Position numbers and translations under genes: made by a program. The notes below the pieces were generated by a model. That model saw only the letters and a list, made by a program, of their open reading frames with translations. It made no database searches and was not told the origin of the DNA. From Bacteroidota bacterium (GTDB taxonomy: Bacteria; Bacteroidota; Bacteroidia; 2-12-FULL-35-15), in contig JAJTCJ010000012.1 in NCBI GenBank assembly GCA_021323165.1, forward strand, positions 1 through 48,203: DNA of 48,203 nt, read 5' to 3'. Shown piece by piece: positions 1-48,203 of the stretch. The stretch's first letter is position 1, and each line of letters starts with the position of its first letter.

Positions 1-1
1 T

Positions 2-1024
2 CCCGGAACTGTGATGGCGAATGAATTCAGCACCTCTGCTTCCGTAAGTACAAGATTGTATGGTGATTATTATTTTAAAACAAAAAAGCTCAAGCAGATC
101 AGACATGTTGCTACACCGACTTTAAGCGCAAGTTATCGTCCCGATTTCAGTGAAAGCAAATACGGTTATTACCGCACAGTAGCAATAGATTCTTCTTCAA
201 TCAACACACAGCAATATTCCATTTTTCAAAATGGTATTTATGGCTCTCCGGCTTCCGGTCAATCAGGACTTATAGCTTTTAGTCTTAATAATACGATCGA
301 TGCGAAAAAGAAGATCGAAAGTGATTCAGGAGCTTCTTTTAAGAAAGTATCTGTAATTGATAATCTCGGAGTTTCGTTTGCCTATAACATGGCAGTTAGA
401 AATTATAACTGGAGTAATATTAATCTGACCGGTCGTACACGATTATTCAAAGCAATGGATATTAATGCGAATGCTACTTTAAATCCTTACCAGATCGATT
501 CATCCGGTAACCGCATTGAGCGTTTTGAATGGAACAACGGACGCATCGGACGCCTGACAAACCTGAATGTATCCCTAAGTACAAGTCTGAAAAGTAAAGA
601 AAACAATGGATTAAAACCGGTTAGCACTTCTGCTAACCAGGATCAGCTTGATTATATAAATAGAAATCCGGAAGCGTATATTGATTTTAATGTGCCATGG
701 AACTTCAGCTTTTATTACAATATAAATTACAGCAGGAACGGTTTGGCCAGCTCTGAACTTACAACACAGTCATTAACTTTTAACGGTGATCTCAGCCTGA
801 CAAAAAAATGGAAGATCTCCGTTACTTCCGGATACGATTTTACCAATAAACAAATGACACTTACTTCAATAAACGTTTACCGCGATCTTCATTGCTGGGA
901 AATGCGTTTTAACTGGGTTCCGTTTGGTTTCAGACAAAGCTTCTCAATTGATATAAATGTAAAAGCATCTGTATTAAAAGATCTGAAATTAAGCAGGCGA
1001 AAAGGCTGGCAGGATTATCAATAA
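2..1024 (+). CDS. lptD: LptD-like outer-membrane LPS assembly protein, C-terminal part (5' truncated)
   Basis: The reading frame is open from the first bases of the window, so this is the last ~340 residues of a longer protein. It consists of alternating amphipathic segments rich in aromatic and polar residues, typical of a beta-barrel. It carries signatures I associate with Bacteroidota LptD: an IRHV..P..S.SYRPDF stretch near the start and a C-terminal LHCWEM..NWVPFGFRQS block followed by the ending ASVLKDLKL. The known role is insertion of lipopolysaccharide into the outer leaflet of the outer membrane. The apparent GTG start at 11 is only the first start codon in the window, not the real start. 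The next gene on the same strand begins 20 bases after the stop. Family assignment is fairly secure; the N-terminal domain is not visible. Confidence 0.8.
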   Translation, partial: PGTVMANEFSTSASVSTRLYGDYYFKTKKLKQIRHVATPTLSASYRPDFSESKYGYYRTVAIDSSSINTQQYSIFQNGIYGSPASGQSGLIAFSLNNTIDAKKKIESDSGASFKKVSVIDNLGVSFAYNMAVRNYNWSNINLTGRTRLFKAMDINANATLNPYQIDSSGNRIERFEWNNGRIGRLTNLNVSLSTSLKSKENNGLKPVSTSANQDQLDYINRNPEAYIDFNVPWNFSFYYNINYSRNGLASSELTTQSLTFNGDLSLTKKWKISVTSGYDFTNKQMTLTSINVYRDLHCWEMRFNWVPFGFRQSFSIDINVKASVLKDLKLSRRKGWQDYQ

Positions 1025-1044
1025 ATATACAATCAAAAAAACTC

Positions 1045-1524
1045 ATGAAAAAAAGACTTAGCTTAAAGAAAGTACTCATTGCGCTTGTTGTTTTATTTAT
1101 TTTGATCCAGTTTTTCAGGATCGATCGTAAAAATCCGATCACAGATCCCTCTAAAGATTTCCTGACCGTAACCTCTACTCCATCAGATGTCGCTGCTATA
1201 CTCAACAGTTCATGTTATGACTGTCATTCAAACGCAACGGTGTACCCATGGTATACGAATATTGCACCGGTTTCCTGGTGGCTAAAACATCATATTGATG
1301 AAGGAAGAGCTGAACTTAATTTTTCTGAATGGGATAACTACTCGTCCAGAAAAAAAGATCACAAATTAGATGAGGCAATAGAACTTGTTGAAAATGGCGA
1401 AATGCCGATGAATACCTACATTTGGATGCATGGAAATGCCAAGTTAAGTGAGGAACAGAAAAAAAGGCTTATAACCTATTTTACATCCTTAAGAACATTT
1501 GAAAGTGATAAACCTAAGCAATAA
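1045..1524 (+). CDS. Haem-binding domain protein (single CxxCH)
   Basis: A 159-residue protein with one N-terminal hydrophobic segment (about residues 9-24), which is either a membrane anchor or an uncleaved signal. One c-type haem motif, CYDCH, lies at residues 57-61. The following stretch, with YPWY.NIAPVSWWL..HI.EGR and a later GEMP..TY, is characteristic of the small 'haem-binding domain' family (Haem_bd) common in Bacteroidota. It probably sits in the periplasm, anchored to the inner membrane, as an electron carrier; the redox partner is unknown. It starts 20 bases after lptD and is followed by a strong terminator, so it may be transcribed with lptD. Confidence 0.78.
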   Translation: MKKRLSLKKVLIALVVLFILIQFFRIDRKNPITDPSKDFLTVTSTPSDVAAILNSSCYDCHSNATVYPWYTNIAPVSWWLKHHIDEGRAELNFSEWDNYSSRKKDHKLDEAIELVENGEMPMNTYIWMHGNAKLSEEQKKRLITYFTSLRTFESDKPKQ

Positions 1525-1550
1525 CTATTTTTAAATAATCTCATCTCAAT

Positions 1551-1585
1551 AAAAAGCCCCATGCTATTTGCATGGGGCTTTTTTG
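1551..1585. terminator. Bidirectional rho-independent terminator
   Basis: A perfect stem (AAAAGCCCCATGC paired with GCATGGGGCTTTT) with a 4-base loop is flanked by an A-run on the left and a T-run on the right. It therefore works for both the plus-strand haem protein gene and the converging minus-strand gene ending at 1605. Confidence 0.9.
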
Positions 1586-1604
1586 TATTATAAGATTCTA
1601 TCAA

Positions 1605-4520
1605 TTAATTCTTCACGATACGCTGAACGCTTTGAGCAGAATCAGTAGTTACTTTAACCAGATAAGAACCTTTTGCGAGAGAGGCGATGTTCAGCTCAAT
1701 CCTATCTGCTGAGTTGTACATATGTTCTGAAACAATTCTTCCTGTTATGTCTACAATGCTAACAGTTACCTTTCCACCAACTGATCCGTTAAGGCTAACT
1801 GTTAATTTATCAGTAGCAGGGTTCGGATAAACAAGAGCAATAGCATTAGCGTTGTTCTCAGCAATCCCCACTAATGATGTGATTGTTGCAGTTACAGGAA
1901 CTCTTGGGCTGGCGCAAACAATAGGTGCAGAAGTTACTTGCCAATCGTAGAAATAGTAGTATGCCGCGACACTTGTGGCTGTTCCCGTCCATGCATTTGT
2001 TATTGATATCAAACCATTAACAGTATAAGGATATGGGAATGTAGAGTTAGTGGTACTTCTCTTTAATACAGGTGCAACTGAAGAAAAGTTAGTGTTATTC
2101 AACGCTCCGTCAGTTGTAAGTCTGTATCCGTTACCCGGAGTTAAAGGAAAGTTAAGAGTAACGACAGCCGTATCCGTAGTAATATTCACAAGCATAGAAT
2201 CAATCACGGTACCTGCTGAATTCTTCAATTGTATTTCGCGGGTTCCGAAAGTACCAGTATAAACTTTTACAGTATTAAGAGTCGAAGGACTTAATACATT
2301 AAACTGTAAAGCACCATTAATAGTTGTGGCACTGTAGTTAGTTGCCCCCGACTGATATTTTTTACCGGCAGAATTTAATGTTCCGGGATATGTAGTTGCA
2401 TCTTCAACATAATAAGTTGTAGTAGCACTAATTACCGGTGTGGTGTAAGATGTTCCTGTACCAAGCAATGTTCCGCCTGTTGACATATCATACCATGATA
2501 AGCTTCCACCAGTACCAGCTGCAGACAAATTAAATGAAGCCGGACCAGGCCCGGAAGCTCCGGTACCCGTTGGTGAAGGGGCGGCCAAAACACTTACAGC
2601 TACAGGCGTGGCATTGAAAGCAGCACATGTTCCCTGAATAGTCAAAGAATATGTTCCTGACACAGGAGGATTGATCGTTTGTGTATTTGCAGTGAATCCG
2701 GCAGGACCTGTCCATGCATATGAAGCTGCTGGCGTACTGCTGAGTGTATACACACCTGCACAAGAAGTGGCTCCTGCAGAAGCAACAGTTGGAGTTTCAT
2801 CAGGATTTAAAGTAACTGAAATAGTCGGAGAAATATTTGAACACGCTCCTGAAGTAACCATTACGTTAAAGCTACCTGTTGTTGAAGTACTAATTGTTTG
2901 AGTTGTTGCATTTGTAGACCACAAATAAGAAGAGTATCCGCTTGCAGCTGTTATATTAGTTGATTGACCTGTACAAAGTGTAACCGGTCCCGGGATCACA
3001 TTTCCTGTGATAGAACAAGTTGATTCAACAACTGTAACAAACTGATCAGCAGCCAATGCACCGAACGTGGTTGTTCCTCCGGCAGGCCAGTCAATTACTG
3101 CACTTGTTATGGAAGTGTTTGAACCAATCCCGAAATGCAGCTGCATTGAGTTTGCAGTACCATATGTTTCACCTGCTCTTACTTCACGCACCTGAGTACC
3201 AAAAGAACCTGTTATAGTTACTCGGGCCCCGATAGCGCTTCTATTGCTGACAGTTCCTGTTAAATTGAAAGTAATAAAGTGATTAGCGTTATTTGTGTTA
3301 TTCAGATACAAAACATCATCGGTAGCTGTTGGTGAATTGTAAACGTTACCATAAGAAGCTAAAACATCTATGCGGCCATCATGATTAAGATCTCCCGTTG
3401 CGAATGACAACATACCGTTTGACTGAGAAGGGAAAGTACCGTTGATTGCCGTAAAAGTTTTATTTCCGTTATTGCGATATACCCAATATGAATCACCTGA
3501 ACCTCCTCCTGATAATAGAATATCAACGTAACCGTCATTATCAAAATCTTCCAAAATTGATTCAATTCCATCATTACTCCAGCTGAATCCTGTTGTTGAT
3601 GTGATATCGGTAAAATTACCATTACCATCATTTTCAAGGATCTGACTTGGACCGGTATGGTTCATCATAAGGATGTCAAAATCTCCATCATTATCAATAT
3701 CTCCGAAGCTGGTAGTCCAGGTCTGTCTGAAATTAGTGATCTCAATACCATAGGTTGCAGAAGATTCTGTATATACATTACTTCCATTGTTAACATATAA
3801 ACGATCTCTTCTTCTCTGATCACTGCTGCCGGTAGAAGTCTGACGGCAATGAGCAACGTAAAGATCCATGTCACCATCATTATCAAAATCCAGCCAAACA
3901 CTTCCGTAGTTACCTGAATCGTAAGGATCTCCGGAATAGAACATACCCGGATAATCCTGAGTATTTATCATAGCAGAAGCCGGAGCCTGAAGAGCCATAG
4001 TTCCGGAATTATTTTTATAGATCTTAAGATAATCAACATCATCACAAACTGCAAGATCAACCCATCCATCATTGTCAATATCACCAAATGTAACATTCTG
4101 TACAAAGTATGAACCTCCTAAAGTAGTTGTAGCTGCAGTGATCGTTGATCCTGACCAACCTAATTTCACAAGATACATTGAACCGTTTGTACCGGTAGCA
4201 ACATCTTTCCATCCATTATGATCTACATCGGCCAAAGCCATTCCCCAAACATTTGATCCTCCTGTAATGCTTCCAAGATTATAATGCGTAAATGTTCCAT
4301 TCTGTTTCTGAAGGCTTACAACAAGATTCTCAGACAGATCCATTTTAACCATGTCATCCAGACCATCATTGTTAACATCCACTACCGAAATGGCACAACC
4401 GCTGTGTGTTGCCGAAGGAATTAAACTGTTTGCATCGGTAAAAGAAAACTGTGCAAAAGAACCTGTAGTCCCCAGCAGACATGTCAATGCAAATAGACGT
4501 GAGAATGTAGTTTTGATCAT
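1605..4520 (-). CDS. Secreted FG-GAP/ASPIC-UnbV repeat protein with T9SS sorting domain
   Basis: A 971-residue secreted protein. A signal peptide covers residues 1-23 (ending FAQ). Seven calcium-loop motifs of the DxDxDGxxD type start near residues 48, 98, 147, 211, 274, 325 and 377, which indicates an FG-GAP/VCBS beta-propeller. An ASPIC/UnbV domain follows at about 428-497 (IGARV.I ... REV.AGE.YG.. ... HFG.G ... V.WP.GG). Two or three Ig/PKD-like domains come next (500-700), including an Ig_7-like WY...GGTLLGTG.S.TTP.. segment. The last ~75 residues (VYPNPA.DKL onward) form a type A T9SS C-terminal domain, which predicts export across the outer membrane and surface attachment or release. 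The ligand is unknown; CRTAC1-like proteins are the nearest known type. It is a single gene, convergent with the haem protein gene. Confidence 0.85.
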   Translation of the reverse strand: MIKTTFSRLFALTCLLGTTGSFAQFSFTDANSLIPSATHSGCAISVVDVNNDGLDDMVKMDLSENLVVSLQKQNGTFTHYNLGSITGGSNVWGMALADVDHNGWKDVATGTNGSMYLVKLGWSGSTITAATTTLGGSYFVQNVTFGDIDNDGWVDLAVCDDVDYLKIYKNNSGTMALQAPASAMINTQDYPGMFYSGDPYDSGNYGSVWLDFDNDGDMDLYVAHCRQTSTGSSDQRRRDRLYVNNGSNVYTESSATYGIEITNFRQTWTTSFGDIDNDGDFDILMMNHTGPSQILENDGNGNFTDITSTTGFSWSNDGIESILEDFDNDGYVDILLSGGGSGDSYWVYRNNGNKTFTAINGTFPSQSNGMLSFATGDLNHDGRIDVLASYGNVYNSPTATDDVLYLNNTNNANHFITFNLTGTVSNRSAIGARVTITGSFGTQVREVRAGETYGTANSMQLHFGIGSNTSITSAVIDWPAGGTTTFGALAADQFVTVVESTCSITGNVIPGPVTLCTGQSTNITAASGYSSYLWSTNATTQTISTSTTGSFNVMVTSGACSNISPTISVTLNPDETPTVASAGATSCAGVYTLSSTPAASYAWTGPAGFTANTQTINPPVSGTYSLTIQGTCAAFNATPVAVSVLAAPSPTGTGASGPGPASFNLSAAGTGGSLSWYDMSTGGTLLGTGTSYTTPVISATTTYYVEDATTYPGTLNSAGKKYQSGATNYSATTINGALQFNVLSPSTLNTVKVYTGTFGTREIQLKNSAGTVIDSMLVNITTDTAVVTLNFPLTPGNGYRLTTDGALNNTNFSSVAPVLKRSTTNSTFPYPYTVNGLISITNAWTGTATSVAAYYYFYDWQVTSAPIVCASPRVPVTATITSLVGIAENNANAIALVYPNPATDKLTVSLNGSVGGKVTVSIVDITGRIVSEHMYNSADRIELNIASLAKGSYLVKVTTDSAQSVQRIVKN

Positions 4521-4581
4521 TGGCGATTATTTAATTTTATAATACTAATAAGTTTAGAGAAACATAAAGTAAGGGAATTAT

Positions 4582-6534
4582 TTAAGATCTGACAACTTTT
4601 TTAAAGTATGTTTTATAGCCGGTCCGAATTCTTAAATAATATACCCCTGAAGCTGGCGGCAATTCTAAAGTTAATTGCGTTCTATAAGATGTATTGATTA
4701 TATGAATAGGATTTTTTCCATCTGTAGTGTAAACATCAACCTCCCTGATCAGATCACCATATTGTGCTTCGATATTCACTTTCCCATCCACTGAAACGGT
4801 AGGCCAAACCATTATTTCCCCTTTTAATTTCTCACTAATTCCGGTCGTTAAGCCTATATTAACAATACTGTCTGAAACCATTAAGAACGGGCGCTGATCT
4901 GCCCCCTGGTACATTGCTTTAAACTTATCAATTTCCGGTGCAGACATTGCAAAAAGCTGATCGACCCATTTTGGCGGCACTGCCTGATAGAACATTTTAG
5001 CACGAATTTTAAGATTACCCACAGCTCCGGTAACAGGCGCATGAACAATCACATAATCAGTTCCGCTTCCTTCTGTCATTCCTGTTTTATTAAAATCAGG
5101 ATCAGAGATAGCATCTGCAGAAATAAGTGTTGTATCATAAACAGGAGATGCCATTGTAAAACCGTCAGGTGGGATACGATTATCTTTCAATACCACCGCA
5201 GCTCTTTCAAGAATAGAAGTAAAATCACCGTTCACATCCCCCGGTATTAATTCATATATCTGAGGTTTATTGGATTGCGAAATTACAGCATGATGCGGTT
5301 CAAAAGAAGAATTTTCTCCTATCACACGCTGCTGATTATTAAATATCCCGGATCTGAAGATCGTATCGTTCGTTCCATCAGTAATTACCATTTGCAGAAC
5401 AGCCCTTCTTGAAGGATAACCGGAAGGGAATTTATGTCCGGCTTTGTTCCTGATCTTTACTCTGTAAAAAGCTGTATCAATTGTTACACTATCAAGAATA
5501 ATATCGAGATCAATTGATTTTTGCTGAAGCATAACGGACGTAGCAACTATTGTTGAGTCAAATTTATCATTTGACACATATACATTCAGGCTATCTTTAT
5601 TATTTTTGATCAGGTTAAGCATGAACAAATTTGCTCCCTGGAAAGTATGCTGGTTAAAAGGAGAACGAGGTGTAAGTCCTGCGGTGCTGCTAGCTATAAT
5701 TATCCCTTCATTGATCTGAGGCATGTGGCAGCTCTGACAACTGATATTATTGCCGGGGAAACTCGAATTCACATACTCATGGTAGGTAGCCTGTTCTACG
5801 AAATGTCCGCCTGTATAAGCACCACTTAGATCAGATGTTTGAGTGACGAGCGTATGACAGGAAGAACATACTTTAGCATTATCCATATGCGGACTATAAA
5901 CAGGAGTTAATCCTTCATAAAGCTGCATTGCCCCCACAAATGGAGAAGTAAAAGGACCATACTCTACTCTATTGGTATCATAAGGAATATTTCCTGAATA
6001 AAAACTCCCTGTTCCCAGGCCATTTGGCCCAATTGCATGGCAGGCTGCACATGAAACTCCGTCTTTTCCTAAAGTATCACTTGCAAGATCAGATAGACCG
6101 TAGAACGGTTGACCGTGATATTTAGAGGTATAACTTCCAAGTGGGGCATGACAATCGAGACACCTGTTCTGAAGATCACCGGCATGCCCGGGATTGATCA
6201 TAATTTCCTGACGCACTTTAGCTTTCCAGAAAGGATCTTTGGAACTCAATGCCATCATCGTGCTTTCCCATCTATCAACAAGATTAACATCGTTTCCTGC
6301 TTCATCAACGCTGGAGGATTGAGTGGAATCAAAACCATGACAGTCTCTGCAGCTTGAAGAAGGAAGGAAATATTGGCCAGCAGCAATTGGTGCCCTGGTT
6401 AAAGTATCCTGGTAAGCTTCGATCTGTTCACTAGTATGATATTTTGGAGAAATTATCTTGGAAGATGCGGAATTCAGATATTTAAAACCAAAGGCAAAGC
6501 CCAGGAGTATTAAAAGGATCGTAATTTTTTTCAT
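4582..6534 (-). CDS. Pentahaem cytochrome c family protein with T9SS-type C-terminus
   Basis: A 650-residue protein with an N-terminal signal segment (residues 1-22). Five CxxCH haem-binding motifs are visible at C62-H66, C125-H129, C162-H166, C223-H227 and C266-H270, all in the first 270 residues. The middle (about 320-560) is beta-rich without haem motifs. The last ~85 residues (VWPTVSVDGKVNI ... GVYYLRIRTG) have the shape of a type A T9SS sorting domain ending in a basic tail. The haem part resembles the multihaem cytochrome c / cytochrome c554 group. If the sorting signal works, haem would be attached in the periplasm and the holoprotein then moved to the cell surface. Substrate is unknown. 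It has its own putative promoter and is 61 bases from the next minus-strand gene. Confidence 0.8.
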   Translation of the reverse strand: MKKITILLILLGFAFGFKYLNSASSKIISPKYHTSEQIEAYQDTLTRAPIAAGQYFLPSSSCRDCHGFDSTQSSSVDEAGNDVNLVDRWESTMMALSSKDPFWKAKVRQEIMINPGHAGDLQNRCLDCHAPLGSYTSKYHGQPFYGLSDLASDTLGKDGVSCAACHAIGPNGLGTGSFYSGNIPYDTNRVEYGPFTSPFVGAMQLYEGLTPVYSPHMDNAKVCSSCHTLVTQTSDLSGAYTGGHFVEQATYHEYVNSSFPGNNISCQSCHMPQINEGIIIASSTAGLTPRSPFNQHTFQGANLFMLNLIKNNKDSLNVYVSNDKFDSTIVATSVMLQQKSIDLDIILDSVTIDTAFYRVKIRNKAGHKFPSGYPSRRAVLQMVITDGTNDTIFRSGIFNNQQRVIGENSSFEPHHAVISQSNKPQIYELIPGDVNGDFTSILERAAVVLKDNRIPPDGFTMASPVYDTTLISADAISDPDFNKTGMTEGSGTDYVIVHAPVTGAVGNLKIRAKMFYQAVPPKWVDQLFAMSAPEIDKFKAMYQGADQRPFLMVSDSIVNIGLTTGISEKLKGEIMVWPTVSVDGKVNIEAQYGDLIREVDVYTTDGKNPIHIINTSYRTQLTLELPPASGVYYLRIRTGYKTYFKKVVRS

Positions 6535-6554
6535 TATATTCTATTGTGCAATAG

Positions 6555-6562
6555 CAAATATA
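6555..6562 (-). promoter_or_regulatory. Putative -7 box of the pentahaem cytochrome gene
   Basis: The minus strand reads TATATTTG, a full match to the Bacteroidota -7 consensus TAnnTTTG, 20 bases before the start codon at 6534. No convincing TTTG -33 box is seen at the expected distance, so this is only moderately supported. Confidence 0.4.
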
Positions 6563-6580
6563 AAGAAATCCATGGGAAAT

Positions 6581-6610
6581 TAAAAGAAAAATCAGCCTGT
6601 ACAGCTGATT
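6581..6610 (-). terminator. Rho-independent terminator after the DUF1328 gene
   Basis: On the minus strand AATCAGC and GCTGATT form a 7-bp stem with a 7-base loop, followed by TTTTTCTTTT. It lies ~87 bases downstream of the small DUF1328-like gene and upstream of the cytochrome promoter. Confidence 0.6.
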
Positions 6611-6696
6611 TCAGTAAAAGCAAAACCGCCTAAAAAGCCCCCGGTAGCAGTCAAGTACAAAGGTCCTTTCAGAACGGTTTTAAAGAGTTTTCTAAG

Positions 6697-6867
6697 TTAT
6701 TTTCTGTTCACCAATGATGATCCGGCAATTAGCGCCACAACAAAAAGAACAAGGAACACAAAGAATAAGATCTTAGCTATTGATGCTGCACCAGCAGCAA
6801 TTCCTGTAAATCCGAACACCGCTGCAACCAGCGCTATTACTAGAAATATTAATGACCAACGTAACAT
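6697..6867 (-). CDS. Small DUF1328-family membrane protein (56 residues)
   Basis: A short reading frame found by translating the minus strand between the cytochrome and ridA. It encodes 56 residues starting [20 protein letters not shown], with a middle of [16 protein letters not shown] and an end of GSSLVNRK. Two hydrophobic helices are separated by a Gly/Ala-rich turn. This is the hallmark layout of the DUF1328/YtjA family of tiny inner-membrane proteins, whose function is unknown. Length and start agree with family members. It stands alone, and a terminator hairpin follows at 6581-6610. Confidence 0.8.
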
Positions 6868-7044
6868 ATTTTCAAGAGTTTAGGGTTTTAATTATTAATT
6901 TATCTACTCGATATCAACCTTAAAATAAGTGTGCCAACTAACCACCTCTTATTCGAGACAAAAAAATGTGGAATTTTATGTCCATTTAGCCTGTATTCTT
7001 CTACTTGTTTTTTTTAATTAATTTCGTCAAAACAAATCTCTATT

Positions 7045-7422
7045 ATGAAAAAGATAATTACGTCTAAGAATGCACCTGCACCAATAGGACCTTATAGTCA
7101 TGCAGTATTAATGGGAAATACATTATTTGTCAGCGGTCAGGTTGGCAAACATCCTGTAAGCGGGGAACTTATGCTTGGAGATATCAAGACTGAGACAAAA
7201 CAAGTAATGGAAAACATAAAAGGTATTTTGACTGATGCTGGAATGGGTTTCTCCGATATATGCAAAACGACTATCTTTTTAACTGATATGAACAATTTTG
7301 CATCTGTCAATGAAGTATATGGTTCTTATTTTAAATCAGATTATCCTGCGAGAGAAACGGTTCAGGTATCAAAACTGCCATTAAACGTGAATGTGGAAAT
7401 AAGCGTTATCGCGATGAAGTAA
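7045..7422 (+). CDS. ridA: RidA family enamine/imine deaminase
   Basis: A 125-residue protein, the full length of RidA (YjgF/YER057c/UK114). The family signatures are present in order: APAPIGPYSHA at the N-terminus, LFVSGQVG, a central block with TK.VMENI..IL, and the C-terminal PARETVQVS.LP, which holds the catalytic arginine. Family members hydrolyse reactive 2-aminoacrylate and related enamines made by PLP enzymes, releasing ammonia and protecting the cell. It is a cytoplasmic trimer in characterised members. It is a single gene with a terminator directly after it. Confidence 0.93.
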   Translation: MKKIITSKNAPAPIGPYSHAVLMGNTLFVSGQVGKHPVSGELMLGDIKTETKQVMENIKGILTDAGMGFSDICKTTIFLTDMNNFASVNEVYGSYFKSDYPARETVQVSKLPLNVNVEISVIAMK

Positions 7423-7461
7423 ATGGGATTATTTTCCCGATTAACGTAAAACTACTGAATA

Positions 7462-7491
7462 AAAAAAGTCCCCCAAAAGGAGGACTTTTTT
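7462..7491. terminator. Bidirectional terminator after ridA
   Basis: AAAAAGTCC pairs with GGACTTTTT around a short C/A/G loop, with A-run before and T-run after. It serves ridA on the plus strand and the converging membrane protein gene on the minus strand. Confidence 0.85.
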
Positions 7492-7522
7492 ATTTGATTA
7501 AATATAATATTAAGCCATGTGC

Positions 7523-7909
7523 TTAAGATTTAATCCGTAAAGGATTACGAATAAGATTGCGAAGATCAAACCAACAACAGCCATAATTCCACCTGCTAAA
7601 CCAAGTCAATACTCCGATCAAAATAGGAATAGTCATTATCGCCTGGATAAGAGCAGAAGTTGCCATTTTACCATAATCCATTCCAAGCATATCTGACATT
7701 GCATTCATTGCTGCCGTCATTTGCTCACCGTCCGCACCGTAAGAATTCAGCATTTCACCAGATGATGCTAAAGCAGAATAAGTGAAGTAATTCATGATAC
7801 CACCGATAAGGCTGAATCCAACTCCAATAAAAGATAAGATACAAAGTACTGTTAAAAAAGTCGGTCTTTTTGCTGCAATAGCAGCTGTTTCCATGTTTGT
7901 TTGTTCCAT
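7523..7909 (-). CDS. Small membrane protein, frameshifted and probably internally deleted
   Basis: This frame gives 128 residues, but its last ~26 residues (from WFSRW) are basic, Cys/Trp-containing and unlike a membrane protein. In the neighbouring frame the sequence continues as a good helix: LGLAGGIMAVVGLIFAILF then VILYGLNLKHMA, with a stop at 7510-7512. One extra base near 7606 would explain this. The N-terminal half (KRPTFLTVLCILSFIG.G.SLIGG) matches the paralogous gene at 8215-8652 (KRPVALTIICILTFI.SGLSIIGS). The paralogue's second helix and MWNLRR.GF.LY loop have no counterpart here: the sequence passes from MATSAL (about residue 87) straight to QAIMTIPIL, which aligns with the later helix. 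So the gene seems to carry both a ~20-25 residue loss and a frameshift. Function is unknown. Confidence 0.6.
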   Translation of the reverse strand: MEQTNMETAAIAAKRPTFLTVLCILSFIGVGFSLIGGIMNYFTYSALASSGEMLNSYGADGEQMTAAMNAMSDMLGMDYGKMATSALIQAIMTIPILIGVLTWFSRWNYGCCWFDLRNLIRNPLRIKS

Positions 7910-8214
7910 TGTTTTAGTTTTAAAATGAATAATTAGATTTCGTTTCTGTTTGTTAAGCTAATTAAGCGAAAAAATAGGATCATTTGAAATTTTGAAGATA
8001 GAACTTATTAACAAGTTTCACACTTAGTCATAATAAAACCTGAAACTGTTTAAATTCTGATTAAATGATTTTATAAATATTTCGACAGGCTCAATATGAC
8101 TCGCGCGCAGTCAGTCTGAGTCCTTCGACAAAAGCTCAGGACAGATATTGTCGAAGACATTGTGTTGACATAAAAAATTTCCAGAAAATTTAACAGTTTC
8201 TAAGATTCAAATTT
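7910..8214. other. Intergenic stretch of 305 bases
   Basis: No gene is seen here. The left two thirds is AT-rich and featureless by eye. The right part contains a REP-like inverted repeat, described separately at 8081-8157. Confidence 0.5.
8081..8157. repeat. REP-like palindromic intergenic repeat
   Basis: TTCGACAGGCTCAATATGAC faces an imperfect inverted copy (GTCAGTCTGAG..CTTCGA) across a 9-base spacer, and a second arm ends in TTGTCGAA, opposite TTCGACAA. The GC-containing, TTCGACA-ended palindrome stands out from its AT-rich surroundings. It resembles dispersed intergenic palindromes I know from Bacteroidota genomes. Only one copy was recognised in this window. Confidence 0.65.
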
Positions 8215-8652
8215 CTATTTCATATATCTCAAATGCATCGCGTACATTCCTATAAACATAAGAGACAAGAAAGCCAGAAAAGCATTAAATGGCAATCCAA
8301 GCCAGAGTATTGGAAGATAGAAAATTATAATATTGGAAATTGTATACAGATGAAAACCAATTCTTCTCAAGTTCCACATAAGGATAGCCCCGGTCAATGA
8401 AACTGAAAGCAATAGTAAATTTATGAGATAGAACGCCCATCCTGCTTTCCATAATATAAATGAATCAGCATAATCAGCTTCATTGTATTGAGGTTGCTGC
8501 TGAACAAATGCGATCATCATATCAGCCATTGGTGTTGTGAAAAGAGATCCAATGATTGATAATCCCGAAAATATAAAAGTAAGTATACAGATAATTGTTA
8601 AAGCCACCGGACGTTTTTTTTGCATCTCAGGCTGAATTTCATTCTCTTCCAT
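8215..8652 (-). CDS. Small four-helix membrane protein, paralogue of the 7523-7909 gene
   Basis: A 145-residue protein with a short polar N-terminus ending KKRP and then about four hydrophobic helices (near 14-40, 66-90, 100-120 and 122-142). The loop MWNLRRIGFHLY follows helix 2 and the end is basic. It has the same plan as the damaged gene at 7523-7909. I do not know a function; such proteins are usually annotated as hypothetical membrane proteins. It starts 5 bases after the stop of the M61 peptidase, so the two are probably co-transcribed. Confidence 0.7.
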   Translation of the reverse strand: MEENEIQPEMQKKRPVALTIICILTFIFSGLSIIGSLFTTPMADMMIAFVQQQPQYNEADYADSFILWKAGWAFYLINLLLLSVSLTGAILMWNLRRIGFHLYTISNIIIFYLPILWLGLPFNAFLAFLSLMFIGMYAMHLRYMK

Positions 8653-8657
8653 TATTC

Positions 8658-10415
8658 TTATTTAAAATTATTATTACTCCACAATTCAAAATTTTTAATC
8701 TGATCTTCAGCCGGCTGATCCTGCTTTTTTATCTTAATGGTCTTATAAAATTGACCGGGCTGAGGGTCAATGGATAATTGTTTAGTTATTAAATTACTTG
8801 TTATGGTCAGGTCAAGTTTCTTACCTGAAAAATAATTACACCACTCGGAAAAATTTGTTCCCGAGTTATCCGCTTTAACCTGAATATTATTAATGACCAC
8901 AATATCATCGCCAATCGACATTCCTGCCTTATCAGCCACAGAATCCGGATAAACAGCAGCAACCTTACAAATTCCTCCCACTTCACTTACTTTTATTCCT
9001 AATGCGTGTTCATGATATTTAGCGGGATTTTGTTTTACCAATTCGCAGCCAACATAATCCATAGCTTCTATTAACAGCGGTTCATAATCCCGGATGCCAT
9101 TAAAATAATTCGTAAATATTTCATCAAAAGAACTATTTGCATAATGTTCCACGAGACCCTTATAATCCTGATCAGAATAACCTTTCCCTTTAAGTGCAAA
9201 TTCTTCATTCAGGTGGCGCATCACATCATCCAGGGAATATTTGTTTTTTGTATTTTTCCTGATAAACATATCAGTTATAAATGCGAGTAAATTTCCCTCA
9301 TCATAAATATTGGTTTTACGGTTTGGGATTCCCGGAGTGTATCCATCTAACCAGGTATCGAACGAAGAATCGGCAACAGACATATTGAACCTTCCGGCAT
9401 TGTCGAAATGTTTTTGAAGTCGCTCGTTGAATGTACCGAAATACTGTTCTTCATTAAATACGCCTGAACGGAATAATAGATAATCACCATAATAAGTTGT
9501 TACGCCTTCACATACATAACCGAGTTTGGAATAATTTTCCTTCGTATAATCATATGGCTGCATTTCAACCGGACGAATGGTTTTAATATTCCAGGCATGA
9601 AATAATTCATGACAGCTGACTCCGAGCAGGTTTTCATAAAGATCACCTTTCATTAGATTATAACCGGGCCCGAGAGCAATTACGGTTGATGTTACATGTT
9701 CAACTCCATGATACATTTTCTGAGGAAGGATCTGAAAAAGAAAATGATATGCTGCGAATGGCGCTTTCTTCATCATCTTCAACTGATGCTCGCAAAATTT
9801 TACAAAATCTTTATTAAGTTTATCCCAATCAGGACGGCATTCTCCTTGGAACCAAAAATTGAATTCTACACCTTCACAAACAAATTTATTGTGCTGTAAT
9901 GAAGCTGATGCGATAAAAGGAGAATCTGCGAGCTCATGAAAATCTTTAAACCTTATCTCAATCCCCTTTCCAGAGGAAAGAGGAGCATACTGTGCTCCTA
10001 TCGCAATCCTATATTCTTTTGGAATCACTATTTCCATTTCACATTTCTCATTTATGCGCTCAGGAATAAAAACACAGCAATTAACCGGATTCATGTATAA
10101 TTGAGTTGCATCCAGGAAAGTGGATCCAGCATTTAGGTCGACAGCGTAATAATTATATTTCACATGAATCTTTGTGACCCCTTTAGTTAGTATTTCCCAG
10201 GAATCTTTGGTTTTTTTCTGAAAAATTAAAGCCTTTCCATTTTCATCGAACACACCGAACTTCTGAATATTCTTTGCAAAATTTCCTAATTCGTATCGGC
10301 CCGGACGCCATGCGGGAAGCTGTAATAATATCTTATCCGAATTTATAGAATCAGCAATAAATTCAATATCAACAAAATGATTGTGTGGTTTTGTATAGGA
10401 AACAATATACTTCAT
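8658..10415 (-). CDS. M61 family metallopeptidase with PDZ domain
   Basis: A 585-residue protein. The zinc-binding HELFH motif is at residues 269-273, in SCHELFHAWNIKTIRP, and the third ligand is probably E303 in CEGVTTYYGD, both typical of M61 (glycyl aminopeptidase-like) enzymes. An upstream YHGVEH.TS block, also typical, is at ~235-243. A PDZ domain follows at ~475-545 (LGIKV ... V.PDSVADKAGM.IGD.IV.IN). M61 enzymes remove N-terminal residues, with preference for Gly/Ala. No signal peptide is visible, so a cytoplasmic place is likely unless the start is misjudged. The leader carries a dispersed repeat ending one base before the start codon. A small membrane protein gene follows closely. 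Confidence 0.88.
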   Translation of the reverse strand: MKYIVSYTKPHNHFVDIEFIADSINSDKILLQLPAWRPGRYELGNFAKNIQKFGVFDENGKALIFQKKTKDSWEILTKGVTKIHVKYNYYAVDLNAGSTFLDATQLYMNPVNCCVFIPERINEKCEMEIVIPKEYRIAIGAQYAPLSSGKGIEIRFKDFHELADSPFIASASLQHNKFVCEGVEFNFWFQGECRPDWDKLNKDFVKFCEHQLKMMKKAPFAAYHFLFQILPQKMYHGVEHVTSTVIALGPGYNLMKGDLYENLLGVSCHELFHAWNIKTIRPVEMQPYDYTKENYSKLGYVCEGVTTYYGDYLLFRSGVFNEEQYFGTFNERLQKHFDNAGRFNMSVADSSFDTWLDGYTPGIPNRKTNIYDEGNLLAFITDMFIRKNTKNKYSLDDVMRHLNEEFALKGKGYSDQDYKGLVEHYANSSFDEIFTNYFNGIRDYEPLLIEAMDYVGCELVKQNPAKYHEHALGIKVSEVGGICKVAAVYPDSVADKAGMSIGDDIVVINNIQVKADNSGTNFSEWCNYFSGKKLDLTITSNLITKQLSIDPQPGQFYKTIKIKKQDQPAEDQIKNFELWSNNNFK

Positions 10416-10416
10416 A

Positions 10417-10456
10417 GGTATGGATAACTAATTTGTTTGCGAATTTACGAATCTTG
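10417..10456 (-). repeat. Dispersed leader repeat, copy 1 (upstream of the M61 gene)
   Basis: The minus strand reads AGATTCGTAAATTCG, then ~8 variable bases, AATTAGTTATCCATACC, one more base and the ATG of the M61 gene. The 15-base core and the TTATCCrTACC tail recur at 17174-17211; the core also recurs at 10524-10561 with a diverged tail. Confidence 0.65.
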
Positions 10457-10523
10457 GCCTGCTAAATAAAAGAAAACTCAAACTTGTCTGCATATTTAAA
10501 AAATCCATGATTATGACAACCCT

Positions 10524-10561
10524 TTAGATTCGTAAATTCGTTTATTATTCGCTATCTGTAC
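10524..10561 (+). repeat. Dispersed leader repeat, copy 2 (upstream of lpdA)
   Basis: The plus strand reads TTAGATTCGTAAATTCGT, then TTATTATTCGCTATCTGTAC. Apart from a few substitutions this matches the MoxR copy over about 38 bases. With copy 1 it forms an inverted pair in the divergent M61/lpdA gap. Unlike copies 1 and 3 it lies 76 bases from the start codon. Confidence 0.65.
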
Positions 10562-10565
10562 GAAA

Positions 10566-10582
10566 TAATTTTGTTACTTTCG
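10566..10582 (+). promoter_or_regulatory. Putative lpdA -7 box(es)
   Basis: Two overlapping candidates follow each other: TAATTTTG at 10566-10573 (full match to TAnnTTTG) and TACTTTCG at 10575-10582 (one mismatch). No clear TTTG is seen ~20 bases upstream, where the dispersed repeat lies. The leader to the start codon would be about 50 bases. Confidence 0.42.
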
Positions 10583-10637
10583 CAAAGCACAATTAATTCA
10601 AAGAATTACATTTTAATTTAATTATAATTTCCACAAA

Positions 10638-12023
10638 ATGAGTTACGATCTAATAGTAGTAGGAAGCGGTCCGGGCGGATATGTTGCAGCCATAAGAGCA
10701 TCACAACTTGGCCTTAAAACTGCGATCATTGAACGCGAAAACCTTGGAGGCATTTGTCTTAACTGGGGATGTATCCCAACAAAAGCTTTATTAAAAAGTG
10801 CCCAGGTATTTGAATATCTGAACCACGCTTCAGATTACGGAATTACAGTTAAAGGCGGAGAAGCTGATTTTGGTGCTGTTGTAAAACGCAGTCGTGATGT
10901 TGCTGACGGAATGAGCAAAGGCGTTCAGTTCCTGATGAAAAAAAATAAGATCGATGTGATCAACGGAACCGGAAAGATCAAAGCCGGGAAAAAAGTAGAA
11001 GTTACTGCTGATGGTAAATCAACAACCTACGAAGCAAAACACATAATTATTGCTACAGGTGCGAGATCACGTGCATTGCCTAACCTGCCGCAAGATGGTA
11101 AAAAAATAATCGGATACAGAGAAGCACTTACGTTACCGAAAATGCCTAAATCAATGCTGGTTGTTGGTTCCGGTGCAATCGGGAGTGAGTTTGCATATTT
11201 CTATTCTACTATGGGTACTAAAGTTACTCTGGTTGAGTTTATGCCGAGCATTGTTCCTGTTGAAGATGCAGAGGTTTCAAAGCAGCTGGAGCGTTCTTTC
11301 AAAAAGATCGGTATCAATGTAATGACTGAATCAAGTGTAGAAAGCGTTGACACAAAAGGTTCTGAATGTAAAGTAAAGATCAAAACCAAATCAGGTGAAA
11401 AAATTGTAGATGCTGAGATCGTATTGTCAGCAGTTGGGATCCAGGCGAACATAGAGAATTTAGGTCTTGAAGAAACAGGTATTGCAACGGATAAAGGAAA
11501 GATCCTGACAAATCCATACTACCAGACAAACATACCGGGATATTATGCTATCGGTGATTGTGTTGGCGGACAAGCATTAGCCCACGTTGCTTCAGCAGAA
11601 GGAATTATCTGTGTAGAAAAGATTGCAGGACATCATCCTGAACCATTGGATTATAATAACATCCCGGGGTGTACTTATTGCCAGCCTGAGATTGCCTCTG
11701 TTGGTATGACCGAAGCAAAAGCAAAAGAAGCAGGAAGAGAGATCAAGATCGGTAAATTCCCATTCTCTGCCAGCGGAAAAGCTAGCGCTGCAGGAGCAAA
11801 AGATGGATTTGTAAAATTGATATTTGACGCAAAATATGGTGAGTTATTAGGTGCCCACATGATAGGAGCAAACGTAACTGAAATGATCGCTGAGATCGTA
11901 GCTATTCGTAAATTAGAAACGACAGGACATGAGATCATCAAAACTGTTCACCCTCACCCAACAATGAGTGAAGCCATCATGGAAGCTGCAGCTGCTGCTT
12001 ATGGTGAAGTGATTCATATGTAA
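10638..12023 (+). CDS. lpdA: Dihydrolipoyl dehydrogenase
   Basis: A 461-residue flavoprotein of normal length. It shows an N-terminal FAD fold (VVGSGPGGY at 7-15) and a redox disulphide in GGICLNWGCIPTKAL (C40 and C45). A second NAD-binding fold (VVGSGAIGSEFA) lies near 175-186, an ..YAIGDC FAD motif near 302, and the catalytic HPHPTMSEA near the end (H438/H440, E445). It reoxidises dihydrolipoamide in the E3 subunit shared by 2-oxoacid dehydrogenase complexes and the glycine cleavage system. It stands alone with its own terminator, which fits a shared E3. The Trp-containing CLNWGC variant is a common form; glutathione or mercuric reductase is much less likely. Confidence 0.94.
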   Translation: MSYDLIVVGSGPGGYVAAIRASQLGLKTAIIERENLGGICLNWGCIPTKALLKSAQVFEYLNHASDYGITVKGGEADFGAVVKRSRDVADGMSKGVQFLMKKNKIDVINGTGKIKAGKKVEVTADGKSTTYEAKHIIIATGARSRALPNLPQDGKKIIGYREALTLPKMPKSMLVVGSGAIGSEFAYFYSTMGTKVTLVEFMPSIVPVEDAEVSKQLERSFKKIGINVMTESSVESVDTKGSECKVKIKTKSGEKIVDAEIVLSAVGIQANIENLGLEETGIATDKGKILTNPYYQTNIPGYYAIGDCVGGQALAHVASAEGIICVEKIAGHHPEPLDYNNIPGCTYCQPEIASVGMTEAKAKEAGREIKIGKFPFSASGKASAAGAKDGFVKLIFDAKYGELLGAHMIGANVTEMIAEIVAIRKLETTGHEIIKTVHPHPTMSEAIMEAAAAAYGEVIHM

Positions 12024-12045
12024 GTTTAAAGAAAAATTTAAGATT

Positions 12046-12080
12046 AAAAGGTACTGTGTGCGAGCACGGTACCTTTTCTT
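12046..12080. terminator. Terminator between lpdA and the 108-residue gene
   Basis: AAAAGGTAC and GTACCTTTT form the stem, extended by GTG/CAC with one mismatch around a short loop. A T-rich run follows on the plus strand. It lies between convergent genes. Confidence 0.8.
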
Positions 12081-12105
12081 TTTTTGAAAGGAAATATACT
12101 ATTTT

Positions 12106-12432
12106 TTAATGTGCGTCAAAAAAATGCACGGATCCTGAACCTGAAATTATTCTATCCTCAATCAACTTGATAGCTTTCTCTGTAATAGAAACAGATAATC
12201 CTTCGTATAATTCTATTTCTTCAACAAGAGATATCAGAGTGGAAGTGGATTGGTTTACATCTGAAACTTTCCATAAAATGAAATCACGGTTATGAGCCTG
12301 ATAAATCATGAGATAATAATCATTCTCAAGATCAAAAGCATTGACGTGATCACTTTCAAAATCGTTGATCAGCTTATCATGGTCTTCTAAAAACGAATAA
12401 ATCGAAGAATTGTCTGTTGAAACAGTGATCAT
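12106..12432 (-). CDS. Hypothetical acidic protein coupled to rsmB
   Basis: A 108-residue acidic cytoplasmic protein with no membrane segment and no motif I recognise. The middle (YYLMIYQAHNRDFILWKV) looks like paired beta-strands and the second half helical. Its ATG overlaps the stop codon of rsmB in the four-base ATGA arrangement at 12429-12432, so it is very probably translated by coupling from rsmB mRNA. Function is unknown. Confidence 0.72.
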   Translation of the reverse strand: MITVSTDNSSIYSFLEDHDKLINDFESDHVNAFDLENDYYLMIYQAHNRDFILWKVSDVNQSTSTLISLVEEIELYEGLSVSITEKAIKLIEDRIISGSGSVHFFDAH

Positions 12433-13622
12433 TGTGTTCGCTTTAGCTTGGCCATATAAAATCCATCAAAACCTTCACTGGGCATTACTTTCCTGTCTTT
12501 TACAAATTCGAATTCTGAGTGGGTGTTAAGAAACCTTTCCACCTGTTGCTCGTTCTCTCCCGGTAGGATACTGCAGGTGGCATAGATCATTAATCCACCA
12601 GGCTTAAGCATTTTAGAATAATCTGAAATAATATACTGTTGTGTCTTCTTTATTTCATCAATAAACTCTTTTGTTAGTTTCCATTTCGCATCCGGATTTC
12701 TTCTAATCACTCCTAAACCGGAACAAGGAACATCAAGAAGCAACCTGTCCGCAGAATTTTCTAATTGAGAAATCGCCTGAGAATTTACCACACGTGTTTT
12801 GATTATTTTCGCTCCACCTCTTTTTGCGCGCCTTTCCAACTCCTGTAGTTTACGTTCTTCCACATCCATTGAAGTTATTACTCCCTGGTCCTTCATCATT
12901 GCAGCAATATGCAATGATTTTCCTCCGGCTCCGGCACATGCATCAATTACATTCATTCCCGGGGACAGTTCCATAAAAGGCGCGATCAATTGTGAAGAAG
13001 CATCCTGGATTTCAAATAATCCATTCTGATATTCTTTTAACGATTGAAGGTTTTGCCGCTTCAATAAAATGAGAGCATCAGAATATTCATTATCTGTTTG
13101 AGTTTCTATTTGTTGTTCCGACAAAAGAGATCTGAGTTTATTTCTGTCGGTTTTTAATGTATTAACCCGCAATACTACTTTTGCTTCTTTATTAAGCTCA
13201 TGAATTTCTTTTTCCCAGACATTTTCTCCTAATTCAAGACAAGCAAGCTCATCAAGCCAATCGGGAACAGATTCGCGGATCTTTCTGACAGAGTTCATTT
13301 CAGTCAGTCGCTGTTTGATCAACCCATGATCAACAGTTTTGAATTCTTCCCATTCAGGAAGTTCCTCTCCTTTAACCACCAACCATGTTCCGAATAAAGA
13401 CACATAATCTTCAGCCTTCTGCATTCCTGAAATTTCATTGATCAGGCGCCACCAACGAACCATTCCGTAAACATTCTCCGCAATAAAACGTCTGTCACGC
13501 GAACCAAACCTTACATTTTGTTTTAGTGCCTGCTCTACTGCTTTATCTGCATAAACACCACCGGAAAATATATTCCGGACAGTTTCCGTTACGGCCAATA
13601 CGAGTGTTTTATGTAGTTTCAT
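12429..13622 (-). CDS. RsmB/NOP family SAM-dependent RNA methyltransferase
   Basis: A 397-residue protein. An NusB-like helical N-terminal region (about 1-130) leads into the RsmB/NOP2 core: SAM-binding DACAGAGGKS at 227-236, DVPCSGLG at 297-304 (C300) and ATCS at 348-351 (C350). The two cysteines are the release and catalytic residues of RNA m5C methyltransferases. The known role of RsmB is m5C967 of 16S rRNA; whether this one has that exact site cannot be told from sequence, so no symbol is given. It is the first gene of a two-gene unit with the 108-residue protein. Confidence 0.88.
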   Translation of the reverse strand: MKLHKTLVLAVTETVRNIFSGGVYADKAVEQALKQNVRFGSRDRRFIAENVYGMVRWWRLINEISGMQKAEDYVSLFGTWLVVKGEELPEWEEFKTVDHGLIKQRLTEMNSVRKIRESVPDWLDELACLELGENVWEKEIHELNKEAKVVLRVNTLKTDRNKLRSLLSEQQIETQTDNEYSDALILLKRQNLQSLKEYQNGLFEIQDASSQLIAPFMELSPGMNVIDACAGAGGKSLHIAAMMKDQGVITSMDVEERKLQELERRAKRGGAKIIKTRVVNSQAISQLENSADRLLLDVPCSGLGVIRRNPDAKWKLTKEFIDEIKKTQQYIISDYSKMLKPGGLMIYATCSILPGENEQQVERFLNTHSEFEFVKDRKVMPSEGFDGFYMAKLKRTQ

Positions 13623-13704
13623 GAAGCAGGTTTATCAACAGTATAATTGTGTAAAAATACATATTGAAGGCTGATAAAGCCTATGAAAACTTAGTAAAAT
13701 TTTG

Positions 13705-13712
13705 TATTTTTG
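13705..13712 (+). promoter_or_regulatory. Putative recR -7 box very close to the start codon
   Basis: TATTTTTG matches the Bacteroidota -7 consensus and ends 5 bases before the ATG at 13718, which would place transcription start at or next to the start codon (leaderless mRNA). No well-placed TTTG is seen at the -33 distance. Confidence 0.33.
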
Positions 13713-13717
13713 ATCTT

Positions 13718-14269
13718 ATGAATTTTTCCTCCAAGCTTATTGAGAATGCTGTAAATGAATTCAGCAATGTAAACCAATTTGGTAATGCATTTATAAAGCT
13801 TCGCCAGGAATTGCGCTATTGCGCTAAATGCCATAATGTTTCTGATAAGCCTTTATGTGATGTTTGTCTGAATCCGCATCGCGATCATGGGACTGTATGT
13901 GTTGTTGAGGACATCCGCGATGTAATGGCTATAGAGAATACGCAGCAATACAGAGGTGTTTATCATGTTCTGAACGGTATACTTTCTCCAATGGATGGAA
14001 TCGGACCCAGCGATCTTAATATTGAATCATTGGTTCAGAAAGCAGCAGCTGGTGAGATCAAAGAGATCATTATGGCATTGAGTACAACAATGGAGGGCGA
14101 TACTACCAACTTCTATATCTACAAGCGTCTGAAGGAATTTAATCTTACCGTTAGCACAATTGCCCGCGGCATTGCAATTGGCGATGAGCTTGAATACGCT
14201 GATGAAGTAACATTGGGCCGTTCTATCATCAACCGAACTCCTTACGAAAATTCGTTGCTGATTAAGTAG
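13718..14269 (+). CDS. recR: Recombination protein RecR lacking the helix-hairpin-helix segment
   Basis: From the ATG at 13718 the protein has 183 residues, about 20 fewer than a usual RecR. The start [16 protein letters not shown] is the family N-terminus. The zinc finger (C35, C38, C47, C50) and Toprim domain ([43 protein letters not shown]) are intact, as is the C-terminal Walker-B-like tail. The HhH motif (LPGIGxKTAxRL and the helix after it), normally directly after NEFS, is absent: S16 is followed by [16 protein letters not shown], which normally lies about 23 residues further on. The frame is kept. RecR with RecO loads RecA at gaps, and the HhH binds DNA. An upstream start at 13664 was rejected because it adds 18 residues not found in the family. 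Confidence 0.85.
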
Positions 14270-14273
14270 TGAT

Positions 14274-16151
14274 ATGATAAAACTATCTGTAATCATTGTT
14301 AACTACAACGTTCAGCATTTCCTGGAACAGTGTCTCTATTCGGTTCGGAAAGCTTCAAAGAATGTTAATACTGAAGTGTTTGTAGTGGACAACAATTCGG
14401 TTGACGGATCTGTGCAGATGGTGACAGAAAAATTTCCGGAAGTCACTTTAATTGCAAATAAAAAAAACACAGGCTTTTCTTATGCAAATAATCAGGCAAG
14501 ATTCATGGATGCCCATCCCGATGCAGGTGGTTTAGGAGTGAAAATGCTTGACGGGAAAGGTAATTTTCTGCCTGAATCCAAAAGAGGTCTTCCCACTCCT
14601 TCAGTAGCATTTTATAAGATCTTTGGATTTTCTAAATTATTTCCAAAGTCTAAAACATTTGGAAAATATCATCTTGGCTTTCTTGAAAAAGACAAAACTC
14701 ATGAAGTAGAAATTCTTTCGGGTGCTTTTATGATGATGCGTAAATCAGTACTTGACAAAGTAGGGTTGCTTGATGAAACATTCTTCATGTATGGTGAAGA
14801 CATCGATCTTTCCTACCGGATTATTTTAGGCGGATATAAAAATTATTACTTCCCTGAAACACGTATTATTCATTATAAAGGTGAGAGTACAAAAAAGAGC
14901 AGTGTAAATTATGTGTTTGTTTTTTACAGAGCAATGGTAATTTTCGCGAACAAACATTTTTCACAAAATAATGCGAAGCTGTTTTCTTTCCTCATTAACA
15001 TTGCAATTTATTTAAGAGCCGGTGTTGCGATCGCGGTACGTTTCCTGAAATCAATTGCTTTACCGGCTTTTGATTTCGGTGTAATAATGGCAGGTCTGTA
15101 TTTCATAAAAGAATATTACGAAAAACATTATCGTTTCCTTGAAGGAGGCTCATATTCTCAGGCATTGATCGGAATTGCTTTTCCTGTGTATATTTTCATC
15201 TGGATGTTCACAGTATATTTGAGTGGCGGATATGATAAACCCATTCGTTTATTCAGGATCATCAGAGGAATTATTGTAGGGACAGGAATCATTTTGATCG
15301 GATATTCATTGCTCCCGGAAGCCTATCGTTTTTCGCGCGCCATAATTCTTCTTGGCTCGGTTTGGGCATTACTGGCTTATCTAGCTTCACGCTTATTACT
15401 TCATTTCAGCGGAATAAAGTCTTTCAGCCTTAACCCTGATAAAAGCAAACGGATCGCAATCATTGGCACTGGAAATGAGTTCGACAGAGTAATAAATCTG
15501 CTGAAACAAACGAATATTAATACAAGTCTTATCGGATTTATAAGTGCCGATAAACAGGGTGATCATCATAAAGATCACTTAGGAGATATTGATCAGATAA
15601 GTGAAGTAATAGAGATCTATAAGATCAATGAAGTTATTTTTTGTTCAAGGGATATTTCTTCTCAGGAAATTATCGGATACATGCATACTTTGATTTCTGC
15701 TGATGTTGATTTTAAGATTGCCCCACCTGAAAGTCTTTCTATTATTGGTAGTAACTCCATTGACACTGCCGGTGATCTGTATATTATCGATGTGAATTCT
15801 ATCAGCAAATCAAAGAACAAACGCAACAAGCGCCTCGCTGATATAATTTTAAGTATTGTTTTATTTGCCTTTTCTCCCTATTTAGTTTTTATTCAATCTC
15901 ATCCGGCAGGCTTATTTAAAAATATTTTTAAAGTTTTGATCGGAAAAAAATCATGGGTTGGATATGGTAAAGAAGGAAATGAAAATCTTCCTAAGATTCG
16001 CTCTTCAGTAGTTTCTCCGGCAGATGCGATAAAAAATATCGAGATCACTCAGGAAACCCGTAATCGTTTAAATCTCGCCTATTCAAAAGATTACAAAGTG
16101 GAAAATGATCTGAACATCGTTTGGAAGAGTTTAAGATTGTTGGGAAATTAA
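14274..16151 (+). CDS. Family 2 glycosyltransferase fused to membrane and NAD-binding-like regions, internal segment missing
   Basis: A 625-residue protein. Residues 1-~260 are a GT2 (GT-A fold) domain: KLSVIIVNYN..., VVDNNSVDGS at 38-47, and ...LSGAFMMMRKSVLDKVGLLDE.FFMYGEDIDLSYRI. Next come about four membrane helices (~240-380). The C-terminal part (~385-560: RIAIIGTG..FDRV..LL, ... NEVIFCSRDIS) resembles the nucleotide-binding domain seen in membrane sugar-phosphate transferases. In relatives, GFSYANNQA is followed by ~27 residues ending FEKC. that include the NPDT metal-site motif; here A75 is directly followed by RFMDAHPDAGGLG. Loss of the NPD motif would be expected to abolish catalysis. 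It begins 4 bases after recR and is co-directional. Confidence 0.8.
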   Translation: MIKLSVIIVNYNVQHFLEQCLYSVRKASKNVNTEVFVVDNNSVDGSVQMVTEKFPEVTLIANKKNTGFSYANNQARFMDAHPDAGGLGVKMLDGKGNFLPESKRGLPTPSVAFYKIFGFSKLFPKSKTFGKYHLGFLEKDKTHEVEILSGAFMMMRKSVLDKVGLLDETFFMYGEDIDLSYRIILGGYKNYYFPETRIIHYKGESTKKSSVNYVFVFYRAMVIFANKHFSQNNAKLFSFLINIAIYLRAGVAIAVRFLKSIALPAFDFGVIMAGLYFIKEYYEKHYRFLEGGSYSQALIGIAFPVYIFIWMFTVYLSGGYDKPIRLFRIIRGIIVGTGIILIGYSLLPEAYRFSRAIILLGSVWALLAYLASRLLLHFSGIKSFSLNPDKSKRIAIIGTGNEFDRVINLLKQTNINTSLIGFISADKQGDHHKDHLGDIDQISEVIEIYKINEVIFCSRDISSQEIIGYMHTLISADVDFKIAPPESLSIIGSNSIDTAGDLYIIDVNSISKSKNKRNKRLADIILSIVLFAFSPYLVFIQSHPAGLFKNIFKVLIGKKSWVGYGKEGNENLPKIRSSVVSPADAIKNIEITQETRNRLNLAYSKDYKVENDLNIVWKSLRLLGN

Positions 16152-16210
16152 TTTCAATGCATTATACCTGGACTTTGTCACAATCAGAATGTCTCCTAAT
16201 GAATGTAAAA

Positions 16211-17173
16211 TTATTTCATTAGCTCTTTAATGATTGTATCCATGCTTACACCTTCAGCTTCCGCTTTAAAGTTCCTAACAATTCTGTGACGCAGGATAGC
16301 AGCTGCAACCGATTTTACATCTTCTATATCCGGAGAATATTTACCCTTGATCATAGCATTGCATTTTGCTCCTATCACAAGGAATTGTGAAGCACGGGGA
16401 CCTGCACCCCATGAAAGATATTTATTTGCTACTTCCGCTGCGTGTTCGGTATTCGGACGCGTTTTTGAAGCTAACTTTACAGCATATTCAAGAACATTAT
16501 CAGCAACTGGAATTCTGCGAACTAGTTCCTGAAAATACAGAATTTCTTCACCGGAAAGAACTTTTTTAAGATCTGCTTTATAATTAGATGTTGTGTTTTT
16601 TACAACAAGCAATTCATCCTGAAATTTCGGATAATCAAGCCATACGTTGAACATAAAACGATCGAGCTGAGCTTCCGGTAAAGGATAAGTCCCCTCCTGT
16701 TCAATCGGATTTTGGGTTGCAAGTACAAAGAAAGGACTTCCAAGTTCATACCGTTTGCCGGCTGCAGTAACTGTCCTCTCCTGCATTGCTTCTAATAAAG
16801 CGGCTTGTGTTTTAGGAGGAGTACGATTGATCTCATCAGCAAGAATAATATTTGCAAATAAAGGCCCTTTAATAAATTTAAAATTACGGTCATCGCCCAG
16901 TATCTCAGAACCGATAATATCTGACGGCATAAGATCAGGGGTAAACTGTATCCTGTTATAGCTAAGGCCCAGAACATCTGCAATTGTATTTACAAGTAAA
17001 GTTTTAGCAAGACCGGGAACACCCACTAATAAACAATGCCCCTTACTAAAAATAGAAATAAGAACATCTTTCACAACTTCGTCCTGACCAATAATAACTT
17101 TACTGATCTCATTGTTCAATGTTTTGTATTTACCTACAAACGCGTCAACGGCTTCTACATCTGATTTATACAT
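16211..17173 (-). CDS. MoxR family AAA+ ATPase
   Basis: A 320-residue protein of normal length. Walker A GVPGLAKT is at 51-58 and Walker B IILADE at 109-114, with the sensor-1 region LATQNPIEQEGTYPLPEAQLDRF following. The lid domain is at the C-terminus. MoxR ATPases act as chaperones for metal cofactor insertion or complex maturation, usually with a neighbouring VWA protein. No VWA or DUF58 gene is seen here; the gene beside it is surA, an arrangement I associate with Bacteroidota. The leader consists of a dispersed repeat that runs up to the start codon. Confidence 0.92.
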   Translation of the reverse strand: MYKSDVEAVDAFVGKYKTLNNEISKVIIGQDEVVKDVLISIFSKGHCLLVGVPGLAKTLLVNTIADVLGLSYNRIQFTPDLMPSDIIGSEILGDDRNFKFIKGPLFANIILADEINRTPPKTQAALLEAMQERTVTAAGKRYELGSPFFVLATQNPIEQEGTYPLPEAQLDRFMFNVWLDYPKFQDELLVVKNTTSNYKADLKKVLSGEEILYFQELVRRIPVADNVLEYAVKLASKTRPNTEHAAEVANKYLSWGAGPRASQFLVIGAKCNAMIKGKYSPDIEDVKSVAAAILRHRIVRNFKAEAEGVSMDTIIKELMK

Positions 17174-17211
17174 GGTACGGATAACGAATTAATACGAATT
17201 TACGAATCTAA
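17174..17211 (-). repeat. Dispersed leader repeat, copy 3 (upstream of moxR)
   Basis: The minus strand reads TTAGATTCGTAAATTCGT, then ATTAATTCGTTATCCGTACC, directly joined to the ATG of the MoxR gene. The 15-base core is identical to the copies at 10417-10456 and 10524-10561. Confidence 0.65.
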
Positions 17212-17237
17212 GTTTTTTGGTGGCGGCCTTAATGAAC

Positions 17238-17258
17238 CAATAACTAATAACCTTTAAC
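17238..17258. repeat. Heptad repeat between surA and moxR
   Basis: Three 7-base units CAATAAC, TAATAAC and CTTTAAC share the phase nnnTAAC, and a weaker fourth follows. They lie directly after the surA stop codon. With copy 3 of the leader repeat they make up most of the short surA-moxR gap. Confidence 0.5.
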
Positions 17259-17260
17259 TT

Positions 17261-18610
17261 CTAGTTTATCCAGTTGTTATTAAAATTACAATTTTTATAA
17301 TCATCGGCAATACGAACGAAATTATCCGCAAGCTTTTTCTTGATCCAGGCTTTAGTAACTTCTCCCTGCTTTTTATTTAATGCAGCACCTTGTATCTTCT
17401 GATAATCATCCGTTAAATTTGCCATGTGAGGCTCCGATCTTCTTTTCAAATAAAGGATACGATAAGCTTGTTTCCCATCACGGGTTGTAAAAGGAGTTGG
17501 TTTTGTAAATTCACCTACCTTTAATTTATCAATTGCAAATGCAACATTCTGATCAACCTGACCTATTTCATCCATAGCGAAAAGAGTTGAACCCGTAAAC
17601 GGATTAACGATCAATCCTCCATTAAATTTGGTTTCCTCATCGTTTGAATAACGTGCCGCAGCTTCGTTAAAAGATATAGTGTCTTTTCCGAGTATAGTAT
17701 AAACTGTATCCAGGGCAAGTTTCGCAGAAAGAAGATCGGAAGGATTCACATCTGAAAAATACAACAAACTTCTTGCATCTACTTCTTCGCCTCTTCGTTC
17801 CACAAGCTGAATAAAAAAGTAACCGTAAACAGTTTCAAAAACCTCGCTGATCTCTCCCGGTTTTAAACGGAAAGCCCACGAATCCCATTCAGGTACAAAA
17901 GCACCGCGCTCAATTTTCTCATAGAGCCCACCTTTATTGGCAGATCCGGGATCTTTAGAATATAAAGCCGCTAAGGTTGCAAAACTCTCTCCTTTTAAAA
18001 CACGCTGACGCAACCCTTCAATGAATTCCTTTGATGCTTTTTTAGCTTCAGGAGTAATTCCAGGTTTTTTTACAATTTGCCCCACTTCTACTTCTGCGCT
18101 TATCAAAGGAATTGAATCTTTCGGTATATTATTATAATAAGCTTTGATCTCGCTTGGCGTCACCGAAATTGCATCAACGATCTTACCTTGCATTTGCTGA
18201 GCAAGTAAAAGATCACGAACATTGTCTTTAAGTTCTGCTTTGTAATCTTCACTAGATTTACCGTAAAAGTCCCTGAATTTTTCTTCCGACCCGAACTGTC
18301 CAAGATAGTAACGCATTCTGCGGTCTAATTCCTGTTCTACCTGTGCTTCTGTAACTTCAAGACTGTCTTTTTGAGCCTGCGCCAGAAGCAGTTTTTGAAA
18401 CAACAGATCCTCAAGTAATTTGCAGCGGGTATTTTCATTTACTGATTCCTGCTGCGATAATACCTGTTGATATTGAGCTTCCAATTCCGATTTTAAAATA
18501 GGATTGTTCCCAACGACAGCCACAACCTTATCGATCACTTTTTCCTGCGACCTGAGAGTCATTGAGGATAGCAAGACTGCAGCCGTTATAATTTTTATCT
18601 TTAAATTCAT
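17261..18610 (-). CDS. SurA-like periplasmic peptidyl-prolyl isomerase/chaperone
   Basis: A 449-residue protein with a signal peptide (residues 1-22). The SurA N-terminal chaperone domain (EKVIDKVVAVVGNNPILKSELE, C.LLEDLLFQKLLLAQA) is followed by one recognisable parvulin domain at ~165-275 (GQIVKKPGITPEAKKASKEF ... LYSKDPGSANKGG ... GEISEVFET.YGY.IIQL-like) and a more diverged second one at ~275-385. The known role is delivery of outer-membrane proteins to the Bam complex. It overlaps the upstream 283-residue gene by four bases (ATGA), so the two are translationally coupled. Confidence 0.88.
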   Translation of the reverse strand: MNLKIKIITAAVLLSSMTLRSQEKVIDKVVAVVGNNPILKSELEAQYQQVLSQQESVNENTRCKLLEDLLFQKLLLAQAQKDSLEVTEAQVEQELDRRMRYYLGQFGSEEKFRDFYGKSSEDYKAELKDNVRDLLLAQQMQGKIVDAISVTPSEIKAYYNNIPKDSIPLISAEVEVGQIVKKPGITPEAKKASKEFIEGLRQRVLKGESFATLAALYSKDPGSANKGGLYEKIERGAFVPEWDSWAFRLKPGEISEVFETVYGYFFIQLVERRGEEVDARSLLYFSDVNPSDLLSAKLALDTVYTILGKDTISFNEAAARYSNDEETKFNGGLIVNPFTGSTLFAMDEIGQVDQNVAFAIDKLKVGEFTKPTPFTTRDGKQAYRILYLKRRSEPHMANLTDDYQKIQGAALNKKQGEVTKAWIKKKLADNFVRIADDYKNCNFNNNWIN

Positions 18611-19458
18611 TTAATATAGATTTCTATTTTCTTATTGTTCAAAGCATCATTATAAACATCCTGCTTCATTTTCGTGATAAGTTCGAGTTTACGTTTATTT
18701 AAAATGATGTTCTTTATGTTTTCTTTTTCAAAACTTAAAGGAGAAAGACTATTTCGGATCTTAAATCCTTTTATATTTAAAAAATAATTGTGAAGAGAAT
18801 CGGCAACTTCCACAAACCTGTTATTCTGCAAAAATAGCTCTTTATTATAGGTTTGTATTGGTATTTCTTTTAACAAATCATCAAAAAGAAGCCAGGAGTT
18901 GTCATCCAGATAAAAATTTTCTGCAAATTGATGACAGTAACCGGCTAATTGCTCCCTATCCTTCATATTATCTGACTTGTACCATTTCCTTAGTTTATCC
19001 AATCCGGGAGCACTCTTACTTATTTTTACATATATCACTTTGATTATATTGTCTTTTAGTTCGAAATCGGAAGGATTACTATTGTAGTATTTCTCGATCT
19101 CTTCATTTGAGATGACGGTATCGAGTTTTTGTTTTACAAGTTCTTTTTCATACGTATAGGTAATAAGAGACTTACGGTAATCCTCTAATTGTTTCTCCAC
19201 ATTTTTTTGTTCCTCCGTAAGATTGCTTTCAGCCTTTTGAATTACAAGAGATTCCTGGATCCAGTTATCGATGTATTTTTTTAAGAGTTCGGCACTATCT
19301 TTTGAAGGAATTCCTTGAGGAATAATATTCGAGATCTCATCTGCATAAAGAAAATAGTTATTTGCTTTAGCAATAACAACGCGGTTTACATCCTTTTCAG
19401 GTGTTCTTTCGCATGATGCAAAAATCAATACTGAACAATATAAGAGTATCTTCTTCAA
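18607..19458 (-). CDS. Lipoprotein related to PpiC/SurA chaperones
   Basis: A 283-residue protein. The N-terminus has a lipobox (FASC, lipidated Cys at residue 16), so it is a predicted lipoprotein. The rest is helical and charged: a SurA-N-like region (YADEISNIIP ... LLKKYIDNWIQESLVIQKAE) and a C-terminal part without a clear parvulin active site. Its location between two PpiC-type genes and coupling to surA (ATGA overlap at 18607) support a role in folding or transport of envelope proteins. The isomerase activity itself is doubtful. Confidence 0.75.
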   Translation of the reverse strand: MKKILLYCSVLIFASCERTPEKDVNRVVIAKANNYFLYADEISNIIPQGIPSKDSAELLKKYIDNWIQESLVIQKAESNLTEEQKNVEKQLEDYRKSLITYTYEKELVKQKLDTVISNEEIEKYYNSNPSDFELKDNIIKVIYVKISKSAPGLDKLRKWYKSDNMKDREQLAGYCHQFAENFYLDDNSWLLFDDLLKEIPIQTYNKELFLQNNRFVEVADSLHNYFLNIKGFKIRNSLSPLSFEKENIKNIILNKRKLELITKMKQDVYNDALNNKKIEIYIK

Positions 19459-19473
19459 AGGATATTTTAAAAA

Positions 19474-19509
19474 CTAAAAAAGTTTATGGCGCATCTGCAC
19501 CATAAACTT
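19474..19509 (-). terminator. Terminator after the 655-residue PpiC gene
   Basis: On the minus strand AAGTTTATGG and CCATAAACTT make a perfect 10-bp stem around a 10-base loop, followed by TTTT. It separates the large isomerase gene from the surA pair. Confidence 0.75.
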
Positions 19510-19530
19510 AATACTATGCTTAATCTAATA

Positions 19531-21498
19531 TTATTTAACTGTTGAAAGAACTGCTTTATCAATAGTCACAGGATATTTCTTCTTTAATGATTCAAGCCAT
19601 TCTTTTTCAAGATGATTTTGATAATCAGCAGTAACCATTCCTTTAGAATCCTGATATGATTTAGGTTCAGGCTTCAATAACTTATTTACAACCACAATAA
19701 CTGTTTTATTGTCTTTATCTTTCATATCAGCTGATATGCCCGGATTCCAGTTCTTATCAACGAACTCGTTTTCACCTTTATTAAATATACGGGATTCAAC
19801 CTGGAGGTTCAATTGAGAATTCTTATTTACTTCAGCAACAATCTGCTTCTCAGACTTTTTCTTTTTCAACAGACCACGTACCTGTTTTGCAATCTTATCG
19901 TCTGCAGCGGTATAAACAGAAGCGTCAGCACGTTCATCCCACATATAATTAGCTTTATTCTTTTCGTAGAATGCTTTTGATCCCGTAGTATCTTTTACTG
20001 CTTTAGACCAAACTTTGTCATCCGTTAATTCGAAAAGTAAGATCCCATCGCGATACTCCTGCATTAAAGCTTTGAATTCAGGATACTTCTGATCTAAGCG
20101 AGATTCTTCATAGGCAACAGCCATTTCATCAACAAACTGTTTATAGAACTGATTAACCACCATCTGCAGATCAGCCTTAGGACGCTTGCTCTGATGAGAT
20201 TTTATATAATTTGTAAAATCAGCCTGGGTATAAACTTTATCACTGAAGTTAAACATTGGTTTATTTAACTTAGCAGCTTTGCTTCCGTCCCAACGGCCTT
20301 CAAATAAAGTTGTATCAACTACTTTATAAAATTCATCACGAGCTTTTAAATTTTCTTTGAATTTATATTCCGATTTAACCTTAGCGATCAAAGAAGAGCG
20401 GCCAGCTTGAGAACGGGAGTCTTTGCTCACTTTACCTTTGAGTTCATTTTTCATGTCTTCGAATGAAGCTAACCCTCTTTTATCATTAAGCTTAATGATA
20501 TGCCATCCGTATTTGGTCTTCAATGGCTCGGAATAATCTCCCTTATTTGCTAATGCAAAAGAAGCTTTTTCAAATTCTATAGGCATCTTACCTGTTCCAA
20601 ACCATGGCAACTCTCCATTTTTCTTAGCAGAAGCTTTATCATCAGAAAACTGCTGGGCAAGTTCTTCAAATTTCCCTCCGGCTTTTAACTTACCATGTAT
20701 CTCAGTAATCTTATTAAAAGCATTCAGAGAATCTTCCTTACTCATATTTGGAGTGATCTTAACCATTATATGAGAAACAAGCACTTCTCCCTGAGCTTTT
20801 CTGCGATCGATTACCTTAATGATATGATAACCATAACGCGTTCTTACAGGCATTGAAACATCACCAACTTTAGTATTGAAGGCCATTGACTCAAAAGGAT
20901 AAACCATTTGCAATGATGTAAAATAACCAAGATCGCCCCCATTTTCTTTTGCGGAAGGATCACCGTTTGCAGCGCTTTCTTTTGCAACAGCTGCAAAATC
21001 TTCACCTTTCAGAATACGCTTGCGGTATTCCATGATCTTGTTATAAGCTATTAAAGTATCTTTTGGAAGAGCAGTTTCATTAACCTTTACAAGAATGTGA
21101 GCAGCATGAATGTCTTCCTGCATGCGGTTATATGTTTCCTGAAGCAATTTTTCATTAACATCTTTATCTGTAAGATAAGGCTGGGCGAGTTGTTTGCGGT
21201 ATCCTGCTAATTCTTCCTTGAAAGACTTGGCTGTATCCAGGCCTAACTCTTCAGCTTCTTTCACTTTAAGTTTAAAATTCACAAACAGATCAACATAATC
21301 ATTCAAAGATTTTGTATCACCAGCAGTTTCCTTGTTATTATTCTTATGGTATACATTCTCAAATTCACCTACTGTAACTTTAGTGTCACCAACCGTCATA
21401 AGGATAGCGTCTTTATTAGTTGTTTGGGCATAACCGCAACTAAAAGTCATAAATGCGAATGAAAGGATAATTGATCTTGTTAAAATGCTATTAGACAT
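19531..21498 (-). CDS. Periplasmic peptidyl-prolyl isomerase with two PpiC domains
   Basis: A 655-residue protein with an N-terminal signal (possible lipobox FSC at residue ~21, or signal peptidase I cleavage after YAQ). Two parvulin-type domains follow one another, roughly 125-230 (HAAHILVKV ... GDLGYF ... VRTRYGYHIIKV) and 235-345 (VSHIMVKI ... LPWFGTGKMPIEFEKASF ... KTKYGWHIIKL). The C-terminal ~300 residues are lysine-rich and helical. This looks like an envelope folding factor. It has its own well-formed promoter and terminator and is followed by two further members of the same class. Confidence 0.88.
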   Translation of the reverse strand: MSNSILTRSIILSFAFMTFSCGYAQTTNKDAILMTVGDTKVTVGEFENVYHKNNNKETAGDTKSLNDYVDLFVNFKLKVKEAEELGLDTAKSFKEELAGYRKQLAQPYLTDKDVNEKLLQETYNRMQEDIHAAHILVKVNETALPKDTLIAYNKIMEYRKRILKGEDFAAVAKESAANGDPSAKENGGDLGYFTSLQMVYPFESMAFNTKVGDVSMPVRTRYGYHIIKVIDRRKAQGEVLVSHIMVKITPNMSKEDSLNAFNKITEIHGKLKAGGKFEELAQQFSDDKASAKKNGELPWFGTGKMPIEFEKASFALANKGDYSEPLKTKYGWHIIKLNDKRGLASFEDMKNELKGKVSKDSRSQAGRSSLIAKVKSEYKFKENLKARDEFYKVVDTTLFEGRWDGSKAAKLNKPMFNFSDKVYTQADFTNYIKSHQSKRPKADLQMVVNQFYKQFVDEMAVAYEESRLDQKYPEFKALMQEYRDGILLFELTDDKVWSKAVKDTTGSKAFYEKNKANYMWDERADASVYTAADDKIAKQVRGLLKKKKSEKQIVAEVNKNSQLNLQVESRIFNKGENEFVDKNWNPGISADMKDKDNKTVIVVVNKLLKPEPKSYQDSKGMVTADYQNHLEKEWLESLKKKYPVTIDKAVLSTVK

Positions 21499-21524
21499 AA
21501 TGATTACATTTGATTTTAGGGTTA

Positions 21525-21554
21525 CAAATGTAGGTATTTAAACGATGTATCAAA
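21525..21554 (-). promoter_or_regulatory. Promoter of the two-domain PpiC gene
   Basis: The minus strand has TTTG (21554-21551), 18 bases, then TACATTTG (21532-21525). This fits the Bacteroidota -33/-7 consensus. It leaves a leader of about 20 bases before the start at 21498. Confidence 0.65.
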
Positions 21555-21616
21555 ATAAAAGGGATTCTAATATTTAGGACACGTTTTGTTAATTTATGTT
21601 AAGGAACTTTGTGCAT

Positions 21617-21653
21617 AAAAAAGGAAAAGGATCTACTTTGATCCTTTCCTTTT
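21617..21653 (-). terminator. Terminator after guaB
   Basis: AAAAGGAAAAGGATC and GATCCTTTCCTTTT form a long stem with a 6-base loop. On the minus strand it is followed by TTTTTT, 24 bases after the guaB stop. Confidence 0.85.
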
Positions 21654-21676
21654 CCCTTTAAAAATTTTAATTCGGA

Positions 21677-23164
<1,488 letters not shown>

Positions 23165-23218
23165 TTAATTATTGGTTGCACCAACGCTAAAGCTAATGCC
23201 GAAGCGTTAAAATTCCCG

Positions 23219-23226
23219 CAAAGATA
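23219..23226 (-). promoter_or_regulatory. Putative guaB -7 box
   Basis: The minus strand reads TATCTTTG, a full match to TAnnTTTG, giving a leader of about 65 bases. That leader contains a possible hairpin (AACGCT with AGCGTT). No -33 TTTG is evident. A riboswitch is not recognised. Confidence 0.42.
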
Positions 23227-23280
23227 CATTTTTTTTTAAGTACCCGAGCTAAAGAAATCAATAGCCCAAAACGTCTGCTA

Positions 23281-23312
23281 TTGATGAACAAATCCTTTTT
23301 TAACTACATTTG
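23281..23312 (+). promoter_or_regulatory. Promoter of the DUF115-like gene
   Basis: TTG at 23281-23283, 21 bases, then TACATTTG at 23305-23312. Transcription would begin near 23320, which argues against the earliest possible start codons of the downstream reading frame. Confidence 0.52.
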
Positions 23313-23364
23313 TTCGCCAATGTCGACTGTGGAAAAATCTTATAAAAGTTGCAGCGTATTCATA

Positions 23365-24192
23365 ATGAATATTATGAATACAGGAATTTCTATCCTGAAA
23401 ATCCTAATTAAATCTAAATTCGGATTACGTTTACCCAAAGCGTCTACTTCATCTTGTATTATTTTAGGCAATGGTCCTTCATTAAAACACTCACTAACTA
23501 AACACCCTGACTTTTTCACCAAACATTCTTTAGTTTGCGTTAACAATTTTGCATTAAGCGAAGAGTATTTCAAACTTAAACCTCAGTATTATGTTTTTCT
23601 TGATCCGGGTTACTGGCTTGGGAGTTCTGATCCTGTTAAGAATACAATTCTCGCGATTTCAAAAACAACCTGGAAACTTCAGATCTTTGCTCCGCAAAAA
23701 GCCCGTAACTCAGCTTTCTTTACAAACGCGATGAAAAAAAATCCAAACATCGAAGTTTGCTATTTCAATTATACTGTATTTAAGGGATTTGACAGCTTTT
23801 CTCATTTTTTTTACAATAAGAATCTGGCCATGCCCCAAAGTCAGAATGTATTGGTAGCTTCATTGTTTGTGACAATAAATATCGCTTTTAAAAACATTTA
23901 TGTTGTTGGAGCAGATCATACATGGCATCAGAATATGCATATTAATGATGATAATCAATTATGTGTGAAAGATCTTCATTTTTATGAAAATGAACAGCAC
24001 ATAACTTACAGACCTTTTTATAAAGATGAGCATCAAATAGAAACTTTCAGAATTCATGAAGTAATGTCTGCTTTGGGTAAAACGTTTTATGGCTATGAGA
24101 TCCTGAAAAAATATGCAGAAAGTAATAATGCTGTTATTTATAATGCCAGTGAAATATCGTTTATTGATGCATTTAAAAGAATAAAACTATAG
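23365..24192 (+). CDS. DUF115/Maf-like protein, candidate sugar transferase
   Basis: About 275 residues from the ATG at 23365. The frame is open from 23281, but a promoter lies over that part; an ATG at 23320 would be leaderless. The core SSCIILGNGPSLKHSL ... VCVNNFALS ... KPQYYVFLDPGYW is the signature layout of the DUF115/MptE-like fold, also found in Maf proteins that attach nonulosonic acids to flagellin. Later QSQNVLV.SLF..INI.FK.IYVVGADHTW fits the same fold. It has no signal peptide. Being directly upstream of a nonulosonate operon, it is a reasonable candidate for the transferase or an associated sugar-binding protein, but this is inference. Start position is uncertain. Confidence 0.7.
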   Translation: MNIMNTGISILKILIKSKFGLRLPKASTSSCIILGNGPSLKHSLTKHPDFFTKHSLVCVNNFALSEEYFKLKPQYYVFLDPGYWLGSSDPVKNTILAISKTTWKLQIFAPQKARNSAFFTNAMKKNPNIEVCYFNYTVFKGFDSFSHFFYNKNLAMPQSQNVLVASLFVTINIAFKNIYVVGADHTWHQNMHINDDNQLCVKDLHFYENEQHITYRPFYKDEHQIETFRIHEVMSALGKTFYGYEILKKYAESNNAVIYNASEISFIDAFKRIKL

Positions 24193-24274
24193 TATGCAAT
24201 AGCCATTTCCATCAGGAAACACAGTGAAAAATAATGGCGTATTCCATATGACCTTAAAAACAAATTATTCCCAT

Positions 24275-24961
24275 ATGAAATCAATCCTCCTCAATCCTAT
24301 CACATATTGGTTAAGATGGTTATATACCAAATGGAAGCTCGAATTCAAATACAGAGGTCGACATTTATATATTGAATACATGGCAGAGATCTCCGATTGT
24401 AAATTTGGAGATTATAATGCCATTTATAAATTCGCAAGACTTCAATCTGTTGAGTTCAGCGATTTTGGAACCGTTGGAAGAAATGCCCAGGTTCACAATA
24501 CCAGGATCGGTAAATTTTCCGGCATAGGTCCATTTTCTTTTGTTGGGCTGGCAGAGCACCCATCCTCAGTATTTGTATCACCTCACCCATTGTTTTATTC
24601 TACTTTAGGTCAATCTTCCGGCCTGGTGATCGTGGAAAAAGATCTTTTCCAGGAATATGAAACGACCTATATAGGAAATGACGTTTGGATCGGGAATGCA
24701 TCAAGTATCAAGCAGGGGGTTACTATTGGTGATGGGGCTATTGTTGCAGCCGGTTCGGTAGTAACAAAAAACGTTGAGCCGTATAGTATTGTCGGAGGTG
24801 TTCCCGCAAAACTAATCAGATACCGGTTTACCAAAGAACAGATCGAATTTCTATTAAGATTCAAATGGTGGGATGAGGATCTTGAATGGATCAAAGCCAA
24901 TAAAGACCTCTTTCTAAATATTGAACACTTCCAGGCAAAATACGATACTGAAAGAAGGTAA
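24275..24961 (+). CDS. Hexapeptide-repeat (LbH) O-acyltransferase, CatB/WbbJ type
   Basis: About 228 residues from the ATG at 24275; GTG at 24224 and ATG at 24248 are less likely upstream starts. The left-handed beta-helix signature appears as hexapeptide steps (ISDCKFGDYNAIYK, VGRNAQVHN.RIGKFSGIGPF) and, later, YIGNDVWIGNASSIKQGVTIGDGAIVAAGSVVTKNVEPYS. The last ends in the typical GGVPAKLIRYRF. The catalytic histidine is probably in AEHPSS or the nearby SPHP. Such enzymes acetylate sugars using acetyl-CoA. It sits between the DUF115-like gene and the nonulosonate operon, so a glycan-modifying role is likely. Confidence 0.85.
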   Translation: MKSILLNPITYWLRWLYTKWKLEFKYRGRHLYIEYMAEISDCKFGDYNAIYKFARLQSVEFSDFGTVGRNAQVHNTRIGKFSGIGPFSFVGLAEHPSSVFVSPHPLFYSTLGQSSGLVIVEKDLFQEYETTYIGNDVWIGNASSIKQGVTIGDGAIVAAGSVVTKNVEPYSIVGGVPAKLIRYRFTKEQIEFLLRFKWWDEDLEWIKANKDLFLNIEHFQAKYDTERR

Positions 24962-24990
24962 ATTTCAACTTCTTTCATGCCCTGAAAATC

Positions 24991-25022
24991 TTTGGTAGTT
25001 CCGTAAACTCTGCGTATTTTTG
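24991..25022 (+). promoter_or_regulatory. Promoter of the nonulosonate operon
   Basis: TTTG at 24991-24994, 20 bases, then TATTTTTG at 25015-25022. This is a complete match to the Bacteroidota promoter consensus with correct spacing, 23 bases before the pseB start codon. Confidence 0.72.
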
Positions 25023-25045
25023 GCTTTTACAAAAAAGCTGAGAAC

Positions 25046-26062
25046 ATGTTGGACCTAAATGGTAAATCAATTTTAATAACAGGGGGAACCGGTTCCCTCG
25101 GCAAGCATCTTACCAAAAATATTCTTACGCGATTTCCCCAGGTAAAACGACTTGTGATATTTTCCCGCGATGAACAAAAACAATTTGAGATGGCTCAGGA
25201 ATATCCCAATTCCAAATATCCTGCTATTCGTTATTTTATTGGAGATGTTCGTGATATCGATCGTTTAAAAAAAGCATTCAAGGGGATTGAGATCGTAATT
25301 CATGCAGCTGCGATGAAACATGTCCCAATCGCTGAATACAATCCGATGGAATGTGTTAAGACAAATGTATTGGGTGCAGAGAACGTGATAAATGCAGCAC
25401 TTGATACTGAAGTTAAAAATGTGGTAGCTCTTTCTACAGATAAAGCTGCAGCGCCAATCAATCTTTATGGAGCAACAAAACTTTGTTCAGATAAATTATT
25501 TGTTGCTGCCAATAATATAAGAGGACAACATGATATTAAATTTTCCGTGGTGCGATACGGGAATGTAATGGGATCGAATGGTTCTGTGATTCCTTTCTTT
25601 ATGAAAAAAAGGAAAGAAGGAATTTTACCTATTACAGATCCGAACATGACACGTTTCAACATTTCATTACAGGGTGGCGTGGATATGGTGCTGCATGCTA
25701 TTGAAACTGCATGGGGCGGTGAGATATTTGTCCCTAAGATCCCATCTTATAAAATTACCGATGTTGCTACGGCTGTTGGTCCGAATTGCAAACAGGAAGT
25801 TGTGGGGATCAGGCCGGGCGAAAAAGTCCATGAAGAAATGATCACGTCTTCTGATTCATTTACAACTTACGACCTTGGGAAATATTATGCTATACTTCCT
25901 CAGATGACTTCTTTTAAAATGGATGATTTTATTAAACATTTTAATGCAAAACTTGTGAAACAAGGTTTTCAATATAATTCCGGAGAGAATAAAGAATGGG
26001 TTGGAGTTGAGGAATTAAGATCATTGATAAAAGAACATGTAGATCCTGATTTTTCAATTTAA
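25046..26062 (+). CDS. pseB: UDP-GlcNAc 4,6-dehydratase (5-inverting)
   Basis: A 338-residue extended SDR. The nucleotide-binding TGGTGSLG is at 12-19, STDKA at 130-134 and the catalytic YGATK at 141-145. The short N-terminus, HAAAMKHVPIAEYNP and STDKA..PINLYGATKL..DKLFV are hallmarks of PseB/FlaA1 rather than of RmlB. The expected reaction makes UDP-2-acetamido-2,6-dideoxy-beta-L-arabino-hex-4-ulose, step one of pseudaminic acid synthesis. It is the first gene of a long operon and is followed after one base by pseC. Confidence 0.93.
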   Translation: MLDLNGKSILITGGTGSLGKHLTKNILTRFPQVKRLVIFSRDEQKQFEMAQEYPNSKYPAIRYFIGDVRDIDRLKKAFKGIEIVIHAAAMKHVPIAEYNPMECVKTNVLGAENVINAALDTEVKNVVALSTDKAAAPINLYGATKLCSDKLFVAANNIRGQHDIKFSVVRYGNVMGSNGSVIPFFMKKRKEGILPITDPNMTRFNISLQGGVDMVLHAIETAWGGEIFVPKIPSYKITDVATAVGPNCKQEVVGIRPGEKVHEEMITSSDSFTTYDLGKYYAILPQMTSFKMDDFIKHFNAKLVKQGFQYNSGENKEWVGVEELRSLIKEHVDPDFSI

Positions 26063-26063
26063 G

Positions 26064-27248
26064 ATGAGCATCGAAACTGATAAAGTGAATAGAATTATTC
26101 CATACGGAAGACAAACGATCACAGAAGCTGACATTGAGGCTGTAATCACGGCCTTAAAATCTGATTTTCTTACACAGGGACCTGCAATAGCAGAATTTGA
26201 AAAAGCCTTTGCAGATTATGTTGGCTGTAAATATGCAATTGCCTTAACTAATGGAACTGCAGCTTTACATCTTTGCGCAATGGCTTTGGATGTTAGTGAA
26301 AAAACCAGAGTTATAACAACACCGATCACTTTCGCGGCCTCAGCTAATTGTGTTAAATATTGTGGTGGGGAAGTCTATTTTGCAGACATAGACCCGAAAA
26401 CATTTCTTCTTGATATACATAAAGTCAGAGAACTTCTTCAGAAGCATCCTAAAGGATATTTTCATGGCATCATCCCTGTTGATTTCGCAGGAAGTGCAGT
26501 TGATCTCGAAGCATTTCGGAAGCTAGCTGATGAATACGGTCTTTGGATAATTGAAGATGCTTGTCATGCCCCGGGAGGATTTTTCAATGACAGCAGTTCT
26601 AAAAAACAAAAATGCGGGAATGGCAATTTCGCAGACCTCGCTATCTTTTCATTTCATCCTGTAAAACATATTGCAACAGGTGAAGGTGGAATGATCACTA
26701 CAAATAATAAAGAGCTTTACGAAAAACTGTTGCTGCTTAGAACTCACGGTATAACAAAAGATCTTACAAAGTTTAAGAATTCAGCTGAAGAAGTTCCTCA
26801 AGGTCCATGGTATTACGAAATGCAGGAACTTGGTTATAATTACAGGCTGACAGATTTCCAGGCATCACTAGGAATCTCACAACTAAGCAGAGCCGATGAA
26901 AATTTACAATGGAGAAAGAAAATAGCTGAGCGTTATGATAATGCGTTTTTAGATTCGGCTGTGGTTACTCCTTTGTCTGCTGAAGGCCATGCTTATCATC
27001 TTTACGTGATAAGATCAAAAAACAGAGCAAGGCTATACGATCATCTTAGAGCTAATAACATTTTCGCACAGGTGCATTATGTCCCTGTACATTTAATGCC
27101 TTACTATAAACAATTTGGTTTTAAAAAGGGTGATTTTCCGAATGCAGAAGCCTATTATAATGATTGTCTAAGCATTCCAATGTATCATTCTCTTTCAAAG
27201 GAAGACCAGCAATATGTGATAGATATGGTATTGAGCTTTAAAGGATAA
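26064..27248 (+). CDS. pseC: UDP-4-amino-4,6-dideoxy-N-acetyl-beta-L-altrosamine transaminase
   Basis: A 394-residue DegT/DnrJ/EryC1 aminotransferase. It shows SDFLTQGPAI.EFE near residue 33, the PLP-stacking region EDACHA (D165) and the Schiff-base lysine K201 in FSFHPVKHIATGEGG. Later QELGYNYRLTDFQA completes the family pattern. The PseC-type SDFLTQGP and the location one base after pseB make step two of the pseudaminate pathway the natural assignment. Cytoplasmic. Confidence 0.92.
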   Translation: MSIETDKVNRIIPYGRQTITEADIEAVITALKSDFLTQGPAIAEFEKAFADYVGCKYAIALTNGTAALHLCAMALDVSEKTRVITTPITFAASANCVKYCGGEVYFADIDPKTFLLDIHKVRELLQKHPKGYFHGIIPVDFAGSAVDLEAFRKLADEYGLWIIEDACHAPGGFFNDSSSKKQKCGNGNFADLAIFSFHPVKHIATGEGGMITTNNKELYEKLLLLRTHGITKDLTKFKNSAEEVPQGPWYYEMQELGYNYRLTDFQASLGISQLSRADENLQWRKKIAERYDNAFLDSAVVTPLSAEGHAYHLYVIRSKNRARLYDHLRANNIFAQVHYVPVHLMPYYKQFGFKKGDFPNAEAYYNDCLSIPMYHSLSKEDQQYVIDMVLSFKG

Positions 27249-27268
27249 GTTAAAAAATAAATTTTATA

Positions 27269-28846
27269 ATGCGATCGTATTACAGTCATTTACAAGCAGT
27301 AAAAAGTGTCGGAGAAGAAGTATTGGTATCACAAAAACCAACATTCCGCTCTTCTGCTATATTTCCTGTGATCCACAATGCGGACTATTCTTCCAAAGTT
27401 ATTTTTATGGGGTATTGGCTCCTTAAAAGAAACATAAAAGAAATCGGTTTGCTTTATACTTTACGTGCGGCAGAAGGGAATATTATTTCAAGAAAATATT
27501 TACTCATCGATTCTGCCAAAGCATTTTCAATTCAATTGAGTGAGTTCAATGATTTGATCGGAGATAATTTCATTGGGTCTTTGGAGATGGAAATATTTTC
27601 AACCCAGGATCTTGTATATCCGTATCCGGCATTTGTACTAGTTTATTTTGGAGATCATTTCAGTACTGCCGTTCACACTGTCGGACGTATATACAATGAC
27701 ATTGAAGACCTTACAAAAAATGAAGAATACAAAGTTCGTGAATCCGGTTTTGATATTTACGGAAGTACGAATCTGTCTCCTTTTGTTTCTTTAACAAACG
27801 GACCAATAAAAAACGATCACCCGGAGATAACATATACCATTAATAATTCTAAGAAAAATTCGATTAAAGGAAAGTTTAATATTCCTGCACTTAAACCTTT
27901 TGAAACAGTTTTTGTAAAACTAAAAGATCATATCGATCTCTCTTCAATTCTTGGAAACGATGCAGGAACTATAACCTTAGGCCATAATTTTGAAGGTTTT
28001 TTTCCTCGTTTTGCTGTAGGAAATTTTGATGAAAAAGCTAAAACAGTTAGTATCACTCACTCCTATTACGATAGTTCAGCTATTGCAGATGAAAAATCGT
28101 TCTGGAATCGTAAGGACGAACTCTTTAATGACAGTTCTGTTGCGATTCCATTATATGTGACTGAAGGATATTATACCAGGATTGCCCTCTACCCTATTTT
28201 CTCTCCATCTGATTTCACCCTGTCCTACGCTTTTTACACTGAAGAAGGAAAACTTATAAAATTTTTGAAAGATTATCATCTTATTAAAAGCATTGATAAC
28301 AGATACGAACAAATTGACTTTGAAGAAATACTCAGTAAAGAAAACATTAATACTCTGGATACAAAGACCGTTAATCTTATTTGTAACTGGGAAGATAAAA
28401 CCAAAATACCTACTCGCGTGAAATTCGGGTTGAACGTAGGTAGCAAAGGCAGATCAACTGAATTACCTTCTAATATATGTTTTGCACCACAACTTGGTAA
28501 TCCGGCAGTATTGAAAAAAGCAGGAACATTTCGCTGGGCACCATTTGTAAATGCAGGCAGATCTGAAGTTGTACTAACCAATTCAGCTTCCCTTAAAGAA
28601 TATTCAAAACCGGCAAATGTTAAACTTAATTTCCATCGGGAAGAAGATGATCAAAGAATAAGCAGAGACGTTAAGATTGCCGCAAACGGTAGCTTAAAGA
28701 TCGATCTGGGTAAGGATGATGAGCTGAATATTTTCTTTAACGAAAAGAGTGGATGGATGACAGCACAGTCAGACAATCCTTTTTTAAACGGATATTATTT
28801 TGATTTTTTTGAAAGTGGCGCAGTGGGCGCTGATCATATATTTTAA
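27269..28846 (+). CDS. Unrecognised 525-residue beta-rich protein in the nonulosonate operon
   Basis: I do not recognise this family. The protein has no signal peptide, no membrane helix and no catalytic motif I can name. Composition is rich in alternating polar/aromatic residues, suggesting beta-sandwich or beta-helix structure. Two segments are loosely alike: one around residue 270 (ITHSYYDSSAIADEKSFW) and the C-terminal end (YYFDFFESGAVGADHIF). Both follow similar strand-rich stretches, so an internal duplication is possible. A conserved-looking PQLGNPAVLKKAGTFRWAPF lies near 410-430. It sits 20 bases after pseC and 35 before the methylase gene, inside the operon, so it most likely acts on the same sugar or its carrier. 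Possible roles (lyase, carbohydrate binding, transfer) cannot be separated by eye. Confidence 0.75.
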   Translation: MRSYYSHLQAVKSVGEEVLVSQKPTFRSSAIFPVIHNADYSSKVIFMGYWLLKRNIKEIGLLYTLRAAEGNIISRKYLLIDSAKAFSIQLSEFNDLIGDNFIGSLEMEIFSTQDLVYPYPAFVLVYFGDHFSTAVHTVGRIYNDIEDLTKNEEYKVRESGFDIYGSTNLSPFVSLTNGPIKNDHPEITYTINNSKKNSIKGKFNIPALKPFETVFVKLKDHIDLSSILGNDAGTITLGHNFEGFFPRFAVGNFDEKAKTVSITHSYYDSSAIADEKSFWNRKDELFNDSSVAIPLYVTEGYYTRIALYPIFSPSDFTLSYAFYTEEGKLIKFLKDYHLIKSIDNRYEQIDFEEILSKENINTLDTKTVNLICNWEDKTKIPTRVKFGLNVGSKGRSTELPSNICFAPQLGNPAVLKKAGTFRWAPFVNAGRSEVVLTNSASLKEYSKPANVKLNFHREEDDQRISRDVKIAANGSLKIDLGKDDELNIFFNEKSGWMTAQSDNPFLNGYYFDFFESGAVGADHIF

Positions 28847-28881
28847 TATTAAACAGAGTTAATTAAGAAATAATAAACAAA

Positions 28882-29520
28882 ATGAAAACAGAACAAATAG
28901 ATTTTTGGAAAGGCGAATTTGGAAAAGAATATACAGACAGATGTACCTTTTCTGATGAAGAATGGGATAAGTTTTACAGTAAAACATGGGGGAAGACCAA
29001 AATTGAAATGAATAAAGGTTTCATTGGTAATTTATCGAAAGATATTAAGATCCTGGAAGTGGGATGCAATACAGGAATGCAATTGAATGGTTTGCAGAGA
29101 ATGGGGTTTGAAAATATTTATGGAGTGGAATTACAACCATATGCAGCTGAAGAAGCAAAAAAAAGAACAAAGAATATCAATATAGTTTGTGGATCGGGCT
29201 TCGATCTTCCATTCAAAGATTCTTATTTTGATGTTGTATGTACAAATGGTGTGTTGATACATATTTCACCTAATGACCTTCCGAAAATAATGCAGGAAAT
29301 GTATCGTTGCTCAAAAAAATATATTTGGGGATTTGAATATTTTTCAGAAAATGTTACTGAAATTAATTACAGAGGCCACAGCAATTATTTATGGAAGGCT
29401 GATTATGCAGCACTTTTTATCAAACAGTTCCCAGATCTGAAACTGGTAAAAAAAGAAATGTATCCATATCTTGATAATCCATCGAATGTTGATTATATGT
29501 ATCTTTTAGAAAAACAATAG
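28882..29520 (+). CDS. Pseudaminate-biosynthesis-associated SAM methyltransferase
   Basis: A 212-residue class I methyltransferase. SAM motif I ILEVGCNTG is at 57-65 and an acidic motif II (YGVELQPYA) follows. Motif IV appears as FDVVCTNGVLIHISP. The N-terminal TEQIDFWKGEFGKEYTDRC and the GVLIHI..NDLPK..QEM pattern match what I know of the pseudaminic-acid-associated methylase group. The probable substrate is a nonulosonate or its precursor; the methylated position is unknown. Confidence 0.83.
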   Translation: MKTEQIDFWKGEFGKEYTDRCTFSDEEWDKFYSKTWGKTKIEMNKGFIGNLSKDIKILEVGCNTGMQLNGLQRMGFENIYGVELQPYAAEEAKKRTKNINIVCGSGFDLPFKDSYFDVVCTNGVLIHISPNDLPKIMQEMYRCSKKYIWGFEYFSENVTEINYRGHSNYLWKADYAALFIKQFPDLKLVKKEMYPYLDNPSNVDYMYLLEKQ

Positions 29521-29548
29521 CTTCTCATTTGAGTTTAATTTGAATAAC

Positions 29549-30286
29549 ATGTCTCTTTCAAAACCTCATATAGGTATTATAACTCAAGCCAGGATGACCA
29601 GCACCAGGTTGCCTGGGAAGGTCTTTAAGGAAGTTAATTCAAAATCTTTGTTACAATACCATATTGAAAGATTAAAAGAAACAGGTTTCGACATCGCCAT
29701 TGCTACGACCACTAACGATACTGATGATTGCATATCTGAATACGCAAATCAACAAAAAATAAATGTTTTTCGAGGAAGTGAAACAGATGTTTTAAGCCGA
29801 TATTATGGAACTGCATCAAAATACAATTATGATATTTTAGTCCGCGTAACTTCTGATTGTCCGCTTATAGATTCGCATTTGATCAGGAACAGCATTGAAA
29901 AATATCTTCAGTTGAACAACTCTAAATTGTATATGAGTAATGCTCTTGAAAGAACTTTTGCGCGTGGTTTCGACTTTGAAATATTCTCATTTGAATTGTT
30001 AAAGGAAGCTTTTGAAAAAGCAACTCTTGAATCAGAAAGAGAACATGTTACACCATTTATCTGGAAGAATATCCCTGGAAATGTAGAATTCTACCATGTC
30101 AAACAAAGCATCGACAATAGCCATTTGCGTATAACTGTAGACACAAGCGATGATTTTGAATTAATAAGGACTTTGATAGAAAAGTATCATGCTGATAAAT
30201 TGAATTACGTGGAGATCGAAACACTACTAAATGAACATCCTGAATTGGTAAGCATTAATGCACATATTGAACAAAAAAAACTATGA
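29549..30286 (+). CDS. SpsF/PseF-like cytidylyltransferase
   Basis: 245 residues from the ATG at 29549 (a TTG at 29540 is possible but less likely). The nucleotidyltransferase signature IITQARMTSTRLPGKVF is at the start; DTDD, VFRGSETDVLSRYY and VRVTSDCPLID follow. This is the SpsF-like branch of CMP-sugar synthetases rather than the NeuA branch. It should activate the nonulosonic acid with CTP. Its stop overlaps the next ATG (ATGA at 30283). Confidence 0.83.
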   Translation: MSLSKPHIGIITQARMTSTRLPGKVFKEVNSKSLLQYHIERLKETGFDIAIATTTNDTDDCISEYANQQKINVFRGSETDVLSRYYGTASKYNYDILVRVTSDCPLIDSHLIRNSIEKYLQLNNSKLYMSNALERTFARGFDFEIFSFELLKEAFEKATLESEREHVTPFIWKNIPGNVEFYHVKQSIDNSHLRITVDTSDDFELIRTLIEKYHADKLNYVEIETLLNEHPELVSINAHIEQKKL

Positions 30287-31119
30287 AAAAAGATCCTATC
30301 GTTGACAAGAAGAAATTTGAAGAAGAAGGTTATTTAGTTGTAAAAAATGTTTTTTCACCGGAAGAAATAGAACAGTTTAGAAGTGATGCTTATAAACAGT
30401 ACGAAAACGACAGCAAAAAAGGATTAAATTATGATATTACTAAAACAAACGCGCGTTCTTTACGTGGAGATCTTTTAAGCAAAGATTTGATGAGAAAGAT
30501 CATCCTTGATGAAAGAGTGTTGGATATTGCCAGAAAAATACTCGGACCTGATATTGTTTATTTTGGAGACAGCAATTTTCAATTTGGAGTAGGTTTCAGA
30601 GGTTTTCATCGCGACAATGTGGATCGTGAATTTAATAACGGCCCTGATTGGGATGGAGATTATAATATAATTCGTATGGGATTGTATTTGCAGGATCACA
30701 GTAAATACAGCGGAGGATTAAAGATCAAAAAAGGATCTCATAAAAATGCTTCCGGAAAATCAATTATATTAAATACTAGTCCTGGTGACCTTGCATTATG
30801 GAGTTTAAGAACATTACACAGTGGCAATGCTGTTCGCCTTAAGCTTATGCCAAATTTTTCAGTAGATTATTTTGAACGCTTTGTTCCTGCCTTCCTGAAA
30901 GTAGATGAGCCAAAGGAAAGAGTTGGATGCTTTTTTACATTTGGGGTAAAAGGCAAGCATCTGGACAGATATATAAGTGAATATATGCTTAAGGCAAAAC
31001 CTGTTTTAGAAAACCTAAAAAATTCTCCTTTAAATGAAGGAGTATTAGATGAACTTAAATCAAAGAAAGTAACTTTGATCAGGCCAATGGTGAATGCAAC
31101 TGAACAAAATTCAAAATAA
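30283..31119 (+). CDS. Phytanoyl-CoA dioxygenase (PhyH)-like Fe(II)/2-oxoglutarate oxygenase
   Basis: A 278-residue protein. FEEEGYLVVKNVFSPEEIEQFR is the PhyH N-terminus. The iron-binding HxD is in FHRDN near residue 108, and the distal histidine in LRTLHSGN near residue 187. PhyH proteins hydroxylate or desaturate small molecules with 2-oxoglutarate and oxygen. Its place between the cytidylyltransferase and PseG genes, coupled by ATGA to the former, suggests oxidation of the nonulosonate or a substituent on it. The substrate is inferred, not known. Confidence 0.8.
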   Translation: MKKDPIVDKKKFEEEGYLVVKNVFSPEEIEQFRSDAYKQYENDSKKGLNYDITKTNARSLRGDLLSKDLMRKIILDERVLDIARKILGPDIVYFGDSNFQFGVGFRGFHRDNVDREFNNGPDWDGDYNIIRMGLYLQDHSKYSGGLKIKKGSHKNASGKSIILNTSPGDLALWSLRTLHSGNAVRLKLMPNFSVDYFERFVPAFLKVDEPKERVGCFFTFGVKGKHLDRYISEYMLKAKPVLENLKNSPLNEGVLDELKSKKVTLIRPMVNATEQNSK

Positions 31120-31122
31120 AAC

Positions 31123-32592
31123 TTGAAAAAACACCGTATAGTATTCAGGGCGGATGGAGATCTGATTGCAGGCTACGGGCATGTTATAAGATCTCTCAGC
31201 TTAGCATCTATCCTCAAGTCGAAATATCATTGTGTATTTATAATTCGTGAACCCGATCAGTTTCTGAAACAAGAAATAGAAAAAATTTGCTCTGAAATTG
31301 TTGAAGTTCCTAAAGCAGTAAATTACAACAAGGAAGCTTCACAGATCACCAAAAAAGTCATAAACACAAATGATATTGTGATTCTGGATGGATACCATTT
31401 CGATTCAAAATATCAGTTAATTATAAAAAAATCTGCTTACAAGGTTGTTTGTATAGATGATATTTATGATAGACATTTCACATCAGATATTGTCATTAAT
31501 CATAGTGAAGGTATTAAAGAATCTAACTATTCAAGAGAATTTTACACGAAGCTTTATCTCGGATCAAAATATGCTATCCTAAGGAAATCTTTTTTAACAA
31601 ATGCCAAACGCGAATTAATCCCTGAAACTTCAGAACAGCATGTATTTATCAGCATGGGAGGCACTGACCAAAAAAATTTTACTGAAAAAGCGTTGACATT
31701 GTGTTTAAAGCAAAAAAACATTACCGCAATCGATATTGTTGTCGGCAGCTTCTATGCTCATTTAGAAGAGCTCAAAGTAATTATATCACGCAACAAAAAC
31801 ATTAAGATAAAAATACATTCAAATCTGAATGAGAAAGAGATATCATCTCTGATGAAAAAATCAACATTTGGAATTTGTTCAGCCAGTACTGTTTCTTATG
31901 AATATAGTTGTACAGGGGGAATTTTATTTTTGTATCAAACTGTTTCTAATCAAAAGAAAATATTCGAATTTTTGATTAAGACCGGGTCAGCATTTCCAGC
32001 TGAAGATCTTAATAAAAAAAGCAGTTTATTAAATTCAAAAAAACTTAAGACAGAATATTTTAATCTGCGAAAACATTATTTTTCAGGTAATTCGGCTGAA
32101 AATCTTGAAGCCATTTTTTCAAAAATAGAATCCGAGCGGGGAATATCAATAAGAAAAGCTGCTATCAGTGATTTACAAATATATTTTAAATGGGCAAATG
32201 ATCCGGAGGTAAGACATAATTCTATCAATACCTCTCAAATTTCACTTGAAGGCCACAATAAGTGGTTTAAATTGAAACTAAAAAACAAAACATCCATTTT
32301 GTATGTTATCGAAAAATCAGGGATTGCTATCGGACAGGTTAGACTTGATAAAGATAAAAATGGTTGGGAAATCGACTATTCTATTGCCAAACAATTTCGG
32401 GGTAAAGGATTTGGAGAGATCATTCTGAGGAATGCGATCCTTCAATTCAGAAAAAAACATATGGATAAAATTATTGGAAAAGTAAAACAGTCTAATGTAC
32501 CTTCTTGTAAAGTTTTTGATAACCTGAACTTTGTTAAGTCAAAAACATTTAAAATTGAGAATATTGTTTATAACATGTACACATTAGAATGA
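31123..32592 (+). CDS. PseG-PseH fusion: UDP-sugar hydrolase plus GNAT acetyltransferase
   Basis: A 489-residue protein starting at TTG, 3 bases after the previous stop. Residues 1-~340 are PseG-like: FRADGDLIAGYGHVIRS at the N-terminus (H20 corresponds to the catalytic His of PseG), VCIDDIYDR, ISMGGTDQKN and a GT-B-like C-terminal half with ICSASTVSYEYSCTGG. Residues ~345-489 are a GNAT domain: IRKAAISDLQIYFKWANDPEVR and QFRGKGFGE, the acetyl-CoA-binding loop. Together they cover N-acetylation of UDP-4-amino-4,6-dideoxy-AltNAc and removal of UDP, normally two genes (pseH, pseG). Confidence 0.88.
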   Translation: MKKHRIVFRADGDLIAGYGHVIRSLSLASILKSKYHCVFIIREPDQFLKQEIEKICSEIVEVPKAVNYNKEASQITKKVINTNDIVILDGYHFDSKYQLIIKKSAYKVVCIDDIYDRHFTSDIVINHSEGIKESNYSREFYTKLYLGSKYAILRKSFLTNAKRELIPETSEQHVFISMGGTDQKNFTEKALTLCLKQKNITAIDIVVGSFYAHLEELKVIISRNKNIKIKIHSNLNEKEISSLMKKSTFGICSASTVSYEYSCTGGILFLYQTVSNQKKIFEFLIKTGSAFPAEDLNKKSSLLNSKKLKTEYFNLRKHYFSGNSAENLEAIFSKIESERGISIRKAAISDLQIYFKWANDPEVRHNSINTSQISLEGHNKWFKLKLKNKTSILYVIEKSGIAIGQVRLDKDKNGWEIDYSIAKQFRGKGFGEIILRNAILQFRKKHMDKIIGKVKQSNVPSCKVFDNLNFVKSKTFKIENIVYNMYTLE

Positions 32593-32629
32593 CCTACTAT
32601 CGGCTCTGTACTAATTGCCAAAGTATTCT

Positions 32630-32637
32630 TACATTTG
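32630..32637 (+). promoter_or_regulatory. Possible internal promoter (-7 box) before the synthase gene
   Basis: TACATTTG matches TAnnTTTG in the only sizeable gap (67 bases) of the middle of the operon. An ATTG lies only 12 bases upstream, closer than usual, so support is moderate. Confidence 0.4.
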
Positions 32638-32659
32638 CATCCTAATTTATTCGCTTCAC

Positions 32660-33694
32660 ATGAAAAAAATAATCAATACCAATTTTTTCCGAATAGGTGA
32701 AGACCAACCTTGTTATATTATTGCCGAGATTGGCAGTAACCACAATGGAAACTACGACATGGCCTGCGAGCTAATTGAAAAAGCAGCGGCCTGCGGAGTT
32801 AATGCCGTAAAATTTCAAACCTTTAAGGCTAAGGACCATTATTCTAAAAAAACTCCCAAAATAGGACTATATAAAGAAGGAATTTATGAGTTAATTGAAA
32901 AACTTGAAATTGATAGAAGCTGGCATACAAAGCTGTCTGCTTTATGTACAAAATTAAAGATCGATTTTTTAGATTCGCCCTGCGACAAGGAGGCTATTGA
33001 TATTGCTGTTTCGGTTGGAATGCCAATAATAAAAATTGCTTCTTATGATATGGTTGATGGCAGATTGGTTAGTGAGATCGCTAAAACCGGCAAAGGCGTA
33101 ATGTTTTCGACCGGAATGTCAAGCACTTCAGAGATAGAGACGGCAGTCAATATCTGCAGATCAAATGGAAATGATAATATTATAGTTCTTCAGTGCACTT
33201 CGTTATATCCTGCTCCTGCACATTTAACCAATCTGAAAACAATGAATACAATTGGTAATATGTTCGGAGTGATTACCGGCTATTCTGACCACACGCTTGG
33301 CGACCATATTCCTTGTGCGGCTGTAGCTATGGGAGCCAAAGTGATCGAGAAACATTATACCTTAGGAAGAGGATTACCCGGACCGGATCATAATTTTGCA
33401 ATTGAACCGGAAGAATTAAAAGTAATGGTAAGCAGAATGCGTGATATTGAAAGCGCTATAGGAGATGGTATTAAAAATGGTCCGCGTGAAGAAGAAATGG
33501 AGCTTTATACAAAAGCCAGAAGAAGTATCATTGCCAAAACAAAGATCAATAAAGGACATATAATAACCGGAAATGATATTGTGATTAAAAGACCCGGCTT
33601 AGGGATACATCCATCACAGATCGAATTAGTAATAGGTAAAAAGGCTATTAAAGATATTGAAGAGGATGAACCGATAACCTGGGATATGATATGA
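32660..33694 (+). CDS. Nonulosonic acid synthase, NeuB/LegI type with SAF domain
   Basis: 344 residues from the ATG at 32660; an earlier ATG-like start at 32615 adds 15 residues outside the family and lies over the -7 box. The TIM barrel shows YIIAEIGSNHNGN, NAVKFQTFKA, GYSDHTLG and GAKVIEKHYTLGRGLPGPDHN. The C-terminal ~60 residues are an antifreeze/SAF-like domain. Members condense a 6-deoxy hexosamine or ManNAc with phosphoenolpyruvate. The IGSNHNG and GPDH motifs are those of NeuB/LegI; classical PseI has ANH.G and a different (E/V)DS..S stretch. The surrounding genes are pseudaminate-type, so the exact product is uncertain. Its stop overlaps the next ATG. Confidence 0.87.
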   Translation: MKKIINTNFFRIGEDQPCYIIAEIGSNHNGNYDMACELIEKAAACGVNAVKFQTFKAKDHYSKKTPKIGLYKEGIYELIEKLEIDRSWHTKLSALCTKLKIDFLDSPCDKEAIDIAVSVGMPIIKIASYDMVDGRLVSEIAKTGKGVMFSTGMSSTSEIETAVNICRSNGNDNIIVLQCTSLYPAPAHLTNLKTMNTIGNMFGVITGYSDHTLGDHIPCAAVAMGAKVIEKHYTLGRGLPGPDHNFAIEPEELKVMVSRMRDIESAIGDGIKNGPREEEMELYTKARRSIIAKTKINKGHIITGNDIVIKRPGLGIHPSQIELVIGKKAIKDIEEDEPITWDMI

Positions 33695-34635
33695 AGAAGC
33701 GAATTCTGTTATCAGGTCTTGGAGGCTCTTTATTTCCTTACCTGCATAACAAACTAAAAAACTCTTATGATCTTTATTATGTAGATTCGGATGAATCCTT
33801 AAAAGATCTATATCCCGATCTTAATTTTTTTCCTGCTCCCTTGGTTACTTCCAAGGAATATTCCGCCTTTATTGAAGATCTTATTTCCAAGCATTCAATT
33901 GAAATTTACATTCCTTTAATTGATGAAGAAATCGAGATTGCTCATCGGATTAAAAATAAGCTGCCATTTATTAAACTACTATCAGCTGATCTTAATTTCT
34001 GCACCTTAGCATTAAGAAAAGATCTCCTCATGAAAGAATTAAAAGCCCATGGAATCTCTGAAATTAAAACCTGGACAGGTGACAATTTTGAGTGGTCTGA
34101 GGGAGTTTTTTTTGTAAAACCAATCTCCGGTAGAGGAAGCCGCGGGATCAGAAAAATAAGCAGTGAACAAGAGCTAAAAGCTTATTATCTTCTTGAAAAA
34201 TATAAACCAAAGGATATATTGATCCAAGAGTGTATAGAAGGACAAGAATATACTGTTGGGGCTTTGATCAATCCATGCAATGATCTCATTTACCTAAGTA
34301 CACGAAAGATCCTTAAAAAGAAAGGAATCACCATAAAAGCTATCACTGAAAACAATTCAGCTATTGATGATGCAGTTGATAGAATCAGAAAATCATTAAA
34401 ACCCAAAGGGCCGATTAACGTACAGCTGTATATTACTGATAAAGGAGAAGTAAAGATCTTTGAAATAAATCCACGCTTCTCTACTACAACTATCATGAGT
34501 TACGAAGATGGTCATGATGAGATTGGTTTATGGTTAAGACACTTTGATTCAAAATATGAACAACAGTTAATACGTCCAAAGACAGGCCTAATTCTTCACC
34601 GCAGATGGGAAAATGTATTCTATGAACGCTCATAA
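33691..34635 (+). CDS. ATP-grasp ligase (CarB-like)
   Basis: A 314-residue protein. The N-terminal Rossmann-like domain (RILLSGLGGSLFPYL) precedes the ATP-grasp core. That core includes the glycine-rich loop FFVKPISGRGSRGI, the IQECIEGQEYTVGAL segment and the metal-binding KIFEINPRFSTTT. ATP-grasp enzymes join a carboxylate to an amine or thiol through an acyl phosphate. In this operon it may attach an amino acid or other acid to an amino group of the sugar; this is inference from context. ATGA overlap with the synthase and a short overlap with the next gene show tight coupling. Confidence 0.82.
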   Translation: MKKRILLSGLGGSLFPYLHNKLKNSYDLYYVDSDESLKDLYPDLNFFPAPLVTSKEYSAFIEDLISKHSIEIYIPLIDEEIEIAHRIKNKLPFIKLLSADLNFCTLALRKDLLMKELKAHGISEIKTWTGDNFEWSEGVFFVKPISGRGSRGIRKISSEQELKAYYLLEKYKPKDILIQECIEGQEYTVGALINPCNDLIYLSTRKILKKKGITIKAITENNSAIDDAVDRIRKSLKPKGPINVQLYITDKGEVKIFEINPRFSTTTIMSYEDGHDEIGLWLRHFDSKYEQQLIRPKTGLILHRRWENVFYERS

Positions 34636-35503
34636 TAAAAACATCTTAATTGTAGGAGGATCAGGCTATCTTGGAACTCATTTAAGGAAATCACTTTCTT
34701 CATTTAATATTTTTTTCACCTCCAGAACACAAAAATCATCCGCAATAGAATTGGACCTTTTAAAGGACAACACCTATAATAATATTGCTGGCCGATCATA
34801 TGAAATTATTATTCTTTTAGCCTCTTCATTAAAAGGTTTAGGAACAACAGAATTAAATCCGGATTTTTTGGAAACAGATACTTTGGGTCTCTCATCTTTT
34901 CTTCAATACATTCAAAATAATAAGCTTACAAAAAAAATAATTTTCACTTCCTCAATGACTGTCTATGGCAGTCATACTATCAATCCTGTAAAAGAGGATT
35001 TCCCACTTTTCCCAACAAGCACATACGGGCTTAGCAAAGTTCTTGCAGAAAAAATTTTATCTTTTAATTGTACATTTTCAGAAATAAATGGAGTCATATT
35101 AAGAATTCCGGGAATTTACGGTGGTGAAAGAAAATCCGGATTCATATATAACACTGCTTTAAGATGTTCAAATAATGACAGCATTCAACTTGATACGAGC
35201 AATCTTGGATATTGGGAAACAATCAATATCGTAGATTTATGCAGCTGGATAAATGAATTCATTTTGAAATATGATTGGAAATCAAAAATAGATGTGTTTA
35301 ATATGAGTTATGGTGTTAAAACGGATTTTATTGAATGTGCTGATTTTATCAGACAACAATTGGACTCAAGTTCAAAAATCATCGCTCAAAAACAATATTC
35401 AGACTTTTACCTTGACAATTCTAAAATAAAGAAATTTATTTCTATTGAAGATAAATATGAACTATCCTTAAAAAATTATCTTAAGGAAAATTTTAAGAAA
35501 TGA
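34622..35503 (+). CDS. NAD(P)-dependent extended SDR (epimerase/dehydratase-like)
   Basis: 293 residues from the ATG at 34622 (ATG at 34613 is also possible). ILIVGGSGYLGTHL is the nucleotide-binding motif, TSSMTVYG holds the active-site Ser region, and YGLSK is the catalytic YxxxK. The length fits epimerase or reductase members such as dTDP-4-dehydrorhamnose reductase-like enzymes. It is overlapped by the ATP-grasp gene in front and by the phosphatase gene behind (ATGA at 35500). The substrate is unknown but probably a sugar of this pathway. Confidence 0.83.
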   Translation: MNAHNKNILIVGGSGYLGTHLRKSLSSFNIFFTSRTQKSSAIELDLLKDNTYNNIAGRSYEIIILLASSLKGLGTTELNPDFLETDTLGLSSFLQYIQNNKLTKKIIFTSSMTVYGSHTINPVKEDFPLFPTSTYGLSKVLAEKILSFNCTFSEINGVILRIPGIYGGERKSGFIYNTALRCSNNDSIQLDTSNLGYWETINIVDLCSWINEFILKYDWKSKIDVFNMSYGVKTDFIECADFIRQQLDSSSKIIAQKQYSDFYLDNSKIKKFISIEDKYELSLKNYLKENFKK

Positions 35504-36234
35504 ATTTTATAATCGGAGACATACACGGTGAATTTAACAAGCTCAAAAAACTTGTAAGCAACATTATCAGTTCTGATAATGATCCGACATTAATTTTTAT
35601 AGGTGACTATACAAATAAAGGAGAAGACCCATATAATACTTTAATATTCCTTTTAGAATTAAACAATAAATATAAATGTATTTTCCTTCGTGGAAATCAC
35701 GAATACATGTGGCAGAAGCTCCAAAACAACAAAGGAAAAGATGCTGAAGATCTTTTAAAATATGGGGCACTCAATACAACTTTATCAATAAATAAAGATC
35801 ATAACCTTTTAGAAACAAAAACATATATAGAAGAGAAATTTTCGATTATTTTAAATAATCTAAAGAACTATTATGAATGTGATAATTTTATTATTACCCA
35901 TAGTGGGATCAAACCGGATCAATACAATACTCCTATAAATAATATAGCCGCTGAAGACTTTTTATTTAACAGATATGATTTTATAAGTTTAGAAAAGCTC
36001 TATTTTAATAAACGTGTGATATTTGGTCATACAGGTTTTTATTCTCCTTTTTATGACGGTTTCAAAATCGGAATTGACACCGCAGCTTGCTACCTGGAAG
36101 CTCAACCATTGACGGCCTTTTGTACGAGTGAAGATTTTTTTATAAATTCAGCTAATATTATCACACCCTTATCATCGATAAATAAATCATTTTGTCCTGC
36201 AATACCCCGTGTTAAAGCATGGAGACAAAAATAA
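35500..36234 (+). CDS. PPP-family metallophosphoesterase
   Basis: A 244-residue protein. The PPP motifs are in order: GDIHG at 7-11, GDYTNKG (usual form GDxxDRG, here with Asn-Lys), RGNHE near 66, THSG near 130 and GHT near 170. It is close to bacterial Ser/Thr phosphatases and diadenosine tetraphosphatases. The NK in place of DR changes the residues that normally contact phosphate, so specificity may have shifted. In a sugar operon it might remove phosphate from a sugar or lipid intermediate. It is coupled by ATGA to the SDR gene. Lys/Asn/Ile-rich composition is marked here. Confidence 0.8.
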   Translation: MNFIIGDIHGEFNKLKKLVSNIISSDNDPTLIFIGDYTNKGEDPYNTLIFLLELNNKYKCIFLRGNHEYMWQKLQNNKGKDAEDLLKYGALNTTLSINKDHNLLETKTYIEEKFSIILNNLKNYYECDNFIITHSGIKPDQYNTPINNIAAEDFLFNRYDFISLEKLYFNKRVIFGHTGFYSPFYDGFKIGIDTAACYLEAQPLTAFCTSEDFFINSANIITPLSSINKSFCPAIPRVKAWRQK

Positions 36235-36244
36235 ATTATATCAT

Positions 36245-36955
36245 ATGTTAGAGTTTTTGAGAAATAAAAATATTATGGTTGTGGTTGCACACCCTGATGA
36301 TGAATTACTTGGCTTAGGCGCTACAATGCATAAACTCATTCATGAGTACGGTGTAAAAACACATCTTGTCATTTTAGGAGAAGGAATTACTTCCAGATCT
36401 GATGAAAGGAATGTGGAAGAATGGAAAAAAGAACTTGAGGTTCACAAAAAGAATATTCATTCAGCTAAAGACAGCATTGGATATAACAATGTAAGCATCT
36501 ATGACTTTCCAGATAACCGATTTGATAGTGTTGCACTTTTGGATCTTGTTAAAGTAATCGAAAAGGAAAAATTAAAGTTTAACCCGGAAATTATTTTTAC
36601 TCATCACGGAGGCGATTTAAATATTGATCATCAAAGAACGTTTGAAGCAGTTGTTACTGCAATTCGTCCAATGGAACATGAAAAAGTATCAACCCTTATC
36701 ACTTTTGAAACTCCTTCCGGGACGGAATGGAGAGCCTCTACAGACCCAAGACATTTTGTTCCTAACCTGTTTTTTGAAGTTTCAGAAAAAGATATTGATG
36801 CAAAAATAAAAGGGATGGAATACTATGAGTTTGAAAAAAGAAAATATCCTCATCCAAGATCACCGGAATCTTTAAAGATTCAATCACAACGTTGGGGAAT
36901 TGTAGTTGGCAAACCGTATGCTGAAGCTTTTCATTTAGTTCGACAAGTTTGCTAA
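36245..36955 (+). CDS. PIG-L family deacetylase
   Basis: 236 residues from the ATG at 36245, 10 bases after the phosphatase stop (an in-frame ATG-like start at 36209 overlaps it). The zinc-binding AHPDDELLG motif is at 15-23, and a later HHGGDLNIDHQRTFEAV supplies the third ligand (HxxH/D type). Family members remove N-acetyl groups from GlcNAc-PI, mycothiol precursors or related sugars. Here it could free an amino group of the nonulosonic acid for re-acylation by the ATP-grasp enzyme. It is the last gene before a terminator. Confidence 0.86.
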   Translation: MLEFLRNKNIMVVVAHPDDELLGLGATMHKLIHEYGVKTHLVILGEGITSRSDERNVEEWKKELEVHKKNIHSAKDSIGYNNVSIYDFPDNRFDSVALLDLVKVIEKEKLKFNPEIIFTHHGGDLNIDHQRTFEAVVTAIRPMEHEKVSTLITFETPSGTEWRASTDPRHFVPNLFFEVSEKDIDAKIKGMEYYEFEKRKYPHPRSPESLKIQSQRWGIVVGKPYAEAFHLVRQVC

Positions 36956-36990
36956 TTGCATTAAAAAACAAACTCAATATTAAATTATAA

Positions 36991-37027
36991 AAAGGAACGG
37001 TCGAAACAACTTGGCCGTTTCTTTTTT
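36991..37027 (+). terminator. Terminator of the nonulosonate operon
   Basis: An imperfect stem (GGAACGGTC against GGCCGTTTC, with G-U pairs) around an ~8-base loop is followed by TTTTTT. It lies 36 bases after the PIG-L gene. Confidence 0.68.
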
Positions 37028-37080
37028 ATAATTAATTCATATAATAGAATATATGTGGTTAGAATACATATTTTTACAAA

Positions 37081-38562
37081 ATGGGAATCATTGAAAAGCA
37101 AGCTACAAAAAATGCTATATTTTCATATTTGGGAGCAGGCTTAGGTTTTATTACAGTAATGTGGCTTTCACATCTCTTAAGTCCAGCGGAAAACGGTGTT
37201 ATTCGAATCATTATTTCTTACGCAGCTCTTTTTTCGCAATTTGCTAACCTTGGTTTTGTAGCTGTTACAGCACGATTCTTCCCATACTTCCGCAACAAAG
37301 AGAAAGGTCATCATGGCTTTCTATTTTATGCGATCTTAATTTCCTCTCTTGGATTTTTACTCTGCTGGATTGTTTTTCTATTTATTCAGCCTTCGTTAAT
37401 AACTTCCAATCAAGCGAAATCGCCATTATTTGTGACTTTTCTTTTTTATTTAATGCCGCTTACTCTATTCACAGTTTTCTTTAACATATTTGATAGTTAT
37501 CTCAGGGCATGTTATAGTTCAGTTGCAGGTTCATTTACAAAGGAATTCCTACAAAGGATCCTGATATTAGCAGTGCTATGTATTTACTATACTGGAAATA
37601 TTGACTTCAGTGTATTCATCTTTCTTTATATGTTTTTCACTTGTCTACCTACTTTAATGCTTGTATATTATATTATAAAGCAAAAGGAATGGCATATTAA
37701 ACCCATACGAGGCTTTCTGAGTAAGGATTTACGCAATGAGATGATCAAGATCAGCGTATATTCTATTTTGTCCGGTGGTGCCGGTGCAATTGTACTCAAC
37801 ATAGATGCGATTATGGTCAATCAGATGCTAGGTGAAGAAAAAACGGGAGTCTATGGTATCGCCTTCTATTTTGGATCCATTCTGCTTATCCCTGCTCGGG
37901 CCATATATAGAATTACCTCAAGTATAGTTGCCGAAAATTTTAAAGCAGATAGGATCAGTGATATCCATAAGCTATATAAGCAAAGCTGCAATACCCAATT
38001 AGCAATAGGTATTTTATTGTTTATTGGGATCTGGTCGAATATCGATAATATAATGCAGCTGCTTCCTCCTGAATATTATTCTGGTAAATATGTAATCCTC
38101 GTTTTATCTGCTGGTTATTTAGTGGAAATGGCGACAGGGATAAATCAGGTAATAATTTCCAACTCACCTTATTATAAATACGACACCTACTTTGTATTTT
38201 TTCTCGTGATAGTGATAATCATAATGAATTATATATTTATTCCTTTGTTTGGAATAATTGGTTCCGCCATAGCAACCGCACTTACGGTAACCATCGGCAA
38301 TTCATTGCGATTCTCACTCTTGTACGTCAAATTCAAAATGCAGCCCTTCACTGTTAATACAATTAAACTTATTGGAATAGCAATAGTGTCTCTGCTTCCG
38401 GGATTGTTTATCCCTTATCTGAATAATCTTTATGTTGACATTGCAATAAGAAGCGGAATTGTCGCTTCTATATTCGTTCTTTTGATCCTAAAGCTTGAAG
38501 CTGCTCCGGAACTGAACAATAAGATCAGGAAGAATTTAAAACATCTCTCAATTAAACTTTAA
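37081..38562 (+). CDS. Wzx-like polysaccharide flippase
   Basis: A 493-residue integral membrane protein with about 12-14 hydrophobic helices spread over its whole length. The N-terminal FSYLGAGLGFITVMWLSHLLSP.E.GVIRIIISYA is typical of the oligosaccharide flippase (MOP/PST) family. It probably translocates a lipid-linked oligosaccharide across the inner membrane. It follows the terminator of the nonulosonate operon on the same strand, so it may serve that glycan but has separate transcription. No Wzy polymerase was recognised nearby. Confidence 0.85.
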   Translation: MGIIEKQATKNAIFSYLGAGLGFITVMWLSHLLSPAENGVIRIIISYAALFSQFANLGFVAVTARFFPYFRNKEKGHHGFLFYAILISSLGFLLCWIVFLFIQPSLITSNQAKSPLFVTFLFYLMPLTLFTVFFNIFDSYLRACYSSVAGSFTKEFLQRILILAVLCIYYTGNIDFSVFIFLYMFFTCLPTLMLVYYIIKQKEWHIKPIRGFLSKDLRNEMIKISVYSILSGGAGAIVLNIDAIMVNQMLGEEKTGVYGIAFYFGSILLIPARAIYRITSSIVAENFKADRISDIHKLYKQSCNTQLAIGILLFIGIWSNIDNIMQLLPPEYYSGKYVILVLSAGYLVEMATGINQVIISNSPYYKYDTYFVFFLVIVIIIMNYIFIPLFGIIGSAIATALTVTIGNSLRFSLLYVKFKMQPFTVNTIKLIGIAIVSLLPGLFIPYLNNLYVDIAIRSGIVASIFVLLILKLEAAPELNNKIRKNLKHLSIKL

Positions 38563-38565
38563 AAC

Positions 38566-38596
38566 AAAAAAGTCCGGATTCACATCCGGACTTTTA
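38566..38596. terminator. Bidirectional terminator between flippase and YfhO-like genes
   Basis: A perfect stem AAAAGTCCGGAT / ATCCGGACTTTT with a 4-base loop, A-run before and T-run after, between convergent genes. Confidence 0.92.
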
Positions 38597-38613
38597 TTTA
38601 AATTTGAAATAGA

Positions 38614-41151
38614 TTATTCATCCCTTTTCTTCCAGGCCATAAACAACGACACTCCAACAAAAGCAAACAGTATTAAACTGGATGCCAATGATATTTTCTC
38701 TCCCGTAAAATATTTCTCAGGCTCAAACTTAAATTCGATAGTATGTTTTCCTGCAGGCACACGCATTGCACGGAGTATCCAGTTAGCTGAGAAATAAGGA
38801 GCCTTCTGACCATCAACATAGGCATTCCAGTCTTTGAAATATACTTCTGAAAATACTGCAAGCTGCTCTGTAGCAGCATTTGACTCGTAAGTCAAATGAT
38901 TAACTTTGTAATCTGTCAGCTTTATAGTGGCTGAAGGATCTGGTTTTGGAACAAAACCTTCGAGCTTATCTTTATAACGCTCATCAACAATAACGGTTCT
39001 TGCCGGATCGATCTCCCCAACTGTTTTTAATTCCTCATCTGCATTCTTCACCATTTTTACTTCATTCACAAACCAGGCATTTCCTAATGCGTATCTGTTT
39101 CTAATTGGTGGAGCTTCATAGTTGTAGATCAGATAACGCATATTAAGCATGTTCAGCACTCCTTGTTGGGCAAATGTCGCACGCAGAGCTGAATCAGAAG
39201 GATTCGTTCTCAGCGTGGAAATAATATTCTGCATATTTCCATAAAGCTGATTCTCTATTAACTCCTGGTATCTTCTCAATTTAGCTGCATGATATCCGCC
39301 AATTGATTTATGATAATAAGAAGTTCTTGCGCTGTTAAACGTTTCCTGAGGATTGCTTATATCAAAAACTCTGTAGTTAGGATCCTTATCTTCCAGTATT
39401 GCTCTGTCAGCAACTGTTTCCGGGAAGGGAACTTTTGCCTCCTGTTTGCTAGTAAAGTTGCTTTCATTTAAAAACGTTTTGTCAACCAAAGCAAGATCAA
39501 ATAGGATAAGAATACCAAGCACTGCTACTAAGATTCCTTTATTAACTTTTGCTTTCAGGTACAACCAAACCATCCCAGCACCAAGTGTGATAAAAAAGAA
39601 ACTTCTTATTGCTTCTCCTTTGAATATGGCAACCCTTGCGCTTTCCAGACCTGCTCTGATACTGTCAGCTGCTTCCTGTCCGCTGCTCTTCGCATAACTT
39701 CCAAGGATCTCTTCGTCCCGGATCCAGGTGAAATCATTGAATACTGTTGGCATTAAATAACATAACAAAGAAAAGCCTCCCGTTACTGCAAATGAAATAA
39801 AGAAAGCATTCTGAACAGAGATCTCTTTATTACTAAATGCCAGTTTAATATTTTGTTTTAATAAGGCAGGGGTCTTAATCATTCTGTCCAATGCCAAAAC
39901 AGCTAATATAGGAATGGCTAGTTCGGCAAGAACCAGTATCATAGAAACTGCTCGGAACTTATTGTATCCAGGGAAATAATCAAGGAATAAGCTGGAAAGC
40001 CACATCATGTTCTTTCCCCATGCTAGGGCCATAGAAAAAATTGTTATCGCTAACAAAGCCCATTTCATTCTTCCCGGAACAATGAATAATCCTAAAACAA
40101 AACAAAACACAATGATCGCGCCTGCATACGGTGACGAAGTAGTAGGTTGATCTCCCCAATATTGAGGGAAGTTTGCAACAACTTCTCTTAACTGAGGCTC
40201 TTCAACAGCTTTCAGAGCATTCTTGTTTTCTTTGATGAGCATTCCATCCGTGCGTCCTTTGAAGCCCGGGATCATCAGTGTCAATGTTTCTGCTTTGCCC
40301 AAACTCCATTGTGTGGCGTAATCTTTATCCACACCGGATGTCTGGTTTCCCTTATCTCCGTTTGCTGAAGTTAATTCAGACGGCCCCCTGATGGTCTGCT
40401 TTGCATAATCATAAGTATTCCAGAGATTGGTTATGTTGCATCCCACTGCAAGTACAATAGCAACAATGAAAACTGAAAATGCTTTAAATATATCTTTGTA
40501 TTGTTTTTGCTTGACCCGTTCAACCCATTCAAATGCAACATAAATAGCACAAAATAATCCAAGGTAATAAGCGATCTGGGGATGATTACAAACCAATTCC
40601 AATGTAAAGAACAAAGCGGTAAGAGCACCTCCGAGTAAATATTTTCCTCTGCACACAAGGATCACTCCTGCAAATACAGGAGCCATATAACCGATTGCTA
40701 ATGCCTGTGTATTATGCCCTGCATCTATGATCAGAAAGAAAAATGCGGAGAATCCAAAACCTATAGCCCCGACTATACTCAGCCATTTATCCACTTTTAA
40801 TACAAGCAGCAAAATAAAAAAACCGAGCATGTATGTAAAAACCATATTTGCCGGAGTTGGGAAACCAAGCATAAATGCGTTTCTCAAAGGAGTTACTAAA
40901 TTCGAAGGATAATAAACCGAGATCTGGTAAGATGGCATTCCACCAAACATGCCGTTAGTCCATAATGCTTCTTCCTTAAACTTTTCGCGGTGATCAACCA
41001 CATCTTTTGACATCCCCCTGTTCTGCACCATATCACTCTGTCTGATTACCTTTCCCTTTAAAAGCGGAGTAAAATATCCGAAAGTAAGTACAACAAAAAT
41101 CACAAGTCCTGTAACAACAGGCAGAATAGATTTCATATTAAGATTCTTCAT
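38614..41151 (-). CDS. YfhO-like multi-spanning membrane protein
   Basis: An 845-residue protein with about 12-14 transmembrane helices in the first ~560 residues, a large extracytoplasmic C-terminal domain and one final helix (about 817-838). Early QNRGMSKDVVDHREKFKEEALWTNGMFGGMP is the conserved first-loop region with substrate-binding charged residues of this GT-C-like family. In Gram-positive bacteria, YfhO relatives glycosylate lipoteichoic acid or other wall polymers. The Bacteroidota proteins are uncharacterised, with probable use of undecaprenyl-phosphate sugars. It is a single gene with its own -7 box. Confidence 0.85.
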   Translation of the reverse strand: MKNLNMKSILPVVTGLVIFVVLTFGYFTPLLKGKVIRQSDMVQNRGMSKDVVDHREKFKEEALWTNGMFGGMPSYQISVYYPSNLVTPLRNAFMLGFPTPANMVFTYMLGFFILLLVLKVDKWLSIVGAIGFGFSAFFFLIIDAGHNTQALAIGYMAPVFAGVILVCRGKYLLGGALTALFFTLELVCNHPQIAYYLGLFCAIYVAFEWVERVKQKQYKDIFKAFSVFIVAIVLAVGCNITNLWNTYDYAKQTIRGPSELTSANGDKGNQTSGVDKDYATQWSLGKAETLTLMIPGFKGRTDGMLIKENKNALKAVEEPQLREVVANFPQYWGDQPTTSSPYAGAIIVFCFVLGLFIVPGRMKWALLAITIFSMALAWGKNMMWLSSLFLDYFPGYNKFRAVSMILVLAELAIPILAVLALDRMIKTPALLKQNIKLAFSNKEISVQNAFFISFAVTGGFSLLCYLMPTVFNDFTWIRDEEILGSYAKSSGQEAADSIRAGLESARVAIFKGEAIRSFFFITLGAGMVWLYLKAKVNKGILVAVLGILILFDLALVDKTFLNESNFTSKQEAKVPFPETVADRAILEDKDPNYRVFDISNPQETFNSARTSYYHKSIGGYHAAKLRRYQELIENQLYGNMQNIISTLRTNPSDSALRATFAQQGVLNMLNMRYLIYNYEAPPIRNRYALGNAWFVNEVKMVKNADEELKTVGEIDPARTVIVDERYKDKLEGFVPKPDPSATIKLTDYKVNHLTYESNAATEQLAVFSEVYFKDWNAYVDGQKAPYFSANWILRAMRVPAGKHTIEFKFEPEKYFTGEKISLASSLILFAFVGVSLFMAWKKRDE

Positions 41152-41193
41152 ATTTATCAGGTTTGTGTGTCGTTTTATGACTAATACAGCTTA

Positions 41194-41201
41194 CAAATAT
41201 A
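41194..41201 (-). promoter_or_regulatory. Putative -7 box of the YfhO-like gene
   Basis: The minus strand reads TATATTTG (full match to TAnnTTTG), 42 bases before the start at 41151. No -33 TTTG was found at the right distance. Confidence 0.4.
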
Positions 41202-41290
41202 ACTGAAAAAGCTTATCTCATTTATTTCTTTTCAGTCTTCACCAAGTACATTATGCCTAAAAAAAGGTATACCTGATCGCAATAAATTCT

Positions 41291-41298
41291 TATTTTTG
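41291..41298 (+). promoter_or_regulatory. Putative -7 box of the 2-oxoglutarate oxygenase gene
   Basis: TATTTTTG matches the consensus and lies 18 bases before the ATG at 41317. Its position shows that a TTG at 41296 is not the start. No clear -33 element. Confidence 0.42.
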
Positions 41299-41316
41299 CG
41301 ACACATAACACAGATC

Positions 41317-42135
41317 ATGAAAAACCTTATTAATCCTGACTATTTAAGCGAAGAAAAAATCAAAGAGATCCGCTCCAAGTTTGAAAATGCTGAGCCCTGC
41401 AAACATGTTGCACTCCCGAATTTTTTATTGAATGATGTGGCCACAACATTATATGATAACTTCCCAAAGCTTGATGCATTAAAGGTTAAACGCAAAAGTA
41501 TAAATGAGAATAAATCTGAAGAATATCATCTTGACCGTTATCATCCTCAGTTCAATGAATTGAGAGATTTTCTGAATTCATCTGAAATGTATGAATGGAT
41601 AAGTAAAGTAACAGGTATAGAAGGATTGACATCAACTTATGACGCCCTCGGTTCGGGTGTTCACCAGGGAGGCCCTGGAAGCTTCGTTGATATTCATGTG
41701 GATGTAAATATGAATCCTGCAGCTAAATTACATCGCAGGATCAATTTGCTGATTTATCTGAATAAGAACTGGAAAGATGAATATGGAGGAGCACTGGAAT
41801 TCTGGGATAAAGATGTAAAAAATTGTATCTCTAAGGTAATGCCTTATTTTAACCAGGCTGCAATAATGGTTACAGATGAAACCTCTTATCATGGTTATGC
41901 TAAGATCAATATTCCGGAGGATGAAAGCCGCAAATCATTTTACGTTTATTATTATACACCTGCCGGAAAAGATTTCGTTTACAGAGATTCACGTTTCAAA
42001 ACCCGTCCGGATGAAAGCATGACTAAAACCGCTATTACTGAGATCAAGGAAACATTAAAGATCAATGCGAAGAAGTTACTTAAATTTTTAGGGGTAAAAT
42101 CACTAGACTTCCAGGATAGAAATAAAAAACAGTAA
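41317..42135 (+). CDS. 2-oxoglutarate/Fe(II) oxygenase (prolyl 4-hydroxylase-like)
   Basis: 272 residues from the ATG at 41317. The double-stranded beta-helix iron site is visible: HVD (H127, D129) followed by LHRRINLLIYLNKNW...GGALEFWD, the distal H192 in SYHGY, and R205 in ESRKSFYVYYYTP for 2-oxoglutarate. Proteins of this type hydroxylate proline or aspartate residues or small molecules. In Bacteroidota they often lie near glycan genes. The substrate cannot be told here. It is single, with its own promoter. Confidence 0.85.
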   Translation: MKNLINPDYLSEEKIKEIRSKFENAEPCKHVALPNFLLNDVATTLYDNFPKLDALKVKRKSINENKSEEYHLDRYHPQFNELRDFLNSSEMYEWISKVTGIEGLTSTYDALGSGVHQGGPGSFVDIHVDVNMNPAAKLHRRINLLIYLNKNWKDEYGGALEFWDKDVKNCISKVMPYFNQAAIMVTDETSYHGYAKINIPEDESRKSFYVYYYTPAGKDFVYRDSRFKTRPDESMTKTAITEIKETLKINAKKLLKFLGVKSLDFQDRNKKQ

Positions 42136-42145
42136 GCAATTTTTT

Positions 42146-42180
42146 AGTTGGCAATAAGCAGTTGGTAGTAATAGACAATA
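42146..42180 (+). repeat. Heptad repeat array upstream of the SDR gene
   Basis: Five consecutive 7-base units AGTTGGC, AATAAGC, AGTTGGT, AGTAATA and GACAATA; the first four are clearly related. Resembles dispersed short tandem heptamers found between genes in many bacteria. Confidence 0.52.
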
Positions 42181-42186
42181 AAAAAC

Positions 42187-42214
42187 ATCGCGTCTTTGTG
42201 TCTTCGCGGTAAAA
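42187..42214 (+). repeat. GCGTCTTTG-type intergenic repeat
   Basis: Sequence containing CGCGTCTTTGTGTCTTCGCGG is richer in GC than its surroundings, with two imperfect copies of the (T/C)GTCTT(T/C)G unit. Similar strings are common between genes of unrelated bacteria. It directly precedes the SDR gene. Confidence 0.35.
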
Positions 42215-42228
42215 TGTGTCTTGATAAA

Positions 42229-43023
42229 ATGGAATTACAAAATAAAATAGTCTGGATCACAGGCGCATCCTCAGGAATCGGTGAAGCACTCGCTTATACT
42301 GCCGTTAATGAAGGAGCTAAAATAGTAATCTCAGCGAGAAGAGAGAATGAATTAAAACGTGTGGCTGCTGAGTGTAAAACAGATATATCTAACATATTTA
42401 TTTTACCCCTGGATCTTGAGCATACCGGAGATGTTGAACATAAAGTTGAAGAGGTCATCAAAAAATTCGGAAGAATAGATGTGCTTATTAACAACAGCGG
42501 AATGGGACATCGCACAAAAGCAGTGAATACTCCTACTGCTATCGATCGTAAAGTGATGGAAGTAAATTTTTTCGGCACCATTAACCTGACAAAAGCTGTT
42601 GCAAAAAGAATGCAGCATCAGAAAAGCGGAAAGATCGTTGTTGTTTCAAGTATAATGGGGAAATACGGACTTCCACTCTATTCTACATACTCTGCCTCTA
42701 AATTCGCTTTATATGGTTATTTCGAGTCTCTGCGACAGGAGTTATATAAAGACAATATTAAGGTTCTTATCGTAAGTCCGGGTTTTATCAATACTGACGT
42801 AAGCACTAAGCTTCTTCTTGAAAACGGACAGGAATATGGTGTTAAAAGCGTTTCACAGGACAAAGGAATGAGTCCGCTTGATTGCGCAAAAGGAATAATC
42901 AAGGCTATTAAAGGAAACCGTGATCATAAATTTGTTGGTGGTTATGAGATCTTCTCCGTTTATGTAAAACAGTATTTTCCTAAGATATTTTATAAACTTA
43001 TGCGGAAAATGACCAAGGAATAA
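42229..43023 (+). CDS. Short-chain dehydrogenase/reductase
   Basis: 264 residues from the ATG at 42229; the ATG-like start at 42196 would translate a repeat and is rejected. Classical SDR motifs: TGASSGIG near 10-17, NNSG near 87-90, the catalytic Ser in VVSSIMG, and YSASK (Tyr and Lys). SPGFINTDVS follows. The C-terminal extension ends in a basic membrane-proximal segment. Similar enzymes (DHRS7-like) act on lipids or steroids, but the substrate is unknown. The gene is preceded by heptad repeats. Confidence 0.86.
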   Translation: MELQNKIVWITGASSGIGEALAYTAVNEGAKIVISARRENELKRVAAECKTDISNIFILPLDLEHTGDVEHKVEEVIKKFGRIDVLINNSGMGHRTKAVNTPTAIDRKVMEVNFFGTINLTKAVAKRMQHQKSGKIVVVSSIMGKYGLPLYSTYSASKFALYGYFESLRQELYKDNIKVLIVSPGFINTDVSTKLLLENGQEYGVKSVSQDKGMSPLDCAKGIIKAIKGNRDHKFVGGYEIFSVYVKQYFPKIFYKLMRKMTKE

Positions 43024-43040
43024 TCCCGTCAACTTTCCAC

Positions 43041-43070
43041 TTGCCTCTTTCATTCTAAACCTTATATTTG
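43041..43070 (+). promoter_or_regulatory. Promoter of icd
   Basis: TTG at 43041-43043, 19 bases, TATATTTG at 43063-43070. This is a good Bacteroidota promoter. It leaves a leader of roughly 65 bases that contains a heptad array. Confidence 0.66.
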
Positions 43071-43104
43071 TACCTCTTAAAAAGGATATCACTTTCGTGA
43101 ACCT

Positions 43105-43132
43105 TTAACTCTTAACCGTTAACTTTTAACTG
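43105..43132 (+). repeat. Perfect TTAACnn heptad array in the icd leader
   Basis: Four in-phase units TTAACTC, TTAACCG, TTAACTT and TTAACTG, ending 10 bases before the start codon of icd and downstream of its promoter. It is therefore part of the predicted mRNA leader. Confidence 0.7.
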
Positions 43133-43142
43133 AAAAATAACA

Positions 43143-44375
43143 ATGAGCAAAATTAAAGTAGCTAACCCGGTAGTTGAATTAGATGGCGATGAAATGACAC
43201 GCATCATCTGGAAATTCATTAAAGACAAATTGATACTTCCTTATTTAGATCTGGATATCAAATATTATGATCTGGGAGTTGAATACCGCGATAAAACAAA
43301 TGATCAGGTTACAATTGATTCAGCGGAAGCTATAAAAAAATATAATGTTGGGATCAAATGCGCCACCATTACTCCCGATGAAGAGCGTGTAAAAGAGTTC
43401 AACTTAAAACAAATGTGGAAATCACCTAATGGAACTATCCGTAATATCCTTGATGGTACTGTTTTTCGTGAACCGATCGTTTGTAAGAATGTTCCCCGCT
43501 TAGTTCCAAACTGGACTGCACCGATATGTATCGGACGTCACGCTTTTGGCGATCAGTACCGTGCTACAGATTTCGTCACTAAAGGAAAAGGTAAATTAAC
43601 TGTAACTTTTAAACCTGAGGATGGCAGTGCAGAACAATCATTTGAAGTATTCAATTTCAAAGGTGATGGTGTTGCACTTACAATGTACAATACAGATGAA
43701 TCGATCAAAGGATTTGCTCATTCTTGTTTCAATACTGCATTATCTAAAGGATGGCCTTTATATCTTTCTACAAAGAATACGATCTTAAAGAAATATGATG
43801 GCCGTTTCAAAGACATTTTTGAAGAGATCTATCAAAAAGATTACAAAGCAAAATTCGATGCAGCTAAGATCGTTTACGAACACCGTTTAATAGATGACAT
43901 GGTTGCTTCAGCATTAAAATGGAATGGTAATTTCGTTTGGGCATGTAAGAACTATGATGGAGATGTTCAGTCGGATACTGTGGCGCAAGGATTCGGTTCA
44001 TTAGGTTTAATGACTTCTGTGTTGGTTACTCCTGATGGAAAAACAATGGAAGCGGAAGCTGCTCATGGAACTGTAACACGTCATTACCGTGATCACCAGG
44101 CAGGGAAACCAACTTCAACTAATCCTATCGCTTCTATTTTTGCTTGGACAAGAGGTTTAGAATTCCGCGGTAAACTTGATAATAACCAGGAATTGATCAA
44201 CTTCTGCCAGACACTTGAAAAGGTTTGTGTTGAAACAGTTGAATCAGGAAAAATGACAAAAGATCTTGCTGTTTGTATTCATGGGAATAAGGTAAATCAC
44301 GGTGAACATTATTTGTACACTGAGGAGTTTTTATCTGCTCTAGATACAAACTTAAAAGCAAAACTCGGAAAATAA
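43143..44375 (+). CDS. icd: NADP-dependent isocitrate dehydrogenase, eukaryote-like type
   Basis: A 410-residue protein. [16 protein letters not shown] at the start, [34 protein letters not shown], and [12 protein letters not shown] near the end (NADP-binding) are signatures of the dimeric IDH found in eukaryotes and many Bacteroidota. It is unlike the E. coli type. It converts isocitrate to 2-oxoglutarate in the TCA cycle and supplies NADPH. It is alone between a promoter and a terminator. Confidence 0.95.
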
Positions 44376-44394
44376 ATCACGAGTAAGTTTTAAG

Positions 44395-44431
44395 AAAAGC
44401 AGAGGTTTTATATTCAAGCCTCTGCTTTTTT
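44395..44431 (+). terminator. Terminator after icd
   Basis: AAAAGCAGAGG pairs with CCTCTGCTTTT around a ~14-base loop, followed by further T residues. Confidence 0.85.
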
Positions 44432-44472
44432 ATTTTGGCATATATTTTTATTAACCCCAAAAAATTATAAAG

Positions 44473-44892
44473 ATGAGTGTAATAAAAGAATTTAAAGAGT
44501 TCGCATTAAAAGGTAATGTTGTTGATCTGGCGGTCGGAGTTATTATTGGTGCAGCCTTTGGCAAGATCGTGTCCTCCCTGGTAAATGATATAATCATGCC
44601 TCCTATCGGATTGATCATGAAAGGAAAAAATTTCGCTGATATGTTCTATGCTCTGGATGGCAATACTTATGAAAGCTTAGTAAAAGCTAAAGAAGTAGGT
44701 GCGCCAATACTTACTTACGGAAATTTCATTCAAGCCTTCCTTGATTTCATCATAATAGCATTTGCCATATTTCTCATGATCAAAATGATCAACCGATTCA
44801 GAAAAAACGAGAAAAACAATCCCGAAGCACCTGCTGCACCAACAGCAGAGGAAAAATTACTGATTGAAATAAGAGATCTTTTAAAAAAATAA
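44473..44892 (+). CDS. mscL: Large-conductance mechanosensitive channel MscL
   Basis: A 139-residue protein of normal length. The start [30 protein letters not shown] is the amphipathic helix and pore-lining helix of MscL. The second transmembrane helix (about 83-103) and the cytoplasmic C-terminal helix ending [12 protein letters not shown] follow. It opens under membrane tension on osmotic downshock. It ends 2 bases before the DUF3078 gene, so the pair is probably co-transcribed. Confidence 0.95.
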
Positions 44893-44894
44893 TC

Positions 44895-45845
44895 ATGAAA
44901 AAAATACTGTCTTTAAGTTTTACTTTACTTACAATAACCGCTACTTTTTCACAAACGGCTGATACAACTGTAAATACCAAACACTGGAAAAGAGGTGGCC
45001 TTACAGCATTAAATTTTGCTCAGTCCAGTTTTACCAACTGGGCTGCCGGAGGAGAAAACGCTATTTCAGCCACAGCACTAACTACTTTCTTTGCTAATTA
45101 CAAAAAAGGAGATATAACATGGGATACAAATCTTGATATGGCCTATGGTTTATTAAAATCAGGCAATACAAAGGTACGTAAAAATGAAGACAAGATCGAT
45201 TTTAACACTAAAGTTGGGAAATATGCCTTTTATGAGCATTGGTATTATACAGCTTTGGTAAATTTTAAGAGTCAGTTTGACAATGGTTACAACTTGCCTG
45301 ATGATTCAACTGTCATTTCACATTTCATGGCTCCTGCATATATTCTTGGTGCGATCGGTCTGGATTACAAAACAAAAGATAATAGTTTTTCGTTCTTCAT
45401 TTCTCCTATTACTTCTAAAACAACAATCGTAAATGATCAGCGCTTGGCAGATCTTGGTGCATTTGGTGTTGAACCTGCTAAATTTGATACTGTTGGAGGA
45501 GCTTATGTAATGGTTCAAGGTGGTGAAATGATAAGAACTGAACTTGGTGGATATATCAGGATCACATACAAGAAAGACATCATGAAGAATGTGAACCTTG
45601 CTACCAAACTTGAACTCTTTTCAAATTATTTAGAAAGTCCGCAAAACATTGATGTAAACTGGGAAGTTTTGATAGGAATGAAAGTGAACAAGCTAATCAA
45701 TGTAAACCTCAGCACTCAGATGATATATGATCATGATATACCTGTACCTGTAGAACGCAATGTTAACGGAACAAAAGTTAAGGGAGTCGGTCCACGCCTG
45801 CAATTCAAAGAAGTACTGGCGATAGGAATCTCTTATAAATTTTAA
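44895..45845 (+). CDS. DUF3078 family outer-membrane protein
   Basis: A 316-residue protein with a signal peptide (residues 1-20, ending TFSQ). The mature part begins with WKRGGL..LNFAQSSF.NWAAGGENAIS, the hallmark of DUF3078. Alternating strands run to the end, with a terminal aromatic residue (SYKF) typical of an outer-membrane barrel. The function is unknown. It is coupled to mscL. Confidence 0.9.
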   Translation: MKKILSLSFTLLTITATFSQTADTTVNTKHWKRGGLTALNFAQSSFTNWAAGGENAISATALTTFFANYKKGDITWDTNLDMAYGLLKSGNTKVRKNEDKIDFNTKVGKYAFYEHWYYTALVNFKSQFDNGYNLPDDSTVISHFMAPAYILGAIGLDYKTKDNSFSFFISPITSKTTIVNDQRLADLGAFGVEPAKFDTVGGAYVMVQGGEMIRTELGGYIRITYKKDIMKNVNLATKLELFSNYLESPQNIDVNWEVLIGMKVNKLINVNLSTQMIYDHDIPVPVERNVNGTKVKGVGPRLQFKEVLAIGISYKF

Positions 45846-45864
45846 TTCTTGTTCGTAAGTAAAA

Positions 45865-45893
45865 TGATCCTTTCCGGTCTCCGGGAAGGATTT
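45865..45893 (+). terminator. Probable terminator after the DUF3078 gene
   Basis: GATCCTTTCCGG pairs with CCGGGAAGGATT with one G-U/T-G step around a 3-base loop. The following T-run is short (TTTATT), so strength is uncertain. Confidence 0.55.
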
Positions 45894-45906
45894 ATTATGT
45901 CTCCAT

Positions 45907-46173
45907 ATGGCTTGTGAATTAAAACAAACAGATCAAAGAATTAAGGTAGATCCCTGGGTGGGTGTCTCTATTGCAAATGACCTTTTGAATATTGGAATTA
46001 CCTCGGTGGCTAATCTGAAAGGTAAAGATCGTGGCTTTATCATCAAATCAATTTGCAGGAATTATTCAGGATCGTTGACTGTTATACGTTTTTCGATGTG
46101 CTGTATTGCACAACTGAAAAACTAAACAGGACAAGGATAAACTTCAATGGTGGAAGTGGAAAAGACATAAAAT
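45907..46173 (+). pseudogene. Decayed Cdd1-like (pathogenicity-locus HhH) gene
   Basis: The longest open frame gives 72 residues with WVGVSIANDLLNIGITSVANLKGKD, close to the helix-hairpin-helix core of the Cdd1 family (usual start PGVG.SIA.DL..LGI..V.DLKGK). After CRNYSGS the frame loses similarity. The frame one base later instead reads DR, stop, LLYVFRCAVLHN, stop, KTKQDKDKLQWWKWKRHK, which is the expected family C-terminus (DRCLLYVFRCAVYY ... WW.W). So a frameshift near 46070-46080 and two TGA codons interrupt it, and VDPW in place of IPG at the first hairpin suggests another small change. Function of Cdd1 proteins is unknown. Confidence 0.68.
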
Positions 46174-46204
46174 AAAAAGAGCTGCAGTATGGCAGCTCTT
46201 TTTA
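46174..46204. terminator. Bidirectional terminator
   Basis: A perfect stem AAAAAGAGCTGC / GCAGCTCTTTTT with a 6-base loop. It lies between the decayed Cdd1-like gene and the end of the T9SS gene on the minus strand. Confidence 0.9.
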
Positions 46205-46224
46205 TTTTAGAATCTAACTTATTA

Positions 46225-47298
46225 TTATTTGATAATCAGTTTCTGATTCATTGCTTTACCATCAACAACCGCATTCAGGAAATAGATGCCTTTTGCGAGA
46301 TGTCCATCAGCATTTATCTTCACAACTGTACCATTGCTTAGTGCCTTGAACATTTCCGAGTACACAACTTTTCCATAGATATCATAAACAGTAAGAAGAA
46401 CTTCAGTTCCGCTTTTTGTCAGCCCATCAATAGCAACATCAAAACCTAAATCACCCGATGGATTAGGATAAGCGTTGATCGCAAAGTCAGGGACAAGAAC
46501 TTCTGCGTTTTTCTCCAACCAACGATTTGCTTCTTCATAGGTACTCACCATAGATGTATTAATAGTAATATTACAAACCGAGCCAAAATTACCCCATAAC
46601 CCACCCACTTTTGCTCGAACACGGACACTATAGGTGTTTCCATTTTGCAGTCCAGTAATTGAATATTTTGTAATATATGTTGAACCAGAACCACTCACTC
46701 TTGTAAATGAATAGCCTAGTCCAGAATTTGCAAATTCCCATTCATAATCCTGGGCTCCTGAAACGGTAACACAATAAAAATAGCCCGTAAGATTTATAAT
46801 TTGGTTACATTGCGATTCAATGAGCTGGGTTTCAGGGATCGAACCTGAAATAGTGATTGTACATATGTTTCCGTAATTGCCCCAGACCCCACCAACTTTT
46901 GCTCTTACCATAACATTATAAGTCTGGCCTGGAACCAGCCCTGTTATCGAGGCTCTGAGAATATTAGAAGCTATATTACCTCGCTGTTTGGTAAATGAAT
47001 AGCCTAATGACGCATTTGTAAATTGCCACTCATAATCCTGAGCACCTGCAACCGGATTACAATTAAAATATCCCGAAAGATCAGATACTGTTTGTCCGCA
47101 ATGCACAGCAGCAACCTGAGTCAACTGAACGTTCGAAGAAAATGTAATTGCACAGACAGTGCTGTAGTTCCCCCAGATCCCACCAACCTTTACTCTGACT
47201 CTTACATTATAGGTTTGCCCCTGCTGAAGACCAACGATAGCAGTTCTTAAAATGTTGGCATTGCCAGATCCTCTCTGTTTTGTATATAAGTATCCCAA
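46225..47298 (-). CDS. T9SS-exported repeat protein, C-terminal fragment after a frameshift
   Basis: 357 residues that are the end of a longer surface protein. Three copies of a ~90-residue fibronectin-like unit follow each other, each with DYEW.F.N..LGYSFTK-like, ITGLQ.G.TY.VRVRAKVGG.WGN(Y/F)G..C.I and C(N)...YF.C elements. The last ~80 residues (FAINAYPNPSGDLGFDVAI ... GIYFLNAVVDGK) are a type A T9SS sorting domain. The frame is open a little upstream of the apparent TTG start (to about 47333, reading EWEFSNTSLGY), so that start is not real. The missing N-terminal part is the reading frame 47321-48203 in another frame. Confidence 0.78.
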   Translation of the reverse strand: MGYLYTKQRGSGNANILRTAIVGLQQGQTYNVRVRVKVGGIWGNYSTVCAITFSSNVQLTQVAAVHCGQTVSDLSGYFNCNPVAGAQDYEWQFTNASLGYSFTKQRGNIASNILRASITGLVPGQTYNVMVRAKVGGVWGNYGNICTITISGSIPETQLIESQCNQIINLTGYFYCVTVSGAQDYEWEFANSGLGYSFTRVSGSGSTYITKYSITGLQNGNTYSVRVRAKVGGLWGNFGSVCNITINTSMVSTYEEANRWLEKNAEVLVPDFAINAYPNPSGDLGFDVAIDGLTKSGTEVLLTVYDIYGKVVYSEMFKALSNGTVVKINADGHLAKGIYFLNAVVDGKAMNQKLIIK

Positions 47299-47320
47299 TG
47301 ATGTATTAGAGAATTCCCAC

Positions 47321-48203
47321 TCATATAGGAACAGAACTTACGCAATTTTGCGTTACTGCTTTTGTATGTTGAGTAATACACCCGTTTTGATCCGAAACAG
47401 TTACAGTATAATTTCCCTGTGATAATCCAACGATATCTTCTGTTGCCGAACCATTGCTCCAGCTATATGTATAGGAAGGAGTTCCGCCAGAAACTGTTAA
47501 ATTGATAGTCCCATCGTTATCAGTACAAGTTGATTCTGTCATTATACTGCTTAATCCAGGAACCGAGTTTATGCTCGCAGTAACGCTCATTCTTACTGAC
47601 ATACATCCACCATTTGTTGCATCTACAAAATAAGAAGTAGTTGAGCTGATGCTCGGGGTTGTGAACGAAGTTCCTGTTCCCAGACTTGAACCACCCGTGC
47701 TTGCTGAATACCAGTTTAAAGTTCCTGCACTTGCTGTTGCTCCTAAAACTACGGTTCCGGTTCCGCAACGACTGCCCGGAGTGGTAGAAGAAATTGTAGG
47801 TGTTGAATTAATTGTTGCTGTTACAGATGTTCTTCCCGAAGTACATCCACCATTTGTTGCATCTACAAAATAAGATGTGGTTGAACTAATACTCGGAGTT
47901 GTGAACGAAGTTCCTGTTCCCAGACTTGAACCACCCGTGCTTGCTGAATACCAGTTTAAAGTTCCTGCACTTACTGTTGCTCCTAAAACTACGGTTCCGG
48001 TTCCGCAACGGCTGTTTGGTGTTGTTGAAGAAACTGTAGGTGTTGAATTAATTGTTGCTGTTACAGATGCTCTTCCCGAAGTACATCCACCATTTGTTGC
48101 ATCTACAAAATAAGATGTAGTTGAACTAATACTTGGCGAAGTAAAAGATGTTCCTGTCCCAAGACTTGAACCACCTGTACTTGCAGAATACCAGTTTAAG
48201 GTT
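47321..48203 (-). CDS. Ig-like repeat surface protein, middle part (runs off the window, frameshifted at its end)
   Basis: The frame is open from the right edge (first full codon at 48202-48200) to a stop at 47321-47323, ~293 residues. It has two and a half near-identical 80-residue Ig_7-like domains (LNWYSASTGGSSLGTGTSF.TPSISSTTSYFVDATNGGC). A SprB-type repeat follows, with TCTDNDGTINLTVSGGTPSYTYSWSNG and GNYTVTVSDQNGC. It then stops after NCVSSVPI, where the next domain of the same protein continues in another frame as YEWEFSN (46225-47333). Both pieces should form one T9SS-secreted adhesin-like protein. The N-terminus is outside the window. An ATG at 47602 is internal. Confidence 0.75.
   Translation of the reverse strand, partial: TLNWYSASTGGSSLGTGTSFTSPSISSTTSYFVDATNGGCTSGRASVTATINSTPTVSSTTPNSRCGTGTVVLGATVSAGTLNWYSASTGGSSLGTGTSFTTPSISSTTSYFVDATNGGCTSGRTSVTATINSTPTISSTTPGSRCGTGTVVLGATASAGTLNWYSASTGGSSLGTGTSFTTPSISSTTSYFVDATNGGCMSVRMSVTASINSVPGLSSIMTESTCTDNDGTINLTVSGGTPSYTYSWSNGSATEDIVGLSQGNYTVTVSDQNGCITQHTKAVTQNCVSSVPI
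47604..48203. repeat. Tandem 240-bp repeats coding Ig-like domains
   Basis: The string CATCCACCATTTGTTGC recurs at 47604, 47844 and 48084, exactly 240 bases apart. The units between are nearly identical at DNA level, giving 80-residue protein repeats. The array continues past the right edge. Confidence 0.85.

Follow-up and report, generated by a model that had tools for sequence, protein, structure and literature searches.

A conserved, apparently undescribed protein family marks a sub-type of Pse operon in Bacteroidota

Bacterial surfaces carry pseudaminic-type sugars, whose variant-specific modifications are poorly mapped. Judged by description, the O-glycan gene cluster of Tannerella forsythia resembles the locus analysed here, as it contains pseB–pseC, further Pse genes and interspersed hypothetical genes, for which the paper gives no function (PMC6120980). 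At the protein level, a comparison is offered by the ASRAH domain, an eight-stranded sandwich that forms tetramers or occurs as tandem dyads and tetrads, has a Trp at strand 1 and a nearly absolute Asn ending strand 2, and has been proposed to bind sugar (De Souza et al. 2009, PMC2739507). Intracellular ASRAH forms are encoded beside sugar-metabolism genes.

The stretch of DNA analysed, referred to as the window, comprises 48,203 nucleotides from a Bacteroidota bacterium (contig JAJTCJ010000012.1). It holds a Pse-operon set, with PseB, PseC and PseG above the NCBIfam cut-offs and PseH, a synthase and a cytidylyltransferase recognized by domain. Gene X, the subject of this analysis, lies within this set:

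25046–26062 (+), pseB (TIGR03589; NCBIfam)
26064–27248 (+), pseC (TIGR03588; NCBIfam), 20 nt upstream of X
27269–28846 (+), gene X, 525 aa, no known family (ORF and homologues)
28882–29520 (+), SAM methyltransferase (TIGR03587; NCBIfam), 35 nt downstream of X
29540–33694 (+), remaining nonulosonate genes: cytidylyltransferase, PhyH oxygenase, PseG–PseH fusion and NeuB/PseI-type synthase (family and domain matches)

PseB, PseC and the methylase scored 511, 479 and 244 bits, respectively. An earlier note, made from the sequence without database searches, had placed a 525-residue ORF between pseC and a methylase and described it as locked into the operon by short gaps; its coordinates proved exact, and the gaps and both neighbours were confirmed. 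Only two terminator-like patterns were found between 24900 and 29600, inside pseB and pseC, a count equal to chance expectation. The TIGR03587 methylase (Pse_Me-ase), a SAM methyltransferase in its own right, shows no similarity to X; its substrate is putative, and NCBIfam ranks it as a 'hypoth_equivalog'. The sfm flagellin-modification genes of Shewanella were also considered as a parallel and rejected, as none of the five described encodes an X-like protein.

X starts with ATG and encodes a protein of 59.6 kDa with a pI of 5.9. Hydrophobicity analysis revealed neither a signal peptide nor a transmembrane segment (highest 19-residue Kyte–Doolittle mean, 1.0), in agreement with the earlier note's description of a soluble protein, and X is thus predicted to be cytosolic and to stay inside the cell. 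Single-sequence and profile searches of Pfam, NCBIfam, PHROG and PDB returned no significant match. The best sub-threshold matches of X itself had E values of 0.2 (Pfam), 2.5 (NCBIfam) and 0.12 (PDB), the best PHROGs match (0.05) belonged to one member of the X family, and no family was common to the matches of different members in these four libraries. The earlier note had likewise been unable to place X; the family is absent from the libraries searched and apparently undescribed.

We found X homologues in ten other genomes, all Bacteroidota, with 58–70% identity; nine copies are full-length and one is split over two contigs. Among 84,980 species genomes, scanned by a method that requires near-exact peptide patterns, X was recovered from Spirosoma terrae, S. 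validum, S. endophyticum, S. profusum, one Spirosoma metagenome-assembled genome (MAG) and two Cytophagales/Cytophagaceae MAGs. Profile searches, which like our other genome searches covered Bacteroidota only, added two genomes of the same class but a different order (G568 and G543) and also G977; distant relatives may thus exist in other phyla. In the window's order, the 35 further genomes all lacked X, and in a class sample it was absent from 392 of 395 genomes. Within that sample, TIGR03587 occurs in 19 genomes; the three genomes with X are all among them, and the remaining 376 genomes lack X. In a phylum sample, every match other than the window's own was at chance level, and no relatives were found in the plasmids, phages and viral contigs searched. 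Weak phylum-wide matches of the single sequence were set aside as probable chance, their best-supported cluster (L006) being PurH.

Between Spirosoma species, dN/dS was 0.055–0.093 for X and 0.056–0.094 for PseC. Identity to the window was likewise similar for the two proteins, at 71% (X) and 72% (PseC) in G568 and 60% and 63% in S. validum. X is thus under purifying selection and evolves at about the pace of PseC; this, together with its presence in ten other genomes, shows that X is a real, conserved gene.

All homologues found sit in Pse-type, nonulosonic-acid gene clusters. PseC lies directly upstream of X in 10 of 11 genomes, the exception being G543, where X follows a YfhO gene and has no adjoining PseC. 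The next gene encodes a SAM methyltransferase in all ten loci whose downstream side is visible. This is the TIGR03587 methylase in three loci (the window, G568 and G543) and a TylF-type gene in the other seven, six of which continue with the TIGR03587 methylase, so that this enzyme is immediate or next-but-one to X in 9 of 10 loci. For its own reading, the earlier note had regarded a strong match to a characterized enzyme family, or homologues scattered away from sugar genes, as contrary evidence. The neighbourhood survey that it proposed showed the reverse of such scatter, and no characterized family was matched.

Several genomes that lack X have the genes for PseC and the methylase side by side. 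In G435, a genome of the same genus as the window, an MBOAT acyltransferase and a 346-aa protein with no Pfam match lie between pseC and the TIGR03587 methylase (L063, 4757–7276). The operon thus seems to be variable at this slot, and X gives the impression of an optional addition to a conserved gene set. X and the MBOAT pair occur together in G543, so they are not simple replacements of each other. Moreover, X is missing from 16 of the 19 class genomes with the methylase, which shows that the methylase does not need X in general. X is the hallmark of a distinct Pse-operon sub-type, in which it forms a constant additional component.

We used AlphaFold2 with nine sequences to generate a predicted structure for X (pLDDT 70.6, pTM 0.71); a model from the single sequence was discarded (pLDDT 32). 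The earlier note had called X beta-rich, and the model agrees: it shows four beta-sandwich domains in tandem that share one topology, with a period of about 131 residues and a short tail in front:

27269–27337 (+), N-terminal tail, residues 1–23 (MRS..SHLQ....GE), conserved, low confidence in the model (alignments A1 and A2; model)
27338–27739 (+), predicted domain D1, residues 24–157, ending in the highly conserved loop 136–157 (HTVGR.YND.EDL..N.EY) (model)
27740–28132 (+), predicted domain D2, residues 158–288, with conserved GHN..GFFPRF.VGN...SITHS.YDSS; last strands of low confidence (model)
28133–28498 (+), predicted domain D3, residues 289–410 (model)
28499–28843 (+), predicted domain D4, residues 411–525, with Trp423 in strand 1 and Asn438 at the end of strand 2 (model and alignment)

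In the model, the repeat unit comprises five strands, a short helix and three strands. The third strands start at residues 59, 186, 316 and 449, the helices at 90, 224, 351 and 484. The autocorrelation of secondary structure reached r = 0.52 at lag 131, a value attained in none of 500 element shuffles, and r = 0.68 at lag 261. The sequence by itself, independently of the model, supports these repeats: the maxima were at lags 390 and 261 for mean profile similarity, at 116–134 and 254–266 for banded alignment scores and at 262 for hydrophobicity. In a comb test the best period was 129–131, equalled by 3 of 1,000 column shuffles when only that period was considered and by 16 of 1,000 over all periods. 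On the basis of predicted fold and sequence periodicity, X is probably (D1–D2)x2, that is, four repeats in a two-by-two arrangement.

The earlier note had suspected an internal duplication giving two similar domains. The strongest repeat signal, at lag 261–262, does fall between the halves, but the repeats are four, of about 131 residues each, and in the self-alignment it called for, neither the two halves nor the single domains aligned significantly with each other (hhalign), leaving the repeats visible through the periodicity tests only. Its pairing of YYDSSAIAD with YYFDFFESG as matching ends of the halves was mistaken, as these positions are not equivalent; in the model, GFFPRF (243–248) instead pairs with GYYFDF (508–513). 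The latter belongs to the conserved C-terminus of D4 (NG.YFDF...G.V.ADH.F). In the Foldseek search that it also proposed, the matches listed for the whole chain were generic multi-domain beta proteins, mostly extracellular, with a TM score of about 0.1.

Invariant polar residues concentrate in loops. In loop 136–157, 14 of 22 positions are invariant, and a second cluster spans residues 239–288, between D2 and D3; many of the invariant residues in these two loops are H, D, E, R or Y, among them H136, D144, H239, H264 and D268. The two loops likely form a functional surface, located where the model is least certain (pLDDT below 50). The N-terminal tail, conserved and non-hydrophobic in the alignment, is a possible docking peptide.

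We compared X with the ASRAH/ASRT superfamily (Pfam PF07100; PDB 2II7 and 1NC7); the choice of this family was not blind. In the model, which is of moderate confidence, D1, D3 and D4 share the order of five strands, helix and three strands, whereas D2 is incomplete. The Trp is found in D4 only, as invariant Trp423 following Arg or Lys, and is missing in D1–D3, while the Asn is found in D2 (Asn177) and D4 (Asn438) and is missing in D1 and D3. The four repeats in one chain recall an ASRAH tetrad in layout, a homology of the repeats to ASRAH being putative; X differs in being a single 525-aa chain encoded in Pse operons. Using an ASRT profile built from ten sequences, D4–ASRT was the top of ten profile pairs (hhalign score 18.1), a score equalled by 17 of 500 shuffles with four domains tested, and the other X domains stayed at background level. 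On the whole of X, the profile lands at residues 414–509, beginning at the D4 boundary and in register. There was no PF07100 match in X or in genome G000, and no ASRT among the 50 Foldseek matches listed. The SHExxCxxN ligand motif, which belongs to the ASRT-like family only, is absent from X, D4 strand 2 reading SEVVLTNS with neither His nor Cys. ASRT membership was not accepted, given a non-significant match in sequence and the failure of two features. The resemblance in strand order, D4 Trp/Asn and tetrad layout is a lead rather than a sign of membership.

On balance, we tentatively favour X as a cytosolic, probably non-catalytic sugar-binding accessory of the nonulosonic-acid (Pse-type) pathway that would serve the neighbouring methylation step. 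Its occurrence, in the genomes searched, only in nonulosonate clusters with a methyltransferase next to it in every visible locus points in this direction, as do the lack of export or membrane signals, the four predicted beta-sandwich domains with their sequence periodicity, the invariant polar loops and the ASRAH-like strand order, Trp and Asn of D4. The domains would bind a nonulosonate, its nucleotide-activated form or an intermediate, with loops 136–157 and 239–288 as the putative binding site. X may then present the bound sugar to the neighbouring methylase or methylases, or co-assemble with them, the N-terminal tail being the candidate docking peptide; the outcome would be a modified sugar made by some lineages only. 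Weighing against such an accessory are the weak similarity to ASRT in sequence, the moderate model with its poorly predicted conserved loops, the lack of X in most class genomes that carry the methylase, the G543 copy without adjoining PseC, and the many conserved charged residues, which could equally belong to an enzyme.

This last point leads to the main rival, which we consider possible but somewhat doubtful: X may be a novel enzyme acting on the nonulosonate or a precursor, to which it would add, for example, an N-acyl, amidino or O-linked decoration; its active site would lie in the conserved interdomain loops of a multi-domain beta-sandwich frame. Purifying selection as strong as that on PseC and two loops rich in invariant H, D, E, R and Y would suit an enzyme, and the MBOAT acyltransferase and 346-aa protein of G435 occupy the slot as if alternative decorating activities were housed there. 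However, X is similar to no enzyme family, its predicted fold is repetitive and all-beta with no recognizable catalytic domain, and in G543 it accompanies the MBOAT pair.

We think it unlikely that X serves as a scaffold or assembly factor, keeping the pathway enzymes, among them PseC and the methylase, together without itself binding sugar. Ig-like repeats in tandem are a typical feature of binding scaffolds, and the conserved tail and the fixed position between pseC and a methyltransferase gene are consistent with such a role. Most Pse operons nevertheless work without X, and this includes operons that have the same methylase; its conserved residues gather in loops, as for a ligand site; and the G543 copy adjoins the methylase but not PseC. 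Export of X, as a surface or structural protein that carries or binds the finished glycan, is very improbable, since despite the tandem Ig-like beta domains common on cell surfaces and the mostly extracellular Foldseek matches, it has no signal peptide or transmembrane segment and its conserved N-terminus is non-hydrophobic.

Returning to the favoured accessory, we know of no carrier or allosteric partner of this kind in nonulosonic-acid pathways. The chances seem evenly balanced that X founds a new family, either as a covalent tetrad of sugar-binding beta-sandwich domains by which a sialic-acid-like sugar and its methyltransferases would gain a carrier or allosteric partner in the cytosol, or as a wholly new beta-sandwich sugar-modifying enzyme. 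Because X marks a Pse-operon sub-type beside TIGR03587 methylases of putative substrate, it could be a handle that makes the methylation step testable.

Several other genes of these clusters deserve mention. The nonulosonate synthase of the window (32615–33694, +) scored 359 bits against N-acetylneuraminate synthase (NeuB, TIGR03569) and 288 bits against PseI (TIGR03586), below both cut-offs; the end product may therefore not be plain pseudaminic acid. The preceding gene (31123–32592, +) encodes a 489-aa PseG–PseH fusion, with PseG (TIGR03590) above cut-off and a C-terminal PseH/GNAT domain; the fusion recurs in G568 (L032), whereas in Spirosoma PseG and PseH are encoded by two individual genes. 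A PhyH-type oxygenase (30283–31119, +), kept in G568, G011, G435 and G977, represents a possible further sugar-modifying step. In G568, a 267-aa protein with no Pfam match directly follows the methylase (L032, 7342–8145), and its LGCGYGFN motif looks methyltransferase-like. A 594-aa protein of G543 (L033, 13691–15475), judged by sequence, is an apparent fusion of a NeuB/PseI-type synthase with a cytidylyltransferase-like domain, and a similar 590-aa protein is found in G549 (L075). Finally, the cluster of the window starts with an MptE-like protein (PF01973; 23281–24192, +) bearing a VLGNGPSL-type motif, a protein that is kept in several Pse clusters with and without X; since PF01973 and the core of Maf flagellin glycosyltransferases are related, this protein could be the nonulosonate transferase.
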